This document shows, piece after piece, positions 1 through 64,000 of a stretch of 64,000 bases of DNA. The stretch is from Candidatus Gastranaerophilales bacterium (lineage in GTDB: Bacteria; Cyanobacteriota; Vampirovibrionia; Gastranaerophilales; Gastranaerophilaceae): contig CALURL010000007.1 in assembly GCA_944323155.1 (NCBI GenBank), positions 1 through 64,000 of the forward strand. The letters run 5' to 3'. The notes below the pieces were generated by a model that ran no database searches, was not told the origin of the DNA, and was given only the letters and a program-made list of their open reading frames with translations. Within the stretch, counting starts at the first letter, position 1, and each line of letters opens with the position of its first letter. A program made the position numbers and the translations under genes.

Positions 1-474
1 GGAATTCTTTTTTGTAATTCCTCGTGTGTGTAGAAGGTTAGTGTGTAGTAGGTAGTGTAAATAGTAAGTGTGTATGTTATATATCTCGTGTTTATTTAAT
101 CGTGTTTATTATTTATTGCTTACATATTAATAAAGTATTTCTTGAATATATAATTGCTATATCTAAACTTTTTTGTTACAATTCTTAATCAAATACCTTA
201 TAATATTCTGAAATCAGGCATTTACATAATCTAATATTCTTAAAGAAAAACTGATATATTTTTAATCTTAAATATTTATACCTCCCCTTGTGGTTAATAT
301 ATTCCCTGAGATTTAAAAATAATAACCTTATTTTTAATAAAAAATTCACATTTTTTAAAAAGGTTCTCTTTTAGCGTCTTTACTTAATCTTAATATACAA
401 AGTATTGACCTTTTTTGAAAAAAGTATTCTAATAAAAAAGTTATTAATAAAACAGATGAAGGAAAGAGGTCTAC
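1..474. other. Gene-free AT-rich region upstream of glnA
   Basis: I see no coding sequence in this stretch on either strand. The first 120 bases are an imperfect GT-rich run with recurring GTGTGTAG and TCGTGTTTATT words. The remainder is AT-rich and ends in the likely glnA promoter and ribosome binding site. I looked for a cyanobacterial glutamine (glnA-type) riboswitch and found no match to its conserved core. Confidence 0.6.
405..433 (+). promoter_or_regulatory. Likely sigma-70 type promoter of glnA
   Basis: TTGACC (405-410) is followed after 17 bases by TCTAAT (428-433). That gives a leader of about 35 bases, with an AGGAAAGAGG ribosome binding site (459-468) before the ATG at 475. Confidence 0.55.
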
Positions 475-1842
475 ATGAAAGAATTTATGCACACAAGATT
501 AGACAACAAACAGTTTACAGAAGATGATATTAAAGGCTTTATTAAAGATTATAATATCAAATTCATTAAGTTACAGTTCGTTGATATTAACGGACAGGTA
601 AAAAATATGACTATTCCTTCACATCATATTGAGAAAGCACTTAATAATGAAATTATGCTTGATGGTTCATCAATCAAAGGTTTTAGGAGTATTGAAACAT
701 CTGATATGTTTTTCCATCCTGACAAAAACTCATTCCAAATACTTCCATGGCGGGGCAACGATGATGGAATAAATTCAGCCAGATTGATTTGTGATATATA
801 TAATGCAGATGGTACACCTTTTGAAGGCTGCCCTAGATGCAATTTGAAACGAGTTATGAAAGAAGCTGAAAAAATGGGCTTTTCAATGAATATTGGTCCT
901 GAAGCAGAATTCTTCCTATTCTCAAAAGATAAAGACGGAAATGTTACAACACTAACTCAAGATAGTGCAGGTTATTATGATGTTGGCCCAGAAGATTTAG
1001 GGGAAGATATTCGTTCTGATATTGTTTTAACATTACAGGAAATGGGCTTTGATATAGAGGCTTCACACCATGAAGTTGCAGACGGCCAGCACGAAATTGA
1101 TTTTAGATATGCAGATATCTTAACAGCAGCTGATAATGTTGCGACATTCAAAATAGCAGTAAAAGCTATTGCCGCAAAACACAACTTACATGCGACATTT
1201 ATGCCAAAGCCAATATATGGAATAAATGGTTCAGGAATGCACTGTAATATTTCACTATTCAAAGATGGAAAAAATGCTTTCTTTGATGAAAATACAGAAT
1301 ATCAATTAACTGATATTGCCAAATATTCAATAGGCGGAATGCTAAAACACGTAAAAAGCATAACAGCCATTCTTAACCCGACAGTCAACAGCTTTAAGCG
1401 TCTTGTACCTGGATATGAAGCTCCGGTTTATTTAGCCTGGTCATTGGCTAACAGAAGTGCGCTTTTAAGAGTGCCTGCAAAACGCGGTAGTTCAACACGT
1501 GTAGAACTTCGCTCACCTGATCCGGCTTGTAACCCGTATTTGGCTTTTGCGGCAATTTTGGAAAGTTGTCTTGATGGAGTTAGAAACAAAATTGACCCGC
1601 CGGCTCCGGTTGAAAGCAATATATATAAATTAACTACTAAAGAACGTAAAAAACAGAGAATAGATTCACTTCCTGGAAGTCTTGCAGAAGCACTCGACTA
1701 CTTCGATAAATCATTAGTTGCACGTGCAGCACTGGGAGACCATATTTTTAATGAATTTTTATCTGCAAAGAAAAAAGAATGGGATTCATTTAGAACATAT
1801 GTTTCTCAATGGGAAATTGACAGATATCTTGAAAGATATTAA
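475..1842 (+). CDS. glnA: Glutamine synthetase, type I
   Basis: This enzyme makes glutamine from glutamate, ammonia and ATP and is the main ammonia-assimilating enzyme in the cytoplasm. The 455-residue length fits a class I enzyme. Visible active-site blocks are DGSSIKGF (63-70), GPEAEFF (141-147), NGSGMH (251-256, metal and substrate binding), GYEAP (313-317) and RVELRSPDP (342-350). The C-terminal region reads IYKLTTKE...LPGSLAEAL and lacks the NLYDLPPE-type tyrosine site for adenylylation, so this looks like the alpha subtype, usually controlled by feedback and transcription. A ribosome binding site precedes the ATG; an in-frame ATG four codons later is an alternative start. It stands alone, closed by a terminator. 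Confidence 0.96.
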   Translation: MKEFMHTRLDNKQFTEDDIKGFIKDYNIKFIKLQFVDINGQVKNMTIPSHHIEKALNNEIMLDGSSIKGFRSIETSDMFFHPDKNSFQILPWRGNDDGINSARLICDIYNADGTPFEGCPRCNLKRVMKEAEKMGFSMNIGPEAEFFLFSKDKDGNVTTLTQDSAGYYDVGPEDLGEDIRSDIVLTLQEMGFDIEASHHEVADGQHEIDFRYADILTAADNVATFKIAVKAIAAKHNLHATFMPKPIYGINGSGMHCNISLFKDGKNAFFDENTEYQLTDIAKYSIGGMLKHVKSITAILNPTVNSFKRLVPGYEAPVYLAWSLANRSALLRVPAKRGSSTRVELRSPDPACNPYLAFAAILESCLDGVRNKIDPPAPVESNIYKLTTKERKKQRIDSLPGSLAEALDYFDKSLVARAALGDHIFNEFLSAKKKEWDSFRTYVSQWEIDRYLERY

Positions 1843-1844
1843 AC

Positions 1845-1874
1845 AAAAAAGAGGCTCATAAGAGCCTCTTTTTT
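1845..1874. terminator. Bidirectional intrinsic terminator
   Basis: Perfect 9-bp arms AAGAGGCTC and GAGCCTCTT (1849-1857 and 1862-1870) enclose a 4-base loop and are flanked by an A run on the left and a T run on the right. It can end glnA on the plus strand and the DUF512 gene on the minus strand. Confidence 0.85.
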
Positions 1875-1918
1875 AATATAAAGAAATAAATTTAGTCTAT
1901 CATTTTTTACGAGATTTT

Positions 1919-3187
1919 TCAAGCTCTGCAGCTAAGAAAATCCACAATTTCTTTCATTGAGTATATATCCTTAACAACAAAAAATTCTTTATTTGTTTTT
2001 TTGCGAACATAGTCCAAATTTCTACCATCCAAAAAATCTTCTGAATACGGCTTTAGCATAATTGATGGAATTACAACAATATCGGCATCTATGTCTTTTA
2101 TTGCATTAATCAAATCATCAGTTGTAATAAGCCCAGCAACTGTAATATTTTGCCCCCAATAGTTTGATTTTATAGGTTTTACAAGTGTTTCAAGATTTTT
2201 TACTTTGTTTAATTTTTCTGAAATAATTTTAAGAGCATCATAAGCTGCATAAGAAGTTGCAAATAATAACTTTAAAGGCGAATTAAGTGATTCTGGGAGT
2301 TTTTGTGTCTTGAAATCATCCAATAACAGTCTAATTGCACCAACACCGTCTTCTAACTGCCCGAAACTTCCATAATACTTTGCAGGAGGAATTTCTCTTC
2401 CTGCAAGCAGAAAGAATTCATCCGAGCAGCAAACGCGCTTAAATTTAGATGCGATATCAAGAGTTTCAATGGCTGCTTTTTTATCAACCTGAACAAGTTC
2501 TCCCTTTCTAAACTGAGTAACTCCGACAGGTACAATTGCAACAGACAAAACAGTATTTTTTAAAGATGCTAAATCAGATAAAGTCCGTTCTAGTTCTGCA
2601 CCGTCATTAAATCCAGGACACAAGACAATTTGGGCATGAAAAGGAATTTTATTTTTTCTAAACCACTTTAAGTTATCCATAATTTTTGCAGCGTTAGGAT
2701 TTTTAAGCATTTTCACGCGCAACTCAGGATTTGTTGTATGAACAGAAGCATAAAACGGACCTAAATGCATTCTTTTTATGCGCTCTTTGTCATCTTCTCT
2801 TAAATTTGTGAGCGTAATATAAGTTCCTTGCAAATACGATAATCTGTAATCGTCATCTTTTATGTAAAGAGTTTCTCTCAAACCCTTTGGCTGCTGGTCA
2901 ACAAAGCAAAATATACAATGATTTAAACATGGACGAACTCTGTCAAAAACAGCACTTTCAAAGACAATTCCCAAATCTTCATCATAATCTTTTTCTAATT
3001 CAATTTCTTCAATTTCTCCGCTAGTTTTTTTTATTTCGATAGTTAGAAAATCTGATTTACACAAGAAATTGTAATCAATCATATCAAGCATTTTCGAATT
3101 ATCTATTGATAGAATTTCATCTCCAGCCTGAATTTCTAACTCTTCTGCTATTGAACCTTCTATGACTTTACTAACTATTGCGGGCAT
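1919..3187 (-). CDS. DUF512 protein: PDZ plus radical SAM domain
   Basis: This 422-residue protein begins with a PDZ-like domain (about residues 3-65, with a SKVIEGSIAEELEIQAGDEI motif). It continues with a radical-SAM-type cysteine cluster at C87, C91 and C94 (CLNHCIFC), which would hold a 4Fe-4S cluster, and ends in the DUF512 region. Families of this build include the cyanobacterial FeS oxidoreductase group TIGR03279; their substrate is unknown, so no reaction is assigned. Its start overlaps the end of the upstream PadR regulator gene by 17 bases, so the two are probably co-transcribed. The terminator at 1845-1874 serves its 3' end. Confidence 0.88.
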   Translation of the reverse strand: MPAIVSKVIEGSIAEELEIQAGDEILSIDNSKMLDMIDYNFLCKSDFLTIEIKKTSGEIEEIELEKDYDEDLGIVFESAVFDRVRPCLNHCIFCFVDQQPKGLRETLYIKDDDYRLSYLQGTYITLTNLREDDKERIKRMHLGPFYASVHTTNPELRVKMLKNPNAAKIMDNLKWFRKNKIPFHAQIVLCPGFNDGAELERTLSDLASLKNTVLSVAIVPVGVTQFRKGELVQVDKKAAIETLDIASKFKRVCCSDEFFLLAGREIPPAKYYGSFGQLEDGVGAIRLLLDDFKTQKLPESLNSPLKLLFATSYAAYDALKIISEKLNKVKNLETLVKPIKSNYWGQNITVAGLITTDDLINAIKDIDADIVVIPSIMLKPYSEDFLDGRNLDYVRKKTNKEFFVVKDIYSMKEIVDFLSCRA

Positions 3188-3695
3188 TATCTTTTTCTAA
3201 ACCTTCTACTATTGCTATAAAATTTTTGAATTCACAAAGCGCATTATCCAGAATAATTTTTTGATAAAAATTATATTGATTATACTCATCATCAAGCATA
3301 TTTTCAGCAGCACACTTATGCTGCATTGCAAGTGATTTTATATTAAAAAACATTTTTTCACGTTCAGCAGGATTTAAATACTCGGCACAAGCGAGTTTAA
3401 TTCTTGCATTTGACAAAAACTGAACAGGATTTTCACTCAAATCTTCAAGCAAAAGTCTTTTTAATTCATCCTTACCTTGTTTTGAAATAGAATAAAATAC
3501 AGAAAGCTTTCCGCCATCAGACATCATTTTTCTTGAAGTCAAAAAGCCGTTAGCTTCAAGTCTTTTCAAAGCAGGCTTTATTGCTCCGAAACTCGGTTTT
3601 GTAAAAGGCGCAAAATTTTCATCAATATGCTTTTGAATTGCATACATGGTAAAATCACGTTTTAACAAAACATACAAAATTAAGAGTTCAATCAT
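3171..3695 (-). CDS. PadR-family transcriptional regulator
   Basis: This 174-residue protein has the PadR winged-helix layout. The N-terminal half (about 1-80) shows ELLILYVLLKRDFTMYAIQKHI and SFGAIKPALKRLEANGFL. A helical C-terminal half is typical of the Vir_act_alpha_C dimerisation region. PadR proteins are usually repressors that respond to small molecules or stress. It overlaps the downstream radical-SAM gene by 17 bases and lies divergently from mlaE about 95 bases away, so it may control itself, its partner or the mla operon. The target is inferred only from position. Confidence 0.85.
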   Translation of the reverse strand: MIELLILYVLLKRDFTMYAIQKHIDENFAPFTKPSFGAIKPALKRLEANGFLTSRKMMSDGGKLSVFYSISKQGKDELKRLLLEDLSENPVQFLSNARIKLACAEYLNPAEREKMFFNIKSLAMQHKCAAENMLDDEYNQYNFYQKIILDNALCEFKNFIAIVEGLEKDNARNS

Positions 3696-3755
3696 AGACC
3701 TACAATAGCATAAATTGAACTCTTAAGCAATTTATTATTTTTCGATAATTACAAA

Positions 3756-3784
3756 TTGCATTAAATAAAAATCTTTTGTATAAT
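3756..3784 (+). promoter_or_regulatory. mlaE promoter, probably leaderless transcript
   Basis: TTGCAT (3756-3761) and a perfect TATAAT (3779-3784) are 17 bases apart. Only six bases separate the -10 box from the ATG at 3791, so the transcript would begin at or next to the start codon. No ribosome binding site is visible. Confidence 0.65.
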
Positions 3785-3790
3785 TATTAA

Positions 3791-4600
3791 ATGCAGAGCT
3801 TAAGAAAATATTACAGACAATCAGCAACTTACAAAATATTCTCAGCGATTTTTAGAGAATCAATATCCTTTTTAGATACTCTTGGAAAAATTTCTGAAAA
3901 CGCAATTGATGTTATAAAATATTTATTTAAAGGCGGAATAGACAAAAAAGAGTTAATCTATCAATGCGACAGATTTGGAATTAGCTCACTGCCAATAACA
4001 CTTTCCATTGTTGGAATGACATCTGTAATTGTAGCCTCCCAAGTCGCCTCAGAAATGGTTAAACAGGGAGGCGGAAATTTTGTCGGACTTTTAATGACAA
4101 TCCTGATTGTAAGAGAACTCGGAGTTATTATGGCAGGATTTGCGATTATATCAATGATAGGTTCTTCAATTGCTTCAGAAATTGCCACCATGCGCGTTAC
4201 CGAACAAATCGACGCTATAAAAGTTTTGAAAGTTAATCCTATACAATATCTGTTCGTCCCGAGAGTGCTTTCAGGAATGATAATGATGCCTGTCGTTGTT
4301 GTAATAGCTTCAGTTGTCGGAGTTCTGGCAGGGGCTGTAACTGCAAAACTTTCCTCTGAACTCGGATACAGGGCATTTTTTGATTCTATGTGGCTTGGTA
4401 TTTATATGAAAGACTTAAGCGTTAGCATAATGAAATCAATATGCTTTGGGGCAACAATTGCATTGATAAGCTGTTCATGCGGGTATTACGCAAAAGGCGG
4501 CGCAAAAGGTGTCGGAGAAGCAACAACTAAAGCTGTTGTCTGGTCTTTTGTTGCAATTGTAATAATTGATATGTTCTTTGCTATAGCATTTTTCTTTTAA
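3791..4600 (+). CDS. mlaE: MlaE/YrbE-type ABC transporter permease
   Basis: This 269-residue integral membrane protein is the permease of an Mla/MCE-type lipid transporter, which moves phospholipids between inner and outer membrane. The family hallmarks are present: an amphipathic N-terminus (about 1-45), ITLSIVGMTSVIVASQVASE near 70, the central IVRELGVIMAGFAIISMIGSS block and the cytoplasmic EIATMRVTEQIDAIKVLKVNP helix, then several membrane segments. The ATPase gene follows after 21 bases. No MCE-domain (mlaD) gene is adjacent, so that subunit must lie elsewhere. It supports a two-membrane envelope. The start is the ATG just after a strong -10 box. Confidence 0.93.
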   Translation: MQSLRKYYRQSATYKIFSAIFRESISFLDTLGKISENAIDVIKYLFKGGIDKKELIYQCDRFGISSLPITLSIVGMTSVIVASQVASEMVKQGGGNFVGLLMTILIVRELGVIMAGFAIISMIGSSIASEIATMRVTEQIDAIKVLKVNPIQYLFVPRVLSGMIMMPVVVVIASVVGVLAGAVTAKLSSELGYRAFFDSMWLGIYMKDLSVSIMKSICFGATIALISCSCGYYAKGGAKGVGEATTKAVVWSFVAIVIIDMFFAIAFFF

Positions 4601-4621
4601 TGATGTAAAATAAAGGTAAAT

Positions 4622-5344
4622 ATGAGTATAGAAGTTAAAAATCTAGTAAAAGTATTCGACGAAAAACGGGTTATAGATGACGTTTCATTTAAGGTTAATA
4701 ATGGAGAAACATTGGCAGTAGTCGGCTTCTCCGGGTCAGGCAAAAGTACAATTTTAAAACTTATATGCGGACTTCTGGAACCTGACAGCGGAGAAATCAT
4801 TACATCAGAAGGCGATATTGCAATGGTTTTTCAATATTCAGCACTATTTGATTCTATGAATGTTGCTGACAATATTGCTTTTGCACTAAGAGAAAGAAAA
4901 GATTTACGCAACAAATACAAAGAAAATGATATTAAACGTATTGTTGCAGAAAAATTAGAACTTGTAGGACTAAAAGGTATAGAAAATAAATTCCCATCTG
5001 AACTGTCAGGAGGTATGCAAAAACGTGTAAGCTTTGCGCGTGCTATAGTTACAGAACCGAATTCTATCCTGTATGATGAACCTACTTCTGGGCTTGATCC
5101 TATATCTTCAACACTGATTGAAGATTATATTGTAAGACTTAAGGACGAAACAAATGCTGCTTCAGTTGTTGTAACCCACCAGATGTCAACAATTACAAGA
5201 ACTGCAGACAGAGTTGTTATGTTATATGATGGAAAAATTGTTTTTGAAGGAACACCAGAAGAAATGCTTAGACAAGATACACCGTATACTAAACAGTTTG
5301 TAACAGCATCTTTAGACGGTCCTATGCATATGATGACAGAATAA
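4622..5344 (+). CDS. mlaF: MlaF-type ABC transporter ATP-binding protein
   Basis: This 240-residue ATPase powers the MlaE permease encoded just upstream. It has Walker A GFSGSGKST (35-43), the Q-loop in VFQYSALFDSMN (from about 69), the signature LSGGMQKR (128-135), Walker B ILYDEPTSGLDP (149-160) and the H-loop VVTHQ. The IEVKNLVKVF start and the SALFDSMNV sequence after the Q-loop resemble MlaF/Ttg2A ATPases. A GGTAAAT-type site before the ATG and the 21-base gap indicate translation from the mlaE transcript. Confidence 0.92.
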   Translation: MSIEVKNLVKVFDEKRVIDDVSFKVNNGETLAVVGFSGSGKSTILKLICGLLEPDSGEIITSEGDIAMVFQYSALFDSMNVADNIAFALRERKDLRNKYKENDIKRIVAEKLELVGLKGIENKFPSELSGGMQKRVSFARAIVTEPNSILYDEPTSGLDPISSTLIEDYIVRLKDETNAASVVVTHQMSTITRTADRVVMLYDGKIVFEGTPEEMLRQDTPYTKQFVTASLDGPMHMMTE

Positions 5345-5367
5345 TTATTTTTATAAGAGAGGATAAT

Positions 5368-6615
5368 ATGAGAAATCTATTTAATGATGATGTCATGACA
5401 CTCGACACATACATAATGTTTAAATTAAAAGAACAAACAACAAAATTAACTCCGGAATTAAAAGCCAAAGGCCGTGCTCCGATTTCACTTTCAATGGGAG
5501 CACCTACTGCTAACCCGCCAAAAGCCTTAATTGAAAGATTAAAAGAGATTCTGGATGAAGATGGAATTCATATGTATTCAACCCCAAAAGGAGAACCATA
5601 TTATAGAAAAGCAATTGCTGAAAGGATGAAAAACCGCTTTGGTGTTGATATGGATCCTGAAACAGAAATATTCTCCCTTGTAGGCTCTAAAGAAGGGATT
5701 GCAAACCTTATAAGATTTTTGATTAATCCTAAAAAAGAAGAATTCGAAAAAGATGTTATAATGGTTCCAGATCCTTGCTACGCTTCATATTTACAGTTTA
5801 TTAAATGTTCCGGCGGCAAAGCATATTCAATGCCGATGACAGAAGAAAATGATTATAAGCCGGATGTTGAAAAAATTTATCAACAACTTTTAAATGACGG
5901 CTACAAGGCTGAAAATGTTAAGGCAATGATAATTAATTTTCCTAATAACCCCTTAGGCGTTATGACAACAAAAGAATATGTTAAATCCTGCATTGATTTT
6001 TGTAAAAAACATGAAATTCTGTTAATATCAGATGCAGCTTACTGCGACATGTACTTTGGAGATAAAGAAGAAAAACCTTTCAGTATATTTGAACTTGAAG
6101 GAGCTAAAGATATTGCAGTAGAATTTTTCAGTTTTTCAAAACCATACGCCATAACAGGCTGGAGGCTCGGCTGGGTATGCGGCAATAAAGATATCATTCA
6201 ACGTTTTGGAAAAGGTAAATCTACAATTGATAATGGTATCTTTAAAGCACTCCAAAAGGCTTGTGCAGAAATTTTAAATTCTCCAGAAGGCGACAAATAT
6301 ATAGAAGAAAGCAACAAAGGTTATGCAAGAAAACAAGCCATTATGGTAAAAGGTCTAAAAGAGCTGGGCTGGCCAATATCAGAAGAAACAGTTCCGCATA
6401 CAACCTTCTACTTATGGCTTCCAATACCTAAACGCTATTCTTCATCATTTGAATTCTGTGAAGATGTCTTGAAAAAATCCGGAGTTGTCCTTGTTCCAGG
6501 AAACGCATACGGAGAACACGGCGAAGGCTATTTTAGAATTTCATTTGTATGTTCAGATGAACAACTTCAAGAAGTTATTGATAGATTTAAAGCCGACGGT
6601 TTTACATTTAATTAA
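5368..6615 (+). CDS. PLP aminotransferase, LL-diaminopimelate aminotransferase-like
   Basis: This 415-residue class I/II aminotransferase has the pyridoxal phosphate lysine at K258 (SFSKPY, followed by ITGWRLGW), the aspartate that holds the cofactor nitrogen at D222 (SDAAY) and the NNPLG motif (193-197). The sequence resembles LL-diaminopimelate aminotransferase (DapL), which makes LL-diaminopimelate in one step. With lysA also in the window, that would fit the lysine and peptidoglycan route, but other aspartate-type aminotransferases look similar. It follows mlaF by 23 bases with an AGAGAGG ribosome binding site and is closed by a terminator. The aminotransferase call is certain; the substrate is not. 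Confidence 0.85.
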   Translation: MRNLFNDDVMTLDTYIMFKLKEQTTKLTPELKAKGRAPISLSMGAPTANPPKALIERLKEILDEDGIHMYSTPKGEPYYRKAIAERMKNRFGVDMDPETEIFSLVGSKEGIANLIRFLINPKKEEFEKDVIMVPDPCYASYLQFIKCSGGKAYSMPMTEENDYKPDVEKIYQQLLNDGYKAENVKAMIINFPNNPLGVMTTKEYVKSCIDFCKKHEILLISDAAYCDMYFGDKEEKPFSIFELEGAKDIAVEFFSFSKPYAITGWRLGWVCGNKDIIQRFGKGKSTIDNGIFKALQKACAEILNSPEGDKYIEESNKGYARKQAIMVKGLKELGWPISEETVPHTTFYLWLPIPKRYSSSFEFCEDVLKKSGVVLVPGNAYGEHGEGYFRISFVCSDEQLQEVIDRFKADGFTFN

Positions 6616-6649
6616 AAAAAATACCGCTTTTTATAAGCGGTATTTTTTT
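6614..6649. terminator. Bidirectional intrinsic terminator
   Basis: Perfect arms ATACCGCTT and AAGCGGTAT (6621-6629 and 6635-6643) are flanked by an A run and a T run. It ends the mla-aminotransferase operon and, on the minus strand, pilin-like gene P1. Confidence 0.88.
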
Positions 6650-6653
6650 ATAT

Positions 6654-7426
6654 TTAATAATTCATTTCCCAGTTGTCATTAAGAAGTTTTCCAAAACAAC
6701 CATGATAGTTAGCTCCACTATCAGATTGACAATAATTTTTAAATCGTTTTTCTCTCTGCTCTGGTGACATTGGAATAGTTGCTTTTACCTCAGTATCGTC
6801 TTCAGAAACTGCAGCAGATGTAACATCTAATTCATCAAGCTGCCCACCATTATATAAATACATTACAAAAAGATCTCTGCCAACTATATTAGGTCCCTTT
6901 TGTCCATTTGTATCTACCCAAACTTCAAGAACCGCTGTGGTAACAGTTGGATCTGCAGATACAGATCTATAAAAAGTTGCAATAGAAGAACCGTCTGCCA
7001 AAACAAAATGGCGCTTACCATACCAAGTAGTCACTTTTGAACCGGAAAGTTTACGATATTCACCAGTCTCTGCAAAACAAGGTGTTTGATTTTCACCACA
7101 ATCTTGTATAGTTTTGAAATAATTTTTAATAAAATTTGCACCTGCATCTTCGCTAGTTAAACCTGCTTCACGCAAGTTTAAAGCATTTTTATCAGTCATA
7201 TACTGCAATGCAGCCTGCTGAATCTGATTATAAACTTTGTGCAATTGTACTGCATAAGTTTTTCTCTGATGATTTTGCATCAAAGTTGGAACAGTCATGG
7301 CTGAAACCACACCGATAATTCCTAAAGTAACCAGAACTTCCGCTAACGTAAAGCCTCTACGGCGTTTGGAAAAGGAGACTAAGCCTGTGCCCCCCCCCCG
7401 CAAGCAGTTCTAAATAAATTTCTCAT
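6654..7426 (-). CDS. Type IV pilin-like protein P1, frame broken at a G10 tract
   Basis: The gene opens with GGAGATGTT and an ATG at 7426, reads MRNLFRTAC and enters a run of ten G (7399-7390). In that frame it stops at TAG after 15 codons. One frame over, immediately past the run, the sequence reads TGLVSFSKRRRG then FTLAEVLVTLGIIG, the prepilin peptidase site and hydrophobic pilin helix, and continues to a pilin-like C-terminus ending NDNWEMNY. The C-terminal part holds a VDTNGQKGPNIVGRDLF loop shared with the other pilin-like proteins here. One added G, or a -1 slip, gives one intact protein of 256 residues. The open reading frame that seems to start at 7403 uses TTG inside the tract and is not a credible start. 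A consensus promoter lies upstream. Confidence 0.85.
7371..7399 (-). repeat. Pilin leader cassette, copy 1 (G10 plus 19-base flank)
   Basis: On the minus strand G10 (7399-7390) is followed by CACAGGCTTAGTCTCCTTT (7389-7371). It matches the cassettes in P2 and P4 at 18 of 19 flank bases. It lies between the ATG and the prepilin cleavage site. Confidence 0.9.
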
Positions 7427-7459
7427 AACATCTCCTTTCAAAATAATAATTCCATAAAG

Positions 7460-7488
7460 ATTATACAATATATTTATAACATTTTCAA
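7460..7488 (-). promoter_or_regulatory. Promoter of pilin-like gene P1
   Basis: On the minus strand TTGAAA (7488-7483) and TATAAT (7465-7460) are 17 bases apart. Transcription would begin about 27 bases before the ATG at 7426. P2 has the same -35 and -10 words at the same spacing. Confidence 0.7.
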
Positions 7489-7848
7489 TATTTCAGAGCC
7501 AAAAATCATTATACCAATTGCAATTGCAATAACAGTTGCAAACATAACTGCTCCTGCAGAAATATCCTTTGCCATACCAACAAGCTTGTTATAGCGGTTT
7601 CTAAAAACCGCATCCAAAGAAAATTCCACAGCAGAATTAATCATCTCTGATACAACAACAAATCCAATGGTTAGCAGCAGTATACAGATTCTCGGAGTAC
7701 TTATTCCCAAAAGAAAAGCACATATCAAAACCAGTGACCCGATAATAAAATGTATACGAATATTTTTTTCTGCTTTTATTGCAAGCCGCATGCCTTTTCG
7801 CGCATTTTTAAATGTGTTATTAAATCCCTGTGACTTAAATTTACTCAT
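7474..7848 (-). CDS. dgkA: Diacylglycerol/undecaprenol kinase, DgkA family
   Basis: This 124-residue membrane enzyme of the small prokaryotic DgkA family phosphorylates diacylglycerol or, in Gram-positive relatives, undecaprenol. It has an amphipathic N-terminus (KNARKGMRLAIKAEKNIRIH), three membrane helices and the family signature EMINSAVEFSLD (about 65-76), which carries the catalytic and metal-binding acidic residues. The sequence looks closer to undecaprenol kinases, which recycle the cell-wall lipid carrier; this is a judgement from overall pattern. It lies 26 bases after ybeY in a pgpH-ybeY-dgkA order, a gene order also common in Firmicutes. Confidence 0.92.
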   Translation of the reverse strand: MSKFKSQGFNNTFKNARKGMRLAIKAEKNIRIHFIIGSLVLICAFLLGISTPRICILLLTIGFVVVSEMINSAVEFSLDAVFRNRYNKLVGMAKDISAGAVMFATVIAIAIGIMIFGSEILKML

Positions 7849-7874
7849 ATCCTTAATTCCGATTTTTTGAATTT

Positions 7875-8384
7875 TTATAAAGCCTTTAATGCTTTATCTT
7901 GAAGTTCAATAATAAAATTATAATCTTCTTCAGTTTGGTGGTCAAATCCAAGTAAATGTAATATACCATGACTTATCAAAAAAGCAAGTTCATCTTCTTT
8001 TGTTTTGCCCTTTTTCTCTGCCTCTTCAATAACCTTATCCAGCGCAATTATAATTTCGCCTAAATTAATTTCCCCATCAAAAACAAAACGTTCTTCAACA
8101 GGAGTATCTGCAAAAATAGCAAATGTTATAATATCAGCAGGATAGTCTTTTTCTCGATATTCTTTATTTATTTCATGAGTTTTTACAGAATCACAGTATA
8201 AAAAATCGAATGAAACAGTATTATAATCATGGCATACAAGACACGATTTTTCGAAAACTTCCTCAAGTGAAATATAGAAATTAAATATTTTTTTTGCAAT
8301 ATCAATAAATTTTTTCTCATTAATTTCCCACTCAGGATAAATATTTTCGCTGAAAACATGTAACTCAGGCGTTTTTGTTTTCAT
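7875..8384 (-). CDS. ybeY: Endoribonuclease YbeY, 16S rRNA maturation
   Basis: YbeY is a metal-dependent endoribonuclease involved in 16S rRNA 3'-end maturation and ribosome quality control. The zinc-binding signature is intact: SHGILHLLGFDH near the C-terminus. I chose the ATG at 8384 (MKTKTPELHV, 169 residues) because GGAGG lies six bases before it. An in-frame ATG sits directly upstream at 8387, and the still longer frame from 8453 would run deep into the pgpH gene. The start overlaps the 3' end of pgpH by 20 bases, so translation of the two is probably coupled. Confidence 0.93.
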   Translation of the reverse strand: MKTKTPELHVFSENIYPEWEINEKKFIDIAKKIFNFYISLEEVFEKSCLVCHDYNTVSFDFLYCDSVKTHEINKEYREKDYPADIITFAIFADTPVEERFVFDGEINLGEIIIALDKVIEEAEKKGKTKEDELAFLISHGILHLLGFDHQTEEDYNFIIELQDKALKAL

Positions 8385-10581
8385 CATTATCCTCCGGTTT
8401 GTCAAGTGGTTCATTTGATTCCAGCTGTTTAATTTTTTTCTCCAAATCCTCATCCAGCATTTTAGACGGCATATTTATTTTTGCATTTTTAAGTTCATCT
8501 GCAAGATTTTCTTGATACTTAATTCTATTATGCTGCATACCGCGTAAAATTCTTGAGAAAGTTGCCGCAATAGTTTTTATATCTTTCAATGTTAAGGGGC
8601 TGTCAGCAAGTTGAGTATCATTTAATCTTTCAATAATAATTTTATCAATAATAGCATCTATTTCTTCTGGAGAAGGATTTTTTAAAGAACGAACAGCAGA
8701 TTCAACAGCATCCGCAATCATTAAAATTGCAGTTTCTTTCATATTAGGTTTTGGACCTGTGTATCTGAATTGTTCTTCTTTAACGTTTTCTTTACCTTCT
8801 TCTTGAACAGCCTGGTTGTAGAAATATTTAGCCAGCCCTTCTCCGTGGTGTTGAAGAATAAAATTATTAATTATAGAAGGCAAGCCGTATTCTTTAGCGA
8901 TTTCCACTCCGTCTTTCGGATGTGCCGTAATTACCATTTTACTCAATCTTGGATTTAATTTTGTATGCGGATTTTCAATACCAAAGTAAGACTGATTTTC
9001 AACAAAGAATAGAGGCCTTTTTAGTTTTCCGATATCATGATAAAATGCGCCTACTCTTGCTAAAATAGGATTAGCTCCAATTGCTTCTGCCGCAGCCTCA
9101 CAGAGATTTGAAACCATTAAACTATGATGATAAGTTCCAGGAGCTTCAAACTGCAAACGTTTCAACAACGGCTGATTGTGATCTGCAAGTTCTGCAAGAC
9201 CGTATGGCGTAATAATCTTAAATGTACTTTCAAATAAAGGCAAAGTTCCTAGTGCAATAATTGAGCTTATAATACCATTTAAGAAAATATAAGCGCTGTT
9301 TTTTAATATTAAAATATTGCTCACATCAATCAAACATTTTTCAAGCATATAAATACTGAATATAATTACAAGCCCAGCAAAAGATATATCAAATCCGGTC
9401 TTAATCAAATCAAAACGTCTTGAGTATCTGATTTTTGAAATAGCAACAGATGCCAAAAATCCAAGCAAGATAAATGTTACCAAAAATTGAATATCGTACT
9501 GATATCCTATAGTCATAACAGAAATTAATACAACACCTGCTGCAAAAGCAATTCTTGGAGTTGTAAAGATAGAAAGGATAATCATAAACGCAGGTATAGG
9601 AAGTACATATGGCGAAAAACCAGTCGGTATAACAGCTGCAATTAATGCTGTAATGAGCGATAACACTGCTGTAATTGCCATATAATTAGCTTCTAAATAT
9701 TTTTTTTCAAAAGCACGCATATACAAGATAAACAAGGAAGTTGCAATAAATACAAGTACATAAATAGCAATCAATCCTTGCCAGTTCAGTTGATATACAT
9801 TATATCCAGCCTGTCTTAAAGCATCACGTTTCAGACGTGTAACTGGTTCACCTTCAAATAAAATTTTGTCACCTTTTTGAAAAACAGTTTCATAAGGTTT
9901 AACCGCACTTTGAGCATTTTTTCTAGCAATTTCGGTCGCAAAATCATCAACAACAAGGTTTGGAACTATAACTTGTTCTAATAACCCTTTTATAACAGAA
10001 ACCTGACGTTTAGATACATTCGAAACAAGATTATCCATTACAATTTGCTTAATGTTATCCTTTTCATAATCTTTTTCAGTAATTCCTACACGTAAAATAT
10101 TTGCTAAAGTGAGATTTGCTTTATCAAAAACTTCATGCAAAGAAGAGTCATCAGCTTTTAAAAGAAAAGTAATAATAAAGTCTTTTTTATAAGAATCAGA
10201 TAAATCAAAAAGAATGCCGATTTCCTGCCTTTTAACCTCATCACTTGCGTCTTTTCGTCTTATTTGCATAATAGAATTTTCAAGAGTTTGAAGATTATTT
10301 TTAATAAAATCATCTTCTGCAGGCGCCATAACAGGATCAACCTTTTGAGCAACTTCTTTTCTGCGCTGCTCAGTTCTTTTTACATCAATTACTGTCAAAG
10401 TTTTTTGAGCAACAATATCACGCTTGCTTATCCCGTTTTCAATTATGTTTTGAAAAAAGAAATTCTGAGAAGCTATAACTGCTGTCATCAAAATTGTAAA
10501 CACCAAAAACGCTATAACTTTAACCGTTTGCGATGATGTAAAAAAAGATTTTATCTTGCTAAAATATTCTTGAATATTCAT
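8365..10581 (-). CDS. pgpH: PgpH-type membrane HD phosphohydrolase (c-di-AMP phosphodiesterase)
   Basis: This 738-residue protein has the 7TMR-HD layout: one membrane helix (about 21-40), a long extracytoplasmic region (about 45-265), a cluster of membrane helices (about 270-450) and a cytoplasmic HD domain. The HD metal residues are seen in PGTYHHSLMVSN (481-492) and FYHDIGKL (513-520). Characterised members hydrolyse cyclic di-AMP to pApA. The matching synthase, dacA, is at 16858-17766, so both halves of c-di-AMP turnover are in this window, in separate operons. It heads the pgpH-ybeY-dgkA cluster and overlaps ybeY. The C-terminus is acidic and charged and probably disordered. Confidence 0.93.
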   Translation of the reverse strand: MNIQEYFSKIKSFFTSSQTVKVIAFLVFTILMTAVIASQNFFFQNIIENGISKRDIVAQKTLTVIDVKRTEQRRKEVAQKVDPVMAPAEDDFIKNNLQTLENSIMQIRRKDASDEVKRQEIGILFDLSDSYKKDFIITFLLKADDSSLHEVFDKANLTLANILRVGITEKDYEKDNIKQIVMDNLVSNVSKRQVSVIKGLLEQVIVPNLVVDDFATEIARKNAQSAVKPYETVFQKGDKILFEGEPVTRLKRDALRQAGYNVYQLNWQGLIAIYVLVFIATSLFILYMRAFEKKYLEANYMAITAVLSLITALIAAVIPTGFSPYVLPIPAFMIILSIFTTPRIAFAAGVVLISVMTIGYQYDIQFLVTFILLGFLASVAISKIRYSRRFDLIKTGFDISFAGLVIIFSIYMLEKCLIDVSNILILKNSAYIFLNGIISSIIALGTLPLFESTFKIITPYGLAELADHNQPLLKRLQFEAPGTYHHSLMVSNLCEAAAEAIGANPILARVGAFYHDIGKLKRPLFFVENQSYFGIENPHTKLNPRLSKMVITAHPKDGVEIAKEYGLPSIINNFILQHHGEGLAKYFYNQAVQEEGKENVKEEQFRYTGPKPNMKETAILMIADAVESAVRSLKNPSPEEIDAIIDKIIIERLNDTQLADSPLTLKDIKTIAATFSRILRGMQHNRIKYQENLADELKNAKINMPSKMLDEDLEKKIKQLESNEPLDKPEDNDENKNA

Positions 10582-10637
10582 ATATATATATTACCTTATT
10601 AAAACCTACTAAAATATTATCATGATTTTATAACTTC

Positions 10638-11582
10638 CTAAAAATTTTTCAACCCCAGAGCTTTTAAGCGTTTTTGGATATCTTCAAGAAGTTTTCTGTT
10701 GATAGAAAGCAATTCAGAAAGCACAGCAATAAGTCCGACCTGAACACCGGTTATTAATAGTATCGCTGCTAAGATTAATGATTGAATATGACCAGCGCCG
10801 CTTCCTGTAAAATAATAGTACAAAAATCTTACACCCAATATAAATCCTAATAAAAGAAACACAGAAGCCATCAAAGAAAAAAATCTAAAAGGTCTGTAAA
10901 TAATAAACATTCTCAGCATAGTAAAAATAGACCTTCTTATATAATCAAACATGTTTGTAACAAGTCTTGATTTTCTTAAATCTGGATTTACACCTATAGG
11001 AACGCAAGTAAGAATTAGTCCTTTTGCCTTTGCCTGAATGATTGTCTCCAAAGTATAAGTATAGTTATCAAAGACATTCAATTGCAATGCTGCATTACGT
11101 GAAAAAGCGCGAAAACCGCTTGGAGCATCTTCTACCGACGTAGAACTGACAAGACGCATGACACATGATCCAAGCTTTTGTAAAAATTTTTTCAAAGGAG
11201 AAAAATGTTGAATTTTAGACACAGGCCTTGTTCCTATAACCATGTCAGCTTCTTTATTTATTATAGGCCGAATAAGTTTTTCTATATCAGAAGCGCAGTA
11301 TTGATTATCTGCATCAGTATTAACAATAATATCTGCACCTATTTCAAGAGATTTATTTATTCCGGCAATAAATGCTTTTGCAAGACCACAGTTATGAGAA
11401 AGCTCTGCAAAATGTTTTACTCCCAACTGCCTCGCAACTTCAACGGTCTTATCTGTTGAACCGTCATCTATCACTACAATTTCTATTTCATCAATTCCAT
11501 CTATATGTTTTGGTAAATCTTTTAATGTTACTGGAAGTGATTTTTCTTCGTTATAACAAGGAATTTGTATAACAAGCTTCAT
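10638..11582 (-). CDS. Family 2 glycosyltransferase with C-terminal membrane helices
   Basis: This polyprenyl-phosphate sugar transferase-like enzyme has a GT-A domain: IPCYNEEKSLP near the start, VVIDDGSTD (about 40-48) and the metal-binding NTDADNQY (about 92-99). Two C-terminal membrane helices lie at about 232-300. Relatives of this layout (DPM1/GtrB type) load a sugar from a nucleotide donor onto a lipid phosphate. I start it at the ATG at 11582 (MKLVIQIP), because GGGGAGGGTG lies just before it, rather than seven codons upstream. The divergent gene at 11644 encodes a lipid-sugar-using GT-C enzyme, so the pair could work together in glycan or lipid modification. Confidence 0.88.
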   Translation of the reverse strand: MKLVIQIPCYNEEKSLPVTLKDLPKHIDGIDEIEIVVIDDGSTDKTVEVARQLGVKHFAELSHNCGLAKAFIAGINKSLEIGADIIVNTDADNQYCASDIEKLIRPIINKEADMVIGTRPVSKIQHFSPLKKFLQKLGSCVMRLVSSTSVEDAPSGFRAFSRNAALQLNVFDNYTYTLETIIQAKAKGLILTCVPIGVNPDLRKSRLVTNMFDYIRRSIFTMLRMFIIYRPFRFFSLMASVFLLLGFILGVRFLYYYFTGSGAGHIQSLILAAILLITGVQVGLIAVLSELLSINRKLLEDIQKRLKALGLKNF

Positions 11583-11643
11583 AAAACACCCTCCCCTTTT
11601 CAAATTTTCTTTTTCATTATATAATTAAAAAGGGATTTTTACA

Positions 11644-13281
11644 ATGGTAAAATATATAAAACAGCATTCCTATATACTTGGAATCCTTATATTAGCTCTT
11701 ATTTTAAGATTATTATTTATCAATAAACCTGACGGACTATGGAATGATGAATATATTAGCTGGATGATTAGTGCAACTCCGTTTTCAAATGGTTTTATTA
11801 ATGAAATGAAATCTCAGTGTCACATGCCATTTTATTATTTATATTTGAAATTTTTCATGACACTATTTGGGCAAAGCGATATCATTTTAAGACTTACATC
11901 TGTATTTGCAGGTATCATATCTGTTATAGCAATGTATTTTGCAGGGAAAGAGAAAGATAAACGAACAGGACTTCTATGCGCGGGGTTCAGTGCAATTAGT
12001 TCTTTTCTGATATATTACTCTCAAGAAGTCCGAATTTATTCTATATTATTTTTCTTTTCGGCACTAACTCTTTTATATACACTTAAAACATTAAAAAATC
12101 CAGATAAAAAAAATTTAATATTATGTATATTTTCAAACCTGATGATTATGTTTACACATACAATCGGGTTTGTTTTTGTATTGTTTAATTTAATATTTTT
12201 AAGTATAAATCTTTTCAAACAATACAAAAAAACTATAATAATAATTTGGTCTTGCCTGTGTATTAGCGGGCTTGCCATGATGCCAATTGTTTTAAAAATA
12301 TTTACAACACAATCGTTTTCACAATGGTGGGGAAGTTTTTCAATATCAAGAATTGGGTATCTTTTTACCGATTATTTTTCACCGGTTCTCACAAATCTAA
12401 CAAACTGTCCTGAATTCTTCAGACATGACATATTGTTTATAATTTGTGCAATTATTCCCTCGTTAATTGCGATAGTGCTTATTATAAAAAGCTTAATAAA
12501 AAATAAAACTAATATAGGCTTATTTTCTATAGCACTGCTAACAACAGTTGTCTTAGCTGCTGCAGCTATATTAGGCAAGCTGGTATTTATTACAAAATAT
12601 TCTATAGAAATTTATCCGATTTTAATATATCTGGCATGCTCAGGCTTGTCTGATATAGAAAATAAAAAACTACGAAATATAATTATTATATTATATAGTA
12701 CAATTTCTCTTGGCTATTTAATATTTCACCCAACATCTGCACCTAAAATTAGACGGGCAGAAGGTCATAAAATTATGACAGATATACTTACAAGAATGGA
12801 TTTACAAAAGGGTGATGTTATTCTGCTTGAATACTATCCAAAACAACGATTTGAAAAGTATTTTGATTTTTCAGATTACAAAACAGTAAGTATTAATAAA
12901 GGCAATTTTTCAAAATATATCACGCCAGAAACAAGCTATAATCAAGCTTACAAAAACGGTAAAAAAATATATAAAAATTATTTTCTTGGCCAGCGTAATA
13001 CATATTTTGAGAACAAATTAAAAACAACAATCATTAACAAACTTAAACCAAATCAAAGCGTTGTAATGGTTACATTAGACAGTGTATCATTCCACCCGCC
13101 TGAAGAAGTTAAGTCTATTGCGGCAGATAAACAAACTTATTCAAAAGAACCTCTTTTATTTTTAATATTTTCATACATAAAAGAAACAACATTTAATGAG
13201 CTGGCAAAAAGCTTACAGGTAACTAAATTGGAGAAAAAAGGAAATTGGACAATTATCAAGTTTACAAAACTTAAAAATTAA
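11644..13281 (+). CDS. GT-C family glycosyltransferase (ArnT/PMT-like, GT39/GT83)
   Basis: This 545-residue polytopic membrane protein begins with a membrane helix followed by LWNDEYISW (about 37-45). The acidic pair in the first periplasmic loop is the usual catalytic site of GT-C enzymes that take a sugar from a polyprenyl-phosphate donor. About ten further hydrophobic segments follow to residue 370, then a soluble C-terminal domain of about 170 residues. The acceptor cannot be read from sequence. It is transcribed away from the GT2 enzyme at 10638, which may make its donor. A TATAAT box lies at 11620-11625. Confidence 0.83.
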   Translation: MVKYIKQHSYILGILILALILRLLFINKPDGLWNDEYISWMISATPFSNGFINEMKSQCHMPFYYLYLKFFMTLFGQSDIILRLTSVFAGIISVIAMYFAGKEKDKRTGLLCAGFSAISSFLIYYSQEVRIYSILFFFSALTLLYTLKTLKNPDKKNLILCIFSNLMIMFTHTIGFVFVLFNLIFLSINLFKQYKKTIIIIWSCLCISGLAMMPIVLKIFTTQSFSQWWGSFSISRIGYLFTDYFSPVLTNLTNCPEFFRHDILFIICAIIPSLIAIVLIIKSLIKNKTNIGLFSIALLTTVVLAAAAILGKLVFITKYSIEIYPILIYLACSGLSDIENKKLRNIIIILYSTISLGYLIFHPTSAPKIRRAEGHKIMTDILTRMDLQKGDVILLEYYPKQRFEKYFDFSDYKTVSINKGNFSKYITPETSYNQAYKNGKKIYKNYFLGQRNTYFENKLKTTIINKLKPNQSVVMVTLDSVSFHPPEEVKSIAADKQTYSKEPLLFLIFSYIKETTFNELAKSLQVTKLEKKGNWTIIKFTKLKN

Positions 13282-13364
13282 CAAATTAATAGCAATTTTT
13301 ATTTTTTTTAAACTTGATATATATAGAAGGTAGAAGGTTTTATCTTTGGGAATAGTAGGACATC

Positions 13365-14816
13365 ATGAACGTAGACAAGGTTAAACTAAATAACACAAAT
13401 CCACGAAGTTTTAGGCAAAACAACCAGAACTACAAAAACAATCAATTACATTTTAGAGGTGCATCAGTAGCTTTGTCAGATATTACAAGCGAAATTAACA
13501 ATCAGATGCCTAAAAAATTACAAACAATTTATAAAATGGGTTCTGGCGGAGAGCTTAGAGATATTATTATAAATTCTTTCGGTACAGCATTTCTTGCCCC
13601 GATATTTATCAAATGGAATCCATTATCAAAAACAGATGAAGACACTAGAACATATTCAGCATGGAGACAGCCTGTTTCAGCAGTCTTGGCCGTTGCAACA
13701 CAGGGTTTAATTACAATTCCGTTTGATAAAGTTGTTATTAATATGGTAAATTCCGGCTGGTTTAATGATGATCATAACAAAACAGCTTTCAAAGATAGAA
13801 AATATATAGAAAAATTAGAAAAACGCAATAACCCAAACATTTCAAAAGAAGAACTCACAAAAAAAGTTGACGCTTTATTGAAAAAACAAAATAAAGAATT
13901 AATTGATTCAATAAGATATAAAGATACTATAACAATACAACATGCTCTAGGCAAAGAAGCCACAAATATCAGCCCCGAAGAAATGAATAAATATAAACTT
14001 GCAACCTTAGAAGATTTACTTAAAGAAGAAAAAGAAGAGTTAAAAAAATTCAATGAAACAAAAATTCCACAAAGAATTCAAAGAAGTGAATATTACCGCT
14101 TACACGGAGATAGAGCAAGTCAATTCTTGACAGATACTCAAAACGAAATTGCAAAAGTAAAAGACTTAAAAGATATAAATAAAATATTACTTTCTAAAGA
14201 AAAAGCCCTAAAAGGCAAAACAGAAGATAAAGAACTTCTTTCAATCATTCAAGAACTCAGAGGCATGCTTGTTTATGGAAAAGCAGAAGATGCCCATAAT
14301 AACATAAATACAAAAATTGACAAAATAGTAAAGAAACATATCCCAACATATAAAAACTTGCCTGATAAAGCATCAGTTGAAAAAATAGTAAGAGAAAATA
14401 GCGACATAGTAAAAAGAAAAGAAGGTCTCGATACAGCTATTAAACAAATAGAAGAATTTATTAGCAAAGTAAAAGATAAAAATAGTACATTAACCGTAAA
14501 TGAAATAGAAGAAACTATTAAAAATTTATTGAGTGACGAAAGTAAAAACTCAAGTAGACTAGAAAAATATAAAGACTTTGCAAAACTTGTTTCTGAAAAA
14601 TATACAAGTACAATAGAAGCAAATATTAAAGGCTTTAAACGTATATCTGGTCTAATAGTTGCTACAGCAATGCTTCCAGTATCATGCTCTTTATTGAATT
14701 GGGTTTATCCAAGATTTATGGATGCAGTATTCCCGAATTTGTCAAACAAAAAACATTCAAATGAAGCTCATGACTATATAGATAAGGCAAATCGCAACGG
14801 GGAGGTGACTAAATAA
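13365..14816 (+). CDS. Unknown protein with long helical insert and two hydrophobic segments
   Basis: I do not recognise a named family. The 483-residue protein starts with an Asn/Gln-rich segment ending in LHFRGAS (about 28-34), a short aromatic-glycine motif seen at similar positions in other lineage-specific proteins of this window. A hydrophobic stretch follows (about 60-125). Residues 140-420 are highly charged and predicted helical, rich in Lys and Glu, with repeated E/K pairs typical of coiled coils. A second hydrophobic region (about 428-450) is near the end. It overlaps the next gene by one base (TAATG), so the two are translationally coupled. Membrane-associated bridging is possible but unproven. 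Confidence 0.7.
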   Translation: MNVDKVKLNNTNPRSFRQNNQNYKNNQLHFRGASVALSDITSEINNQMPKKLQTIYKMGSGGELRDIIINSFGTAFLAPIFIKWNPLSKTDEDTRTYSAWRQPVSAVLAVATQGLITIPFDKVVINMVNSGWFNDDHNKTAFKDRKYIEKLEKRNNPNISKEELTKKVDALLKKQNKELIDSIRYKDTITIQHALGKEATNISPEEMNKYKLATLEDLLKEEKEELKKFNETKIPQRIQRSEYYRLHGDRASQFLTDTQNEIAKVKDLKDINKILLSKEKALKGKTEDKELLSIIQELRGMLVYGKAEDAHNNINTKIDKIVKKHIPTYKNLPDKASVEKIVRENSDIVKRKEGLDTAIKQIEEFISKVKDKNSTLTVNEIEETIKNLLSDESKNSSRLEKYKDFAKLVSEKYTSTIEANIKGFKRISGLIVATAMLPVSCSLLNWVYPRFMDAVFPNLSNKKHSNEAHDYIDKANRNGEVTK

Positions 14817-15523
14817 TGGGTATATCAGTAAAACCAATTGTTGATTATGCAATAAGAAAACCTCTCAAAGCTTTATCTGAAACAAGATTTTTAAAACATG
14901 TAGAAAAACAATACAGAAATGATAATGTAAAATTTATTTCAGGAATAGGTGTTACATCAATTGTTGTAAAAGATGGTTTTGGATGCTATCTTTACGTAAA
15001 ACAAAGTTTGAATAATGACAAAATTCCTGAAGATAAAAGGAAATTCGTTGCAGCCCTTGACCTTGCAAACGGCGGCTTAATGATTGCAACTCAATTGTTA
15101 ATGCACTTTACGATTTCAAATAAAAAAGTTCAAACCTGGATGTTTGAAAAAATTTATGGAAAATACTTCAAACGCCCTGCAACAAAAAGTTTACAAGCCT
15201 TGTTAGCTAAAAATGATAAACTTAAAAATCTATCAGGTGATGACTTCCATAAAGGTGTAAAAAAATATAAAAAAGATATTATAGGAGCATTTGGCTGCTT
15301 AACATCACTTGTTGCCTCATCAGTATTTGCAAAACGTGTAATTGTTCCGTTCATTGCAACACCTTTAGCTGACAAAACTAAAGCCTGGATGAGTAGAAAT
15401 GATAAACCTATACAAACTCATAAAGATACTAAAAACACTTATGATACAGAAGAAAAAGAAATCATAAAACCAACTTCTGAAAAGAAAACAACTAAATTAC
15501 TTGCAAATATTCAAACAAAATAG
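14816..15523 (+). CDS. Unknown membrane protein coupled to the preceding gene
   Basis: No family is recognised in this 235-residue protein. It has hydrophobic patches at about 42-60, 78-100 and 155-180 and basic segments between them. The C-terminal tail (about 190-235) is polar, Lys/Thr-rich and likely disordered. Its ATG overlaps the stop codon of the upstream gene, so they form a two-gene operon, closed by the terminator at 15528. The two proteins share a style (short hydrophobic regions, basic linkers) and could form a complex; that is inference from the coupling alone. Confidence 0.7.
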   Translation: MGISVKPIVDYAIRKPLKALSETRFLKHVEKQYRNDNVKFISGIGVTSIVVKDGFGCYLYVKQSLNNDKIPEDKRKFVAALDLANGGLMIATQLLMHFTISNKKVQTWMFEKIYGKYFKRPATKSLQALLAKNDKLKNLSGDDFHKGVKKYKKDIIGAFGCLTSLVASSVFAKRVIVPFIATPLADKTKAWMSRNDKPIQTHKDTKNTYDTEEKEIIKPTSEKKTTKLLANIQTK

Positions 15524-15527
15524 AAAT

Positions 15528-15559
15528 AAAAAAGAGGTTTAAAATAAACCTCTTTTTTT
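15528..15559. terminator. Bidirectional intrinsic terminator
   Basis: Perfect 10-bp arms AAAGAGGTTT and AAACCTCTTT (15531-15540 and 15546-15555) have a 5-base loop and end in a T run. An A run on the left lets it work for the minus-strand gene ending at 15582. Confidence 0.88.
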
Positions 15560-15581
15560 ATTATTTATTATTTTACAAATA

Positions 15582-15929
15582 TTAAAACGGTTTTGTTTGA
15601 TTTAATTTCAACCTTAAATCTCTAAATCTTGCAATATCTTCCTGAGTTTTGCCAGACTCTCTAAATACTGCTTGAGTAGACGGATGAACCATCAAAACAT
15701 AATCCATGTGAATTTCTAAAAAATTATATTTTCTTGGCGACTGATTTGAATTTCTCGGATAAATTTCAGCATTAGTAACTGCCAAAAATCTTCTTTCTTT
15801 ATCATTCAAAAGGTCAGTCAATTCACGATTTGTATTAGTATATTTAGAAACATGCACAACCCCTTTTATATCGTGGTCTGCCGTCAAAATACTAACTTCT
15901 ATAGGTACTGTATCTATATTTTTTGCCAT
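15582..15929 (-). CDS. Conserved-looking protein of unknown function
   Basis: This 115-residue soluble protein is not assigned to a family. It reads as a small beta-rich domain (IEVSILTADHDIKGVVHVSKY, then RRFLAVTNAEIYPR and NFLEIHMDYVLMVHP), followed by a short charged helix. There is no signal peptide, membrane segment or cysteine motif. It is a single gene between a terminator and the yitT gene. A TAAGGAT ribosome binding site is visible before the ATG. The coding pattern is convincing but the function is open. Confidence 0.7.
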   Translation of the reverse strand: MAKNIDTVPIEVSILTADHDIKGVVHVSKYTNTNRELTDLLNDKERRFLAVTNAEIYPRNSNQSPRKYNFLEIHMDYVLMVHPSTQAVFRESGKTQEDIARFRDLRLKLNQTKPF

Positions 15930-15992
15930 AATTTAATCCTTAACTTCCTGTCTAATACAAATATAATACATTTTAGACAAATTGTCTATATG

Positions 15993-16856
15993 TTAAATTT
16001 TCTCTACTTTACTTTTAGTTCTTCCGCCATAAGCCTCATGCACATCAACAACAGAAATAAAAGCATGAGGGTCAATTTGTTTGATAATTTCTTTAATTTT
16101 AGTTAATTCTAATCTGTTAACAACACAATATATAATTTTTTTATTGGCACCAGAATATGCGCCAATACCTTTTAAGTATGTAACACCAATTTCCAAACTT
16201 TCTAGCAGTTCTTTTCCTATTTCATCCGCATAATCACTTATAATTCTTATTGATTTAGCAGAATTTAAACCTTCAAGAACCGTATCAATAACTCTGTATG
16301 CTATAAAATAAGTCAAAATAGAATACATAGCCCTATCCCAGCCGAACACAAGTCCTGAAGCGCTATAAATAAAAATATTAAAAGCCATTATTATTTCACC
16401 GACAGAAAAACCGAAATTTTTAGAAATAACAAGTGACATAATCTCAGTTCCATCTAAGGAACCATCATTTTTTAAAACTAATCCGACACCAGTACCAAGA
16501 ATTATTCCGCCAAAAACTGTTGAAAGAAGCAAATCATCTGTGACATGGATGTTATGACATAAATTCAAAAATAATGATAACATCATAACAGCATAAAAAG
16601 TTTGTAATACGAATTTTTTCCCTATTTTATTAAACGCAAAAAGCATAAAAGGAATATTCAAAACAAAAATCAACGTACCGAGTTCATATTTTGTTAAGTA
16701 ACTAACAATAATAGAAACGCCAACTATACCGCCATCAATAATATTATTAGGAACCAAAAATCCCTCAAGAGCAAATGCCGCAATAGCAGGGCCTAATGTT
16801 AAAAATATAATTTTACTTAAAATAGCAAAAAATTTACTTTTTTTCGTAACTGGCAT
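15993..16856 (-). CDS. YitT family membrane protein (DUF161 + DUF2179)
   Basis: This 287-residue protein has about five or six membrane helices in the first 190 residues, including LEGFLVPNNIIDGGIVGVS, a characteristic YitT motif. A cytoplasmic DUF2179 domain follows (about 205-280, with YLKGIGAYSGANKKIIYCVV). The family is widespread and its function is not firmly established. It is the last gene of a lysA-dacA-yitT operon, with one base between dacA and its start. The C-terminal domain has an ACT/PII-like feel and may bind a ligand; the neighbouring c-di-AMP synthase makes a nucleotide ligand worth considering, but that is speculative. Confidence 0.9.
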   Translation of the reverse strand: MPVTKKSKFFAILSKIIFLTLGPAIAAFALEGFLVPNNIIDGGIVGVSIIVSYLTKYELGTLIFVLNIPFMLFAFNKIGKKFVLQTFYAVMMLSLFLNLCHNIHVTDDLLLSTVFGGIILGTGVGLVLKNDGSLDGTEIMSLVISKNFGFSVGEIIMAFNIFIYSASGLVFGWDRAMYSILTYFIAYRVIDTVLEGLNSAKSIRIISDYADEIGKELLESLEIGVTYLKGIGAYSGANKKIIYCVVNRLELTKIKEIIKQIDPHAFISVVDVHEAYGGRTKSKVEKI

Positions 16857-16857
16857 A

Positions 16858-17766
16858 CTACACCTGCTTTTCTTCTGAACCGGATTTTTTGATAGTAATA
16901 AAATTATTTATTTTAAAGATAGTTTTTTTACTATCATCCTCTTCTGATTTTTTTACGCCGAGAATTTTTTCCAAATCATTTTTCAAAGTAACTAAATCTT
17001 CATATTTTTTAAGAGTTCCATCAATAGCAATAGACACATCTCCGGTTTCTTCAGAAACGACAAGACATGCAGCATCACTTGTTTCTGTCATACCGATAGC
17101 AGCCCTGTGACGCGTACCGTATTTCCAGCTTAATTTAGGATCCTCTGTCAGCGGCAGCAAAACACCTGCAGAGATAATTTTTTCACCATCTATAACAACG
17201 GCTCCGTCATGCAAAGGAGTATTAGGATGAAAAATTGTTAAAATAAGTTCTGTTGAAACATCTGCATTCAATTTAGTTCCGACATCAGAATATGTATGAC
17301 TCAAATCTCCTTGAAATACTATCAATGCACCGGTATGAGATTTAGACAAATATTTTACAGATTCAATAAGTTCTTTTATAACATCAATTTTTTTATCAGT
17401 ATTTTTCTTATTATTCTGAGTAAAAAGGCTGCTAATAAAGTCAACTTGGCCTAAGAAACCTAAGAATCTTCGCAATTCGGGCTGGAATATAACGATTAAA
17501 CTCAAAGTAACAAGTGTTACAACACCTTTTAAAAACATGCCAAAAATGTTCAAATCAAGTCTTATCAAAATTTCGCTGAAAACCCAAGCGAAAACAATTA
17601 TTAAAAGGCCTTTTACAAATTTTTCTGACTGAGTATTTTTTATAAATTTTTTATACAAAAATAACAACAACGCAACAAGGAATATTATTTGAATTATGTC
17701 TGACCAATTCAAAGAAACTTCCAAAAATTTTATTTGTTGAAATATGTATGCTAAAATATCAGTCAT
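16858..17766 (-). CDS. dacA: Diadenylate cyclase, CdaA/DacA type
   Basis: This enzyme condenses two ATP into cyclic di-AMP. The 302-residue protein has N-terminal membrane helices (three in the first 100 residues) and a DisA_N catalytic domain with the DGA motif (187-189, in LHDGAVVIDG) and the RHR motif (219-221, in GTRHRAAIGM). Its ATG overlaps the lysA stop codon by one base (TGATG), so translation is coupled. The common glmM-cdaR-dacA neighbourhood is absent; here the gene sits between lysA and yitT. The degrading enzyme is pgpH at 8365-10581. Confidence 0.95.
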   Translation of the reverse strand: MTDILAYIFQQIKFLEVSLNWSDIIQIIFLVALLLFLYKKFIKNTQSEKFVKGLLIIVFAWVFSEILIRLDLNIFGMFLKGVVTLVTLSLIVIFQPELRRFLGFLGQVDFISSLFTQNNKKNTDKKIDVIKELIESVKYLSKSHTGALIVFQGDLSHTYSDVGTKLNADVSTELILTIFHPNTPLHDGAVVIDGEKIISAGVLLPLTEDPKLSWKYGTRHRAAIGMTETSDAACLVVSEETGDVSIAIDGTLKKYEDLVTLKNDLEKILGVKKSEEDDSKKTIFKINNFITIKKSGSEEKQV

Positions 17767-19103
17767 CAGTCTCTCTTAAGCTTATCAGGAATAATATCAT
17801 GAGAAATTATATCATCCAGTGTCTCTCTACTTACTATAATATCAGATTGAGAATTATTTACAAGTACCATAGCAGATTTTTGTACCCTGTTGTAATTTGA
17901 TGCCATAGAATAATTATAAGCACCGGTATTGAAAACAACGAGAACATCGCCTTCTTCAATCTCCGGCAATTTTATATCTTTGATTAAAATGTCACCGGAT
18001 TCACAAAATCTACCTGCGATTGTAACAGTTTTAGCCAATTCTTGTGAAGGTTTGTTAACAATTTCAGCGTAATATTTTGCCTGATATATACTTGGTCTTG
18101 CATTATCTGCCATACCGCCATCAACTGCAAAATACGTTTTGCCTTTTGGAACCTGTTTTGAAGTTCCTATAGTATAAAGTGTAACCCCTGCTGTTGATAT
18201 GATACTTCTGCCAGGTTCAATGAATAAAGCCGGCGGTTCTATTCCATATTTTTCAATATTTTTATTCAAACTGTTAATAATCTTATCTGCAATTTCGTAA
18301 GTTGACGGCGGCAAATCACTATCCGTATATTTAACCCCCAAGCCTCCGCCAACATTAACTTCATCGAGTTTTAATCCAAATTTTTCATCCAATCTTGCAA
18401 TCTCTTTTACAAGAATTTCTATTTCATCAGCATAAATAGATGTTTCGAAAATCTGGGATCCGATATGTGCATGAAGTCCGTGTAATTTAAGATTTGTATA
18501 CTCATTCAAAATTAATTCAACAGCGTCATCAATTTGAGTTAAATCAAAGCCGAATTTAGAATCAAGATGCCCTGTTTGGATATATTCATGAGTATGGCAT
18601 TCTATACCTGGAGTTATTCTAAGCAAAATATCAACGATCTTATTGTTGCTTTTTGCAATTTCGTTCAATAAAGAAAGTTCAAAGAAATTATCTACAGAAA
18701 TTCTTCCAACACCAAGATTCAGTGCAAGAGAAAGTTCTTCAAAAGATTTGTTATTACCATTAAACAGCACTTTTGACATATCAACACCGGCTTTATATAC
18801 AGTGTAAATTTCACCTGCAGAGACAACATCAAAGCCGAAACCTTCACTTGCAAGAAGGGCAGAAGTTGCCATTGTACAAAGAGCTTTTGAGGCGTACATC
18901 ATATTTACTTTTGGATACTTTGAAAATGCTTTTTTGTAATCAGAACAAATACTTCTTATAGTAGCCTCATCCAATACGTACAAAGGAGTGTCATACTTTT
19001 GAGCCAAATCTATTAAATCACATCCGCCAATTTCTATATTACCATTCTCATTAATTCTTGTAGTAACAGGCTTCAAACTCTGATTAGTGCTTTCCATAAA
19101 CAT
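17766..19103 (-). CDS. lysA: Diaminopimelate decarboxylase
   Basis: This pyridoxal-phosphate enzyme decarboxylates meso-diaminopimelate to lysine, the last step of the pathway. Visible marks are the PLP lysine in YASKAL (K73), the HAHIGSQI motif, the GGGLGVKY phosphate-binding loop, EPGRSI and GRFCESGD near the C-terminus, which supplies the catalytic cysteine. Its 445 residues fit the family. Two in-frame ATGs (19103 and 19097) follow a GAGG site; the first has better spacing. It leads the lysA-dacA-yitT operon and overlaps dacA by one base. Confidence 0.96.
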   Translation of the reverse strand: MFMESTNQSLKPVTTRINENGNIEIGGCDLIDLAQKYDTPLYVLDEATIRSICSDYKKAFSKYPKVNMMYASKALCTMATSALLASEGFGFDVVSAGEIYTVYKAGVDMSKVLFNGNNKSFEELSLALNLGVGRISVDNFFELSLLNEIAKSNNKIVDILLRITPGIECHTHEYIQTGHLDSKFGFDLTQIDDAVELILNEYTNLKLHGLHAHIGSQIFETSIYADEIEILVKEIARLDEKFGLKLDEVNVGGGLGVKYTDSDLPPSTYEIADKIINSLNKNIEKYGIEPPALFIEPGRSIISTAGVTLYTIGTSKQVPKGKTYFAVDGGMADNARPSIYQAKYYAEIVNKPSQELAKTVTIAGRFCESGDILIKDIKLPEIEEGDVLVVFNTGAYNYSMASNYNRVQKSAMVLVNNSQSDIIVSRETLDDIISHDIIPDKLKRD

Positions 19104-19129
19104 ATATCCTCTTGCTCTCTTTTATATAT

Positions 19130-20095
19130 TTAGGATAGCATAACAATAGTTAAAATCAAACAAAAATATATCATTAAATTTCTAGCCTGAAACAATCTGA
19201 AATAAAAAGGGGCAACAGGTTGTTTTTTTAAGATTTTCCAGTTGTCGAGCGGATAATTATACCATCTGGCAGGCGGCAAATCATTTTTATCGTTGTTATA
19301 AGCTTTCATATACCCGTAAAGTTTCACAGCAAGAGGCATTGTAATATACGTCCAGAATAATTGATAATTCCACGTTTTTATAGCGAGCGTTCCAATCATA
19401 AAATACCCGATAAAATAAATGAACCACAAAACTTTTAACGCAGAATTTTTATTACCGATACAGCAGCAAAGAGTATTTTTGTGAGCAGTCATATCACCGT
19501 CAAAATCCAATAACGTATGAGTATATAAAAGCCCAATAGTAAACATTACAACAGCAATGGAAATAATTAGGACATTTGTTGAAAAATTTTTCATCATAAC
19601 ATAATAAACACCTTCAAACAATAATGGTCCAAAAGCTATTCCAACTGCGGCTTCGCTTAACCCGATAAGTGAAAGTTTTGAATATAAAAGAGTTATAATC
19701 CCGCCAACAATAGCAAGCCATAATACAGGAAAACCTGCTTTGAAAAACAAAAACACACCGGTAATTAATGCAATACTACAGTAAAATATAATTACACATA
19801 ATAAATCATTTAAAGAAGCTTTTCCATTTCTAATATATTCACACTTGCATTTTTGAGCTGAATTCAAAAATTTTTCATCTTTACAAAGAATTTTATAATC
19901 AAGATAATCATCTAAAAGATTAGTTGCCAGATGCGCTACAGAAATTCCAACAAGCGCGATTAGGCCGTTGATAACATTTCCGTGGTGTTTAAGCGCATAT
20001 ACAAAAACCACCAGCCAAGACATAAATGTCATTGGAAGTGAAAATACACGGGAATTTTCAAGCCAAAAAATTATTTTTTCACACACGAATTTCAT
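19130..20095 (-). CDS. UbiA-family prenyltransferase (MenA-like)
   Basis: This 321-residue membrane enzyme of the UbiA superfamily transfers a polyprenyl chain to an aromatic acceptor. The first acidic motif is NLLDDYLDY (about 60-68) and the second is DFDGDMTAHKNT (about 198-209), both needed for Mg-diphosphate binding. About eight or nine membrane helices are seen. The closest functional guess is MenA in menaquinone synthesis, but no other men gene is nearby. An unusual cysteine cluster (KCKCEY and LCCCIG) flanks the two motifs. It overlaps the upstream 72-residue gene by 4 bases (ATGA). Confidence 0.85.
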   Translation of the reverse strand: MKFVCEKIIFWLENSRVFSLPMTFMSWLVVFVYALKHHGNVINGLIALVGISVAHLATNLLDDYLDYKILCKDEKFLNSAQKCKCEYIRNGKASLNDLLCVIIFYCSIALITGVFLFFKAGFPVLWLAIVGGIITLLYSKLSLIGLSEAAVGIAFGPLLFEGVYYVMMKNFSTNVLIISIAVVMFTIGLLYTHTLLDFDGDMTAHKNTLCCCIGNKNSALKVLWFIYFIGYFMIGTLAIKTWNYQLFWTYITMPLAVKLYGYMKAYNNDKNDLPPARWYNYPLDNWKILKKQPVAPFYFRLFQARNLMIYFCLILTIVMLS

Positions 20096-20310
20096 TTTAA
20101 AAGACTACCTATACCGACAACTGATTCGTAGCTTGCTCCGGCCTCAAGAATTTCTTCTGCACTAAGCCCAAAAAGAGTAACAAGTCCATAAACATCCTTA
20201 TCGCCTTTTTTTAAAAGTTCAACAACAGTCTTTACAGCCTCCTCACGCGATAAACGAGAAAATCTATCATTAATACCAAGATGTAAACTTCTTTTTTTCG
20301 CTTTACCCAT
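20092..20310 (-). CDS. Small protein of unknown function
   Basis: This 72-residue soluble protein matches no family I recognise. It has a basic N-terminus (MGKAKKRSLHLG) and two probable helices (SREEAVKTVVELLKK and SAEEILEAGASYESVV), compatible with a small helical domain. Its stop overlaps the downstream UbiA-like gene by 4 bases and its ATG abuts the stop of the upstream ROK kinase, so the three are tightly coupled. This packing is the main evidence that it is real. Confidence 0.68.
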   Translation of the reverse strand: MGKAKKRSLHLGINDRFSRLSREEAVKTVVELLKKGDKDVYGLVTLFGLSAEEILEAGASYESVVGIGSLLK

Positions 20311-21203
20311 TACACCCTACCGCAATTATTTAAGCCAACACCTAATGCAAGCAATGCTGCACCTATCATTCCGGAATAATTCCCTGCCTCTGCAAGAACT
20401 ACCTTTGTCGGGGTAGTTACGATTTCAGAATTTACAGCATTTTCAAGATATTTCACATCTGCAAACTTAGCCATAGAACCTGATAAAACGATTACATCAG
20501 GGTCGAAAATATTTACTAAACCGATTAAGCCGTTCAATATGTCATCCTGCCACTTGTTAAAAATTTCAGTCATTTTGGAATCGCCTTTTTGCAAACCTTC
20601 AATAACATCGTAAGTTGTAACATCAGGATTACCTAACATTTCCTCGGCCGTATGTTTTAAACCAGTACCTGAAGCATAAGCTTCAAAACAATCCCAGGAA
20701 CCGCAAGTACATTTTCTGTGTTTATCAGTTCGCATTTTAAAATGCATTTCACCAGCCGCTCCGCTTTTACCCTTGTAAAGACGGTTATCCAAAATTATAC
20801 CGCCGCCGACTCCTGTTCCAAGTGTAAGCATTATAGAATAAGGCATTCCTTTTGAAGCCCCGATAATATGTTCAGCCCAGGCCGCCGCATTTGCATCGTT
20901 TTCAACAAAAACAGGCTTATGGCTTAAAGATTTAAAATCCATAGAAGGATAATCTTTTGCGATATTGCCGGTTGAACCGAGAATCCTTGTATTTTCATTG
21001 TTTACAGCCCCGCAAGTTGCAAAAGCGATTACATCAACATCCTGCTCATATTTTGCAATTATTTCTTCAAAAACCTCTTTTATTTCAGCAAAAGTCTTTG
21101 GGGTAGAACGTTTTTCAACATCTGCGACAATCTCCCCTTTTTCATTAACTATTGTGTTATAAATTTTTGTACCGCCGACATCAATTGCAAGAGCTTTTTT
21201 CAT
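20310..21203 (-). CDS. ROK-family sugar kinase
   Basis: This 297-residue kinase starts with the phosphate-binding motif AIDVGGTKI (about 6-14) and has VENDANAAAWAEH and the second nucleotide motif LGTGVGGGII (about 129-138). The ROK zinc site is intact: KCTCGSWDCFEAYASG (about 166-181) with its cysteines. Candidate substrates are glucose, N-acetylglucosamine or N-acetylmannosamine. A nanE gene lies just upstream in the same direction, which favours an amino-sugar such as ManNAc (NanK role), but sequence alone does not decide this. Confidence 0.9.
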   Translation of the reverse strand: MKKALAIDVGGTKIYNTIVNEKGEIVADVEKRSTPKTFAEIKEVFEEIIAKYEQDVDVIAFATCGAVNNENTRILGSTGNIAKDYPSMDFKSLSHKPVFVENDANAAAWAEHIIGASKGMPYSIMLTLGTGVGGGIILDNRLYKGKSGAAGEMHFKMRTDKHRKCTCGSWDCFEAYASGTGLKHTAEEMLGNPDVTTYDVIEGLQKGDSKMTEIFNKWQDDILNGLIGLVNIFDPDVIVLSGSMAKFADVKYLENAVNSEIVTTPTKVVLAEAGNYSGMIGAALLALGVGLNNCGRV

Positions 21204-21210
21204 AAATCAT

Positions 21211-21420
21211 TTATCCTCTAAAAATACCCTGAATACGTTTTACAATTCTTGATATGAAACCAGCGCCGCGGTCTTGAACTTGAGTATTTGCAGCATTATG
21301 ATGAACAACTTTTGGATTTGGTCTGTAAACTAAATCTTGCGGCTTTGCACCATTTATAAGTTTATACAAATCATTAGCTTTATCCAGTGTAGAATTAAAG
21401 CGTATACCTATAATTTTCAT
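21211..21420 (-). CDS. Small basic protein of unknown function
   Basis: This 69-residue protein has no recognised family. It starts MKIIGIRFNSTLDKANDLYK and ends in a basic amphipathic stretch (ISRIVKRIQGIFRG) that might contact a membrane or nucleic acid. It lies between nanE (12 bases) and the ROK kinase (7 bases), in the same direction, so it belongs to the operon. A GAGGAGAATT-type ribosome binding site precedes its ATG. Confidence 0.65.
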   Translation of the reverse strand: MKIIGIRFNSTLDKANDLYKLINGAKPQDLVYRPNPKVVHHNAANTQVQDRGAGFISRIVKRIQGIFRG

Positions 21421-21432
21421 GAATAATTCTCC

Positions 21433-22119
21433 TCAATTATTTCTTTGTACAAATCTTTTTGTAATCAACTGCGGGCGTGTAATAGCAGAGCCTATAACCA
21501 CACAGTGAGCACCAAGTTCAAAGGCTCTGTCAACTTCTTCCGGCTCCCATATTCTGCCTTCTAAAACAACGGGTTTGCTAGTTTCTTTGACAAGATTTTC
21601 TAACAGCTCAAAATCCGGTCCTTCAGGGCGGTTTTGCGAAAACTGTGTATACCCTGACAATGTAGTTGAAAGAATATCAGCCCCGAGTTTTGCAGCGTTA
21701 ACTCCTTCTTCCACAGTTGAAACATCAGCCATAGACGCACGCTTGTTGATTTTAACATATTTTATAAGACTTTCAAGCGTATCACCACCGGGACGGGGAC
21801 GCATTGTTCCATCAAATGCAACAATATCAGCACCTGCATTTACAAGTTCAATAACATCATTTAAAGTCGGTGTGATATAAACAATTTCCTGCCAGTTAGA
21901 GGGAATTATCTCCGGTTTAGTAAGCCCAATAACCGGAATATCAAAAAGATGTTTTGCATTTTTAACATCCCTTGCACCTGCTACACGTAAACCGCCTGCA
22001 CCGCCTTTTACAACAGATTTCATCATTGCAACCATACATTTTTCAAGATACAACGGCTCGCTGGGCATCGCCTGACAAGAAACCACTACCTTATGTTTTA
22101 AACGCTCTACAATATTCAT
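21433..22119 (-). CDS. nanE: N-acetylmannosamine-6-phosphate 2-epimerase
   Basis: NanE interconverts N-acetylmannosamine-6-phosphate and N-acetylglucosamine-6-phosphate in sialic acid and amino-sugar use. The 228-residue protein shows the TIM-barrel family blocks VVSCQAMPSEPLY near the start, VKGGAGGLRVAGARD, DIVAFDGTMRPRP and MADVSTVEEG, plus the phosphate-binding VVIGSAITRP near the end. It heads an operon with a small gene, a ROK kinase, another small gene and a UbiA-like gene. No nanA lyase is seen nearby, so its substrate may come from host glycans or from cell-wall sugars. Confidence 0.93.
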   Translation of the reverse strand: MNIVERLKHKVVVSCQAMPSEPLYLEKCMVAMMKSVVKGGAGGLRVAGARDVKNAKHLFDIPVIGLTKPEIIPSNWQEIVYITPTLNDVIELVNAGADIVAFDGTMRPRPGGDTLESLIKYVKINKRASMADVSTVEEGVNAAKLGADILSTTLSGYTQFSQNRPEGPDFELLENLVKETSKPVVLEGRIWEPEEVDRAFELGAHCVVIGSAITRPQLITKRFVQRNN

Positions 22120-22190
22120 ATATTAATTATAGCGTAAAAATTTTTATTTGGAGTATAATATTTACAAAGAATAATAAAGAGGGGAATCAA

Positions 22191-23522
22191 ATGAAAAAAT
22201 CTTATGTAAAATATCCGTTTTTAACAGAAGAAGTCGAGATTTACGAAAGAGATAACGGCCATAAAATAGTTTTAGCGCACAAAGAAGGCGAATTAGCCAA
22301 TATAAGCACCTGGGTTAAAACAGGTTCAATAAACGAAAATGATAAAAATAACGGTATTTCGCATTTTCTGGAACACCTTATGTTTAAAGGTACACATAAA
22401 CACAAGGCCGGTGAATTTGATAGAATCCTCGAAGCCAAAGGGGCAATAGTTAATGCTGCGACATGGAAAGATTATACATTCTATTATGTAACACTTCCAA
22501 AAGGTGCACAGGACAAAGATTTATACCTTGCAATTGAACTTCACGCAGATATGATGACAGATCCAATTTTGCCGGAAGAAGAAATCGGTGCTCCGTTTGA
22601 TTTAAATGACCATACAGTTACTGACAAACGCGAACGCCACGTTGTAATTGAAGAAATCAGAATGAGAAAAGACCAAAATTGGACAAAAGTTTATAATGCC
22701 TGCAATTTCAATATGTACACAAAACATCCTTACAAACGCGATGTTATCGGTACTCCGGAAATTATTTCACAGGTTACACAGCAGGAAATAATGGACTACT
22801 ATAAAACATTTTATTCTCCTGAAAATATGACAACGATTGTTGTTGGCGACTTTGATAAAGAAAAAGTACTTGAAAAAATTGAAAAAGAATTTGATTTCAA
22901 AGGCCGTCCAAACGCACCTAAAATTCCCCGCGAAATTGATACTCCAACAGATCACACTCTGTTTATTGAAAACAAAGCAAAAGTTAATACATCTTACTTA
23001 ATGGCAGGCTTTTTAGGGCCAAAAGCAAATAACCTGAAAGAAAATATCGCGCTTGACTTAATCAGTATAATTCTCGGTGAAGGTTCAAGCAGCAGGCTAT
23101 ATCAGAATTTAATCGAAAAACAGCCTGAAGCTGTTTTCAATATGGTAGGTTCTGAACATTATCAGTTTAAAGACGGAAATAACTTCTTTATTCAGGCAAA
23201 CTTCAAACCCGAAAAACAAGATTTGGCAATAGAACTTATAAAAAAAGAAATGACAAATCTTCTTGAAAATAAAATTAGCGAAGAAGAGCTTTTGAAAGCC
23301 AAAAAGAAAACTAAATCGCGCTTTGCATATTCTGCTGAAACAGTGTCAGAAATAGGTGAAACTATCGGATACTACATGACAGTTTGTGATGATTTGAAGC
23401 TTATTGAAGACTATCTGAAAAATCTGGATGATATTACAATTGAAGATTTGGAAAACACAATAAAAACATACTTAAACATCAACAATGCCGTAATATCTGT
23501 TTTGAAGCCTGAAAATGTTTAA
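22191..23522 (+). CDS. M16-family zinc protease (insulinase/processing peptidase type)
   Basis: This 443-residue metallopeptidase has the inverted zinc motif HFLEH (58-62, in GISHFLEHLMFKGT) and the downstream helix LAIELHADMM that supplies the third zinc ligand, as in M16B processing peptidases. The second domain has the substrate-clamp region (LGEGSSSRLYQNL). There is no signal peptide, so it appears cytoplasmic. I place the start at the ATG at 22191, after an AGAGGGGAATC ribosome binding site, rather than at the longer upstream frame that crosses nanE. Its stop overlaps the convergent small gene by 4 bases. Confidence 0.9.
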   Translation: MKKSYVKYPFLTEEVEIYERDNGHKIVLAHKEGELANISTWVKTGSINENDKNNGISHFLEHLMFKGTHKHKAGEFDRILEAKGAIVNAATWKDYTFYYVTLPKGAQDKDLYLAIELHADMMTDPILPEEEIGAPFDLNDHTVTDKRERHVVIEEIRMRKDQNWTKVYNACNFNMYTKHPYKRDVIGTPEIISQVTQQEIMDYYKTFYSPENMTTIVVGDFDKEKVLEKIEKEFDFKGRPNAPKIPREIDTPTDHTLFIENKAKVNTSYLMAGFLGPKANNLKENIALDLISIILGEGSSSRLYQNLIEKQPEAVFNMVGSEHYQFKDGNNFFIQANFKPEKQDLAIELIKKEMTNLLENKISEEELLKAKKKTKSRFAYSAETVSEIGETIGYYMTVCDDLKLIEDYLKNLDDITIEDLENTIKTYLNINNAVISVLKPENV

Positions 23523-23740
23523 TTATTACAACTTACAGCCAATTTGCTGATTTTCTGGTTATATTCTTCCAGAACGTCAGCGAATTGGTCTGTTTTAGAA
23601 TTAATAATTTCGACATAAGGCAAGAGATACGAAGCCTCATCACTATTTTCAACAGCATCTTTCAAAATTCTAATGAAATCCAAAATTTGAGAAAAGTCGC
23701 TTTCAATGCTACAGACCAAATCTAATAAATCATCGTTCAT
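23519..23740 (-). CDS. Small acidic helical protein of unknown function
   Basis: This 73-residue protein is acidic and predicted all-helical (DFSQILDFIRILKDAVENSD and FADVLEEYNQKISKLAV). I recognise no family. It converges with the M16 protease gene, overlapping by 4 bases, and is divergent from the XRE regulator gene with about 100 bases between, in which a palindromic operator-like sequence sits. It may therefore be controlled by that regulator. A GCAGG-type ribosome binding site is visible. Confidence 0.6.
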   Translation of the reverse strand: MNDDLLDLVCSIESDFSQILDFIRILKDAVENSDEASYLLPYVEIINSKTDQFADVLEEYNQKISKLAVSCNN

Positions 23741-23770
23741 TATTTACCTGCTTTCTTTATTTAAATAGTA

Positions 23771-23790
23771 GATTATAATCAATTATAATC
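23771..23790. promoter_or_regulatory. Palindromic operator-like repeat
   Basis: GATTATAATC (23771-23780) is a perfect palindrome and is followed directly by AATTATAATC, differing at one base. The pair lies between the divergent 73-residue gene and the XRE regulator gene, a typical place for an autoregulatory operator. Confidence 0.4.
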
Positions 23791-23803
23791 TTATTATAGT
23801 TAG

Positions 23804-23831
23804 TTGATTTAAATTTGTCAATATTTATAAT
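23804..23831 (+). promoter_or_regulatory. Promoter of the XRE regulator, probably leaderless
   Basis: TTGATT (23804-23809) and TATAAT (23826-23831) are 16 bases apart. The ATG at 23839 is seven bases after the -10 box and has no ribosome binding site. Confidence 0.65.
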
Positions 23832-23838
23832 TAATACA

Positions 23839-24069
23839 ATGAGAGACAAAAGGCTTAGTATACTTGGCGATAACATACGTGCAGAAAGAATGCGGAAAAG
23901 ATATTCGCAAATGAAGCTTGCTGAATTAATTGGAATAAATAAAGACTCTCTTTTAAAAATCGAAAACGGCCGCCAAACACCGTCTGCTTTCATTGTTTTT
24001 GATATAGCAAATACGCTTGAAATCCCTATTGAAGATTTATATAAAAATGTTCCCAAAACTAAGGAGTAG
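23839..24069 (+). CDS. XRE-family helix-turn-helix regulator
   Basis: This compact 76-residue DNA-binding protein is essentially a single HTH_3 domain: LGDNIRAERMRKRYSQMKLA, ELIGINKDSLLKIENGRQTP (recognition helix region) and FDIANTLEIPIEDLYK. The ATG at 23839 is preferred over an upstream in-frame TTG at 23815, because a strong promoter ends seven bases before it. There is no effector domain. It precedes the uracil-DNA glycosylase gene by five bases and probably shares its transcript, so it could regulate that gene, itself or the divergent small gene. Confidence 0.87.
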   Translation: MRDKRLSILGDNIRAERMRKRYSQMKLAELIGINKDSLLKIENGRQTPSAFIVFDIANTLEIPIEDLYKNVPKTKE

Positions 24070-24074
24070 GTTCT

Positions 24075-24677
24075 ATGCCGAGCACACTTCAAAAAGAAAT
24101 TGAAGAATTAGAAAAAGTAAAAAATAAATGCCTCTCCTGTCAAAAATGTCCGCTTGGTAAAACACGAACAAATATTGTATTTTCAGGCGGTACTCCTAAC
24201 CACAAACTTATGCTTATTGGAGAAGCACCGGGGTATTATGAAGATCAGAAGGGGGAACCATTTGTCGGAAAAGCCGGACAACTTCTTGATAAAATTTTTG
24301 CCTCAGTAGGCCTGTCAAGACAGGATGTATATATTTGCAATACCCTTAAATGCCGTCCGCCTGAAAACAGAGATCCTTTGCCAGATGAAAAAGCTGCTTG
24401 CAAAGAGTATTTAGATGCTCAAATTGAAATTCTTAAACCAAGAATTATTCTTCTTTGCGGCCGCGTCGCAGTTAATTCTCTTTTGAACACAACACAGGGC
24501 ATAACAAAACTCCGCGGCAAATGGTTTGAAGGCCCAAATCATTCTAAAATGATGCCAATTTTCCACCCGTCTTACCTTTTAAGAAACGATTCCAGAGAAA
24601 AGGGCAGCCCTAAATGGCTTATGTGGCAGGATATTCAAGAGATTAAAAAAGTTTATGATATGCTTGATGATATTTAA
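24075..24677 (+). CDS. Uracil-DNA glycosylase, family 4 (4Fe-4S)
   Basis: This repair enzyme removes uracil from DNA. The 200-residue protein has the family 4 layout: cysteines C22 and C25 near the start (SCQKC), the active-site motif GEAPG (49-53), FVGKAGQLLD, then C93 in LKCRPPENRDP and C109 completing the iron-sulfur ligands, and the HPSYLLR motif near the C-terminus. It follows the XRE regulator by five bases, with AAGGAGTAGG as ribosome binding site. Its stop directly abuts that of the convergent gene at 24678. Confidence 0.94.
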   Translation: MPSTLQKEIEELEKVKNKCLSCQKCPLGKTRTNIVFSGGTPNHKLMLIGEAPGYYEDQKGEPFVGKAGQLLDKIFASVGLSRQDVYICNTLKCRPPENRDPLPDEKAACKEYLDAQIEILKPRIILLCGRVAVNSLLNTTQGITKLRGKWFEGPNHSKMMPIFHPSYLLRNDSREKGSPKWLMWQDIQEIKKVYDMLDDI

Positions 24678-25328
24678 TTATTCCTTATAAATATCTGTCA
24701 GGTAATTGAAACCGCCTTTTTCAACAGGCAAACAGTATGTTATATTGGGATAAAAATAATAATTTCCATTACTATTTCTCATAATTACCATACTAAATAA
24801 ATCAAATCCGCTTTTATTTGGTTTTGCATTTCCGTTAATGTCCATTGCAAACATCGGTTTCATTACGCCTGTAGGATAATTGTAAATAATAATACTGCTT
24901 TGGTCTTCCATTACAAAAACCTGATTAAATTTGTTAATCATACTTTCAGAAAATCCTGCGCAACGGGCTTCAGCGGTATAAGAACTATATACTGGAACAC
25001 AGGATTTTTCTAAAGCATTACCATTACAAAACTTTCTAACATTCAGGTTAGTTGCAAATTTCTTATAAAAACGTTCGCATTTCGAAAAATTTGACGGAAT
25101 ATTTTTATCAGCACTGTAATAACAGCCTATTTCATCAGACATTTGCATAGCAGTAAGCAGCAATGCATCATTATATGCCGAATATTGTTTTTTAAAATTC
25201 AAAACAGCCTGCTTTTCTGAAAAGTTCAAAAGAGAAGCTGCGGAAAAGCCCATTAAAATAACAATATATATAATGAGCAAAATTAATATTACATTTCGAA
25301 TTCCTGCTGTTTTTTTATTCTTATACAT
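24678..25328 (-). CDS. Pilin-like exported protein without the FTLAEV motif
   Basis: This 216-residue protein has a single N-terminal membrane helix (about 12-35) and a Cys-rich exterior domain. It lacks the prepilin FTLAEV cleavage motif, yet its C-terminal part carries a DINGNAKPNKSGFDLF loop matching the D-x-N-G...P-N..G-x-D-x-F loop of pilin-like proteins P1-P4. I infer a relative that is anchored rather than processed. I use the ATG at 25328, which overlaps the ilvB stop (TGATG); a GTG one codon upstream is possible. The tight coupling to ilvB is odd for a surface protein and has no obvious metabolic reason. Confidence 0.72.
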   Translation of the reverse strand: MYKNKKTAGIRNVILILLIIYIVILMGFSAASLLNFSEKQAVLNFKKQYSAYNDALLLTAMQMSDEIGCYYSADKNIPSNFSKCERFYKKFATNLNVRKFCNGNALEKSCVPVYSSYTAEARCAGFSESMINKFNQVFVMEDQSSIIIYNYPTGVMKPMFAMDINGNAKPNKSGFDLFSMVIMRNSNGNYYFYPNITYCLPVEKGGFNYLTDIYKE

Positions 25329-26977
25329 CACAACACTTCCATAGGTTCTACTACAAAATCAACTAAAACAGGTTCTTTACTATTAAAAGTCTCGCAAAGA
25401 ACACTCTGCATTTGAGATAATTCTTCTACTCTAAAAGCTTTAATTCCATAAGCCTCAGCAAGTTTGACAAAATCAGGATTAACGATTTTTGTCTGTGAAT
25501 ATCTGCCCTCACAGGCTTTTTCTTGTAACTGCCTTACCATTCCAAGATATCCATTATTCATAACAAATATTTTTACGGGCAAATTATACTGTCTGATTGT
25601 GGCTAACTCTTGAATATTCATCTGAAAAGACCCATCGCCTGCAATACAAATTACGCATTTTTCAGGTTTAGCAATACAAGCTCCGATAGAAGCCGGCAGT
25701 CCAAAACCCATAGTACCTAGCCCGCCGGAAGTTAGAAATTCTCCACAGTTTACAGAATTAAAAATTCTTGCAGCCCAAATCTGATGCTGCCCGACTTCTG
25801 TTGTAATAATTGGGTGCATAGGCTTTGTGTAAGAATTAATTGCATTCAAAACTTCAAATGAATGAAGTTTTTTAGATTTTTTTATATATGCTTTATCAGA
25901 ATGTTTTAGTGAATTACATCTTTCAAGCCAGGTATCATAATGATTTTTTTCAAAATTCGAATTACTTAATTTTTTATTTAAAGCTTTTAGAACCTGAGCC
26001 AAATCACCTACTAAATGAAATTTTGCAGGAATAGTCTTTGATATCTGCTCTGGATTAATATCTATCTGAATAATTTTATTATTCAATTCATTATTTTTAA
26101 AACAGCAAGTGACTCTATTATTTAGTCTTGCTCCGAGAGATATTATTAAATCAGCCTCTTTCAGCATTGTATTTGCACAGCTATTTCCAAAAAGGCCAAT
26201 CATTCCAAAATAATTTTTACTAACCTGCGAATAAGTCCCCAACCCCATCATAGTATTTACAACAGGCATATTAACATATTTCACAAAATTTTTAAGTTCT
26301 TCTGCTGCTTTAGAATGTACAACGCCGCCACCTGAAATAATTACCGGTCTGCTTGCTTTTGTAATCTCTTCAAGAATAGTATTTATTTCATCATCATAAT
26401 CAAAAACTTGTTCAAAATTATTAAGAGAGATTGTTTCATCATACTCAGCTTTTTCAAGAAAAACATCTTTGACAATATCAATAACAACAGGGCCTTTTTT
26501 AGCAGACATAGCCGTATTATATGCATTTATAATAGTTTGCTGTAAATCTTTTGGATTATTTATTTGAAAATTAGCCTTAGTGCAAGATTTTGTAATATCA
26601 CAAATATCTACCTCACCGAATGCTCCTTTTCCAATAGAATTTCGTCTAACCTGCCCTGTAATAACCAAAAGAGGATACCCATCTTTGTATGCATTCGCCA
26701 ATCCGGTAACAATATTTGCAGCCCCCGGGCCAGATGTAACAAATACAACACCGCATTTGCCGCTAACTCTGGCATATCCATCAGCCGCATGCACCGCAGC
26801 TTGTTCATGACGCACCAAATAATGCTTAATTTTATCCTGCTTATACAATTCATCATAAAGATACAAAATAACACCGCCAGGATAGCCAAAAACATCAGTA
26901 ACACCAAGTTTTACTAACGTATTAAGAACTATTTGAGCACCACTCACAAGTTTCTGATCAGTGTTTAAAACAGACAT
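25328..26977 (-). CDS. ilvB: Acetolactate synthase large subunit
   Basis: This thiamin-diphosphate enzyme condenses two pyruvates to acetolactate at the start of branched-chain amino acid synthesis. The 549-residue protein has the catalytic glutamate in VRHEQAAVHA (E58), the FAD/central domain (VVIDIVKD, IISGGGVVHS) and the ThDP-Mg motif beginning GDGSFQMN and running to NNGYLGMVRQ. The AHAS-type C-terminus is present. No small regulatory subunit (ilvN) follows; instead a pilin-like gene is coupled to it. A catabolic acetolactate synthase is less likely because the FAD-domain layout is of the biosynthetic type. Confidence 0.93.
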   Translation of the reverse strand: MSVLNTDQKLVSGAQIVLNTLVKLGVTDVFGYPGGVILYLYDELYKQDKIKHYLVRHEQAAVHAADGYARVSGKCGVVFVTSGPGAANIVTGLANAYKDGYPLLVITGQVRRNSIGKGAFGEVDICDITKSCTKANFQINNPKDLQQTIINAYNTAMSAKKGPVVIDIVKDVFLEKAEYDETISLNNFEQVFDYDDEINTILEEITKASRPVIISGGGVVHSKAAEELKNFVKYVNMPVVNTMMGLGTYSQVSKNYFGMIGLFGNSCANTMLKEADLIISLGARLNNRVTCCFKNNELNNKIIQIDINPEQISKTIPAKFHLVGDLAQVLKALNKKLSNSNFEKNHYDTWLERCNSLKHSDKAYIKKSKKLHSFEVLNAINSYTKPMHPIITTEVGQHQIWAARIFNSVNCGEFLTSGGLGTMGFGLPASIGACIAKPEKCVICIAGDGSFQMNIQELATIRQYNLPVKIFVMNNGYLGMVRQLQEKACEGRYSQTKIVNPDFVKLAEAYGIKAFRVEELSQMQSVLCETFNSKEPVLVDFVVEPMEVL

Positions 26978-27040
26978 CCAAATTACCTTTTATAATAAAA
27001 TTGATACTAGCATAATTTTATACATCTTGCAAGCCAATAG

Positions 27041-27064
27041 AAAAACGCCTCTTTTGAGGCGTTT
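27041..27064 (-). terminator. Intrinsic terminator of the coiled-coil gene pair
   Basis: Perfect arms AAACGCCTC and GAGGCGTTT (27043-27051 and 27056-27064), with a T run on the minus strand, lie just after the stop of the gene at 27076. T-rich sequence on the other side could allow some bidirectional use. Confidence 0.82.
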
Positions 27065-27075
27065 CTTTTTTCTAT

Positions 27076-27396
27076 CTATTTGCTCAAAAGCTCTCTTAGA
27101 TTTTTCTTTTTATTGTCTATCTTTTTTTGCCTTTCGCGTTGTTTTTTCAATCGTTCCGCTTTTTTCTGTTGAGCCTTTTTTTGTCTAGCTTGAGCTTTTG
27201 CTTTTTGTTTTGCAATTTTTTCCTGACGTGCTTTTTTCTTTGCAGCTATTTTAGCATTATTTTGTTGTTCTTTTTTAGCTACAGAAGATGTTTGTCTATC
27301 AAGCCATCTTGAAATTGGTCCTTGAGGTTCTGCTGCATAAACAGAAGTCATACTCAAGACTGCGAATGCTAATAATGCAACTACACTTTTTTTCAT
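27076..27396 (-). CDS. Small exported Lys/Gln/Ala-rich helical protein
   Basis: This 106-residue protein starts with a clear signal peptide (MKKSVVALLAFAVLSMTSVYA, cut likely after AYA/AA). The rest is almost entirely K, Q, A, R and E, predicted to form a long basic helix or coiled coil. It ends in KKKNLRELLSK, closely matching the KKKRLLKELLSD end of the neighbouring upstream gene, so the two are paralogues sharing a C-terminal motif. No known family is assigned. Location is periplasm or outside. A terminator follows. Confidence 0.75.
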   Translation of the reverse strand: MKKSVVALLAFAVLSMTSVYAAEPQGPISRWLDRQTSSVAKKEQQNNAKIAAKKKARQEKIAKQKAKAQARQKKAQQKKAERLKKQRERQKKIDNKKKNLRELLSK

Positions 27397-27415
27397 ACAC
27401 TTAACCTCTCATTTA

Positions 27416-27889
27416 TTAATCTGACAACAATTCCTTTAATAATCTTTTTTTCTTTTCATATTTTTGTTGGCGTTCAGCTTGAGCTTCTTCGCGGGCTTTT
27501 TGTTGTGCTTCCAATTCAGCTTGTTTTTCTTTTAAAGGATTCAACTTTTCATCAATTTTTTGTTGTAAAGCTTCTTGGCGCTGCTGTTTTGCCTCTTCAC
27601 GGGCTTTTTGCTGTTCTTCAATTTTTTTCTGAAATTCTTCTTGACGCTGCTGTCTTGCTTCTTCTCTTGCTTTTTTTTGAGCTTCAAGTTTTTGTTGGAA
27701 TTCTTCTTGTTGTTTTTGTCTTGCTTCTTCACGAGCCTTTTGCTGTGCTTGAAGTTCTTTTTCTTTGTCAACTAACTTTTGTGTATGCTTTTGAACAAAC
27801 ATTTCAGTGAAAGTTGTTGGTTCATCTGCATACACAGCGCAGGATCCAGCTAGAGTTAAAACCAATGCAGCCAATAGAAATTTTTTCAT
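27416..27889 (-). CDS. Exported coiled-coil protein with 22-residue repeats
   Basis: The start is the ATG at 27889 (MKKFLLAALV), after AGGAGAGAATT; an upstream in-frame start would spoil the signal peptide. After the signal peptide (about 20 residues) the mature protein contains about four repeats of a 22-residue unit built on QQKAREEARQ and EEFQKKIE. It is rich in Q, E, K and A and surely a helical coiled coil. It ends LLKELLSD, like its neighbour at 27076. Similar-looking repeats occur in structural or adhesion-linked proteins, but no function can be assigned. Confidence 0.76.
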   Translation of the reverse strand: MKKFLLAALVLTLAGSCAVYADEPTTFTEMFVQKHTQKLVDKEKELQAQQKAREEARQKQQEEFQQKLEAQKKAREEARQQRQEEFQKKIEEQQKAREEAKQQRQEALQQKIDEKLNPLKEKQAELEAQQKAREEAQAERQQKYEKKKRLLKELLSD

Positions 27890-27923
27890 AATTCTCTCCT
27901 TTTTTAATAACATTCAAATTATA

Positions 27924-28625
27924 CTAAATTAAATCATACATAGCAATAACTTTTTGAATTCCTTTTTTAGCGACATTAAAAATTTCAATCATTTTTTCTT
28001 GTTCATAAGGCTCACCTTCCGCAGTTGTTTGAAATTCAATAATTTTCCCGCTTTTTGTAAGGACAATATTTGCATCAACTTGAGCGTTGGAATCTTCAGG
28101 ATAATCCAAATCCAACCTTACTTCACCGTCGACAATTCCCGCAGATATAGCTCCAATTGGTTCAATAATCGGATTTTCTTTTAAAGTCCCATTTGAAAGA
28201 AGTTTATCTATTGCAATTTTCAAAGCTAAAAAACCGCCGCAAATACTTGCAGTACGGGTACCGCCATCTGCTTGAATCACATCTGCATCTATAGTTATTG
28301 TTAAATCAGGCATTTTTGTTAAATCTACACATGCTCTTAAACTTCTTCCGATAAGTCTTTGAATTTCCTGAGTACGGCCGGAAATTTTCGTTCTTTCTCT
28401 CTGACAGCGAGTGTTTGGCGCGGAAGGCAGCAATGAGTATTCTCCTGTAACCCAGCCTCTTTTATCGTCTTTATCCATCCACTTAGGCTTACCTTCTTCT
28501 ACAGAAGCAGTAGTTATAACTTTTGTATCTCCAAATTGTACTAACACAGACCCTAATGCATGTTTTGTAAAATCTTTTATAAACTTTACTTCTCTTGTTT
28601 CATCATTTTTTCGTCCTTCTCTCAT
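27924..28625 (-). CDS. rph: Ribonuclease PH
   Basis: RNase PH is a phosphorolytic 3'-5' exonuclease that trims tRNA 3' ends. The 233-residue protein has the family blocks GSVLVQFGDTKVITTASVEE near the start, the RERTKISGRTQEIQRLIGRS helix, and TITIDADVIQADGGTRTA (phosphate and metal site). I use the ATG at 28625 (MREGRKNDE), which matches the conserved N-terminus; the longer frame to 28709 runs into the upstream small gene. It lies 13 bases after the 76-residue gene in the same direction. A second RNase PH-fold enzyme, pnp, is at 58363. Confidence 0.96.
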   Translation of the reverse strand: MREGRKNDETREVKFIKDFTKHALGSVLVQFGDTKVITTASVEEGKPKWMDKDDKRGWVTGEYSLLPSAPNTRCQRERTKISGRTQEIQRLIGRSLRACVDLTKMPDLTITIDADVIQADGGTRTASICGGFLALKIAIDKLLSNGTLKENPIIEPIGAISAGIVDGEVRLDLDYPEDSNAQVDANIVLTKSGKIIEFQTTAEGEPYEQEKMIEIFNVAKKGIQKVIAMYDLI

Positions 28626-28638
28626 AAATAGCCTTCCT

Positions 28639-28869
28639 TTATTTTTTGTATCCTGTATCGTAATCCCACATATAAATCTGACCGCAATATTTACAAACAG
28701 CATGATCATTCATAAACTGTAAATCCGGAATAAATTTATATCCGTCAACTGTGATTTCTATTTCGTTATTTTTGTTATATTGCTGCAAAAACTTTTTTTC
28801 TCCTCTATAATCCGGCGAAAACATCAATTCAAATTTATCTATAGATTTGCAGTTTTTACAAATAAACAT
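28639..28869 (-). CDS. Small zinc-ribbon-like protein
   Basis: This 76-residue protein has two CxxC knuckles, CKNC near the N-terminus (C4, C7) and CKYC near the C-terminus (about 59-62), so it probably folds around one zinc ion. It has no membrane segment or family I can name. It lies between the membrane protein gene at 28879 and rph, all in one direction with gaps of 9 and 13 bases, which points to an operon. RNA or DNA binding is possible but not shown. Confidence 0.68.
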   Translation of the reverse strand: MFICKNCKSIDKFELMFSPDYRGEKKFLQQYNKNNEIEITVDGYKFIPDLQFMNDHAVCKYCGQIYMWDYDTGYKK

Positions 28870-28878
28870 AGGACTTCC

Positions 28879-29916
28879 TTAATATTCATCATCTTCCAAA
28901 CGCGCACGTCTAATTATTTCCGGATCAATGCCGCGTTTTTCGATTTTGAACTGTTTTTTATCAGATTTTTCATAATTTTTTACCTTTTTAGGCTGACTCT
29001 TTTTAGAAGATTTCTTAGGCGTAACATCAACTATGCCAGTGTATAAATTTTTATACCACAATGTCCAGCAAATACTTCTTAAAGGGAGAGTAAATCCAAC
29101 AACAAGAAAGAATATAATTTGTTCGACAACTGATTTGGAAATAGTAACAGGAGTCAAAGAAGTATGAAACATTGCTAAAGAGGCATTAACCTGTTCCAGA
29201 GGTAAAGTTGATGCCCAGCCTTCAAAAACCTGAGCCAATTTACCAGTTAAATTAGCAGCGTCGAACAAAACAGAAACACCCATTGTTAAAAGATTATAAG
29301 TTAAAAGTGTAAGTATTGTTAAAAGAATAAAAGTTCTGGCGAATTTCCCTTTAATCAACTGTAGACTTCTTCTAAAACAGGAAATAGGAGAAACATCTTT
29401 TTCAAATGTAAAAACCTGAAAAATAAGTACAAAATAAACAAAGAAGATAAGTCCCAATACCCAGAATATAGGAATTATGGCAAGTATTGAAAATATACTG
29501 AACAAAAGCCACAAAAATATATAAGAAAAAGTTCTTCTTGTAACAACAGCATTATGAGCCTTAAAATCATATACTCTTCCGGTTGTTAAAGCACCTTCTG
29601 TCATAGAATTCAAAGCTCCGTAAGCCACAAGATAATCCCAGAATGCCTTTGCCCAAATCAAAAGCCCCGGAACACATATTAAAATTATTGTTAAAACGAT
29701 TGTCGAAAAATTATTAAATGCAGGATACTTTTGGATAAGTTCCGGCAGACTCTGTGAATACCAGAAGCTTAAACCAAAAACCAGCCCCAGCCCTAACAAT
29801 TGTCCTAATACAGGATAAGCCATATATAAAAAGAATTTATGAAAGTTAAAACAATATATCTTTAATCCCTCAAAAAATACCTTCCAAACACTTTTATCAC
29901 TTTTATCTTTTGCCAT
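28879..29916 (-). CDS. Polytopic membrane protein of unknown function
   Basis: This 345-residue protein has about six membrane helices (between about 30 and 290) and a charged, Lys-rich C-terminal tail (about 300-345). The region FEKDVSPISCFRRSLQLIKGK resembles the helix in DUF-type membrane proteins (YciC-like or glycerophosphodiester-phosphodiesterase membrane domains), but I do not assign a family. The cytoplasmic tail KKSSKKSQPKK is basic. It starts a run of co-directional genes through the zinc-ribbon protein to rph. Confidence 0.72.
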   Translation of the reverse strand: MAKDKSDKSVWKVFFEGLKIYCFNFHKFFLYMAYPVLGQLLGLGLVFGLSFWYSQSLPELIQKYPAFNNFSTIVLTIILICVPGLLIWAKAFWDYLVAYGALNSMTEGALTTGRVYDFKAHNAVVTRRTFSYIFLWLLFSIFSILAIIPIFWVLGLIFFVYFVLIFQVFTFEKDVSPISCFRRSLQLIKGKFARTFILLTILTLLTYNLLTMGVSVLFDAANLTGKLAQVFEGWASTLPLEQVNASLAMFHTSLTPVTISKSVVEQIIFFLVVGFTLPLRSICWTLWYKNLYTGIVDVTPKKSSKKSQPKKVKNYEKSDKKQFKIEKRGIDPEIIRRARLEDDEY

Positions 29917-29983
29917 ATACTCTCCGTTAAAATAATCTGTTTATTGTATAATAATTTTATTACAAATAAAATTAAAAAGAACA

Positions 29984-30631
29984 ATGACAAACAGAAAAGA
30001 TATAAAAGAGTTAATAAAAAGCTTTACCCGCGAAGATTTTGAAAACAATCATATAAATTTACACATACATTCTACATTCTCTGACGGCAAAGGAGAAATA
30101 GAAGATATAATTAAGCAGGCAAAAAACAAAAATTATAAATATATCGCGTTTACTGATCATAACACCCTACAAAGTTACCATACAACAGATATCTTAAAAG
30201 AAGATATAATTATTCCAGGGATAGAATTTGATGTTTGGGCTAACGGAGTTTTTATGCATCTTTTAGCTTACGGGATTGATGTAAATAATAAAGAACTTCA
30301 ATCTTTCTGTGCAAAAACAAAACGCGAGACAGAATGGGATATAATAAGAATTTTTGCAAAACGAGATATAAAAAAACTTATTCAAGCAATACATTCTGCT
30401 GGAGGAATTGCAGTCCTTGCTCATCCGGCCTGTTGTTTCACTTTTAATATGGAAAAATTTGTTCAGCACCTTATAAGTTATGGACTTGATGGGATTGAAG
30501 TATATTACCCGTATCCGCGCTGGAGAAAATATTTAAGATTCTACACTATAGAGCATATTGAAAAAATTGCAGATAAATTCGGCCTTATAAAAACCGGCGG
30601 AACTGATTTGCATGGAAAAATTATTCCTTAA
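29984..30631 (+). CDS. PHP-domain phosphoesterase
   Basis: This 215-residue metal-dependent phosphoesterase has the PHP motifs in order: HIHSTFSDG (about 27-35), FTDHNT (about 61-66), an acidic GIEFD, AHPACC (about 146-151) and the final GGTDLHG (about 207-213). Relatives include 3',5'-nucleoside bisphosphate and oligoribonucleotide phosphatases of the RNase AM/YciV group, or histidinol-phosphatase-like enzymes; the substrate is unsettled. A TATAAT box lies near 29948-29953. No clear ribosome binding site is seen. The stop overlaps the convergent gene at 30628 by 4 bases. Confidence 0.85.
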   Translation: MTNRKDIKELIKSFTREDFENNHINLHIHSTFSDGKGEIEDIIKQAKNKNYKYIAFTDHNTLQSYHTTDILKEDIIIPGIEFDVWANGVFMHLLAYGIDVNNKELQSFCAKTKRETEWDIIRIFAKRDIKKLIQAIHSAGGIAVLAHPACCFTFNMEKFVQHLISYGLDGIEVYYPYPRWRKYLRFYTIEHIEKIADKFGLIKTGGTDLHGKIIP

Positions 30632-31539
30632 CTCTTTTTCTTATCCTTAAACAACATATTATTTATTTTTTGTGATGAAGCAGCACCAACAAGAGCGCCA
30701 ATTCCTATACCCAAAAGAGAACCTGCTGCACCGAATTTTTTAGCGCCGATTGCTCCAAGATATCCCATTCCAAGAGTAATTCCAAGCACATTTGAGCCGG
30801 ATTTTACAAATTGTTTTGCAACAGATTTTGATTTTTCTTCTTGTTTTTCTCCTTTTGTAAATGATTTAATAATTCTTGGGACCTCTAACAGGGCTGTAAA
30901 TGCTAATCCTAAAACAGTAGTACGTTTTAATGCACGTCCGGTTAACTCTTTTAGTCCAAGAAAATCATTTTTGACGACAACTTTTTGAACATTCAACTTG
31001 TCTCCCCAAAGTGTCTTGCAGGAAGATACTACAGGGTTTCCATCGGTAATTCCCATAACATTTTTTAGCCAGTAGCCTAACTTAGTATTATACAAAGTTT
31101 TATCAGATTTATAAATTACATCAACAATCTTTTTCCCTCGTTCTGACTTAACTCTTTTCATTGCCTCATGCAAAAGTGTTCCTCTCAAAAAGGAAAAGTC
31201 ATGCTGATATTTTTTATAATTGTAGGCGATAGGTATACGTTTTTTTGTAAGTACGCAAGCAGAATGATCATAAGCAGCTTTTATATCACGGCAGTCTTCC
31301 GGCAAGCTTACAACTGTTAAGGCAGCAAGGCCTAAAGCAGGAATTAAATCTCCTTGCTTTATCATATCAGGAATTCCAACGATTCGTCTTGCTGGAGCAA
31401 CACTATTGACAACAGTGTCTTCTACAGGCTTTAGAATTTCTCCAATAGAATCATTGCTTTCTTTTTGATTATCGAAATTTTTCTTTGGCTGCTTTATATA
31501 TTGGCTTTGAGCAGATAATGATACATTATTTACTGACAT
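30628..31539 (-). CDS. Unknown protein with C-terminal glycine-zipper region
   Basis: This 303-residue protein belongs to no family I recognise. The N-terminus (1-50) is polar and likely disordered. Weakly hydrophobic patches occur at about 70-85 and 200-215. The C-terminal 60 residues are Gly/Ala-rich (LGMGYLGAIGAKKFGAAGS, then GIGIGALVGAASS), a glycine-zipper pattern typical of membrane-inserting helices. It resembles in style the unknown proteins at 13365-15523. It converges with the PHP gene, overlapping by 4 bases. Confidence 0.68.
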   Translation of the reverse strand: MSVNNVSLSAQSQYIKQPKKNFDNQKESNDSIGEILKPVEDTVVNSVAPARRIVGIPDMIKQGDLIPALGLAALTVVSLPEDCRDIKAAYDHSACVLTKKRIPIAYNYKKYQHDFSFLRGTLLHEAMKRVKSERGKKIVDVIYKSDKTLYNTKLGYWLKNVMGITDGNPVVSSCKTLWGDKLNVQKVVVKNDFLGLKELTGRALKRTTVLGLAFTALLEVPRIIKSFTKGEKQEEKSKSVAKQFVKSGSNVLGITLGMGYLGAIGAKKFGAAGSLLGIGIGALVGAASSQKINNMLFKDKKKS

Positions 31540-31652
31540 AACCTAACCTTATACCTACTCATATATAAAGTATTTTTTTATAAAAAAATTGCCTTATTTA
31601 ATTATCAAAACGCAGCCAATCTCCTCAAATTCCATAATCAAGTTCTGATTGA

Positions 31653-31883
31653 TTACTCACATGATGATGCTTTTTTCCAGCCAAGCTTGTCAGGACAACG
31701 TAAATAATCCATATTTTTATTTATTATTACCCATGCTGCACAATTGCCACCGTAAGGAGAATCCGGTTTTAAACATTCGTCAAAAATTTGACACCAAACG
31801 CCATCATTGGGCATACCTGCCCAATAAGAAAAACTTGAACTATCCAAAAGTTTAAAATTCTGTGAAGGGAATATTCTTTGCAA
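31653..31883 (-). pseudogene. Relic of a pilin-like gene, C-terminal part only
   Basis: The 76-codon frame has no credible start (TTG, with a stop shortly upstream and no FTLAEV helix). Its content, GMPNDGVWCQIFDECLKP and NCAAWVIINKNMDYLRCPD, matches the C-terminal style of pilin-like protein P4, which has CGAWVLQKENLDYLKC at its end. I infer the 3' remnant of a deleted pilin-like gene. It is on the same strand as P1-P4. Confidence 0.62.
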
Positions 31884-31910
31884 GATTAAACTTTATTTTA
31901 TAGAGGTTAG

Positions 31911-31966
31911 ATCCTGAAACAAGTTCAGGATGACATTTTCGTAAGTTGGGGTTTCCACCCCAACAA
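31911..31966. repeat. Two adjacent perfect hairpins
   Basis: ATCCTGAA and TTCAGGAT (31911-31918 and 31924-31931) form an 8-bp stem; GTTGGGG and CCCCAAC (31947-31953 and 31960-31966) form a 7-bp stem. Neither is followed by a T run, so they are not terminators. The CCTGAAACAAGTTCAGGATGACA word resembles dispersed intergenic repeats. Confidence 0.55.
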
Positions 31967-32015
31967 ATGAAACATTAACAAAAAGGAGACGTACATGAGT
32001 AACGCAAATCATTAA

Positions 32016-32062
32016 GAGTGTACCCTCACCCGCCATGCGGGCACACTCTCACATAAGGAGAG
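32016..32062. repeat. Nested GC-rich hairpin with an overlapping alternative stem
   Basis: An outer stem GAGTGT/ACACTC (32016-32021 and 32043-32048) encloses an inner stem CCCGC/GCGGG (32029-32033 and 32037-32041). A second stem CTCTC/GAGAG (32046-32050 and 32058-32062) shares bases with the outer one, so the two cannot form together. The GC content stands out from the surroundings. Confidence 0.55.
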
Positions 32063-32108
32063 GGAATATATTTTATATAAATCCCTTCTATATTGCCTCT
32101 TAATACAA

Positions 32109-32137
32109 TTGCATAAAAAAAATAATTAAGCTAAACT
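32109..32137 (+). promoter_or_regulatory. Promoter of the Opp-type ATPase gene, probably leaderless
   Basis: TTGCAT (32109-32114) and TAAACT (32132-32137) are 17 bases apart. The ATG at 32145 is seven bases after the -10 box and no ribosome binding site is seen. Confidence 0.5.
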
Positions 32138-32144
32138 TTTCTGT

Positions 32145-33116
32145 ATGAATGATGAACTTATAAAAATTCGTGATTTGCATATTGAATATAAAACAAATAA
32201 AGGTATTCTCGGAGGTACCAGAATTATTCATGCAGTAAATGGAGTTTCTTTAGATATAAAAAAGGGAGAAATTCTTGCAATTGCAGGAGAATCAGGATGC
32301 GGGAAATCTACACTTGCTAAAGCTATATTACAGCTTGAACCAGCAAAGGCAGGTGAAATATATTTTGAGAATCAGGATACTCTTAAATTTAACAAAAAAG
32401 AAATAAAGAATTTTAGAAAAAAAGCTCAAATGGTTTTCCAAAACCCATACGCAAGCCTTAATCCTAAAATGAAAATCATTGACACTTTGAAAGAACCGTT
32501 AAAAATTAACACAAATCTTTCTGATAAAGAGATTACAGAAATTGTTAAAGAAAAAATAAAAATGGCCGGACTTGATGAAAATTGTCTTAAACTTTATCCT
32601 CACGAATTTTCAGGCGGACAAAGACAAAGAATTGCCATTGCACGCGCTCTTGTTATGGAACCCGAATTTATACTGGCAGATGAACCTGTTAGCGCTCTGG
32701 ATGTTAGTATTCAGGCACAAATTATTAACCTTTTGAAAGAATTGAAAGAAAAATACAACCTGACATTTTTGTTAATCACGCATGATTTAAGCGTAATAAA
32801 ATACCTTGCAGATAGAATTGCTGTTATGTATCTTGGAGAAATTGTCGAAATAGGTACAAATGATGAAATATTTAATCATCCTAAACACCCGTATACAAAA
32901 GCATTATTGAGTTCTGCTCCTCAATTAAGCAAAAGAAAACAGGAAAAAATCATTTTAAAAGGAGATTTACCATCACCTGCAAATCTGCCGGACGGATGTA
33001 AATTTCATACACGCTGTCCTTTTGCTATGAAAAAATGTCTTGAACATATTCCGTTTGATACTGAATTTTCTAAAACACATAAAACAAGATGTTTTTTGTA
33101 TGACAACAATGATTAA
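32145..33116 (+). CDS. Peptide ABC transporter ATPase, OppF/DppF type
   Basis: This 323-residue ATPase has Walker A GESGCGKST (48-56), Q-loop VFQNPYASLNP, signature SGGQRQRIAIARAL and Walker B FILADEPVSALDV. The C-terminal oligopeptide/dipeptide region ends with the oligo_HPY cysteines (FHTRCPFAMKKC), typical of OppF/DppF. It normally pairs with an OppD, two permeases and a binding protein. None of these is next to it; smpB follows 29 bases later. It may be an orphan subunit whose partners lie elsewhere. Confidence 0.92.
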   Translation: MNDELIKIRDLHIEYKTNKGILGGTRIIHAVNGVSLDIKKGEILAIAGESGCGKSTLAKAILQLEPAKAGEIYFENQDTLKFNKKEIKNFRKKAQMVFQNPYASLNPKMKIIDTLKEPLKINTNLSDKEITEIVKEKIKMAGLDENCLKLYPHEFSGGQRQRIAIARALVMEPEFILADEPVSALDVSIQAQIINLLKELKEKYNLTFLLITHDLSVIKYLADRIAVMYLGEIVEIGTNDEIFNHPKHPYTKALLSSAPQLSKRKQEKIILKGDLPSPANLPDGCKFHTRCPFAMKKCLEHIPFDTEFSKTHKTRCFLYDNND

Positions 33117-33130
33117 AATTTGAATATCTG

Positions 33131-33139
33131 TGCTATAAT
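33131..33139 (+). promoter_or_regulatory. Extended -10 promoter of smpB, probably leaderless
   Basis: TGCTATAAT (33131-33139) is a perfect extended -10 element. The ATG at 33146 is six bases after it, with no ribosome binding site. I see no good -35 box at the usual distance. Confidence 0.55.
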
Positions 33140-33145
33140 CAGCTT

Positions 33146-33598
33146 ATGGATAAAAAAGTTATTACAACAAACCGGAAAGCTTTTCATGATTTCACAATTT
33201 TCGACAAATTTGTGGCGGGAATTGTACTGACCGGTACTGAAATTAAGTCCATAAGAAAAAATGCGATTAATTTAAAAGACAGTTTCTGCAAAATAGAAGA
33301 TGGCGAAATTTTTCTATATAACTGCCATATTTCACCGTATGAGCAGGGTAATCGTTTTAACCACGAGGCTGAGCGGACTAGAAAACTTCTATTAACTAAA
33401 AAAGAAATTCTCAAAATGCTTGGTAAAATAAAAAAAGACGGTTACACAATTGTACCTTTAGAAGTTTTTATTACCCATGGTTTTGCCAAAGTTGAAATAG
33501 GACTTGCTAAAGGTAAAAAACTGCATGACAAACGCGATGATATTGCAAAAAAATCACAAAATAGAGAAATTGAAAGAGCTTCTAAAATAAGGTATTAA
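33146..33598 (+). CDS. smpB: SsrA-binding protein SmpB
   Basis: SmpB binds tmRNA and brings it to stalled ribosomes for trans-translation. The 150-residue length is typical. Family marks include NRKAFHDFTIFDKFVAGIVL, GTEIKSIRKNAINLKDSFC, the NCHISPYEQGNRFNHEAERTR block (shown here in parts) and the basic C-terminal tail after KLHDKRDD that mimics codon reading. The tmRNA gene itself is not in the window. RqcH, another rescue factor for stalled ribosomes, is encoded at 39234. The ATG follows a strong -10 box directly. Confidence 0.97.
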   Translation: MDKKVITTNRKAFHDFTIFDKFVAGIVLTGTEIKSIRKNAINLKDSFCKIEDGEIFLYNCHISPYEQGNRFNHEAERTRKLLLTKKEILKMLGKIKKDGYTIVPLEVFITHGFAKVEIGLAKGKKLHDKRDDIAKKSQNREIERASKIRY

Positions 33599-33602
33599 AA
33601 TT

Positions 33603-34547
33603 ATGAAAGTAGTTATTCTCGCAAAAGGAGATATGCTCGCAAATTTGATAGAGGGAACTCTTGATGCAAAATGTGAAATAGCAGGAGTTTTACGATACGA
33701 AAGAACGACTCTTTCTAAACTAAAATTGTTTTTCTACGATTTTTTCAAGCCTTCAAATGATTTGACAGTAATTAAACAATATAAACTGCATGAAATTAAA
33801 TGTAAATCTGCAAATTCTGAAGAATTCAAAAAAGAAATTTTAAAATTAAATGCAGATATAATTCTTGTAGGCACGTGGGGTGAAAAACTTTCAAAAGAAA
33901 CAATAAATTTACCAAAAATTGCAGCGGTAAACGTTCATCCGTCATACCTGCCGCAATACAGAGGCCCTAATCCTTACCTGCAGACAATATGGCATCAGGA
34001 ACCAAATTCGGGAATTACATTTCACTTGATGGATGAAAATTTTGATACTGGTGCAATTATTGCTCAGCAAAAGATTAAAATTTATCCTGGAGATACAGGC
34101 AAAGAGCTTAAGGAAAGAACATTGTTTCAAGCAAGATTAATGGTTTCAGAGGTATTAAAAAAACTTGAATATGGTATTATAATCCCTGTAGCTCAAGACG
34201 AGACAAAAGCGACTTATTTCAAGAATATTAAGCCTGATGATATGATGCTAGATTTTCAGGAAGAAACAGCAGAAGAAATTTGTGCTCACATAAGAGCTTT
34301 TCATCCGTGGTGTCCGTGCTATGTAACTTACAAAAACAACTTTTTTATTCCAAATCCATATAATCTTAAAATCATTGATAGCACAAAGCCTAATATCGGA
34401 GCTATTATTGACAAAAATATTAAAAACAAATCAATAACAGTTCAATGCCAAAATAACAAAGCAATTGTTATGGATAACGTAAAAATATATGGATTTTTAA
34501 AATCACCTTACACAAAATATTTTATAAGCAAAATCAAATGTGTTTAG
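33603..34547 (+). CDS. Formyltransferase, methionyl-tRNA formyltransferase-like
   Basis: This 314-residue protein has the formyltransferase catalytic pattern: an asparagine and histidine in NVHPSYLPQYRGPNP (about 114-128) and the acidic DENFDTGAII (about 146-155), with GTWGEKLSKE before them. The N-terminal half resembles Fmt, which formylates initiator Met-tRNA. The C-terminal half is weaker and contains unusual HPWCPCYVTYKN. A sugar-nucleotide formyltransferase is the alternative. It lies 4 bases after smpB and converges with hydG. If a better Fmt exists elsewhere in the genome, the Fmt name should be dropped. Confidence 0.78.
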   Translation: MKVVILAKGDMLANLIEGTLDAKCEIAGVLRYERTTLSKLKLFFYDFFKPSNDLTVIKQYKLHEIKCKSANSEEFKKEILKLNADIILVGTWGEKLSKETINLPKIAAVNVHPSYLPQYRGPNPYLQTIWHQEPNSGITFHLMDENFDTGAIIAQQKIKIYPGDTGKELKERTLFQARLMVSEVLKKLEYGIIIPVAQDETKATYFKNIKPDDMMLDFQEETAEEICAHIRAFHPWCPCYVTYKNNFFIPNPYNLKIIDSTKPNIGAIIDKNIKNKSITVQCQNNKAIVMDNVKIYGFLKSPYTKYFISKIKCV

Positions 34548-34552
34548 ATAAT

Positions 34553-35971
34553 TTAGAATTTAAAATTTCTTTCTCCGGCTTCAATTTTCTTTAAATCTTC
34601 AATGACTATTTTTTTGATATTTTCATTCTCAATAGCCGGAACTTCTTTGGCAATAAGTTCATTGCCGACTTTTTTGGTTTCAGAAGATGCATAATCTTCT
34701 AAATATTCTTTTAAAGTCAATATCGCGTTTGGATGACAGAAATTATGAATTTGTAAGCCTTTACAAATTTCCATAAATCTGTCTCCTGTTCTACCGCTGC
34801 CATAGCAAGCTGTACAGAAGCTTGGAAGATATCCGAGTTCCATAAGCCACTTAATAACTTCATCCAGCGGACGCCTATCAGAAACATCAAATTGCGCAGA
34901 GTCATCTTTTTCAGGCATTGGGTTAAAATATCCGCCGACGCTTGTTTTTGACCCGCCTGAAATTTGCGAAATTCCAAGCTCTAAAACTCGTTTTCGACAT
35001 TCTGCGCTTTCTCTTGTTGAAACAATCATGCCGGTGTATGGGACGGCAATTCTGATACAGGCAACGATTTTCGCAAAAATATCGTCATCAATACCGTTGT
35101 CAAAAGTATCAGGGTCAATATCATCAGCTTTTCTAATTCTCGGGACACTTATTGTATGAGGTCCAACGCCGTAAACAGCCTCCAAATGTTCTGCATGCAT
35201 TAATAGTCCGGCAAACTCATATCTGTATGATTCTAAGCCAAAAAGAACACCTAATCCGACATCGTCTATGCCGCCCTGCATTGCTCTATCCATGGCTTCT
35301 GTATGGTATTTATAATTATGTTTTGGACCTGTTGGATGAAGTTTTTCGTAACTTTCTTTATTGTAAGTTTCCTGAAATAAGATATAAGTTCCAATCCCAG
35401 CTTCATGAAGTTTTTTATAATTTTCAACAGTAGTTGCCGCAATATTAACATTAACACGTCTTATCGCGCCATTTTTATGTTTAATACTGTAAATTGTTTT
35501 TATTGATTCAAGAATATATTCCAGCGGATTATTAACAGGATCTTCACCGGCTTCTATTGCGAGTCTTTTATGGCCCATATCCTGCAGGGCTATAACTTCA
35601 TTCTTAATTTCTTCCTGAGTAAGTTTTCTACGCGGAATATGTTTGTTTTTTGCGTGATACGGACAATATACACATCCATTGACACAGTAATTAGACAAAT
35701 ATAAAGGTGCAAACATTACAATTCTGTTGCCGTAGTAATCCAATTTAATCTTTTTTGCCAGTTCAAAAATCTCATTATTTTTCTCATCTATATCACAAGC
35801 AAGAAGAACAGATGCCTCTCTGTGAGTTAAGCCTTTTCCTAATCTTGCCTTATCTAATATTCTGTCAATAAGTTCTATATTATCTTTATTTTCATCAGCG
35901 AACTTTAAAGTATCAAGAATTTCCGTATGAGAAATAAATTCATCGGCATTGTGAGATTTTGGATTGTACAT
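34553..35971 (-). CDS. hydG: [FeFe]-hydrogenase maturase HydG (radical SAM tyrosine lyase)
   Basis: HydG cleaves tyrosine to make the CO and CN ligands of the [FeFe]-hydrogenase H-cluster. The 472-residue protein has the radical-SAM cluster CVNGCVYC (C96, C100, C103) and the second, C-terminal cluster in the exact CX2CX22C arrangement (CTAC...NFC, with YGSGRTGDRFM after the second cysteine). This C-terminal motif separates it from the thiamin enzyme ThiH. HydE, HydF and the hydrogenase are not in the window. It indicates hydrogen metabolism in an anaerobe. A GGGGAGGG ribosome binding site precedes the ATG. Confidence 0.93.
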   Translation of the reverse strand: MYNPKSHNADEFISHTEILDTLKFADENKDNIELIDRILDKARLGKGLTHREASVLLACDIDEKNNEIFELAKKIKLDYYGNRIVMFAPLYLSNYCVNGCVYCPYHAKNKHIPRRKLTQEEIKNEVIALQDMGHKRLAIEAGEDPVNNPLEYILESIKTIYSIKHKNGAIRRVNVNIAATTVENYKKLHEAGIGTYILFQETYNKESYEKLHPTGPKHNYKYHTEAMDRAMQGGIDDVGLGVLFGLESYRYEFAGLLMHAEHLEAVYGVGPHTISVPRIRKADDIDPDTFDNGIDDDIFAKIVACIRIAVPYTGMIVSTRESAECRKRVLELGISQISGGSKTSVGGYFNPMPEKDDSAQFDVSDRRPLDEVIKWLMELGYLPSFCTACYGSGRTGDRFMEICKGLQIHNFCHPNAILTLKEYLEDYASSETKKVGNELIAKEVPAIENENIKKIVIEDLKKIEAGERNFKF

Positions 35972-36026
35972 ATGACCCTCCCCTTATAATACAATAATAC
36001 TTCTGTGAAAAATAAAAGTAAATATA

Positions 36027-37082
36027 CTAAAGTCTTTGAACAAAACCGCCGCCGATAAGATGTTTGTCATTTATATCATACATAACACAGGATTGTCCGT
36101 TTGTTACGGAATTTACCGGTTCATAAAATTCTACATATGCAAAATTTTCGCAGAGCCTGACATGCGCTTTTTTGTGTTCCATATTGTAACGTATTTTAAC
36201 CAGAGCATCAAATTCCTGCATTTCAACCGGATATGAAAAGTTCAAATTAGTAACTTTAAGATTTTTTCTATAATTGTCTTCTTCTCTTCCCACATAAACT
36301 ATATTATTTTTAGCATCAATATCTATTACATAGAGAGGATAAGGTGCTGCAATGCCAATTCCTTTTCTTTGCCCTATAGTATATTGATAATATCCTTGAT
36401 GTTCACCCCATTTTTTGCCTGTCAGAATATCTATAAAATCACCTTTTTTATTTCCGAATTTATCTGTTAAATATTTTTTAGTTGTCATCGGCTTTTGTAT
36501 AAAACAAATATCCTGGCTTTCTTTGGAGTCTTTTGGCGGAAGATTGTAATCTACGGCCAATTGTTTAACCTGTTCTTTATCATAGTGATACAAAGGGAAA
36601 ACCGTTTTTGATAACTGTTTTTGGTTAAGTCTGTATAAAAAGTATAATTGGTCTTTACGTTCGTCTTTTGCCGGAAAAAGTTTATAAACGCCATTTTCAC
36701 ATCTTATATCTGCATAATGACCGGTAGCAAAAACATCAGCCTTTAGTGTATCTATCGCATAATCAAACAGAACACCCCATTTAATAAATTGATTACACAT
36801 AATACAAGGATTTGGAGTTCTGCCGCAGTGATAAGAGTCAATAAAGTAATCTATAACATTACTATGAAATTGTTCAACAGCATCAAATACATAATGCTTA
36901 AGACCAAGTCTGTCTGCGACGCGTTTTGCATTTTCAACAACAGAATCAGCTTCACAAAAATTTAGCATTTTCCCTGTCAAACCTATAACTTCATAGCCTT
37001 GTTTTTGAAGCAAAAGAGCAGTAACAGAGCTATCAACCCCGCCGCTCATTGCAACTACTGCTCTTTTATTTTTTGATTCCAT
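36027..37082 (-). CDS. mnmA: tRNA 2-thiouridylase MnmA
   Basis: MnmA puts sulfur on U34 of Lys, Glu and Gln tRNAs. The protein has the PP-loop SGGVDSS (13-19), the catalytic cysteine in NPCIMCNQ and the second in DICFI, plus the conserved FATGHYA block. I choose the ATG at 37082 (MESKNKRAVV) over one six codons upstream. A minus-strand TATAAT (37094-37089) lies six bases before this ATG, so the transcript may be leaderless. It lies downstream of pilin-like gene P2 in the same direction with no terminator between them. Confidence 0.95.
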   Translation of the reverse strand: MESKNKRAVVAMSGGVDSSVTALLLQKQGYEVIGLTGKMLNFCEADSVVENAKRVADRLGLKHYVFDAVEQFHSNVIDYFIDSYHCGRTPNPCIMCNQFIKWGVLFDYAIDTLKADVFATGHYADIRCENGVYKLFPAKDERKDQLYFLYRLNQKQLSKTVFPLYHYDKEQVKQLAVDYNLPPKDSKESQDICFIQKPMTTKKYLTDKFGNKKGDFIDILTGKKWGEHQGYYQYTIGQRKGIGIAAPYPLYVIDIDAKNNIVYVGREEDNYRKNLKVTNLNFSYPVEMQEFDALVKIRYNMEHKKAHVRLCENFAYVEFYEPVNSVTNGQSCVMYDINDKHLIGGGFVQRL

Positions 37083-37088
37083 AATTAA

Positions 37089-37094
37089 ATTATA
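37089..37094 (-). promoter_or_regulatory. -10 box of mnmA, possibly leaderless
   Basis: A perfect TATAAT on the minus strand ends six bases before the chosen ATG at 37082. I see no convincing -35 box, so the call rests on the -10 match and its position. Confidence 0.35.
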
Positions 37095-37114
37095 ATACAA
37101 AATAAATTAAGTTA

Positions 37115-37920
37115 TTATTCATATTTGCCAGGCGTATAATTTTCAGTTTTGATTAGCTTATCAGTTGCAAGAACATAGTTAAGATTCCCATACAAATTAT
37201 CCGAATAGCTCATATCTCCAGTTGGGCCAAATCCAAAACCAAAATTATCAATGCCTACTTGATTTGGCCCCTTAAGTCCATTTGTATCAAAATATATCCA
37301 ACCACAAGCATTACTTGTATGATACGAGCCTTTATGTCCCGTTGGACTTGATGGATCTGGAATAAAATATCCGTTTTCATCTTTTTCATTTGACCAAAAT
37401 TGTTTTGAACAACTGCCATATCTTAAAGCCTCAGAAGTTATAGTTATGAATGTACCGTCAGCCAATACAGCTCTACATGCATTCATATGACTATTTTGTC
37501 GAGTATTACCGGAGCCATCATTTAACTTTTTGTATTGCTTTACGGTATATTTACCACCACAAGAGTCTATATTTGAAGAATCACAAATTTGAACTATATT
37601 TAAATATTTAGAAAGAGATTTTAGTATTTCGTAATCAGAAGTTCCTGCTGTGAAAAAATAAAAATAATCGCCAATTGTTCCATTATCAGCATTCCAACGG
37701 TTAACAGCATTCAAAGCCGTAGAATATGATTTTTTGGCAGCCGTAACAAATTGTTTTTGTCTATAATCTGCAATTAAATTTGGCAACGTCAATGCCGCAA
37801 CTATTCCAATAATACCTAAAGTTGTTAAAACTTCAGCTAAAGTGAATGCACCAAACTTGCCGCAAAAGGAGACTAGGCCTGTGCCCCCCCCCCGTGAAGC
37901 TCATTAAGTAAATTTTTCAT
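37115..37920 (-). CDS. Type IV pilin-like protein P2, frame broken at a G10 tract
   Basis: The ATG at 37920 follows AGGAGAAGAATT and reads MKNLLNELH before ten G (37893-37884). That frame stops at TAG four codons past the run. One frame over, past the run, the sequence reads TGLVSFCGKFGA then FTLAEVLTTLGIIG and the pilin helix, ending in an exterior domain with YFDTNGLKGPNQVGIDNFG. One extra G or a -1 slip gives a 268-residue prepilin with a 25-residue leader. The residue before the cleavage phenylalanine is Ala rather than the usual Gly. The apparent TTG start at 37792 lies inside the helix and is not credible. A consensus promoter lies upstream. Confidence 0.85.
37865..37893 (-). repeat. 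Pilin leader cassette, copy 2 (G10 plus 19-base flank)
   Basis: On the minus strand G10 (37893-37884) is followed by CACAGGCCTAGTCTCCTTT (37883-37865), identical to the flank in P4. The three bases before the tract are CAC, as in P3 and P4. Confidence 0.9.
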
Positions 37921-37950
37921 AATTCTTCTCCTTTCATCCTCAACATTTTC

Positions 37951-37979
37951 ATTATAAAAAAAATTTTTATTTTTTTCAA
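37951..37979 (-). promoter_or_regulatory. Promoter of pilin-like gene P2
   Basis: On the minus strand TTGAAA (37979-37974) and TATAAT (37956-37951) are 17 bases apart, the same words and spacing as in the P1 promoter. Transcription would start about 24 bases before the ATG. Confidence 0.7.
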
Positions 37980-37991
37980 GAGAAACATCTT

Positions 37992-39221
37992 TTAAACATC
38001 GTCTGTGATAAAACCTGTTTGAATAATATTTTTCCCAAATTTATTCTCCAGCCTGTCTAAACATTTTGTAAGCTTTGATTTTTTATCATCCAAATCACTG
38101 TTATCAAACAAAGATAGTTGAGCCTCACTGTTAAATTGAAAAGTATCCAAAATTACACCGGTGCTTCTGTAAAGAGTATTTGGGTTATATAATTTATCAA
38201 GAAGCTCAAAAATAATATCGGAAATTTCCAGCTCAAAATCTGTAGATTTATTTAAGATCCGCTTTTCAGAATACACCTTAAAATCTTTTGTCCTGAGAAA
38301 AATGCTTATACCAAAACACTTTGCATCTAAAGAACGCAATTTTACACAGGCTCTATGAACATGGTAGTTCAAAGAATTTTTCAAATATTCCTTATCCGAA
38401 GTAAACTTTGCCAGAGCACAGGTTTTCTGAATTGATTTTGGGAGCTTAACCTCATCAGACACAGGTGAAATCATTTCTCCTAACAATTCATGCTTCATTT
38501 CAAGCCCGCGGATTCCAACCTGTTTATTAAGCCAGATATCACTCTGCTGAACAAGTTCATAAGCTGTCAATATTCCATTTTTTCGAAAAAACATTGACAA
38601 ATTCTTTCCAATTCCCCATATCTCATCAATAGAAGTTTTTTCAAGTACAGGAATAATTTTTCTTGTTCCTATAAGAAAAACTCCTTCATCAAGTTTTTTT
38701 GCTTTATCCGAAGCTAGTTTTGCAAGAGATTTTGATGAACTCAATCCAATAGATACCGGAATATCTACTCTATTTCTAATTTCTGTTCTTAGCATTTGAG
38801 CGATTTTAAGATAATTTTTTTTGTATAAACGCTCCAAACCCGTTAAATCAACAAATGCTTCATCTATTGAATAAATCTCAACAAGAGGGCTAAACTCTTT
38901 TAAGACAGCCATAACTTTTTTAGAAATATCATAGTATAAATCATGTTTTGCATTAATAAATAATGCCTGCTTCATTTTACCTTCTATCTGAAAATATGGC
39001 ATTCCCATACGAATACCAAGTTTTTTAGCTTCTTTAGAACGTGAGATTACACATTGTCCGCGGGCAGACATTACACATACTGCTTTGCCTTTTAATTCCG
39101 GGTTAACAGCCTGTTCACAAGAAACAAAAAAAGAATCACAATCAACTAATGCTATAACATGTTTACGCGCCATAGCAACATTGTCATCTTTATTCAGAAT
39201 TTCGTCCAATTCATTTTCCAT
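37992..39221 (-). CDS. Y-family DNA polymerase, UmuC type
   Basis: This 409-residue translesion polymerase has the palm-domain metal motifs DCDSFF (near residue 28) and YSIDEAFVDL (near 119-128), the helix-hairpin region (IWGIGKNLSMFF) and a little-finger domain. A beta-clamp-binding motif QLSLF lies near the C-terminus, followed by a UmuC-like tail. It copies past damaged bases under stress. No umuD or lexA is next to it. The start could be M1 or the ATG at codon 17 (MARKHVIAL), which lies closer to the conserved domain. It is 12 bases after rqcH in the same direction. Confidence 0.92.
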   Translation of the reverse strand: MENELDEILNKDDNVAMARKHVIALVDCDSFFVSCEQAVNPELKGKAVCVMSARGQCVISRSKEAKKLGIRMGMPYFQIEGKMKQALFINAKHDLYYDISKKVMAVLKEFSPLVEIYSIDEAFVDLTGLERLYKKNYLKIAQMLRTEIRNRVDIPVSIGLSSSKSLAKLASDKAKKLDEGVFLIGTRKIIPVLEKTSIDEIWGIGKNLSMFFRKNGILTAYELVQQSDIWLNKQVGIRGLEMKHELLGEMISPVSDEVKLPKSIQKTCALAKFTSDKEYLKNSLNYHVHRACVKLRSLDAKCFGISIFLRTKDFKVYSEKRILNKSTDFELEISDIIFELLDKLYNPNTLYRSTGVILDTFQFNSEAQLSLFDNSDLDDKKSKLTKCLDRLENKFGKNIIQTGFITDDV

Positions 39222-39233
39222 AGGCTTTGAAAA

Positions 39234-40652
39234 TTACACTATAATTTCTTTTTCATTTTTATATATAACATATCCTAAAGCTGCTTTTGGCGGCTTTTTT
39301 AAATATTTTCGTTTTGTATAAATAACTCCGGCCTTTGAGGAATTCTTTGCTTTAGAGTATTTTTTAGCAAGCAGAGCACAATAGTAAATTTGTTTATCTG
39401 TAGGATGTGCAGATTTCAAAAGGACATGCGAACCGGCTGAATCTTTTATATGAAACCAGTAATCATCGTCTTTTGAAAGTTTTGAAACAATATAATCATT
39501 CTGTCTATTATTTTTCCCGACAAATACAGGAATTCCTTCAATAGAAAACTCCAAAGGCTGGGATGATATATTTTTATCGGATTTTTTGTCTTTTAGAGAT
39601 TGCGGCTCTATTTCATGTCTAATTTCAACTAAATCAGAAATATTTTCGGCAGCATCTATTGAGTATAAAATTTGCTCATAGTATTCAATTTGCAAACTCA
39701 ATTCTGATGTTAATTCTGTTAATTTCAAAATTGTGTTTTTGCCTTTGTTATAAAGTTTATAAAATCTATTTGCGTTATCCTTAAGCGTTTTTGTATCATC
39801 CAGTTCAATTTTCAAATTTGTTTCATTTTCGTAATCAAATACTTCAATACATTTTGAATAATCCTGAAAATTATACAAGTTCGCCATAATCAAATCGCCA
39901 TAAAGACGATATTTATCTGAATTGCACTCTTTTTCGAGAGTATACTGCATTTTTTTCAGAGATTTCTTATCTTTACTTAGTTTTGAATTAACAATTTGCT
40001 TGCAACGCTCTTTTAGCCTGTTGAATTTATCTTCAAAAATACATTCTGCATAATAATCATCAATAATTTTATTTATATCTTCATCTTTATTTGCAAGAGA
40101 ATTTTCTACTGCATACCAGGAATTTGGGCGGCCTGAAGGGTAGACATACGGAAGCCCTCCTGCCATTTCGCGTTCTCTGCTTTTTTCAGAACCGACATTA
40201 TGCGCACAACCAAGGATTAAATTCGTATCATAGTTATAAAGTATAACGTTTGAATATTTTCCCATAAGTTCAATTGCTAGACACAAATAAATTTTTTCAG
40301 ATAATTCATTATAAGTCTCGATATAAAATTCAAGAATTCGTTCATATTGCGGCTGGTTAACTTTTGCAATACGGGCATTTTCAAGATATTTTCTAAGAAG
40401 CATACAAAACATTGGCGGCTTTTGAGGGATTTCAATCAAACGCTTTTCCTCGTTAACCTTGTCCATAAAACAAACGTGATAAAATTGAGGATTTATATTT
40501 ATATAAAGCTTTCTTGTTTCACCTTGTTTTCTAATCGTAAAAACAAAATCACGCCTTGTTGGCTGCTGAATTTTTTGAATTCTGGCATCTGTCAAAAATT
40601 CACAATTTTGCTCTATAAATTTTTTCAAAGTCAGGCTGTCAAAATTTATCAT
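39234..40652 (-). CDS. rqcH: NFACT-family ribosome quality control protein RqcH
   Basis: RqcH binds obstructed 50S subunits carrying peptidyl-tRNA and adds C-terminal alanine tails that mark the nascent chain for degradation. The 472-residue protein has the NFACT-N domain (first about 200 residues, with FCMLLRKYLENARI and AIELMGKYSNVILYN), a coiled-coil middle and the NFACT-R/DUF814 domain near the C-terminus (DYWFHIKDSAGSHVLLK). Length is somewhat shorter than the Bacillus protein. It complements the smpB/tmRNA route also represented in the window. Confidence 0.91.
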   Translation of the reverse strand: MINFDSLTLKKFIEQNCEFLTDARIQKIQQPTRRDFVFTIRKQGETRKLYININPQFYHVCFMDKVNEEKRLIEIPQKPPMFCMLLRKYLENARIAKVNQPQYERILEFYIETYNELSEKIYLCLAIELMGKYSNVILYNYDTNLILGCAHNVGSEKSREREMAGGLPYVYPSGRPNSWYAVENSLANKDEDINKIIDDYYAECIFEDKFNRLKERCKQIVNSKLSKDKKSLKKMQYTLEKECNSDKYRLYGDLIMANLYNFQDYSKCIEVFDYENETNLKIELDDTKTLKDNANRFYKLYNKGKNTILKLTELTSELSLQIEYYEQILYSIDAAENISDLVEIRHEIEPQSLKDKKSDKNISSQPLEFSIEGIPVFVGKNNRQNDYIVSKLSKDDDYWFHIKDSAGSHVLLKSAHPTDKQIYYCALLAKKYSKAKNSSKAGVIYTKRKYLKKPPKAALGYVIYKNEKEIIV

Positions 40653-40696
40653 AACAAAAGTCTATTATATCAAGAACAAAATACAATATACAAAAT

Positions 40697-40722
40697 AAAA
40701 GCCTGATATTTCACAGGCTTTT
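40697..40722 (-). terminator. Intrinsic terminator of pilin-like gene P3
   Basis: Arms AAAAGCCTG and CAGGCTTTT (40697-40705 and 40714-40722) form a 9-bp stem just past the P3 stop codon, with a T-rich tail on the minus strand. The plus side is also T-rich. Confidence 0.78.
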
Positions 40723-40724
40723 TA

Positions 40725-41524
40725 TTATTTAACTTTATCACCTTTATTATATTTTGTATAAATTGGATTCCCGCCCTGCAAAATGTTATAAAGACTATTA
40801 GAACCTATTGGAGCCCAATCACCGTTTTTTGTAATACCTTTTTGGTCAATAAGTATACCAAAAGCATCAGCTCCAAATTTATTAGGTCCAGCTGGCCCGT
40901 TTGTATCAAAATAAAGTATTGCACAATATCTACGAGTTGCCTCATAAGTTATAAAATTACCGTCTTTATCTTGTGCAAGTGTTCCATCAGGGTTATATTT
41001 TGAATATACAACATCCTCTTCACAAGAAGGATACATACGTACTACAATAGTAGAACCATCATTCACAACAAATAAAGGAAAACCGCCAAGAGCTTGATAA
41101 GTTGCCTCTCCATTTTCATTATAAATTGCAGAAGCATAAGCAATTTCTGGATAAAACCTTTTGCATTGCGCACTACTTGAATTCTGACATAATTTCAAAG
41201 TATTAAAATACTTTGAAAAATTTTCCGCAACTTCAAAAGAAGTCATTGAAGGGTTAAATAATCCCGATACATCCCCCGGAGTTCCATTATCAGCCTCATA
41301 TCTCTGAAGTGCTTGACTGATTAATGAATAAGTACGTCGTGCACGGGTTGCAAATTCTTTGTTTTTATAATCAGCTATCAAATTTGGTAATGTTAAAGCT
41401 GCAACAACGCCTATAATTCCTAAAGTAACTAATACCTCAGCCAGAGTAAAGGCCTTATGGCAGTTGGAAAACGAGACTAGGCCTATGCCCCCCCCCCGTG
41501 AACTAACTTGAATAAATTTTTCAT
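40725..41524 (-). CDS. Type IV pilin-like protein P3, frame broken at a G10 tract
   Basis: The ATG at 41524 follows AAAAGGAGATTT and reads MKNLFKLVH, then ten G (41497-41488). This frame meets two TAG stops right after the run (GCA TAG GCC TAG). In the next frame the sequence reads IGLVSFSNCHKA then FTLAEVLVTLGIIG, and the exterior domain carries YFDTNGPAGPNKFGADAFG. One extra G or a -1 slip gives a 266-residue prepilin. Ala, not Gly, precedes the cleavage site. The flank differs from the other copies at two bases. Unlike P1, P2 and P4, I see no strong -35 box upstream. The gene has its own terminator. Confidence 0.84.
41469..41497 (-). repeat. Pilin leader cassette, copy 3 (G10 plus 19-base flank)
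   Basis: On the minus strand G10 (41497-41488) is followed by CATAGGCCTAGTCTCGTTT (41487-41469), which differs from the P2/P4 flank at two bases; one of the changes creates a second stop codon in the ATG frame. Confidence 0.88.
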
Positions 41525-41584
41525 AGATAAAATCTCCTTTTCTAATCTCATCAAATTAATAATAACAAATTTTTTAGAAAAAAT

Positions 41585-42668
41585 CTAGTTTTTACGCAGA
41601 TATTCTTCAATAAATCCGTCTATATCACCATCCATAACCGCATCAACATTTCCAGCTTCATAGTTAGTCCTGTGGTCTTTGACCATCTTATACGGATGGA
41701 ATACATATGAACGGATTTGTGAACCGAAATTTATATCAACATTCTCACCTTTTAATTCGGCTAATTTTTTTTCATGTTCTGCCTGGCGGATTGCAAGAAG
41801 TTTTGAGGCAAGAATTTGCATAGCATTTTCCTTGTTTTGAAGCTGAGAACGTTCTTGCTGGCATTTAACAACAATACCAGTAGGCTTGTGAAGAATTCTG
41901 ACAGCAGTTTCAACTTTATTAACATTCTGACCGCCGGCACCGCCTGAACGCATTGTATCAATTTCCAATTCTTCTGGCGGAATTACTATTGTTTTTTCAA
42001 AATCTTCTATTATTGGTGAAACTTCTACTGATGCAAAACTTGTCTGCCGTTTTCCATTTGCATTAAATGGAGAAATTCTTACCAGACGGTGAACTCCTTT
42101 TTCTGCTTTTGCATAGCCAAATGCGTATTTGCCGGAAATCTTTATTGTTGCAGATTTTATTCCCGCTTCTTCACCGTCAAGTTTATCAAGCAAATCTACT
42201 TTCCAGCCTCTGCTTTCTGCCCAGCGCATATACATCCTTAAAAGCATTGAAGCCCAATCTTGAGCGTCTGTTCCTCCTGCACCGGCATTTATTGTTAATA
42301 TTGCATCCGCTTCATCATATTCCCCGCTTAGCATCTGCTTTATCTCAAATTTGTCAAGCGCTGTTTCCATTTCTTTTAAATTTCTTGTACTTTCTTCAAT
42401 TAAGTCATCATCTTCAATCTCAACAGCTACGGAAGCATCATCAAGAACTCCCTGCCATTTATCTAAAAAAGTAAGATTTTCCTTAATTTCTCGAATCTGA
42501 GCACCTAACTTTGAAGCTTTATCTTTATCACTCCAAACATCCGGCTGCTGCATTTTTTCCTCTAATGAAGCAAGTTCTTTTTTTAATTCAGAAGCGTCAA
42601 AGACACTCCTTTATTTTTTCAAAACGTGACTTTAATAAATTAATCTTTTGTTTAATTTCTGTATCCAT
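41585..42668 (-). CDS. prfB: Peptide chain release factor 2, with programmed +1 frameshift
   Basis: RF2 ends translation at UGA and UAA. The first segment starts at the ATG at 42668 and reads 23 codons to CTT, then meets an in-frame TGA (42599-42597). An AGGAG sequence sits three bases before the CTT TGA C slip site, the classic arrangement for +1 frameshifting that lets RF2 control its own level. After the shift the frame runs open to 41585, giving about 360 residues. The anticodon-like SPF tripeptide ([10 protein letters not shown]) and the GGQ motif ([11 protein letters not shown]) are both present. The shorter frame from 42553 is not the true start. Confidence 0.97.
42597..42610 (-). promoter_or_regulatory. 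RF2 frameshift signal
   Basis: On the minus strand AGGAG (42610-42606), TGT, CTT and TGA (42599-42597) followed by C form the standard +1 recoding site. Poor RF2 supply leaves the TGA unread and favours the slip. Confidence 0.95.
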
Positions 42669-42709
42669 AAAATTATAATACTACAAAAAAGAGTTAAATA
42701 TAAAGCAGG

Positions 42710-42737
42710 TTGCCAAAGATAAAAATAATGCTATAAT
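42710..42737 (+). promoter_or_regulatory. Promoter of the three-gene membrane protein operon
   Basis: TTGCCA (42710-42715) and TATAAT (42732-42737) are 16 bases apart. The leader is about 32 bases long and a GAGGTAAAGG ribosome binding site precedes the ATG at 42776. Confidence 0.65.
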
Positions 42738-42775
42738 TAAAAGGTATTATTTGCAACTTCGAGGTAAAGGTAAAT

Positions 42776-43588
42776 ATGGCTGGAGTTATTGAAAGTATAA
42801 AAAGACTTTATAAAAATTGTGATTATAAAACGCACATAATTTTATTTATAATTTGTTTTGTATATATGTTATTGACGACATTAACAGATATTAGCCTGCA
42901 TAGAGATACATCAATGCGCCAAAATCCTTTTGATTTTATTTTTGGTTTATTTATGGCATTATATAGTATTCAATACATCAACAATGTACTCAAACAACCT
43001 GAAATTGAAGGCTTGCCTAAAATTACAGAAATAGATTGGAGAAAAATTTTACCATTAATCGGAATTAATATTATATGGGGAATTTATCTGGCAATAATCA
43101 TTGTAGCTTTGGTTATAATATGGTTAAAAATAAAAGCTTCAACTATTTTTGTTATTGCTGCAGCAATTGCATTGATTGCGCTTGCGCCGTTATTTCAGTT
43201 TATATATATTGGACTTGCTGATAATTTCAAATTCAAACAGCTTATGAACATTACTTTGATATTCAGATTTACCAGAGCAGCTTTTGGTTCATTTTGGCTT
43301 ACAACACTAAAGACTATTTTAATTTGTATACCTTTAATATTAGGTTATATGCTAATTTACCTTGCATGCGGATATTTTGGGCTTACCGGAATTTTAGAAA
43401 TCGCAAAAGATTACTCACTGATTGATATAGTAATGTATCCTGTATTTATCTATTTCTTTTCAATAATTTGGTATTTTGCATTTCCTGCCGCACTGGCTGA
43501 CACTTATAAAGTTAAAATTCGTCCACTCTTGATTAATGAAAATATAAATATTATCGAAGAACAATCCTCTTCAGGAGAACAAGAATAA
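42776..43588 (+). CDS. Membrane protein, paralogue 1 of 3
   Basis: This 270-residue integral membrane protein has about six hydrophobic helices. It has the same plan as the next two genes: a short basic start, a first helix after KTHIILF, then an IQYINNVL motif, an acidic-proline segment (EGLPKITEIDWRKILP) and further helices. This layout resembles DUF4013-type proteins, but I hold that assignment loosely. The C-terminus is a short acidic tail. The stop overlaps the ATG of the second paralogue by one base. Function is unknown; a pore, a sensor or a fold-assembly role are all open. Confidence 0.75.
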   Translation: MAGVIESIKRLYKNCDYKTHIILFIICFVYMLLTTLTDISLHRDTSMRQNPFDFIFGLFMALYSIQYINNVLKQPEIEGLPKITEIDWRKILPLIGINIIWGIYLAIIIVALVIIWLKIKASTIFVIAAAIALIALAPLFQFIYIGLADNFKFKQLMNITLIFRFTRAAFGSFWLTTLKTILICIPLILGYMLIYLACGYFGLTGILEIAKDYSLIDIVMYPVFIYFFSIIWYFAFPAALADTYKVKIRPLLINENINIIEEQSSSGEQE

Positions 43589-44391
43589 TGCTTGCAAACA
43601 TGCGTGAAGGCATAAAAAAATTATACAATACGGGAAATAAGTATGATAAACATATTACTTTTTTCTCGTTATTGGGAATACTATCGATTGCAGGTGCTTA
43701 TTTTAACCTCGGGAAATTAGATATTATCGCGGCTAATAACAAATCTTATATATGGATAATTATGGCTGAAATATTGTGGACTGCTTATTTCACCGGATAT
43801 GAAATGAAGTTTATAAATAATACACTTAATGAAAGAACAGACATATTTCCAGAATTCGACATAAAACCTTTTAAAGCTGTAAAATACCTGTTTCCGATAT
43901 CAGTAATACTGATTAACATTTTTTTTATAATACTGTCAGTTTTTTACGAAAACTTGACTTATTTGATTACAGTAGTAGTCTATATGTTTATCACAATACT
44001 ACAGGCCGGATATTGCAGAAATTATCGCAACAATGAAATCTTTGAACCGTTTCATTATTTTAAAATGACTGATTATATAACTTTATTACTTAAAAGATTT
44101 TTCGTAATAATCATTGCTTTTTTAATGAGTTACGGTGCAGTATTTGCGATAATCTTAATTGCAGGAATAGTTATACTTGTAAGCGGTTTTTATAAAACAC
44201 ATTCGTTTACTGAAATAATCTTCACAGCCCAATCATTACAATTGGCGCTGACAAAACTTTCAATTTATGCTACAACTATTTTGTTTAATTATTTTACGAC
44301 AATAGGTCTTTTAGGCTGGGATTACGATTTAGCAAAAACATATATTTATAGACAAAACCAACAAAATTATAATACAGAAAGCGAGGTTTAG
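43588..44391 (+). CDS. Membrane protein, paralogue 2 of 3
   Basis: This 267-residue protein has the same helix plan as its neighbours: KHITFFSLLGI at the start, a MKFINNTLNE motif, FPEFDIKPFKAVKYLFP in the cytoplasmic acidic segment, and about six membrane helices. Sequence identity with paralogues 1 and 3 looks low, so the duplication is old. Its ATG overlaps the stop of paralogue 1 by one base (TAATG), and three bases separate it from paralogue 3. The trio is one operon and the products may assemble together. Confidence 0.75.
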   Translation: MLANMREGIKKLYNTGNKYDKHITFFSLLGILSIAGAYFNLGKLDIIAANNKSYIWIIMAEILWTAYFTGYEMKFINNTLNERTDIFPEFDIKPFKAVKYLFPISVILINIFFIILSVFYENLTYLITVVVYMFITILQAGYCRNYRNNEIFEPFHYFKMTDYITLLLKRFFVIIIAFLMSYGAVFAIILIAGIVILVSGFYKTHSFTEIIFTAQSLQLALTKLSIYATTILFNYFTTIGLLGWDYDLAKTYIYRQNQQNYNTESEV

Positions 44392-44394
44392 TTA

Positions 44395-45138
44395 ATGGTT
44401 GGATTTAAACTAATAAATGATGGATTCAAAAAAGTATTCAGCGGAGAGCATGCTTGGTTAACACATATTGCTTTATTTGCAATTTGCGGAATTTGCTCGG
44501 TTATTACAACTATATTTCAGGAAACTGCAAAAACAAAAATGACTCCGGATTTCGGGCTGGCACTATTTGGAGCAATTTTAGTTTTTATATTGTATCTTTA
44601 TTTAACCGGATATAACTTAGCATTTATGCACAAAAGCTTTTATGATGAAGAAACAGGACTGCCTGATATAGATGAAAAACCTTTAATAGTATTTTCTAAA
44701 GTGCTGCCTCTATTAATAACATGGATATTTTATTTTATCGCAGCAATTTTACTAAGTGCATTTGTTAAAATACTTATTATTCCTGTAATTATACTGCTTT
44801 TAATAATATCACCTTTTGTTTCATTTGTTTTTGTTGCTTTTTCTAAAGAATATAGTGCAAAAGGATTATTTAATATTGCATTACCATTTAAATATTTTGT
44901 GCCGACACTATCAAGCATTGTTATTCAGGGCTTATGCTTTATACCGCTGTGGATTCTTGCAATTATACCAGCAGTTCTAGTAGTAATGTTGCTAAACATA
45001 GCCGGAGTAAAAACAAATAGTGGAATCCCTGCATATTTTGTTGCAATGATTGGTGCATATATTAGTTTTATTATTCAAATGCTATGGAACTATTCACTGG
45101 TACAAATTTTTAGAGATAAACTGGAAGATAAACAATAA
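44395..45138 (+). CDS. Membrane protein, paralogue 3 of 3
   Basis: This 247-residue protein has the same pattern as the two before it: LTHIALFAICGI, LAFMHKSFYDE, the acidic LPDIDEKPLIVFSKVLP segment and six or so membrane helices. The LPDID-type cytoplasmic loop is the best conserved region of the trio. A ribosome binding site (GCGAGG) lies just before the ATG, inside the end of the upstream gene. A strong bidirectional terminator follows, so the operon ends here. Confidence 0.75.
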   Translation: MVGFKLINDGFKKVFSGEHAWLTHIALFAICGICSVITTIFQETAKTKMTPDFGLALFGAILVFILYLYLTGYNLAFMHKSFYDEETGLPDIDEKPLIVFSKVLPLLITWIFYFIAAILLSAFVKILIIPVIILLLIISPFVSFVFVAFSKEYSAKGLFNIALPFKYFVPTLSSIVIQGLCFIPLWILAIIPAVLVVMLLNIAGVKTNSGIPAYFVAMIGAYISFIIQMLWNYSLVQIFRDKLEDKQ

Positions 45139-45141
45139 AAC

Positions 45142-45173
45142 AAAAAAGTCCCCTTATAAAAGGGGACTTTTTT
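45142..45173. terminator. Strong bidirectional intrinsic terminator
   Basis: A 14-bp perfect stem AAAAAAGTCCCCTT/AAGGGGACTTTTTT (45142-45155 and 45160-45173) separates the convergent membrane operon and the nucleotidase-like gene, whose stop codon lies at its right edge. Confidence 0.92.
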
Positions 45174-46796
45174 CTAGTCTACAATTTGAATTCTGCCGTC
45201 ATCAACAATATCAATTGGTTCTTTATGTTTCTGAATATAATCTTCAATACATTGACTTACATCAAAATCATATTTAGTTTCAGCATCTTTAATTCTATTT
45301 AACGGGGCAAAACCATCATTTCCGGCAGCATAATAGTCAGTAATTGCAACACGATAGTATTTTGTTGTATCAGGATTATTGATATCTATTGGAGTTTCTT
45401 GTCCATTTTTGTCAACAAAAGTCAAACTGCGTAAATTACCGTCTTTAGAAACTGTATACTTTAACCCGGAAACATGAATAAGACCAGGTTTGTTATTAAT
45501 ACTAACCATTGATTTAGCAGCCAGTTTCAATGCATCAACAATATCTTTCTGGTTATATTTGACTACAACCATTTTATTTTTAAACGGAGACAAGTCTTCA
45601 ATTGAACGTGTATCAATATTACCTGCTTCAAAGTAGCCTCTAATTGTTGCAGCACCAAACATCGCTATATCTGTACCAAGTTCTGCACGCATACAGTCAG
45701 TTAAGAAATTAGCATGTCCGCTTGGTTCTATTAAATCATTAGTTAACGGCGGAGGTGCAGAATTTATTTTTCCAATAACTTTTGGTTTTCCTAAAATCTG
45801 TTCAAATACATATCTTATTGGAGCATTTCTCTTGAATTTACGTGTATTTGCTACATTGTTTTGAATTTTTGTCAACACACCTTTATTATTAAATTCCAAA
45901 TTTAATATACCGAAATTTTTGCCGTCACGCCCAGCCTGAGTAACAACAACAGGCTCGCCGGATTTAGACTTAAATAAATTTACACCGTCTTTTACATCGG
46001 TAATCAAATTATGTGAATGACCGCCTAAAATAACATCAATACCGTCAGTTTCACGTGCGATTTGTTTATCATAACCATAGCCGACATGCGATAATAGTAT
46101 GATTTTATCTATTCCTTGAGATTTTAATTTATCTACTTCTGCTTGAATATCTTGTATGGTTTTGTCAATATCGTCTACATTTAATTCATCAAAAATTTTC
46201 CCGTACTTCAAACGCATAAATAAATCAACGGGAGAAGCCCCAATTATACCGTACTTATGACCATTAACTTCTTGAACGTATGATTTTTCAACCTTTTTAC
46301 TCAAAGGATTATCAGACTTTATATTAACATTACATGCAAGAAGTTTAAAACCTATAGTTGGAATTAATTCTCCAACATGTTTTGGCATATCATATTCATG
46401 ATTTCCCATTGCGGATGCCATAATTCCCATTGCCTTTTGCGCTTGCACAGCAACCTGATTGGCTTTCATAATTTCGCCAAGCATAATATCGCCTGATGAA
46501 AGTTTTAACTTATCAGTAGGTGTTGAAGGAACAAATGCATCAAAAGCGTTAGATGCAGTCATCGTTCTTTCCATATTAATAGATTTTCCATGATAATCAT
46601 TAATATAGAAAATACTTGTTCTTACAAAAGAGTCAGTAGGCTGAAAACCAGGATTATTCGCTCCATTTAAAGATAAATTATCCTGTTTGTTATCCTCTTT
46701 TCTGCCTGAAATTTTGTTTGTAGAATTCTGCTGCAATCTTTGGGAAATTGCCTTATTCAACAAATTCGATTGTACAGAATTAACGGGCATACTCAT
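45174..46796 (-). CDS. 5'-nucleotidase/UshA-type metallophosphoesterase
   Basis: This 540-residue protein has the two-domain 5'-nucleotidase plan. The metallophosphatase domain shows FYINDYHGK (near 63-71), AMGNHEYD (about 129-136), LSHVGYGYD and GGHSHNL; the C-terminal substrate domain follows (GAATIRGYFEAG, KMVVVKYNQKDIVDAL, ITDYYAAGNDGF). Family members hydrolyse nucleotides or UDP-sugars, usually outside the membrane. Here the N-terminal 55 residues are polar and Asn/Gln-rich with no signal peptide visible, so export, if any, uses another route. It is a single gene with a strong terminator. Confidence 0.86.
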   Translation of the reverse strand: MSMPVNSVQSNLLNKAISQRLQQNSTNKISGRKEDNKQDNLSLNGANNPGFQPTDSFVRTSIFYINDYHGKSINMERTMTASNAFDAFVPSTPTDKLKLSSGDIMLGEIMKANQVAVQAQKAMGIMASAMGNHEYDMPKHVGELIPTIGFKLLACNVNIKSDNPLSKKVEKSYVQEVNGHKYGIIGASPVDLFMRLKYGKIFDELNVDDIDKTIQDIQAEVDKLKSQGIDKIILLSHVGYGYDKQIARETDGIDVILGGHSHNLITDVKDGVNLFKSKSGEPVVVTQAGRDGKNFGILNLEFNNKGVLTKIQNNVANTRKFKRNAPIRYVFEQILGKPKVIGKINSAPPPLTNDLIEPSGHANFLTDCMRAELGTDIAMFGAATIRGYFEAGNIDTRSIEDLSPFKNKMVVVKYNQKDIVDALKLAAKSMVSINNKPGLIHVSGLKYTVSKDGNLRSLTFVDKNGQETPIDINNPDTTKYYRVAITDYYAAGNDGFAPLNRIKDAETKYDFDVSQCIEDYIQKHKEPIDIVDDGRIQIVD

Positions 46797-46875
46797 GTCT
46801 ATTCAGTTTCCATAATTAGAAACAGCCTGAATATTTTTTTTTGCCAGATATAAACAAAAGGTTTACAAAAGTTTA

Positions 46876-47112
46876 TTATTCAAATTTCATTGTCTGAATA
46901 TCCCAGTGCTTAGAAAGTTCTAAAAGCAATAACTCTGCATCACCAATAACTTCCAGCAGTATAATTCCTCTATTTGAACAAGCATTTTCTTTTGTCGGAT
47001 GAAGCCCGATTCTTGTTCTGATTTCACAGCCGAATTCAGTTATAATCTTTTGGAATTCAATAGCACTTTCAAGTCTGTTTTCTAAATTTACCCCAATAAT
47101 TGTTGTTGTCAT
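46876..47112 (-). CDS. ACT-like regulator resembling the TM1266 hydrogenase-associated family
   Basis: This 78-residue protein reads as one ferredoxin-like ACT domain: TTTIIGVNLENRLESA, FGCEIRTRIGLHPTKEN, RGIILLEVIGDAELLLLEL and a final strand. The order and the RIGLHP segment resemble the short TM1266-type proteins annotated as regulators of iron-only hydrogenase systems. This would fit the presence of hydG in the window, although they are 11 kb apart. The family assignment is from memory of the pattern and needs a profile search. A GGAGAG ribosome binding site precedes the ATG. Confidence 0.6.
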   Translation of the reverse strand: MTTTIIGVNLENRLESAIEFQKIITEFGCEIRTRIGLHPTKENACSNRGIILLEVIGDAELLLLELSKHWDIQTMKFE

Positions 47113-47157
47113 ATAAACTCTCCTTTTTTTCTAATTATAAAATTCTCTAAAAACTAA

Positions 47158-47180
47158 AATACCCCTCGATTAGGGGTATT
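47158..47180 (-). terminator. Intrinsic terminator of the gene at 47192
   Basis: Perfect arms AATACCCCT and AGGGGTATT (47158-47166 and 47172-47180) lie just past the stop codon and are followed on the minus strand by a T-rich tail (TTTTAGTTTTTAG). Confidence 0.78.
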
Positions 47181-47191
47181 CGTATTGATGA

Positions 47192-47509
47192 TTATATTTT
47201 GTTATCTTCATCATCCATGGCTTGAAGCTGTTTTTTCTTGATATTGTGCATCACTGCATCTACAAGTAATTCGTAAGACTTCATCTCCTCTATATTTGGA
47301 AACTCTGCCTTAAGCTGTTCTCTGACCATTGCTTCCAGCCTTCTTTCGTCAGCGCTTGATTTTAGTTCGTCAACTCCGCTAATCAACCTTACGTATTCCG
47401 GTGATGATTTATCCATACCTTGTTTTGAATACATTACCCAACGAAGCTTCGCACTAAGACTTTGCTTTAGTTGTTTAACCAGTTTTAAATTTTTAAATCG
47501 GTTTAGCAT
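47192..47509 (-). CDS. Small charged helical protein of unknown function
   Basis: This 105-residue soluble protein is predicted mostly helical, with a basic N-terminus (MLNRFKNLKLVKQLKQSLSA) and an acidic C-terminus (AMDDEDNKI). The middle includes DELKSSADERRLEAMVREQL, compatible with a coiled coil. I recognise no family. It stands between glyS and the ACT-like gene, with its own terminator. A GGAGTC ribosome binding site precedes the ATG. The coding signal is good for its size. Confidence 0.68.
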   Translation of the reverse strand: MLNRFKNLKLVKQLKQSLSAKLRWVMYSKQGMDKSSPEYVRLISGVDELKSSADERRLEAMVREQLKAEFPNIEEMKSYELLVDAVMHNIKKKQLQAMDDEDNKI

Positions 47510-47647
47510 TGTTGACTCCTACCATTTATTATTCAATTTAAAAAATTTACTTTACCTTCTTGTACTATTTTAAAGTATCCTGAAAAAAATAATTTACTAT
47601 TTTACAAACTTTGTTTACAATTCTTTATAAAAAGCCTTGAAATCCAG

Positions 47648-49705
47648 TTATATCTTGCTAAAATCTGCAATATAGTCATATTTTTTCTTTAACATTGTAA
47701 GTAGTGCAAGTCTATTTTCTTTTATTTTTTCGTCATTATCCATAACAAGAACATCTGCGAAAAACTTTTCTACACTAGGGTTTATATCCTCTAATGATTT
47801 CAGATAAACTGTGTAATCCTCAGTTTGGGATACTGAAGTAATTTGTTGATAAAGCATGCCTTCAGCGGCTTCTTTAAACAAATCTCGATTAACTGATTTT
47901 GTAGAATCTTGTTTAAGAAGTCTTGTAATTCTTTTTGCACTTTCAAATACAGGTTCTGATTTGAAAGAAGAAAGCGCTTCGACGCGTTTTACAAAATCAG
48001 TCAAATCAATCAGAGGATTTTTAACAGCAGCACATGCTTCCAAAATATTTTTTGAGTATTTATCACTCAAGAATATAATTAACCGCTGAATAATAAATTC
48101 ATTAATTTCGTCGCTGCATTTGCCAGAAAGTCTGTTTACACTTGAACCTGCGATATTTTTAACTTTATCAAGAACATTTTCACCTTCTGTTTTCACAGGC
48201 AAAAGCAATAAAGTTTCATTTATCAAATTCGGAATATTAATTTTCAAATTATTTGCAAGAATTGTTCTGATAATACCTAAAGCAGCTCTTCTAACACCGA
48301 GAGGGTCAGATGAGCCTGTCGGTTTTTTACCTTCTGCAAAAACTGCAGAAATTGTGTCTATTTTATCAGCAATACCAACAATTTGCCCTTCAATTGTTTT
48401 AGCAGTTTCGCTTTCTGCATTAAGCGGGAAGTAATGTTCTTTAATACCTTCACAAACTTCAGCCGGTTCGCCTGAAACTCTTGCATAATCAGCGCCTATA
48501 TAGCCCTGAAGTTCTGTAAATTCAAATACCAGATTAGTTGTCAAATCTGCTTTTGCAAGAAGTGCTGTTCTTTCAACTGTCGGTTTATTAATTCCTAATT
48601 CTTTAGAAATTAATTTTGATAGAAGAACAAGTCGTTGAGCTTTGTCATACATTGAGCCCATACCTTTTTGGAAAGTAATGCCTTTTAAGGCTTCAACATA
48701 ATCAGCAAGAGGCTTTTTGGTATCTTCATTAAAGAAGAATACTGCATCATCAAGGCGAGCTTTAACAACTCTGACATTTCCAGCCTTAATATTTTCAAAT
48801 TCATCTCCGATATAGTTTGTCATTGTAATAAATTTATTAATAAGTTTTCCATCCTTATATAAAGCAAAATATCTTTGATGAACAGCCATAACCGTAACAA
48901 CCAATTCTTCAGGAAGTTTTAAATATTCTTCTGAAAATTCGCATGTTACAGGAACAGGATATTCTGTAATAAATGTAACTTCTTCAAGCAAATCATCTGT
49001 ATAATAAGGAACTGCGCCGATTTTATCAGCTTCTTCTTTTGCTTTGTCGATAATTCGTTGTTTGCGTTCATTTTGATCAACAATAACACAGCAGTTGCGC
49101 ATCAATTCAACATAATCATCCGGATGGCCGACAATAACGTTTTGTTGAGCAAATCTATGTCCGCGTGTAATATTAGAACTTTCTTTATCAATAATTTTAA
49201 TTTTAACTTCATCTCTATCCAGTATTGAAACAATCCATCTTATAGGACGTGAGAATTTTTCATCATTATCAGCCCATCTCATAAAATGAGAGCCTTGAAG
49301 TTTCAAAACAATATTAGGAACATTATCCTGAATAAGTTCAACTATTGATTTACCTTTAATAACAACTTTTGCGTGAAGGTAATCATCTTCAAGATACAAA
49401 TCATCAACTGACAAATTATTTTTTTTACAGAAGCCTTCACCTGCTTTAGTCAAATTACCATTTTCGTCGTATGCGACTTTTTTAATAGGTCCTTTTATAA
49501 CCTTAACTTCGTCTTTGCTTTGTTTTTCAAGGCCTGAAACAATAACCGCAAGCCTTCGCGGTGTTGCATAAACATCTACTTTTTCAAATTCAACTTTATT
49601 GGATTTCAAAAAACTTTCAAAACCTTCTTTAAGCTGCTGAATTGCAGACGGAATAAATTTATATGGTAATTCTTCACAACCGACTTCCAGTAAATATTTG
49701 CTCAT
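47648..49705 (-). CDS. glyS: Glycyl-tRNA synthetase beta subunit
   Basis: This is the large subunit of the bacterial alpha2beta2 glycyl-tRNA synthetase, which recognises tRNA-Gly. At 685 residues it fits the family. It starts with the typical LLEVGCEELPYKF and has YATPRRLAV and IKGPIKKVAYDENG near the start, the ARVSGEPAEV HD-like region, and the C-terminal anticodon-binding DALR-type region ending near KKYDYIADFSKI. The alpha subunit gene glyQ is not adjacent, which is less common. It is a single gene, read in the same direction as P4 upstream. Confidence 0.97.
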   Translation of the reverse strand: MSKYLLEVGCEELPYKFIPSAIQQLKEGFESFLKSNKVEFEKVDVYATPRRLAVIVSGLEKQSKDEVKVIKGPIKKVAYDENGNLTKAGEGFCKKNNLSVDDLYLEDDYLHAKVVIKGKSIVELIQDNVPNIVLKLQGSHFMRWADNDEKFSRPIRWIVSILDRDEVKIKIIDKESSNITRGHRFAQQNVIVGHPDDYVELMRNCCVIVDQNERKQRIIDKAKEEADKIGAVPYYTDDLLEEVTFITEYPVPVTCEFSEEYLKLPEELVVTVMAVHQRYFALYKDGKLINKFITMTNYIGDEFENIKAGNVRVVKARLDDAVFFFNEDTKKPLADYVEALKGITFQKGMGSMYDKAQRLVLLSKLISKELGINKPTVERTALLAKADLTTNLVFEFTELQGYIGADYARVSGEPAEVCEGIKEHYFPLNAESETAKTIEGQIVGIADKIDTISAVFAEGKKPTGSSDPLGVRRAALGIIRTILANNLKINIPNLINETLLLLPVKTEGENVLDKVKNIAGSSVNRLSGKCSDEINEFIIQRLIIFLSDKYSKNILEACAAVKNPLIDLTDFVKRVEALSSFKSEPVFESAKRITRLLKQDSTKSVNRDLFKEAAEGMLYQQITSVSQTEDYTVYLKSLEDINPSVEKFFADVLVMDNDEKIKENRLALLTMLKKKYDYIADFSKI

Positions 49706-49779
49706 ACTTTTCCCTTATTTTTCTATCACTTAACTTAATTATATCTTATGAAAGTATATTGTAAAGAAGTTGGACAAAT

Positions 49780-50576
49780 TTAGTCTTTATCAAAATAATA
49801 TTTTTGACTGCAATAATCCTGATTACCTTTAACGCACTTGAGATAATCCAGATTTTCTTTTTGAAGAACCCATGCACCGCAGCCACTGCCATTCCACCAG
49901 CCAGTGACACTTGAGGCTCTAGTTGGATCACAAGTTTGACCGCTGCCATGGGTATTCAATCCGCCGCGTGGAACTATTTTATTTGCATCTGCATGAAAAG
50001 TAAACGTGTCAACACCCCAACGATTAGGAGATTTATCACCGTTGATATCTACAGTAATATGAAAACAGTATTTTAAATCGCCACAATTTGGCTTTGGAGT
50101 ACTTGTCTGATGCCCAAAACCAATAACCATACCATCTGACATAACCAGTGAAGTCGAGCCGCCAGAAGATACTCCATCCATACCATCCACAATATTATTT
50201 GTTAAATCACGTCTTTGTACATTAGCAAAACAGCCTTTTTCACCAGTTTTGCATATTTTTACGTTTCTAATATATTTTGAAAAAATCTCTGTTACACCAT
50301 CCCAATCTTCAATATTCCAGGAATTAGGATCACCATAATCATACAGAATGCTTATATAAGCATTTGACATAGTTGAATATGCTTTTTTCAAACGAACAAC
50401 TGTTTCTTTTTCTCGATGATTGGCGATTAAATTCGGTAAAGTAAGTGCTGCAACAAGTCCTATTATGCCCAGAGTGATTAAAACTTCTGCGAGAGTAAAT
50501 CCGTCTAAACTGTTGTTATGAAAGGAGACTAGGCCTGTGCCCCCCCCCCGTGAACGTGTTTTATATCTTTTTTCAT
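49780..50576 (-). CDS. Type IV pilin-like protein P4, frame broken at a G10 tract
   Basis: The ATG at 50576 follows AAAAGGAGAATAGAGT and reads MKKDIKHVH, then ten G (50549-50540). The frame stops at TAG four codons later. The next frame reads TGLVSFHNNSLDG and FTLAEVLITLGIIG, then the pilin helix and a long exterior domain with TVDINGDKSPNRWGVDTF and CGAWVLQKENLDYLKC. One extra G or a -1 slip gives a 265-residue prepilin with the standard Gly before the cleavage site. The apparent start at 50391 is an internal TTG. A consensus promoter lies upstream and no terminator follows before glyS. Confidence 0.85.
50521..50549 (-). repeat. Pilin leader cassette, copy 4 (G10 plus 19-base flank)
   Basis: On the minus strand G10 (50549-50540) is followed by CACAGGCCTAGTCTCCTTT (50539-50521), identical to the P2 flank although the pilin bodies have diverged strongly. 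Confidence 0.9.
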
Positions 50577-50603
50577 ACTCTATTCTCCTTTTATACTATT
50601 CTA

Positions 50604-50632
50604 ATTATAACAAGTTATAAATTTTATTGCAA
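50604..50632 (-). promoter_or_regulatory. Promoter of pilin-like gene P4
   Basis: On the minus strand TTGCAA (50632-50627) and TATAAT (50609-50604) are 17 bases apart, giving a leader of roughly 20-25 bases before the ATG at 50576. Confidence 0.65.
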
Positions 50633-50706
50633 TGCAAAAATAAAAAACAAATTGTTTGTGCTAGCATAATAATAGAAAGTAAAAAATTAAAAAGAGGAAT
50701 AAAATT

Positions 50707-51456
50707 ATGTCAGGACACTCAAAGTGGTCAACAATTAAACACAAAAAAGCAAAAGTAGATTCACAACGTGCAGTTGTATTCCAAAAATATTCAAGAGAAT
50801 TAATAGTTGCAGCGCGATTAGGCGGAGCTGATCCGGCAGGAAACTTTCGTTTAAGAACTGCAATTGAAAAAGCAAAAGCAGCAGGACTTCCTAATGACAA
50901 TATAAAAAGAGCAATCGAAAAAGGTGCAGGTGCAGGAGCTGCTGAAAATTATGAAGAACTGACTTATGAAGGGTATGCTGCAGGCGGAGTTGCCGTTGTA
51001 GTTGAGGCTATGACAGACAACAGAAATCGTACGGCAGGCGATATAAGAAGTTATTTTACAAAATACAACGGAAGCTTAGGTGCAACAGGATGTGTCGGCT
51101 GGATGTTTGATCAGCGCGGAGTTATAACATTCGACGAAAGCGTTGATTTTGAAAAACTATTTGAAACCGCAATCGGCCTAGATGCACTTGATATCATAGA
51201 AGACGACGGAGCTTACAAAGTTTTGACAACAGTTGAAAACTTTCAAAAAGTAGTTGAAGGGCTGGAAGCGGCCGGTTTTAAGTCTACGACAGCAGAATTA
51301 TCAAGAATTCCTCAAAACACTGTTGAAGTTACAGATGAAAAAACTGCTGATCAAATTCTTAAACTTCTTGATAAATTAGAAGAACATGATGATGTTCAAA
51401 ATGTTTACGCCAACTTTGATATCTCGGATGATATTTTGCAAAAACTGGAAGGATAG
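50707..51456 (+). CDS. yebC: YebC/PmpR-family protein
   Basis: This 249-residue protein is a typical YebC: MSGHSKWSTIKHKKAKVDSQ at the N-terminus, NPRLRTAI-like NFRLRTAIEKAKAAGLPNDN and RAIEKGAG after it, and EAMTDNRNRT in the second domain. Members have been described as transcription factors and, more recently, as factors that help ribosomes through proline-rich stretches. An AGAGGAA ribosome binding site precedes the ATG. It is followed 12 bases later by the diguanylate cyclase gene and may start the operon that runs through tsaE and tsaB. Confidence 0.95.
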   Translation: MSGHSKWSTIKHKKAKVDSQRAVVFQKYSRELIVAARLGGADPAGNFRLRTAIEKAKAAGLPNDNIKRAIEKGAGAGAAENYEELTYEGYAAGGVAVVVEAMTDNRNRTAGDIRSYFTKYNGSLGATGCVGWMFDQRGVITFDESVDFEKLFETAIGLDALDIIEDDGAYKVLTTVENFQKVVEGLEAAGFKSTTAELSRIPQNTVEVTDEKTADQILKLLDKLEEHDDVQNVYANFDISDDILQKLEG

Positions 51457-51468
51457 TGCATTTTTAGC

Positions 51469-52833
51469 ATGATTTTGCAATACATTAAAGATTTATCTGA
51501 AAACTTGAATAACGCATTCAACGCACAGGGAATTATAAGGGTTCTTGAAGAATTCTTTTCTCCCTGTGAAGTTGAAAGTATTGATATATATGTTTTTGAT
51601 GAAACAACAAGCACTCTGCGCGACTTCGCAAGAAGCTGGATGGGTATTGACGAGTGTCTTGAAAAAAATAAATCTAAAGAAATTTATCAAATTTTCGACA
51701 AATTAAAATCAAAAAAATATATCAAAAATAAAAATACATTGTATTATCCGCTTTTAAAACAAAGCAAACCCATTGGAATAATAATTTTTAACGGTTCATC
51801 ATTTGATACAATTTTAGAATTTATGGACTATGCGGCATTCAGTATATCTTTGAAAATTCAAAATGTCATACTTTCTGAAAAAATGCAAAAAAATATTGAC
51901 TTTCATGACGCAATGAAGAATATCGCTAAAACGATAGAAACTCAATATGAAATAACCTATATCATACCGATAATTGGAGAAATGATTGACAAATTTATTT
52001 CAGATCATTTAATTTATATATTTTTGAAAAAAGATAATACAGAAAATCTTGAACTATTCTGGCCAGGCGCTTGCAAGGATAAAAAAATATTCGAACTAAT
52101 AAAATGCTTAAATAACAATTCTGATTATATTCTGACTCCCGACAAAAAGATTGGTATTTTCCCTCTTGTAAGTGAAAATACGCTTCTGGGTTGCATTGTG
52201 ACCAAAAGCACAGATAATATTTTAAGCGAAAAAGAAATTGAATATCTGGAACAGCTTACAACACAAGCCGCAACAACCATTAACAGAGCAAATGTATATG
52301 CAGAAATTCTGCAGCACGCGACTTTAGATGCCTTAACCGGTTTTTATAACCGCCACCAGCTTGAAGAACGTATAAAACAAGAAGCAGCGTCTGCAAAAAG
52401 ACAAAACCGTTCATTATGCGCAATTATGACCGATATCGACTTTTTCAAACATGTAAATGATACATACGGTCATGCTGTCGGAGATTTAGTATTAAAAACA
52501 GTTTCTCACCTTATAAAATCACAACTTAGAGAATATGATATTGCTGGACGTTACGGCGGGGAGGAATTTGCAATACTTCTGCCGGATACAAATATTGATG
52601 ATGCCAAAATGGTTGCAGAAAGATTACGCAAAGCTGTAGAAAAGAAAAAAATTGATATATCAAAAATTAACTCGGAAGCTCCAGAAAAAATTATTAGTGT
52701 TACAATAAGTCTTGGAGTTTATCAATATGAGCTTGAAAATAGCGAAAGTGATTTGCTGAAAAATGCAGACAAAGCGCTTTACAAAGCAAAAGAAACAGGA
52801 CGCAACAGGGCGGTGGTTTATGAAAAAATTTGA
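51469..52833 (+). CDS. GAF-domain diguanylate cyclase (GGDEF)
   Basis: This 454-residue protein makes cyclic di-GMP from two GTP. The N-terminal 280 residues are a sensory region with one or two GAF-like domains. The GGDEF domain follows, with DALTGFYNRHQLEE at its start, DIDFFKHVNDTYGHAVGD for GTP and metal, and the active GGEEF. An RxxD inhibitory site (REYD) lies exactly five residues before GGEEF, so product feedback is likely. There is no EAL domain and no membrane helix, so it is a cytoplasmic sensor. Its last 14 bases overlap tsaE. Confidence 0.93.
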   Translation: MILQYIKDLSENLNNAFNAQGIIRVLEEFFSPCEVESIDIYVFDETTSTLRDFARSWMGIDECLEKNKSKEIYQIFDKLKSKKYIKNKNTLYYPLLKQSKPIGIIIFNGSSFDTILEFMDYAAFSISLKIQNVILSEKMQKNIDFHDAMKNIAKTIETQYEITYIIPIIGEMIDKFISDHLIYIFLKKDNTENLELFWPGACKDKKIFELIKCLNNNSDYILTPDKKIGIFPLVSENTLLGCIVTKSTDNILSEKEIEYLEQLTTQAATTINRANVYAEILQHATLDALTGFYNRHQLEERIKQEAASAKRQNRSLCAIMTDIDFFKHVNDTYGHAVGDLVLKTVSHLIKSQLREYDIAGRYGGEEFAILLPDTNIDDAKMVAERLRKAVEKKKIDISKINSEAPEKIISVTISLGVYQYELENSESDLLKNADKALYKAKETGRNRAVVYEKI

Positions 52834-53293
52834 AAAAGTTTGTAAAACTCTTGATGATACAAAAGAATTGGCGCAAAATTTTGCAAAACTGATTAAAGAC
52901 GGCTGTTTTATTAATCTTTATGGCGAAATAGGAGCGGGAAAAACTGCATTTGTAAAACTTGTTGCCAATGCACTTGATGTAAAAGAAAAGGTTACAAGCC
53001 CAAGTTTTGTAATACTTAATGAATATCACACCGGCTCAATTCCGATTTACCATTTCGATTTATACAGACTTGAAAATGAGGGAGTTAGAACAATTGTTGA
53101 CGAACTTCGTGAATACTCAGAAGGTAAACAGGTTACATTTGTTGAGTGGGCTGAATTCTCGCAGGATGAAGTTCCGTTTAATCACCTGCAAATTAATGTA
53201 ACATATTCTGATGACGATTCCAGAATTTACACTTTCTCATTTATTGGAGAAGACAAAAACAACATAATAGAGGAGTTGAAAAAGTGTTATTAA
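52820..53293 (+). CDS. tsaE: tRNA threonylcarbamoyladenosine ATPase TsaE
   Basis: TsaE is the ATPase that resets the TsaB-TsaD complex during synthesis of the universal t6A37 tRNA modification. The 157-residue protein has Walker A GEIGAGKT (35-42), the SPSFVILNEYH switch and the YHFDLYRLE and FVEWAE blocks of the family. I set the start at 52820 (MKKFEKVCKT), within the end of the GGDEF gene; the longer frame from 52763 lies inside that gene. The GTG start of tsaB overlaps its end by 10 bases. Confidence 0.95.
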   Translation: MKKFEKVCKTLDDTKELAQNFAKLIKDGCFINLYGEIGAGKTAFVKLVANALDVKEKVTSPSFVILNEYHTGSIPIYHFDLYRLENEGVRTIVDELREYSEGKQVTFVEWAEFSQDEVPFNHLQINVTYSDDDSRIYTFSFIGEDKNNIIEELKKCY

Positions 53294-53901
53294 TAGCTTT
53301 TGACACCTGTTTAGACAAAATGTATGTAACTTTAAAAAAAGATGAAAAAATTCTTTCTTCAAAAGTTGTAGAAAATTCCGATACAAAATACCATTCAGCA
53401 TTTTTGATTTCGACATTACAAAGAGTGATGAACGAAAACAATGTTAAGCCTGAAAATCTTGATCTTATTGCAGTAAACATCGGCCCCGGAAGTTTTACAG
53501 GAATACGAGCCTGTACAACAGTTGCAAGAGTAATGGCACAGCAGTTAAACATTAAAGCAATAGGAATTTCATCTCTTGAAATCCTTTCACAGATTAATAA
53601 TACTGATAAAAAAACTCTTGTTGCACTTGATGCAAGAAAAAATTCAGCATACCTGTTTGTTGATGGAGAAATTAAAGGCGCAATCCAGCTTGAAGAAGTC
53701 AAAGAACTTATTAAAAACGGAGATTATTTTGTTATAACAGATGACAAATTAAAACCAATTTTAGGCGGAATTTCTTATCAGGAAAAGGCTTATCCACTCG
53801 GAGAAATTCTTGCAGATCTAGCAGAACAAAAATCACAAAATGATGAATGCAACTGGAGGAAGTTAAAACCTCTATATATCCAGCCGCCGCCAATGGGATA
53901 A
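53284..53901 (+). CDS. tsaB: tRNA threonylcarbamoyladenosine protein TsaB
   Basis: TsaB is the inactive partner that activates TsaD for t6A synthesis. The 205-residue protein starts with LLIAFDTCLDKMYV and has the family's GPGSFTGIRACTTVARVMA (about 62-80) and VALDARKNSAYL blocks. The start is GTG at 53284, preceded by GGAG and overlapping tsaE by 10 bases, which indicates translational coupling. tsaD is not in the window. The three split-HNH genes follow after about 60 bases. Confidence 0.94.
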   Translation: MLLIAFDTCLDKMYVTLKKDEKILSSKVVENSDTKYHSAFLISTLQRVMNENNVKPENLDLIAVNIGPGSFTGIRACTTVARVMAQQLNIKAIGISSLEILSQINNTDKKTLVALDARKNSAYLFVDGEIKGAIQLEEVKELIKNGDYFVITDDKLKPILGGISYQEKAYPLGEILADLAEQKSQNDECNWRKLKPLYIQPPPMG

Positions 53902-53939
53902 AATTTTTGTGAATAATAAAAAATAAAAACGGGAATAAT

Positions 53940-53966
53940 ATAAGCGGGTGAGAATTTACCGCTTAT
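53940..53966 (+). promoter_or_regulatory. Hairpin enclosing the start codon of the first split-HNH gene
   Basis: Perfect 8-bp arms ATAAGCGG (53940-53947) and CCGCTTAT (53959-53966) enclose an 11-base loop. The right arm contains the A and T of the ATG at 53965, and no ribosome binding site is visible outside the hairpin. Confidence 0.55.
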
Positions 53967-54924
53967 GGAGAAAAGAATACTCAAAACAGAAAATATTAAT
54001 TTTAAATGCAAGGCTGAGGATATTCCACTAACCAGACGGGAGCTGAAAAATTTATTTAATTACCGTATTCCATGCTTGTGCTGCGGAAGAGAAATGCTTC
54101 ATCCTGATGAATATATGAAACTTTTAAATATTAAAGAACTATCAGGAAACGCAGAGCTTGTTATACAAATTTTATCTCCGTATGAAAAAATAATGTATCC
54201 TGTGGAAAGACAAGTTTTCAATATGCTTAAAAATCTTGCAGTAAAGTATCCTGATAAAAACTTTCAGGAACTTTTGCTTATTAAAAAGGATTCCCATGAA
54301 CTTGCACTTGTCAGAATTCAGAGCATAATATTTAACAAAATAAGTTTTTACAGAAGAATATTACCTGAAAAAGAGGCAAAACAGCTGCGAAATCTCATGA
54401 TAAAAACAAATGATATAATCTTTGATCCCCAGCCTAAAAAACCATTTAGCAGACGCATATTTATCACAAAGATTAAGCATATTGTAAGGAATTTAAACAA
54501 CAAGCGTATTAAACATGAAATAATAGAAATTTCTCGCAGACTACCGCGTTCTAGCGATGAAGTCTGTGCATTTGTGGTAAAAAACGCAAGAAAACGGCCG
54601 GAAATTATTGCATTAAACTTAATACACCCTGCAGTCGGGACATTTGAACACTTGCAGCCCAAAAGCCAAAAAGGCATGAATAATTCGCTTAACTTTGCAC
54701 TAGAATGTTCATACTGCAACAATTCCCGCCACCATTATCCAATACCTGTTCAGATTGAAGAAAATCCTTATATGCCGCAAAATGCGCAAATTCAAGCTGA
54801 TAAACTAATTTCTTTATACAAAAAAAATATCGGAAGCAAAGAATATATAAAAAATCTCAAAAAAGTTTTGTACAATCTATCCTACGAACAGATAGAGCTT
54901 GATATTTCTAAACTTGACGATTAA
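53965..54924 (+). CDS. Split-HNH protein 1: CxxC knuckle and distant HNH core
   Basis: This 319-residue protein has a PCLCCG knuckle (C37, C40) near the N-terminus and an HNH-nuclease core near the C-terminus: FEHLQP (E228, H229), N240/N243, ECSYCNNSR (C248, C251, N252, R255). In ordinary HNH enzymes the first CxxC lies some 20 residues before the [D/E]H; here about 190 residues of helical sequence separate them. The two CxxC pairs can still be one zinc site. It is the first of three tandem paralogues and the shortest. The spacer shares blocks with the other two (PYEKIMYPVE, PDKNFQELL). Endonuclease activity is a family-based inference. Confidence 0.72.
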   Translation: MEKRILKTENINFKCKAEDIPLTRRELKNLFNYRIPCLCCGREMLHPDEYMKLLNIKELSGNAELVIQILSPYEKIMYPVERQVFNMLKNLAVKYPDKNFQELLLIKKDSHELALVRIQSIIFNKISFYRRILPEKEAKQLRNLMIKTNDIIFDPQPKKPFSRRIFITKIKHIVRNLNNKRIKHEIIEISRRLPRSSDEVCAFVVKNARKRPEIIALNLIHPAVGTFEHLQPKSQKGMNNSLNFALECSYCNNSRHHYPIPVQIEENPYMPQNAQIQADKLISLYKKNIGSKEYIKNLKKVLYNLSYEQIELDISKLDD

Positions 54925-54980
54925 CGTAACATTTTATTACAAAACTGGCAAAATAAAAAAATTACGTGTATTACTAAAGT

Positions 54981-56537
54981 GTGAAAGTAATATTGTCGAC
55001 AAATAAATTTACAACAAATCTGAGAGGAGATTATAAGAATAATCAGTATGATTATTCTTCTTACAGGGCACCTGTAAGAAATTTTTTGCCGCAAAATGAT
55101 ACTTTTGTAAAAAACAATCGTCCATCATTTAATGGTTTTATTCATACCCAATCTGAATTCAGAGGAATAATACGAAATCACCCTGTACATTGTATTTATT
55201 GTAAAAAGCCAATGATAAATGTTGATATTCTTAAAAATTTTCAACACGAAGGTGTCTTTAATGGTCCTGTAATTAGATTTCTCCAAAAAATGACTCCATA
55301 CAAAAATATTCTTAAACCCGCCTTACTGGAGGCATTTAATGATATAGAACGTATAGCGCTTCAAGCACCGCAAACCCACCTTTCAAGAATAATAAAAATT
55401 CTCCATAACGAATCTCTTATAGAATTAAGAAGTATCCAAAGACCTATATTCAATGAAATAGACAAATACGTAAAACAGCTTCCTGAACCATATAATGAAA
55501 AAGCAATGGAAGTTTTACTTCGCCACAGAAACAGAATGGAAGGTATAGCTCAACAGGAAGAATTTAACCCGAAAGATTTTACATATAAGATAAGAAATGC
55601 CGCCAAAACAATATTACTTTCAAATGAACAAAAAAGCCGTATAATTCAACTCTGTGATTTGCTAAATGATAAACAACTAAAAGGCAGCAAAACTGATGCA
55701 ATTTCTAATGCAATATTTAATTCTATATTTCCGAAAAAGAACAAATTTGATTATTCACTGCCATGTTCCATAAAAAGTATACAACTTTATATTGTCGAAC
55801 GAATAAAACAAATCTCCAGCAGACAAGGCTACAACGATATAACAAATTTTTGCAGAACTGCAGAAAAGACGCTTTTAGATAAGCCCGTAATTGTTCCATT
55901 TAGAAACAAAGCCTTTATCTATGACTTAAAACAGGTTCTTAATGATTGTACTAATAAACATATTAAGCACAAAATTTTTGAAACAGCCCAAAAACTTCCG
56001 ACATCAGCAACCAACCTTAATTCATTCATCACCAAACATCAGTGTTCAGATTCAAATACAATAGGCTACAATCTTTTTAAGCCATCAATTGTAACAATAG
56101 AACACATTACCCCAACCGCAAAAGGCGGAAGAAATCAAATGGGCAACTGGGCACTTGCCTGTGCATTTGACAACAATTCACGCCAGGATAATGCAATGAA
56201 TAAAATATTAAACAAATATGATAAAAATAATACAAGATACTACTTCAACGAAATAATAGACCTTACTAATCAAAGTCTTATATCCTTTGAAGATATGCTT
56301 CAACAAAGTGAATCAATTTACCATGAAAGCGGACGGAGATTAAGTCTCAAAAAGTTGTCACGACATATTCTGGAACAAAACTTTAGAAACAATTCTCAGC
56401 AAAATTTCGATAAATTAGTGGAACTTTCAAACAAACAATTAATTTCGGGCTATGATATATACGAACTTCAAAAATTATTACAAAAAAAATGCGGAATATA
56501 CGTAGAAGTAAAGAATTTATCATATCATTTTTATTAA
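54981..56537 (+). CDS. Split-HNH protein 2, second core cysteine replaced
   Basis: This 518-residue paralogue starts at GTG (54981). Its N-terminus carries YKNNQYDYSSYRAPV and, later, SFNGF, before the knuckle HCIYC (C71, C74). About 300 residues follow, mostly helical, with TNKHIKHKIFETAQKLPTSA matching its neighbours. The HNH core reads IEHITPTAKGG (E374, H375), N389, C394 and DNNSR. The last zinc cysteine is Asp (CAFD instead of CxxC), so its zinc site may be weak or the copy degenerate. The 5' coding region contains two perfect inverted repeats. Gene 3 follows after 50 bases. Confidence 0.72.
   Translation: MKVILSTNKFTTNLRGDYKNNQYDYSSYRAPVRNFLPQNDTFVKNNRPSFNGFIHTQSEFRGIIRNHPVHCIYCKKPMINVDILKNFQHEGVFNGPVIRFLQKMTPYKNILKPALLEAFNDIERIALQAPQTHLSRIIKILHNESLIELRSIQRPIFNEIDKYVKQLPEPYNEKAMEVLLRHRNRMEGIAQQEEFNPKDFTYKIRNAAKTILLSNEQKSRIIQLCDLLNDKQLKGSKTDAISNAIFNSIFPKKNKFDYSLPCSIKSIQLYIVERIKQISSRQGYNDITNFCRTAEKTLLDKPVIVPFRNKAFIYDLKQVLNDCTNKHIKHKIFETAQKLPTSATNLNSFITKHQCSDSNTIGYNLFKPSIVTIEHITPTAKGGRNQMGNWALACAFDNNSRQDNAMNKILNKYDKNNTRYYFNEIIDLTNQSLISFEDMLQQSESIYHESGRRLSLKKLSRHILEQNFRNNSQQNFDKLVELSNKQLISGYDIYELQKLLQKKCGIYVEVKNLSYHFY
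55035..55059 (+). repeat. In-gene inverted repeat, HNH gene 2, first hairpin
   Basis: AAGAATAATC (55035-55044), a 5-base loop and GATTATTCTT (55050-55059) form a perfect 10-bp stem within codons for YKNNQYDYSS. The same hairpin, with a 9-bp stem and a different loop, occurs at the same place in HNH gene 3. Confidence 0.85.
55058..55080 (+). repeat. In-gene inverted repeat, HNH gene 2, second hairpin
   Basis: TTCTTACAGG (55058-55067), GCA, and CCTGTAAGAA (55071-55080) form a perfect 10-bp stem directly after the first hairpin, sharing two bases with it. Three of its base pairs are replaced by other complementary pairs in HNH gene 3. Confidence 0.87.
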
Positions 56538-56587
56538 AAAATTAATACAAAATGACAAATTTTAAAATTCAGGTTAATTAATATAAT

Positions 56588-57751
56588 ATGAAAATACTTG
56601 CGGTAACAAATAATATAATAAAGCTAAGAGAAGTTTATAAGAATAATCTATATGATTATTCTCAATACAGGGTACCTGTATTGAGCCGCGACACATTTAC
56701 TTTTTCAGGTAAAATTTCTAAAAAAGATAATAATGATAACGATTTGGAAGTTGCCAGATTTTATTACAAGCCACCAGAAAATGAGCCAATTTCTAATAAA
56801 GCAGAAGAAGAACTTATTAAGGATACAGTAAACAATTATGCCAATTACATTCTCCCCTGCCCTTGCTGCGGAGACATAATGATTCCTCCAAATATATACT
56901 ACAAACTACAAAGAGAAATAACACGAAATCCAAGAACAACAATATTACTACTAAATAAAATGGAAAAATATATGCATCCTGTTGAAAAAAATATATTTTC
57001 AATGATAAAAAAAGAGCATAAAAAACATCCTGACAGAAATTTTCACGAAATCTTGATATCAAAACGTCCGCAGGCAGAAAAAGAATTGATAAGAGAACAA
57101 ACTGAAATTCTAAACAGTATCTTGCTGCTAAGCCGAAATATTCCTAAAAAATATCAGCAGGAAATAAATAATTTAATAAAAAATACATACAGTCAAATCT
57201 TTAATCAAGAACCGCAAGCTACTTTTAGAAGGAAAAAATTCATAGAAAAACTTGAAAATTGTATTGAAAATATTGAAAATCAGGAAATGGAAGAGCATAC
57301 AAATTATTTGAGTCCTAGCGAAAAAAGAACTTATTATAGAATCATAAAAAAAGCATACAAAATGCCAACCTCCTATAATTCGGTACCTGCATTTATAGTT
57401 AAATACTCAAAACAAGAATACTCTCATAAAAATATTGCTACCAGGTTGATAAGCGGATCGGTTGCAACATTAGAACACGCATTACCATCAGTTCTTGGAG
57501 GGGAAACTTCATACAATAATCTTATTAATGAATGCGCAAAATGCAACAGCACAAGAAGAGAAGATGATGTTATGACACAACTTAAAGAACATCCTAATAT
57601 GCCGCAAAATATGCAAAGACATTTTAATAGACTAATAGAACTTTCAAAACAAAATAAAGTTGATAAAAGCTATATCTGTGAAATTGCCGCAACATACTAT
57701 CAATTATCAAATGGTAAAATTGATATTGATTTAAGCGAGCTGTGGGAATAA
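56588..57751 (+). CDS. Split-HNH protein 3
   Basis: This 387-residue paralogue has an N-terminal YKNNLYDYSQYRVPV motif and DTFTFSGK (about 35-42), the PCPCCG knuckle (C91, C94), a helical spacer of about 200 residues (with EKYMHPVEKNIFSMI and HPDRNFHEIL like gene 1) and a complete HNH core: LEHALPSVLGG (E296, H297), N311, ECAKCNSTR (C316, C319, N320, R323). It is the cleanest candidate nuclease of the three. No signal peptide or membrane helix is seen. Its 5' coding region contains the same pair of hairpins as gene 2. An unknown 98-residue gene follows 105 bases later. Confidence 0.75.
   Translation: MKILAVTNNIIKLREVYKNNLYDYSQYRVPVLSRDTFTFSGKISKKDNNDNDLEVARFYYKPPENEPISNKAEEELIKDTVNNYANYILPCPCCGDIMIPPNIYYKLQREITRNPRTTILLLNKMEKYMHPVEKNIFSMIKKEHKKHPDRNFHEILISKRPQAEKELIREQTEILNSILLLSRNIPKKYQQEINNLIKNTYSQIFNQEPQATFRRKKFIEKLENCIENIENQEMEEHTNYLSPSEKRTYYRIIKKAYKMPTSYNSVPAFIVKYSKQEYSHKNIATRLISGSVATLEHALPSVLGGETSYNNLINECAKCNSTRREDDVMTQLKEHPNMPQNMQRHFNRLIELSKQNKVDKSYICEIAATYYQLSNGKIDIDLSELWE
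56640..56662 (+). repeat. In-gene inverted repeat, HNH gene 3, first hairpin
   Basis: AGAATAATC (56640-56648), TATAT, and GATTATTCT (56654-56662) form a perfect 9-bp stem in codons for KNNLYDYS. The arms match the gene 2 hairpin. Confidence 0.85.
56661..56685 (+). repeat. In-gene inverted repeat, HNH gene 3, second hairpin
   Basis: CTCAATACAGG (56661-56671), GTA, and CCTGTATTGAG (56675-56685) form a perfect 11-bp stem. Against the gene 2 hairpin the arms differ at three pairs, each compensated on the other side. Confidence 0.87.
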
Positions 57752-57856
57752 ATATTAAAAATTGTAAAAAATATTATCAAAAAAATTAAATATTTCACCT
57801 GAAAATGCCGATTAATTAATTGTACTTATAAAAACAACAAACAGGGATAAATTAAA

Positions 57857-58153
57857 ATGGCAGATACAGGTGCTTCATTTAACAGACCATATAAGCCTTT
57901 CGGGATGAACGTAAAAGTTCCTGAAATAGGCGAACATACAATGAAACTTGCGGGTAATACCTTAGAAAACATTATAAAAAGCCCGGCAGAACCATTATTT
58001 GAATTTTTGGAAGAAAACGAAAACGTGTTTAATGGAGATATAAATTACCAAATAAACAAATTATTTGCAGAAAGCTTTACAATAGGCTCTGCAATGCGTA
58101 TGGAAGACGAAAAAATGAACGGAATGCCGCCGTCTTTTGATATGCACTTCTAA
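57857..58153 (+). CDS. Small acidic protein of unknown function
   Basis: This 98-residue soluble protein has no family I recognise. The sequence reads FNRPYKPFGMNVKVPEIGEH, then a helical TMKLAGNTLENIIKSPAEPL and FEFLEENENVF, and ends in a Met-rich tail (AMRMEDEKMNGMPPSFDMHF). It is acidic overall and lacks a signal peptide. It follows the three split-HNH genes in the same direction, separated by 105 bases, and is closed by a terminator. A partner or inhibitor role for the HNH proteins is only a positional idea. Confidence 0.66.
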   Translation: MADTGASFNRPYKPFGMNVKVPEIGEHTMKLAGNTLENIIKSPAEPLFEFLEENENVFNGDINYQINKLFAESFTIGSAMRMEDEKMNGMPPSFDMHF

Positions 58154-58195
58154 AATTAAAATAGATATAAAAAAAACTTATTGTCTATATATCGA

Positions 58196-58221
58196 TAGAA
58201 AAGCCCCTAAAGGGCTTTTTT
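58196..58221 (+). terminator. Intrinsic terminator after the 98-residue gene
   Basis: AAAAGCCC and GGGCTTTT (58199-58206 and 58212-58219) form an 8-bp stem followed by further T, separating the HNH region from pnp. Confidence 0.85.
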
Positions 58222-58323
58222 GCATTGCTTAATAATTATTATGATTTTAATTATTTTAACTTGTTTGCGGTATAATAAAATAGAACAAAAGAAGTGTATA
58301 ACAAAAAAGGTGCAGAAGCACAA

Positions 58324-58348
58324 GCGGGTAATTGTTTCTAACTCCCGC
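58324..58348 (+). promoter_or_regulatory. Leader hairpin just upstream of pnp
   Basis: GCGGG (58324-58328) and CCCGC (58344-58348) can pair in the transcript, directly before the AAGAAAGGAAAA ribosome binding site. A TATAAT box lies at 58271-58276, giving a leader of about 80 bases. In E. coli, pnp is autoregulated through a leader hairpin; the same may hold here. Confidence 0.4.
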
Positions 58349-58362
58349 AAGAAAGGAAAATT

Positions 58363-60504
58363 ATGGTACCGGAAACAAAAAAAACACAGATTGAAATCGG
58401 CGGAAAAACCGTTACAATTGAAACCGGCAAGTACGCTCAATCTACAAACGGTTCTGTTACAGTTAGATGCGGTGATACAATGCTATTCGTTCACTGCGTT
58501 GTTTCAAAAGAACCAAGAGTCGGGATAGATTTCTTCCCGCTATTAATTGATTATGAAGAAAGAATGTCTTCAATTGGCCGTATCCCTGGCGGTTACAACC
58601 GTTCAGAAGGGAAAGCAAGCGATAAAGCAATATTAGTTTCAAGACTTATCGATAGACCAATCAGACCTCTTTTCCCAAAAGGATATAGAAATGATATTCA
58701 AATTGTAGCACAATTATTCAGCTACGATCAGCAAAATCAACCGGACACACTTGCAATGTTAGGCGCATCATTTGCATTAATGCTTTCTGGCGCTCCATTT
58801 GAAGGCCCTATAGGCGCAGTAAGAGTTTCACGCGACGAAAATGGCAATATGATTGCAAACCCAACACACCAGCAAGCTAATAAATCTGACCTTGATATAG
58901 TTGTTGCAGGTACACACGACAGCGTAATTATGGTTGAGGCCGGATGTAAATTCGTTACAGAAGACGATATTATGAATGCAGTTGAATTCGCCCAAGTCGA
59001 AATCAGAAAACAATGCGAAGCTCAAGAAGCATTTATAAAAGAATGCGGAGTTGAAAAAGAAGTATTCGTAAATCCTTATGATACATCAGAAATCAAAAAA
59101 ATTATTGATGAAACAGCTCACGATATGATTTTTGATGCTTACCACAACTTTGATAGAACTTACAGACAAGAAAAACTTGAAGAAGCTAAAAAACTTGTTA
59201 AAGAAAAAATTGATGCGCTTCCGGAAGATGATTACAGCAAAAAAATCATGGAAGAAACAGGCATTGACTTTGTTGCAGAAGAATTTAAAAATGCAGAAAA
59301 GAAAATTATGCGTACAATGATTCTCGATGAAGGCGTAAGAGCTGATGGAAGAAAGCCGCATGATGTACGTCCTATCTGGTGTGAAGTTGGAGTAATTCCA
59401 CGTGCCCACGGGTCTGCAGTATTCACAAGAGGCCAAACTCAAGTTTTATCGGTTGCAACATTAGCAGGACCAGGAATGAAACAGGAACTCGACGGAGTTG
59501 ATCCGGAAACTGAAAAAACTTATATGCACAAATACATCTTCCCTGGATTTTCTGTTGGTGAAGTAAAACCATTAAGAGGACCTGGCAGACGTGAAGTTGG
59601 ACACGGAAATCTTGCAGAAAGAGCTAATGTTCCAGCACTTCCTTCACAAGAAGAATTTGGCTACACAATCCGCGTAACTTCTGACGTATTAGAATCCAAC
59701 GGGTCAACATCAATGGCATCAACCTGCGGTTCATCAATGGCATTAATGAATGCCGGTGTTCCCGTAAAATGTATGATCGGCGGTGTTGCAATGGGTATGA
59801 TTACAGAAGAAGGCAAAGAACCTGTTGTATTAACTGATATTCAAGGTATTGAAGACTTTTTAGGCGATATGGACTTTAAAGTTACAGGTAATGACACAGG
59901 TATTACAGCTCTTCAAATGGATATGAAAGCCAAAGGAATTGCAAATGACACATTAAGACGTGCATTACAACAGGCAAAAGAAGGCAGATTACATATCCTT
60001 GGAGAAATGAGAAAAGTCATTACAGCTCCAGCAGATCATCTTTCACCTTATGCACCAAGCATTACAACAATGACAATTCCTGTAGAAGACATCGGAACAG
60101 TAATTGGACCTGGCGGAAAACAAATCAGAGCAATTATTGACGCTTCAGGTGCTGAAATTGATATTCAAGACAACGGTGTTGTAACAATTACTTCTAACGA
60201 CCAGGAAGGCGCAGCTATTGCAAAAAGAATGATTGAGGAATTAACTTTCAAACCAGAACCTGGAATGGTTGTAAAAGGTAAAGTTGTAAGAATTATTCCA
60301 ATAGGTGCTTTTGTCGAACTTGCACCGGGCAAAGATGGAATGGTACACATTTCACAAGTATGCAATGAAAGAATAGATACAATAGAACCACACTTGCATA
60401 TTGGTGACGAAGTAATCGTTAAAGTTATCAAAATCGACGACAAAGGAAGAGTAAACCTTACAATCAAAGGTGTTACAGAAGAAGACAAGGCTAAGTTAAA
60501 TTAG
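58363..60504 (+). CDS. pnp: Polyribonucleotide nucleotidyltransferase (PNPase)
   Basis: PNPase degrades RNA from the 3' end with phosphate and can add tails. The 713-residue protein has two RNase PH-like domains (about 1-225 and 315-545, with MSSIGRIPGGYNRSEGKASD in the first and FPGFSVGEVKPLRGPGRRE and STCGSSMALMNAGVPV in the second), the alpha-helical linker, a KH domain (VIGPGGKQIRAIID, near 580) and a C-terminal S1 domain (GMVVKGKVVRIIPIGAFVEL). All elements are complete. It is a single gene with a hairpin leader and its own terminator. RNase PH is also encoded (27924-28625). Confidence 0.98.
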   Translation: MVPETKKTQIEIGGKTVTIETGKYAQSTNGSVTVRCGDTMLFVHCVVSKEPRVGIDFFPLLIDYEERMSSIGRIPGGYNRSEGKASDKAILVSRLIDRPIRPLFPKGYRNDIQIVAQLFSYDQQNQPDTLAMLGASFALMLSGAPFEGPIGAVRVSRDENGNMIANPTHQQANKSDLDIVVAGTHDSVIMVEAGCKFVTEDDIMNAVEFAQVEIRKQCEAQEAFIKECGVEKEVFVNPYDTSEIKKIIDETAHDMIFDAYHNFDRTYRQEKLEEAKKLVKEKIDALPEDDYSKKIMEETGIDFVAEEFKNAEKKIMRTMILDEGVRADGRKPHDVRPIWCEVGVIPRAHGSAVFTRGQTQVLSVATLAGPGMKQELDGVDPETEKTYMHKYIFPGFSVGEVKPLRGPGRREVGHGNLAERANVPALPSQEEFGYTIRVTSDVLESNGSTSMASTCGSSMALMNAGVPVKCMIGGVAMGMITEEGKEPVVLTDIQGIEDFLGDMDFKVTGNDTGITALQMDMKAKGIANDTLRRALQQAKEGRLHILGEMRKVITAPADHLSPYAPSITTMTIPVEDIGTVIGPGGKQIRAIIDASGAEIDIQDNGVVTITSNDQEGAAIAKRMIEELTFKPEPGMVVKGKVVRIIPIGAFVELAPGKDGMVHISQVCNERIDTIEPHLHIGDEVIVKVIKIDDKGRVNLTIKGVTEEDKAKLN

Positions 60505-60520
60505 CAGAGTTTATAAAATA

Positions 60521-60557
60521 AAAATGCCGTCCCTAAAAAAGGGATGGCATTTTTTTT
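60521..60557 (+). terminator. Intrinsic terminator of pnp
   Basis: AAAATGCCGTCCC (60521-60533) pairs with GGGATGGCATTTT (60541-60553), with one G-T pair, followed by more T. It directly abuts the pilin relic on the other strand. Confidence 0.85.
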
Positions 60558-60606
60558 AATAATTCATTTCCCAATTGTCATTTAATATTTTTTCAAAGCT
60601 GCCAAC
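60556..60606 (-). pseudogene. Relic of a pilin-like gene, last 16 codons
   Basis: Read on the minus strand this stretch gives GSFEKILNDNWEMNY and a stop. Pilin-like protein P1 ends GCFGKLLNDNWEMNY. A stop codon lies just upstream and no pilin body remains. I infer the leftover 3' end of a P1-like gene. Confidence 0.7.
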
Positions 60607-60695
60607 CCCTTACCCTAGACAAACTTTGTTTAATGATTTCAATGTCACAAAAAATTATTTTTGTGCTAAGCTAAAATCAATTGGAGGAAGTAAAC

Positions 60696-61745
60696 ATGTG
60701 CGAAGTTATAACTATTGGCAGTGCTACAATGGATGTATTCGTTGAAAGTGATGATGCAAACATTGTTTCAGTTTATACAAAAAATAAAAAATCAGAATTT
60801 ATGAGTTACCCATATGGTGCAAAAGTAGAAATTACAGATTTTGCATCAAAAGTCGGCGGAGGGGGAGTTAACACAGCCGTTAACTTTGCGAATTTAGGCT
60901 ACAACACAAGTGCGATATTCAAAATTGGCGATGATATTTATTCTGACGGGGTTTTAGAATCTTTTAAAGGCAAAAACATTGATTTATCAAACATAATTCA
61001 AGATCCAAAAATCAGCACCGGCTTTTCTATAATTCTTGTAAGTTTTCAGGGAGATAGAACAGTTCTTGCGCATAGAGGCGCAAATGCTATGATAAAAAAA
61101 GCAGATATAAATTTTGAAGCAATCAAAAATTCAAAATTATTATATATAGCCCCTCTTAACGGTGATAGTACTAAAGTTCTTGATGACATCGCAACTTTTG
61201 CAAGAGAAAACAATGTATTTGTATGCTTTAATGCAGGTTCTTCAAGCATTAAAAAAGGATTTACTTATCTAAAAAAAATCCTTGAAAATGCAAATATTGT
61301 TGTAATGAACAAAGAAGAAGCGTCTCTTGCAACCCAAATTCAAGTAAGACCTGACACTAGAGATGAAAAATTCTCTGATCAGTTAATCCACCCTGATGTA
61401 AAAGCAATGTTTAATAAATTAAAAGTCATGGATTATCAAATAATAGTTATCACAGACGGCGGCCACGGGGCATACGCTTACGACGGCAAAGATTATTACT
61501 ACTGTCCTGTATTTGATGGTCCTGTAGTATCAACACTTGGAGCCGGAGACGCTTTTGCCTCAACATTCTGTGCAGCACTGGGAAGAACTGATAAGAACAT
61601 AGGAAAATCTCTTATGTATGCCTCTGTAAATTCTGCAGGAGTAGTTTCTGAATTCGGCGCGACACAAGGATTGTTAACCTTTGACGAAATCGAAAAAAGA
61701 TTAAGCAGCAAACCTGACTACACATTTACGGTAATAAAAAAATAA
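60696..61745 (+). CDS. PfkB-family carbohydrate kinase
   Basis: This 349-residue sugar or nucleoside kinase of the ribokinase family has the N-terminal IGSATMDVFVES, the glycine-rich KVGGGGVNTAVNFANLG (near 45-65), and the C-terminal active site LGAGDAFASTF with the catalytic Asp. The substrate cannot be told; adenosine, ribose and fructose-type kinases share these marks. I use the ATG at 60696, seven bases after TTGGAGGAAG, not the TTG five codons upstream. It converges with the acetyltransferase gene at 61748, two bases from its stop. Confidence 0.92.
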   Translation: MCEVITIGSATMDVFVESDDANIVSVYTKNKKSEFMSYPYGAKVEITDFASKVGGGGVNTAVNFANLGYNTSAIFKIGDDIYSDGVLESFKGKNIDLSNIIQDPKISTGFSIILVSFQGDRTVLAHRGANAMIKKADINFEAIKNSKLLYIAPLNGDSTKVLDDIATFARENNVFVCFNAGSSSIKKGFTYLKKILENANIVVMNKEEASLATQIQVRPDTRDEKFSDQLIHPDVKAMFNKLKVMDYQIIVITDGGHGAYAYDGKDYYYCPVFDGPVVSTLGAGDAFASTFCAALGRTDKNIGKSLMYASVNSAGVVSEFGATQGLLTFDEIEKRLSSKPDYTFTVIKK

Positions 61746-61747
61746 AT

Positions 61748-62272
61748 TCACAAATTTTTAATAACTTTGCAAGGATTTCCGACAGCTAATACATTTGCCG
61801 GAATATCTTTGCAAACAATACTTCCTGCGCCAATAATTGAATTTTCACCGATATTTACGCCGGGCAAAACTGTTACATTTCCACAAATCCAGACATTATC
61901 ACCAACTGTAATCGGTTTTGATGAGCCAAATCCTTTGGCACGTAAATCAGCTTCAATAGGGTGAATGGATGTAAAAAAAGAACAGTTTGGTCCTACTAAA
62001 ACATTATCGCCAAAAACAACCTTATCAACATCTAAAATCATAAGATTATGATTTGCGTAGAAATTTTCACCGATTTTTATATTCGAACCGTAATCACACA
62101 TAAACGGCTGTTCTATTAAAAATATAGATTTAGTTTCTCCAAGAATTTTTTTTAATAATTCTATCCTCAATCCGACCATATTAGGAGAAATAGAATTATA
62201 TTTGTAACACAAAGACTTGCAGGCTACACGTTTAAAATAATTTTCTCTATCATCATTATGTACAAATTTCAT
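61748..62272 (-). CDS. Maltose/galactoside O-acetyltransferase-like hexapeptide protein
   Basis: This 174-residue acetyl-CoA-dependent transferase has a short helical N-terminus and a left-handed beta-helix with hexapeptide repeats (IKIGENFYANHNLMILD, VVFGDNVLVGPN, ITVGDNVWICGN, NIGENSIIGAGS). The catalytic His is in FTSIHPIE. This is the Maa/LacA/NodL group, which acetylates sugars or small glycans. The N-terminal region (NDDRENYFKRVACKSLCYKYN) departs from the usual maltose acetyltransferase, so the acceptor may differ. Its gene converges with pfkB-type kinase, and no terminator separates them. Confidence 0.9.
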   Translation of the reverse strand: MKFVHNDDRENYFKRVACKSLCYKYNSISPNMVGLRIELLKKILGETKSIFLIEQPFMCDYGSNIKIGENFYANHNLMILDVDKVVFGDNVLVGPNCSFFTSIHPIEADLRAKGFGSSKPITVGDNVWICGNVTVLPGVNIGENSIIGAGSIVCKDIPANVLAVGNPCKVIKNL

Positions 62273-62457
62273 AACTGTATTTTTTGAGAAATAAACACAA
62301 AAAACACCGCCAGATTAGCTAAAAATTTTAATATTTTCAATTTGTATAAAATTCAGCAATAAATACTACTTTAAAAACCTCCCATAACATTCCTTAAAAA
62401 ATTTCCCATATTGCACATTTTATAGTATAATGTTAACATATAAGAAGGAGACTAAAT

Positions 62458-63306
62458 ATGGGATACAAAATTCTATCAAAAAAAGAACTTTGTCCTAATC
62501 AATACGAAATTACAATAGATGCACCTTACGTTGTAAGAAATGCAAAAGCAGGACAATTTATTATATTCAGAGCAAACGAAAATAGTGAACGTGTACCGTT
62601 AACTATCGCAGATGTTAATAAAGAAACAGGCGCCTTAACTCTTGTTTTTATGGCAGTAGGATATTCTACAAAACAGCTTGCAGCATTGAATGTCGGTGAT
62701 GAAATCCATGATATTGTAGGACCTTTAGGCCAGCCAACTCATATCAAAAAATACGGAACTGTAGTATGTCTTGCAGGCGGATACGGTGCAGCACCATGCT
62801 ATTTGATTGCAAAAGCCTTCAAAGAAGCAGGTAATAAAGTATACATGATTATGGGTGCAAGAAATAAAGATTTGATCTTCTGGCAAGATAAAATGAAAGA
62901 CGCTTGCACTGAACTCTTTATCACAACAGACGACGGAACATTGGGCGAAAAAGGATTTGTTACGCAAGTTTTAGAAAGGTTAATGAAGCAAGAAAAAATA
63001 GATTACGCAATAGCCGTAGGACCTATGCCAATGATGAGAGCAGTGGCTGATTTAACCCGTGATAAAGGAATTTATACTGAAGCAAGCATGAACCCAATCA
63101 TGGTTGACGGAACAGGTATGTGCGGAGCTTGCCGTGTTACTGTCGGAGGTGAAACAAAATTTGCCTGTGTTGACGGCCCTGACTTTGATGCTCACAAAAT
63201 TGACTTTGATGAAGTTATAAATAGAACAAGAATTTACAAGGATCAGGAAAGAAAACGCGACGAAAATTGTAATTTGCTTCAACAAGCAGCAGCTTTGAAA
63301 AAATAA
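62458..63306 (+). CDS. NfnA/SudB-like FAD/NAD(P)-binding flavoprotein subunit
   Basis: This 282-residue protein belongs to the ferredoxin-NADP reductase fold family found as NfnA (NADH-dependent reduced ferredoxin:NADP oxidoreductase) and sulfide dehydrogenase subunit SudB. It has a flavin domain (RVPLTIADVN), an NAD-binding GGYGAAPCYLIAKA and a C-terminal cysteine cluster for a 2Fe-2S centre (GTGMCGACRVTV...FACVDGPDFD). The partner NfnB is not next; instead a 60-residue Cys-rich gene and etfB follow in the same direction. The start has an excellent AAGGAGACT ribosome binding site. Electron bifurcation is likely but the partner must be found. Confidence 0.87.
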   Translation: MGYKILSKKELCPNQYEITIDAPYVVRNAKAGQFIIFRANENSERVPLTIADVNKETGALTLVFMAVGYSTKQLAALNVGDEIHDIVGPLGQPTHIKKYGTVVCLAGGYGAAPCYLIAKAFKEAGNKVYMIMGARNKDLIFWQDKMKDACTELFITTDDGTLGEKGFVTQVLERLMKQEKIDYAIAVGPMPMMRAVADLTRDKGIYTEASMNPIMVDGTGMCGACRVTVGGETKFACVDGPDFDAHKIDFDEVINRTRIYKDQERKRDENCNLLQQAAALKK

Positions 63307-63324
63307 AGAAGAAGAGAGGTAATA

Positions 63325-63507
63325 ATGGCAAAAGATATTCCATACTGTCCGTTAATGAGTGCAGGTTCAGATATTGACAAAGTGTGTACATTAGAAAGTT
63401 GTGCGTGGTATTTACCAAGCGTAAAAAAATGTTCAGTTTACATGCTTGCTTATAATGCATTAATAGAAACGAATGCAAGACAAAGAGCTGCACATCAGCC
63501 AAGGTAG
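63325..63507 (+). CDS. Small Cys-rich protein between nfnA-like and etfB
   Basis: This 60-residue protein has four cysteines (IPYCPLMS, KVCTLESCAWY and VKKCSVYM) in a pattern that could bind a metal or iron-sulfur centre. I have no family name for it. It is preceded by AAGAGAGG and lies 18 bases after the NfnA-like gene; etfB starts three bases after its stop. The operon position argues for a part in the same electron-transfer process, perhaps as an assembly or redox carrier protein, but this is inference. Confidence 0.72.
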   Translation: MAKDIPYCPLMSAGSDIDKVCTLESCAWYLPSVKKCSVYMLAYNALIETNARQRAAHQPR

Positions 63508-63510
63508 TTA

Positions 63511-64000
63511 ATGAAAATACTTGTATGCATAAAACAGGTTCCTGATACAGCAGATATCAAGTGGACTGAAAATAACACAATTCAAAGGGAAGGTGTCGAA
63601 AGCGTCATCAACCCTTTTGACATATATGCAATTGAAACTGCATTGGAAATAAAAAAATCTTGCGAAAATGTAGAGATAACAGCACTCAGCATGGGGCCAT
63701 TACAGGCAGAAGAAATTTTGAGAAAAGCTATCGCTGTTGGCTGCGATAATGGAGTTCTTGTCAGCGATAAAAAATTTGCCGGTGCAGACACATATTCCAC
63801 AGGAAAAACTATTGCAGCAGCCATAAAAACATTTTGCCCGGACTTTGATTTAATTATATGCGGCCAATTTGCAACTGACGGAGATACCGCGCAAACCGGT
63901 CCAACTATTGCAAACAATTTAGATATTCCACAGGTTACTTATGTTAAACAAATAAATTCCTGTGAAAACAATTCAATTACGCTAGAACGCGAAACAGAAG
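63511..64000 (+). CDS. etfB: Electron transfer flavoprotein beta subunit, cut by the window edge
   Basis: The reading frame starts at ATG 63511 (MKILVCIKQVPDTADIKW) and stays open to the last base, giving 163 residues of an expected 250-260. It shows the ETF-beta blocks NPFDIYAIETALEI, ITALSMGPLQAEEILRKAIAVG and DLIICGQFATDGDTAQTGP. EtfB with EtfA passes or bifurcates electrons between NADH, flavin enzymes and ferredoxin. Its place after an NfnA-like gene and a Cys-rich gene suggests an anaerobic electron-confurcating or bifurcating set. The start of etfA is presumably just outside the window. Confidence 0.95.
   Translation, partial: MKILVCIKQVPDTADIKWTENNTIQREGVESVINPFDIYAIETALEIKKSCENVEITALSMGPLQAEEILRKAIAVGCDNGVLVSDKKFAGADTYSTGKTIAAAIKTFCPDFDLIICGQFATDGDTAQTGPTIANNLDIPQVTYVKQINSCENNSITLERETE

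Follow-up and report, generated by a model that had tools for sequence, protein, structure and literature searches.

The closest experimentally tested precedent for the genes described here is Bifidobacterium breve UCC2003, where G-runs are found in two sortase-pilus genes whose reference length is OFF and a change of one base leads to the production of pili (PMC9187656). At bbr_0113, the ON length, G10, was reported in about 30% of cells in mice versus about 3% in culture (PMC9187656). As in B. breve, we are dealing with a gut bacterium in which a G-run lies between the gene start and the rest of the pilin, and in which the annotated length is OFF. Yet the B. breve system consists of sortase-dependent LPXTG pili at two loci, whereas here type IV prepilins are concerned, at about 70 loci, with the run lying within the prepilin leader; the phylum is presumably a different one as well.

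In Neisseria, a genic poly-G run of G9–20 controls the pilus protein encoded by pilC1/pilC2 (PMC5953494), and genomes carry on average about 15–19 poly-G tracts (PMC5953494), against about 91 here. However, pilC1/pilC2 encode a pilus-associated protein in one or two genes, while in the present case it is the pilin family itself that bears the runs. Unlike the Neisseria pilE/pilS system, where promoterless incomplete cassettes serve one expression locus, we find complete genes, several of which are ON. The Opa proteins of Neisseria form, as here, a dispersed family of paralogous surface proteins with a frame switch of its own in the leader of each copy. They are outer-membrane proteins switched by CTTCT repeats in up to about 12 copies (PMC5953494), unlike the poly-G runs, prepilins and about 70 genes of our case. 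Many poly-G/poly-C runs, as here, are also known from the small AT-rich genome of Campylobacter jejuni, glycosyltransferase genes included (PMC4965091, PMC6321876), with 29 such loci in strain NCTC11168 (PMC4965091); these are mostly surface-modification genes and do not form a pilin repertoire. A search of the openly accessible literature retrieved no such system in Gastranaerophilales or Melainabacteria. The first-pass annotation of this DNA had suggested that the switch could be previously undescribed; the kind of switch is known (B. breve sortase pili, Neisseria pilC, Campylobacter), whereas its scale, its lineage and its site in the prepilin leader appear to be new.

Four tract-bearing prepilin genes

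The window, by which we mean the whole 64-kb stretch that was analysed, comes from contig 7 of a genome of 1.79 Mb in 34 contigs. The genome would be that of a gut relative of the cyanobacteria, probably Gastranaerophilales-like to judge from its size, its FTLAEV pilins and the shape of the family. The window contains four exact G10 runs, all on the minus strand; every other G or C run in it is of 5 or fewer. These four runs account for 12 overlapping G8 matches versus 0.11 expected from shuffles, and the flank CACAGGCCTAGTCTCC is matched at all four with 0–2 mismatches, versus 0.04 matches expected at up to 3 mismatches. The features are as follows.

6654..7426, minus strand: P1 tract-prepilin gene; ATG at 7426-7424, 9 codons, G10, flank, FTLAEV, stop at 6654; OFF at G10, ON at G8 or G11
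7390..7399, minus strand: P1 G10 run
7460..7488, minus strand: P1 promoter-like site TTGAAA-17-TATAAT (consensus match only)
37115..37920, minus strand: P2 tract-prepilin gene; ATG at 37920-37918, G10, FTLAEV, body to 37115; OFF at G10
37884..37893, minus strand: P2 G10 run
37868..37883, minus strand: P2 flank CACAGGCCTAGTCTCC, belonging to a species-specific DNA motif
37951..37979, minus strand: P2 promoter-like site TTGAAA-17-TATAAT (consensus match only)
40725..41524, minus strand: P3 tract-prepilin gene; ATG at 41524-41522, G10, body to 40725; OFF at G10
41488..41497, minus strand: P3 G10 run
49780..50576, minus strand: P4 tract-prepilin gene; ATG at 50576-50574, G10, body to 49780; OFF at G10
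50540..50549, minus strand: P4 G10 run
50604..50632, minus strand: P4 promoter-like site TTGCAA-17-TATAAT (consensus match only)

All four genes have a ribosome binding site (RBS), an ATG located 27 nt from the G10 run, and a distance of 37 or 40 nt from the run to FTLAEV. The ATG frame is closed by TAG right after the run in P1, P2 and P4, and two codons earlier in P3, while the pilin lies in another frame that is joined to the ATG by G8 or G11, giving a leader of 25 or 26 residues. The first-pass annotation had described the four runs, their common flank, the start signals, the closed ATG frame, the leader length and promoters before P1, P2 and P4, and apart from the position of the P3 stop all of this was found as described; the promoters are sigma-70-like sites scoring 11/12, 11/12 and 10/12, respectively, as consensus matches only, and none was found just upstream of P3. 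Its suggestion of a “coordinated” switch is not supported, because each gene has a tract to itself, P1, P2 and P4 are in addition preceded by separate promoter-like sites, and no link between the genes was seen. For P2, a start further upstream in the pilin frame at G10 was ruled out, since a TGA immediately precedes the run and closes that frame. The ORF adjoining P2 upstream (37992-39221, minus strand) encodes a protein starting with ALVDCDSFFVSCEQ, which makes it a putative Y-family DNA polymerase (UmuC-like).

The genome-wide prepilin set and its frame rule

The four genes initially described are real, but they are only part of a set of about 70 that extends across the genome. Distinct runs of at least 7 G number about 91 (72 of G10, 11 of G11, the rest of 7, 8, 9, 12 or 14), a count that differs by one or two between scripts on account of runs at contig ends, and about 70 of them fall within a prepilin leader. 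G10 typifies the poly-G runs of this genome whether or not they lie in pilin genes, and therefore the identical length of the four window runs cannot be taken as the sign of a special pilin mechanism. Nearly all of the set share one layout, namely RBS and ATG, 9–10 codons, the G-run and the type IV prepilin; with 84 N_methyl matches in the genome, most prepilins, though not all, carry a run. Start sites were picked by RBS score, and in the 62 genes whose coding strand carries the G-run (G-type) the start codon is always ATG, with a spacing to the run of 27 nt in 50 genes and 30 nt in 9. The run measures 10 in 60 of the 70 prepilin genes, 11 in 8, and 9 and 12 in one each.

The ATG joins the pilin only when the run length n satisfies n mod 3 = 2 (8 or 11) in 68 of the 70 genes. 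Eight of the 70 are ON in the assembly, and some 85–90% are out of frame. The spacer between the run and FTLAEV ranges from 28 to 310 nt across the set, partly through inserted repeat-like sequence, and that the rule holds despite such a variable spacer is strong evidence that the ATG-leader and the pilin form one selected reading frame. Genes read in the opposite direction (C-type) have C10 or C11 on the coding strand and leaders such as MLNREDLRVC-PPP-R, and their ON length is also 11. The exceptions L105 and L062 may be real compensating indels; L062 is ON at G10 because two bases are missing before the run. L062 (C4:138506) and L100 (C20:21413) are near-identical FTLSEV genes, both with G10. 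Leaders of L029, L056, L063, L086, L093 and others are lengthened between the run and FTLAEV by repeat-like sequence, for example FFFPLPMGEGARRAGEGYYV or CATHVDTC, reaching about 100 residues with the frame always kept. Rescue by an internal start after the run was considered and rejected, as a start with an RBS-like site is present in only 6 of the 70 genes, all of them TTG.

The pilin bodies are under purifying selection, with dN/dS of 0.11–0.30 between pairs of paralogue bodies, nearly all from OFF genes. Most bodies are stop-free over 207–254 codons, and FTLAEV and E6 are invariant across 36 of them. TIGR02532 was above cut-off for P1, P3 and P4, and N_methyl for P1. Residues 4–55 of the P2 body model (mean pLDDT 93) form the extended N-terminal helix that characterises type IV pilins, and the similarity of the body profile to geopilin, PilA, PilE1 and GspG chains is confined to this helix; the family matches are type IV pilin-like and none is sortase-dependent. 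A fold search with the globular domain of the P2 model gave no PDB match at E <= 0.001 and no significant viral match. Perhaps this modelled domain represents an undescribed pilin head. It contains conserved cysteines and an invariant D-x-x-G-x-x-x-x-N-x-x-G-x-D pattern.

Relatives and the strand of the runs

G-runs of at least 9 were found in 158 of the 191 genomes of the family, their number per genome ranging from 0 to well over 100. Other genera show the same prepilin design with other leaders and other modal lengths, lengths of 8–13 being observed and ON and OFF genes both occurring. In the sister species G001 the leader differs (MLKLYEQLGGGGDYLSL), n is 9–12 and 3 of 26 genes are ON. Modal lengths are 9 in G091 (4/24 ON), 11 in G005 (1/9 ON) and 10 in G008 (7/34 ON), and G145 has lengths 9 and 10 (3/18 ON). 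In G011, from another genus (g10), the modal length is 13 and most genes need 12 (5/22 ON). The missing step is thus opposite, modal G13 in G011 being one base too many and G10 here one too few, a difference in direction between genera that is more readily explained by DNA slippage than by a fixed translational slip. In each of the 7 sampled genomes with at least 9 genes, most genes are OFF at the commonest length, the chance of which is about 0.06 assuming independence at 2/3 each. Pooled without G008, 25 of 182 genes are ON versus one third expected (p = 2e-9); as frames are inherited together, the claim that this proves a family-wide OFF bias is weakened. The longest run seen, G16, lies in the prepilin leader of L239 (G124). 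G100 (genus g57) has about 60 poly-G runs of 8–11 (loci L217-L236), none of which was scored in a prepilin leader.

It had been proposed that absence of the cassette from related pilin genes would reduce it to a local oddity. This does not refute the observation: the exact cassette was indeed not found in 58 relatives, but related species have their own version at the same place. Scanning of GTDB r220 contigs gave 4 exact matches, all in unrelated organisms and probably due to chance, and IMG/VR gave none.

The orientation of the runs deserves attention. The G-run is on the same strand in 65 of 70 neighbouring tract pairs, versus 44 of 62 pairs of adjacent genes within the window. The C-type genes of this genome keep their G-run on the strand of the surrounding runs, and are thus transcribed the opposite way. 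GC skew has the matching sign in the window and the 20-kb stretches that were read, some being near zero. On a 1.03-Mb contig of G008, the runs are on the plus strand in 16 of 16 cases up to 758 kb and on the minus strand in 5 of 5 from 823 kb, and GC skew is mixed though predominantly positive up to about 765 kb, then negative in all stretches read beyond that point; the C-type genes there obey the same strand rule. On G008 contig 11 (loci L344-L393), as in our own genome, the G strand of the runs follows GC skew whichever way the genes are read. In at least two genera, the G-run thus appears to stay on the G-rich, leading-type strand whatever the gene direction, the leading strand being called from GC skew alone. 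G145 and G011 have runs on both strands and no C-type genes scored, so the polarity rule is lineage-specific. Candidate causes are strand-dependent slippage, strand-dependent retention, or spread by fork-oriented copying.

When a weight matrix built from G-type flanks was applied to the C-type flanks, the score was 9.7 on the G strand versus -23.1 (sd 8.6) for random sequence and -21.3 on the coding strand, part of it stemming from the bases that touch the run. Since C-type flanks score high on the G strand only, the conserved flank is a DNA-level motif and not a matter of peptide alone. It is common to both gene orientations within a species and differs by species. At L075 (G000 C6:70207), a GT8 glycosyltransferase gene carries G11-CATAGGCCTG in frame. 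It is translated as GGGGIGL, which lies in a loop of this protein and recurs in the P3 leader (compare 41472-41497 of the window). The stretch comes close to the P3 cassette and, judged by sequence, seems to be that very element, carried by an unrelated gene. We put forward, tentatively and with some doubt, that the poly-G run and its flank could constitute a portable switch element of about 25–30 bp, placed by copying or recombination, in either direction, not only in prepilin genes but also in at least one glycosyltransferase gene, with the G strand leading and with switching, spread or retention depending on the replication fork.

Probable phase variation and its alternatives

We consider it very likely that these genes represent phase variation by poly-G slippage of a giant, mostly OFF prepilin repertoire, in which each gene is a contingency locus. 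Replication slippage would alter the length of the poly-G in the type IV prepilin leader; at n = 8 or 11 the ATG would be read through the leader and the prepilin cleavage site into the pilin body (ON), while at n = 9, 10 or 12 translation would end soon after the run (OFF). About 70 scattered genes switching independently would give each cell a small, changing subset of pilins, and a consensus assembly of many cells would then show most genes OFF and one base from ON, which would fit a bet-hedging repertoire that might serve attachment, or escape from phages or host recognition. The run lengths, read from assemblies at one consensus genome per species, differ between loci and between species; switching within the population, surface display and the selective reason are what we infer. 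The narrow length distribution, with 60 of 70 prepilins at 10, counts against phase variation. Capsule and glycosyltransferase genes, which are typical contingency genes, also carry the run, and one other ORF, L088, is frameshifted at its length of 10 and would need 11, as expected of an OFF contingency gene. Judged by MutS, mismatch repair shows no sign of loss: MutS-type proteins are present (two MutS_V proteins in this genome), so such a loss was rejected as a cause, and this too counts against phase variation.

Three readings had been left open at the outset, and they fared differently: phase variation is supported, and the other two run into evidence from this genome and its relatives. 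A true length of G11 with all genes ON could be suspected, given that long G-runs are error-prone in some sequencing and that most prepilins are exactly one base short. Yet Mur ligase, radical-SAM, nucleotidyltransferase/phosphotransferase and capsule-synthesis genes of the same assembly are continuous exactly at 10 and would be broken by a systematic undercount; G9, G11 and G12 runs are called elsewhere in it, a GT8 glycosyltransferase gene is in frame at 11 and a GT2 gene at 14, and a relative shows the opposite offset, all of which makes a miscount highly improbable. The in-frame G10 inside the Mur ligase gene L080 (G000 C9:39849), used as a length control, is odd in itself, and the gene is expected to be essential. 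Routine expression through a slip of the RNA polymerase or ribosome, whereby G10 genes would always make some full-length prepilin and exact length would hardly matter, gains from ten Gs being a plausible slip site and from nearly all genes of this genome needing the same shift. We regard it as unlikely, seeing that lengths vary (9–12 in the sister species) and that a fixed slip would keep one direction, when the modal length in G011 needs a base removed and our own genus a base added; programmed -1 ribosomal frameshifting meets the same difficulty, its direction not being conserved in homologues (G13 in G011 versus G10).

The frameshift of most copies relative to the start codon might also suggest silent, functionless pilin copies in decay, but nearly all bodies are open over at least 207 codons at the low dN/dS given above and their sole lesion is the length of the G-run, with starts, RBS and frame rule preserved, so that decaying pseudogenes are improbable in the extreme. 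Alternatively, the copies could be silent donors that recombine at the G-run motif and convert a single expressed pilin locus, in the manner of Neisseria pilS/pilE. A flank conserved as DNA in both reading directions and the many paralogues, most of them OFF, would agree with this; however, the copies are whole genes, RBS and ATG included, rather than fragments, at least three window genes have promoter-like sites and so are not promoterless, and about 8 copies are ON rather than one, and we find such a role very improbable.

Under phase variation, the reading that we prefer, several consequences follow. Automatic annotation would break up or shorten nearly all tract-prepilin genes, because about 85–90% are out of frame in the assembly. 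Whether the strand of the G-run relative to the replication fork controls switching or spread is a testable mechanism, because oppositely read genes have a C-run instead, which leaves their Gs on the strand of the others. If switching is real, this would be among the largest known sets of switchable pilus genes, with some 70 members in the 1.8-Mb genome of an apparently uncultured gut lineage, and the surface pili of the family would be a combinatorial, bet-hedging trait.

Follow-up and report, generated by a model that had tools for sequence, protein, structure and literature searches.

A putative split-zinc HNH nuclease family of Gastranaerophilales, found as a tandem trio between tsaB and pnp

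Background

Few cutting modules in biology are reused as often as the HNH nucleases, whose chemistry and zinc ribbon are both already known. To our knowledge, no zinc-bearing HNH protein with a large domain between the two halves of its zinc site has been described. The window analyzed here, a stretch of 64,000 nucleotides from a Candidatus Gastranaerophilales bacterium (contig CALURL010000007.1), contains three tandem genes in which an N-terminal CxxC is followed, at a great distance, by an HNH core. The question raised by this locus is whether the two parts form a single zinc site, interrupted by an insert, or belong to unrelated domains, and what role such proteins may play.

Results

Organization of the locus

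The three genes had been described in an earlier note as a trio with a divided HNH signature, located downstream of tsaB and followed by a gene for a 98-residue protein. Open reading frames, motifs and flanking genes were all found as described, and are reported in Table 1. The genes are arranged head to tail, separated by 56 and 50 bases; tsaE and tsaB lie upstream, the 98-residue gene and then pnp downstream.

Table 1. Features of the tsaB-pnp locus; positions refer to the window, residues to the individual proteins.
Feature	Position	Strand	Description	Basis
tsaB	53284..53901	+	upstream slot boundary	TIGR03725, 118 bits against a cut-off of 69
Gene 1 (HNH1)	53965..54924	+	319 aa, zinc-type split HNH, CC/CC, conserved member of the tsaB-pnp locus	ORF, motif columns, tsaB-like pace
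Gene 1 N-terminal CxxC	54073..54084	+	C37, C40	motif columns
Gene 1 insert	54085..54645	+	residues 41-227, predicted helical	AlphaFold2, pLDDT 85, pTM 0.80
Gene 1 HNH core	54640..54729	+	TFEH...N...CSYCN..R	Pfam match and spacing
Gene 2 (HNH2)	54981..56537	+	518 aa, longer insert, CAFD (Asp for last zinc Cys), variable slot gene	ORF, motif columns, slot comparison
Gene 2 N-terminal CxxC	55191..55202	+	C71, C74	motif columns
Gene 2 insert	55203..56099	+	residues 75-373	spacing
Gene 2 HNH core	56094..56183	+	TIEH...N...CAFDN..R	Pfam match and spacing
Gene 3 (HNH3)	56588..57751	+	387 aa, CC/CC, variable slot gene	ORF, motif columns, slot comparison
Gene 3 leader motif	56690..56713	+	DTFTFSGK, within predicted-disordered leader (residues 1-73)	pattern search, AlphaFold2
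Gene 3 N-terminal CxxC	56858..56869	+	C91, C94	motif columns
Gene 3 insert	56870..57472	+	residues 95-295, predicted helical	AlphaFold2, pLDDT 74, pTM 0.68
Gene 3 HNH core	57467..57556	+	TLEH...N...CAKCN..R	Pfam match and spacing
98-aa protein	57857..58153	+	function not assigned, conserved neighbour independent of HNH genes	occurs also without adjoining HNH gene
pnp	58363..60504	+	downstream boundary	TIGR03591

All three proteins carry the [D/E]H general base and, at fixed spacing, the two downstream Asn by which the HNH superfamily is recognized. The catalytic His (H229, H375 and H297 in genes 1, 2 and 3) is separated from the second N-terminal Cys by 189, 301 and 203 residues, respectively. 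Relative to this His, genes 1 and 3 feature Asn at +14, Cys at +19 and +22, and Asn at +23; gene 2 follows the same pattern, except for an Asp at +22.

A terminator-like element, composed of a 10-pair hairpin and a run of T, falls within the beginning of gene 2 (window 55058-55080) and may be due to chance: the number of terminator-like sites in the region is close to that expected from shuffled sequences.

Membership and spread of the family

The arrangement had been thought to match no named family, and library searches agree. The Pfam families HNH or HNH_5 match all three proteins weakly and over the core only (E from 2e-5 to 1e-3), and weak core matches are all that is found in NCBIfam, PADLOC and PHROGs, where no named family covers the split arrangement. 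An identification with a defence system listed in PADLOC was accordingly discarded.

Within the order, relatives are abundant. A fourth copy is present elsewhere in the same genome (G000:C9), and the gene 3 protein, used as a query, finds members in 46 of 59 relatives, with up to 10 matches per genome. The recurrence of the pattern goes well beyond chance: with the trio and three orthologues as the basis of a profile, 101 members were collected in a first group of loci, and a second set added a further 93; by a profile of 20 members, the family is present in 182 of the 192 sampled Gastranaerophilales genomes, often in multiple copies. The N-terminal CxxC column is aligned in all 94 full-length members of the first set but one, truncated at a contig edge. 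The distance between the N-terminal Cys pair and the catalytic His has a median of 190 residues in members with both pairs intact, and ranges from 128 to 376 over all members. The nearest named relative is a syntenic trio in another Candidatus Gastranaerophilales genome assembled from a metagenome (L005).

Beyond the order, only HNH cores are matched, in open frames of varied length, including many frames of about 430 residues, IscB-like in appearance. The weak matches to the N-terminal part seen in the sister order proved to be MutL proteins fused to HNH, and were not retained as members. No phage relative was found in 50,697 phage records, nor in two scans of viral contigs.

The earlier note had also proposed that a single family had been duplicated locally. 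The family is indeed one: in a tree, the three genes belong to one supported clade. They are spread, however, over three separate old subclades of it, so that the trio does not derive from a recent local duplication. As a source of the longer insert of gene 2, internal duplication was considered and found unsupported in gene 2 itself, and borderline in two relatives.

Joint loss of the two cysteine pairs

If the distant cysteine pairs hold the same zinc, they may be expected to vary together. Of the 94 full-length members of the first set, 53 have both pairs intact (CC/CC), 19 are altered in the C-terminal pair only, and 22 lack an intact N-terminal pair. The 19 altered C-terminal pairs read CxxD in ten cases, HxxC in eight and SxxW in one. 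Not one of the 22, one of which is merely truncated at a contig edge, retains a C-terminal CxxC. The second set, gathered later, behaves in the same way: its 93 members are divided into 55, 17 (13 CxxD, 4 HxxC) and 21, and none is discordant. When the two sets are pooled, and CxxC, CxxD and HxxC are all taken as zinc-capable, a zinc-capable C-terminal pair is present in 143 of the 144 scorable members with an N-terminal pair and in 0 of the 41 without it; these 185 members are related by descent, and the Fisher value is not to be read as the probability of the hypothesis.

The association is specific. Only two of 58 conserved columns strongly track the loss of the N-terminal pair, and these are the two C-terminal Cys (phi 0.75 and 0.64); the next ranked columns, one of which is the Thr preceding EH, score 0.47 and 0.46, respectively. 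On a quick tree, built without the Cys columns under test, the N-terminal pair changes about six times, and a likelihood test of correlated evolution favours the dependent model (LR 42, p 1.7e-8; with a strict coding, LR 23, p 1e-4). A test on independent pairs found only two to four of them, too few for significance. Substitutions are also paired: Arg at the position of C40 (gene 1 numbering) is found together with Gly at that of C251 in 13 of 13 members, and Asp at C37 is accompanied by Ser at C248 in 5 of 5. The six Arg-bearing members placed on the tree form a single clade, so these paired replacements are not independent events.

The members of that clade (L060, L065, L068, L070, L076 and L077), in which the second N-terminal Cys is replaced by Arg and the last C-terminal one by Gly, are natural zinc-less versions retaining the EH...N...N set.

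Since the two pairs are lost together, the halves appear still to meet in the fold: the pattern indicates that they come together in the folded protein as one putative zinc site, spanning the long insert. This split-site architecture is held with high confidence. The contrary explanation would assign the N-terminal CxxC to a separate domain, as a zinc knuckle or redox motif in its own right, unrelated to the HNH core. It could appeal to the 128-376 residues lying between the pairs, and to the zinc-less HNH cores of the family, which imply that a core can do without the N-terminal pair. It would leave unexplained a joint loss with a single discordant protein among 185, and the outcome of the correlated-evolution test. 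No other conserved column tracks the loss to the same degree; moreover, the core has the spacing of a known zinc HNH protein, but lacks a first CxxC at the customary position. The explanation by separate domains is judged highly improbable.

Gene 2 had been described as having lost its last zinc Cys. The sequence does read CAFD, but the same Asp recurs in 23 of the 185 members, and gene 2 is better seen as probably a recurrent variant in which one ligand is replaced by another, rather than as an isolated loss.

No member of the first set (94 of 94 conserved), zinc-less ones included, has lost the catalytic His or the final Asn, and both residues are nearly complete in the second set; the middle Asn is absent beside a short deletion, or replaced by Asp, in a few members. 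Given the constancy of His and last Asn, the loss of the zinc pairs does not reflect general decay. The same residues bear on the possibility that the fold is degenerate and only binds, with a structural or regulatory function and no nuclease activity. Zinc ligands are lost in 41 of 185 members, and many members have drifted, as this explanation would have it; binding-only descendants, however, would be expected to lose their catalytic residues, and these are retained. A purely binding role is regarded as very unlikely, and a metal-dependent nuclease activity, judged from the conserved residues, as likely.

Predicted structure

AlphaFold2 models were built for genes 1 and 3 from alignments of six sequences, with a mean pLDDT of 85 and a pTM of 0.80 for the former, 74 and 0.68 for the latter. 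In both models the CxxC sits on a short hairpin; helices follow in succession, and the HNH core then comprises two strands and a helix. In gene 1 the core is modelled as strands 224-229 and 244-248, followed by a helix at 249-255; in gene 3 the strands occupy residues 292-297 and 312-316. The predicted helical nature of the insert, along with the joint loss of the Cys pairs, bears out the suggestion that this is one family, with a helical domain placed between the zinc halves. Model confidence is very low in the leaders preceding the CxxC (residues 1-21 in gene 1 and 1-73 in gene 3), as would be the case for disordered segments.

Fold searches returned nothing at E <0.001, either for the models of genes 1 and 3 against solved structures, or for that of gene 1 against viral models. 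As modelled, the helical insert is therefore without a recognized relative among solved structures.

Genomic localization and slot turnover

Clustering of the neighbours in the first group of loci reveals two fixed places for the family. One has the order tsaB, one to three HNH genes, the 98-residue gene and pnp; in the other, a subfamily of 660-686 aa proteins occupies a conserved place of its own, beside aquaporin-like and YfiH-like genes (named by eye). The remaining copies, single or paired, have varied neighbours. No constant partner gene, recurrent ATPase gene, defence island or immunity candidate was found among the neighbours of the members. In three divergent loci (L042, L071, L082) a SKI2-like DEAD/DSHCT helicase directly adjoins a member; in two of them the HNH protein is long (731-743 aa).

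At the tsaB-pnp locus, which is fixed among relatives, gene 1 and the genes downstream of it behave differently. Gene 1 orthologues keep pace with tsaB, the respective identities being 72 and 67, 75 and 75, 81 and 83, 90 and 93%, while the other slot genes average 33-49%. In the L039/L040 pair, tsaB is 97% identical, HNH1 94% and the slot gene 39%; in the L005/L169 pair, the values are 97, 93 and 30%. Slot genes may also be nearly unchanged (99 and 97% identity in L170/L173), and the overall picture is bimodal: judged from these identities, it looks like cassette replacement rather than steady fast evolution. For gene 1, dN/dS is about 0.04 (0.035/0.81, L039/L040), denoting purifying selection, and its conservation suggests that gene 1 has its own core function.

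Conservation of the 98-residue protein in the close set is 67-94%, irrespective of what the slot contains. A family gene is found upstream of it in most close orthologues; a few orthologues have neither tsaB nor a family gene within 1500 bases, and in one genome the slot is empty, with tsaB directly adjoining the 98-residue gene and no HNH gene between (L246, G072).

Presence and absence at a single site, as in this last genome, is what selfish, homing-type endonucleases would generate by spreading through cuts at cognate sites, and HNH chemistry and the many dispersed copies (up to 10 matches in one genome) would fit as well. Yet the genes are free-standing between host genes, rather than housed in introns or inteins; gene 1 stays in place at the pace of tsaB, under the constraint reported above; the subfamily of 660-686 aa occupies a separate, conserved place; and phage and viral collections hold no relative. 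A homing origin is considered quite unlikely.

The leader motif

The leader of gene 3, predicted to be disordered, contains an instance of a motif, DT[V/F][S/T]F[S/T/K]G, which is located at about residue 30-50 and is common to many unrelated proteins of these genomes (L036, L068, L087, L116, L262-L284; window 56690-56713). Carriers include, besides the HNH family, RelA/SpoT-domain proteins, phosphoglucomutase, HAD phosphatase, a phosphofructokinase (related form) and proteins without assigned function; SKI2-like helicases have a looser SFxG form. In the loci examined, 21 of 31 matches fall within the first 90 residues of an ORF. At the DNA level, the pattern gives about 76 matches in 59 genomes, against about 21 in a reversed control; the strict form DT[VF]SF.G has only two matches in the source genome, for which reason the main argument does not draw on the leader. 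One locus (L068:7227-11299) contains a tandem array of five paralogues, each about 250-270 aa long and each with a leader of the DTV[S/T/N]FxG type; one of the five was searched against Pfam, without a match.

The motif may be a lineage-specific sorting signal, as its position and its recurrence in unrelated proteins would allow. Were its [V/I][S/T]FxG element a trafficking signal in the HNH proteins too, these could be exported toxins or effectors, killing competitors or acting outside the cell. The DT[V/F]SFxG form near the N-terminus of so many proteins, its excess over the control and the turnover of slot genes are in favour of this possibility. On the other hand, no adjoining immunity gene is seen, the 98-residue neighbour being kept irrespective of the slot; gene 1 has hardly any leader; and the carriers include ordinary-looking enzymes, so that the motif need not mean export. 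An exported toxin is, on balance, unlikely.

Discussion

The reading preferred here, to which a probability of about two in three is assigned, is that the trio represents a lineage-specific family of split-zinc HNH nucleases, bearing an insert, probably acting on DNA and possibly engaged in conflict. In an HNH nuclease of the beta-beta-alpha-metal type, the zinc ribbon bracing the core would be interrupted between the first CxxC and the first core strand; the inserted helical domain would separate the zinc halves, and both pairs would converge to hold one structural zinc. Binding of zinc by the Cys pairs is thus a prediction from motif and covariation. Some members would replace one ligand by Asp or His, and several lineages would dispense with zinc wholly, retaining the catalytic [E/D]H-N-N set. 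The chemistry would be a metal-dependent nicking or cleavage, with DNA the probable substrate, and the insert may serve as a domain for recognition of substrate or partner.

The biological role is stated more tentatively. Swapping of slot genes and variation in copy number speak for a conflict-type role, such as defence against invading DNA; no immunity gene, phage relative or defence neighbour was found that would strengthen it, and it is given somewhat less than even odds. Zinc may also staple the helical insert to the active site; a doubtful extension is that it couples the two, so that binding of a ligand, DNA or a partner could switch the nuclease, the downstream copies serving as arms-race cassettes.

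What is new is the presence of a large domain inside the putative zinc site, the joint loss of its halves and the order-wide spread, none of which was found in the libraries and literature searched. The family is multi-copy, and few of the sampled genomes lack it, in an order of gut bacteria that is still poorly understood. It offers natural versions, zinc-bearing, ligand-swapped and zinc-free as judged from their residues, and a conserved gene beside a swapped slot: what zinc does in HNH enzymes, and what the family itself does, can hence be tested directly.

Comparison with known systems

Several known systems share the core. The nuclease subunit PtuB of Septu (PADLOC PDLC00315) has an HNH core, but scores 13.7 bits at best, over the core only, and no recurrent PtuA-type ATPase lies beside the members. 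IscB (NCBIfam NF040563) gives a weak core match (E 1e-4, about 21 bits), far under its cut-off of 175 bits; in IscB and Cas9, unlike the trio, the HNH is part of a larger RNA-guided nuclease. A Cas9 HNH domain (GeoCas9 HNH, 8f43) appears in the fold search at low significance. Polymorphic toxins include nucleases of the HNH/EndoVII fold, with fast cassette turnover (PMC3482391); here, in contrast, no delivery domain or immunity gene was found, and a lineage-specific insert lies inside the putative zinc site.

In the sister order, three loci (L228, L229, L230) encode MutL with a C-terminal HNH of the form CVYC...DHYLP...CxxCN. These fusions, too, have a CxxC on either side of a DH core, the interval being moderately enlarged, to about 45 residues; they differ in being joined to MutL, match the profile only weakly and are not members of the family.

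The best sequence match among solved structures is Gmet_0936 (PDB 4h9d; E 2.6e-5, core only). Its zinc is held by Cys38, Cys41, Cys73 and Cys76, and its active site includes D53, H54, N68 and N77 (PMC3765158); the coupling of Cys76 and Asn77 is pointed out by its authors (PMC3765158). It shares with the trio the [D/E]H-N-CxxCN core, the spacings from His through N, C and C to N being identical to those of genes 1 and 3. The difference resides in the first CxxC: in Gmet_0936, a chain of 112 aa with no inserted domain, it directly precedes the DH strand and is 13 residues away from the His (C41-H54), whereas in the trio it is moved away from that strand, to a distance of 189-301 residues.
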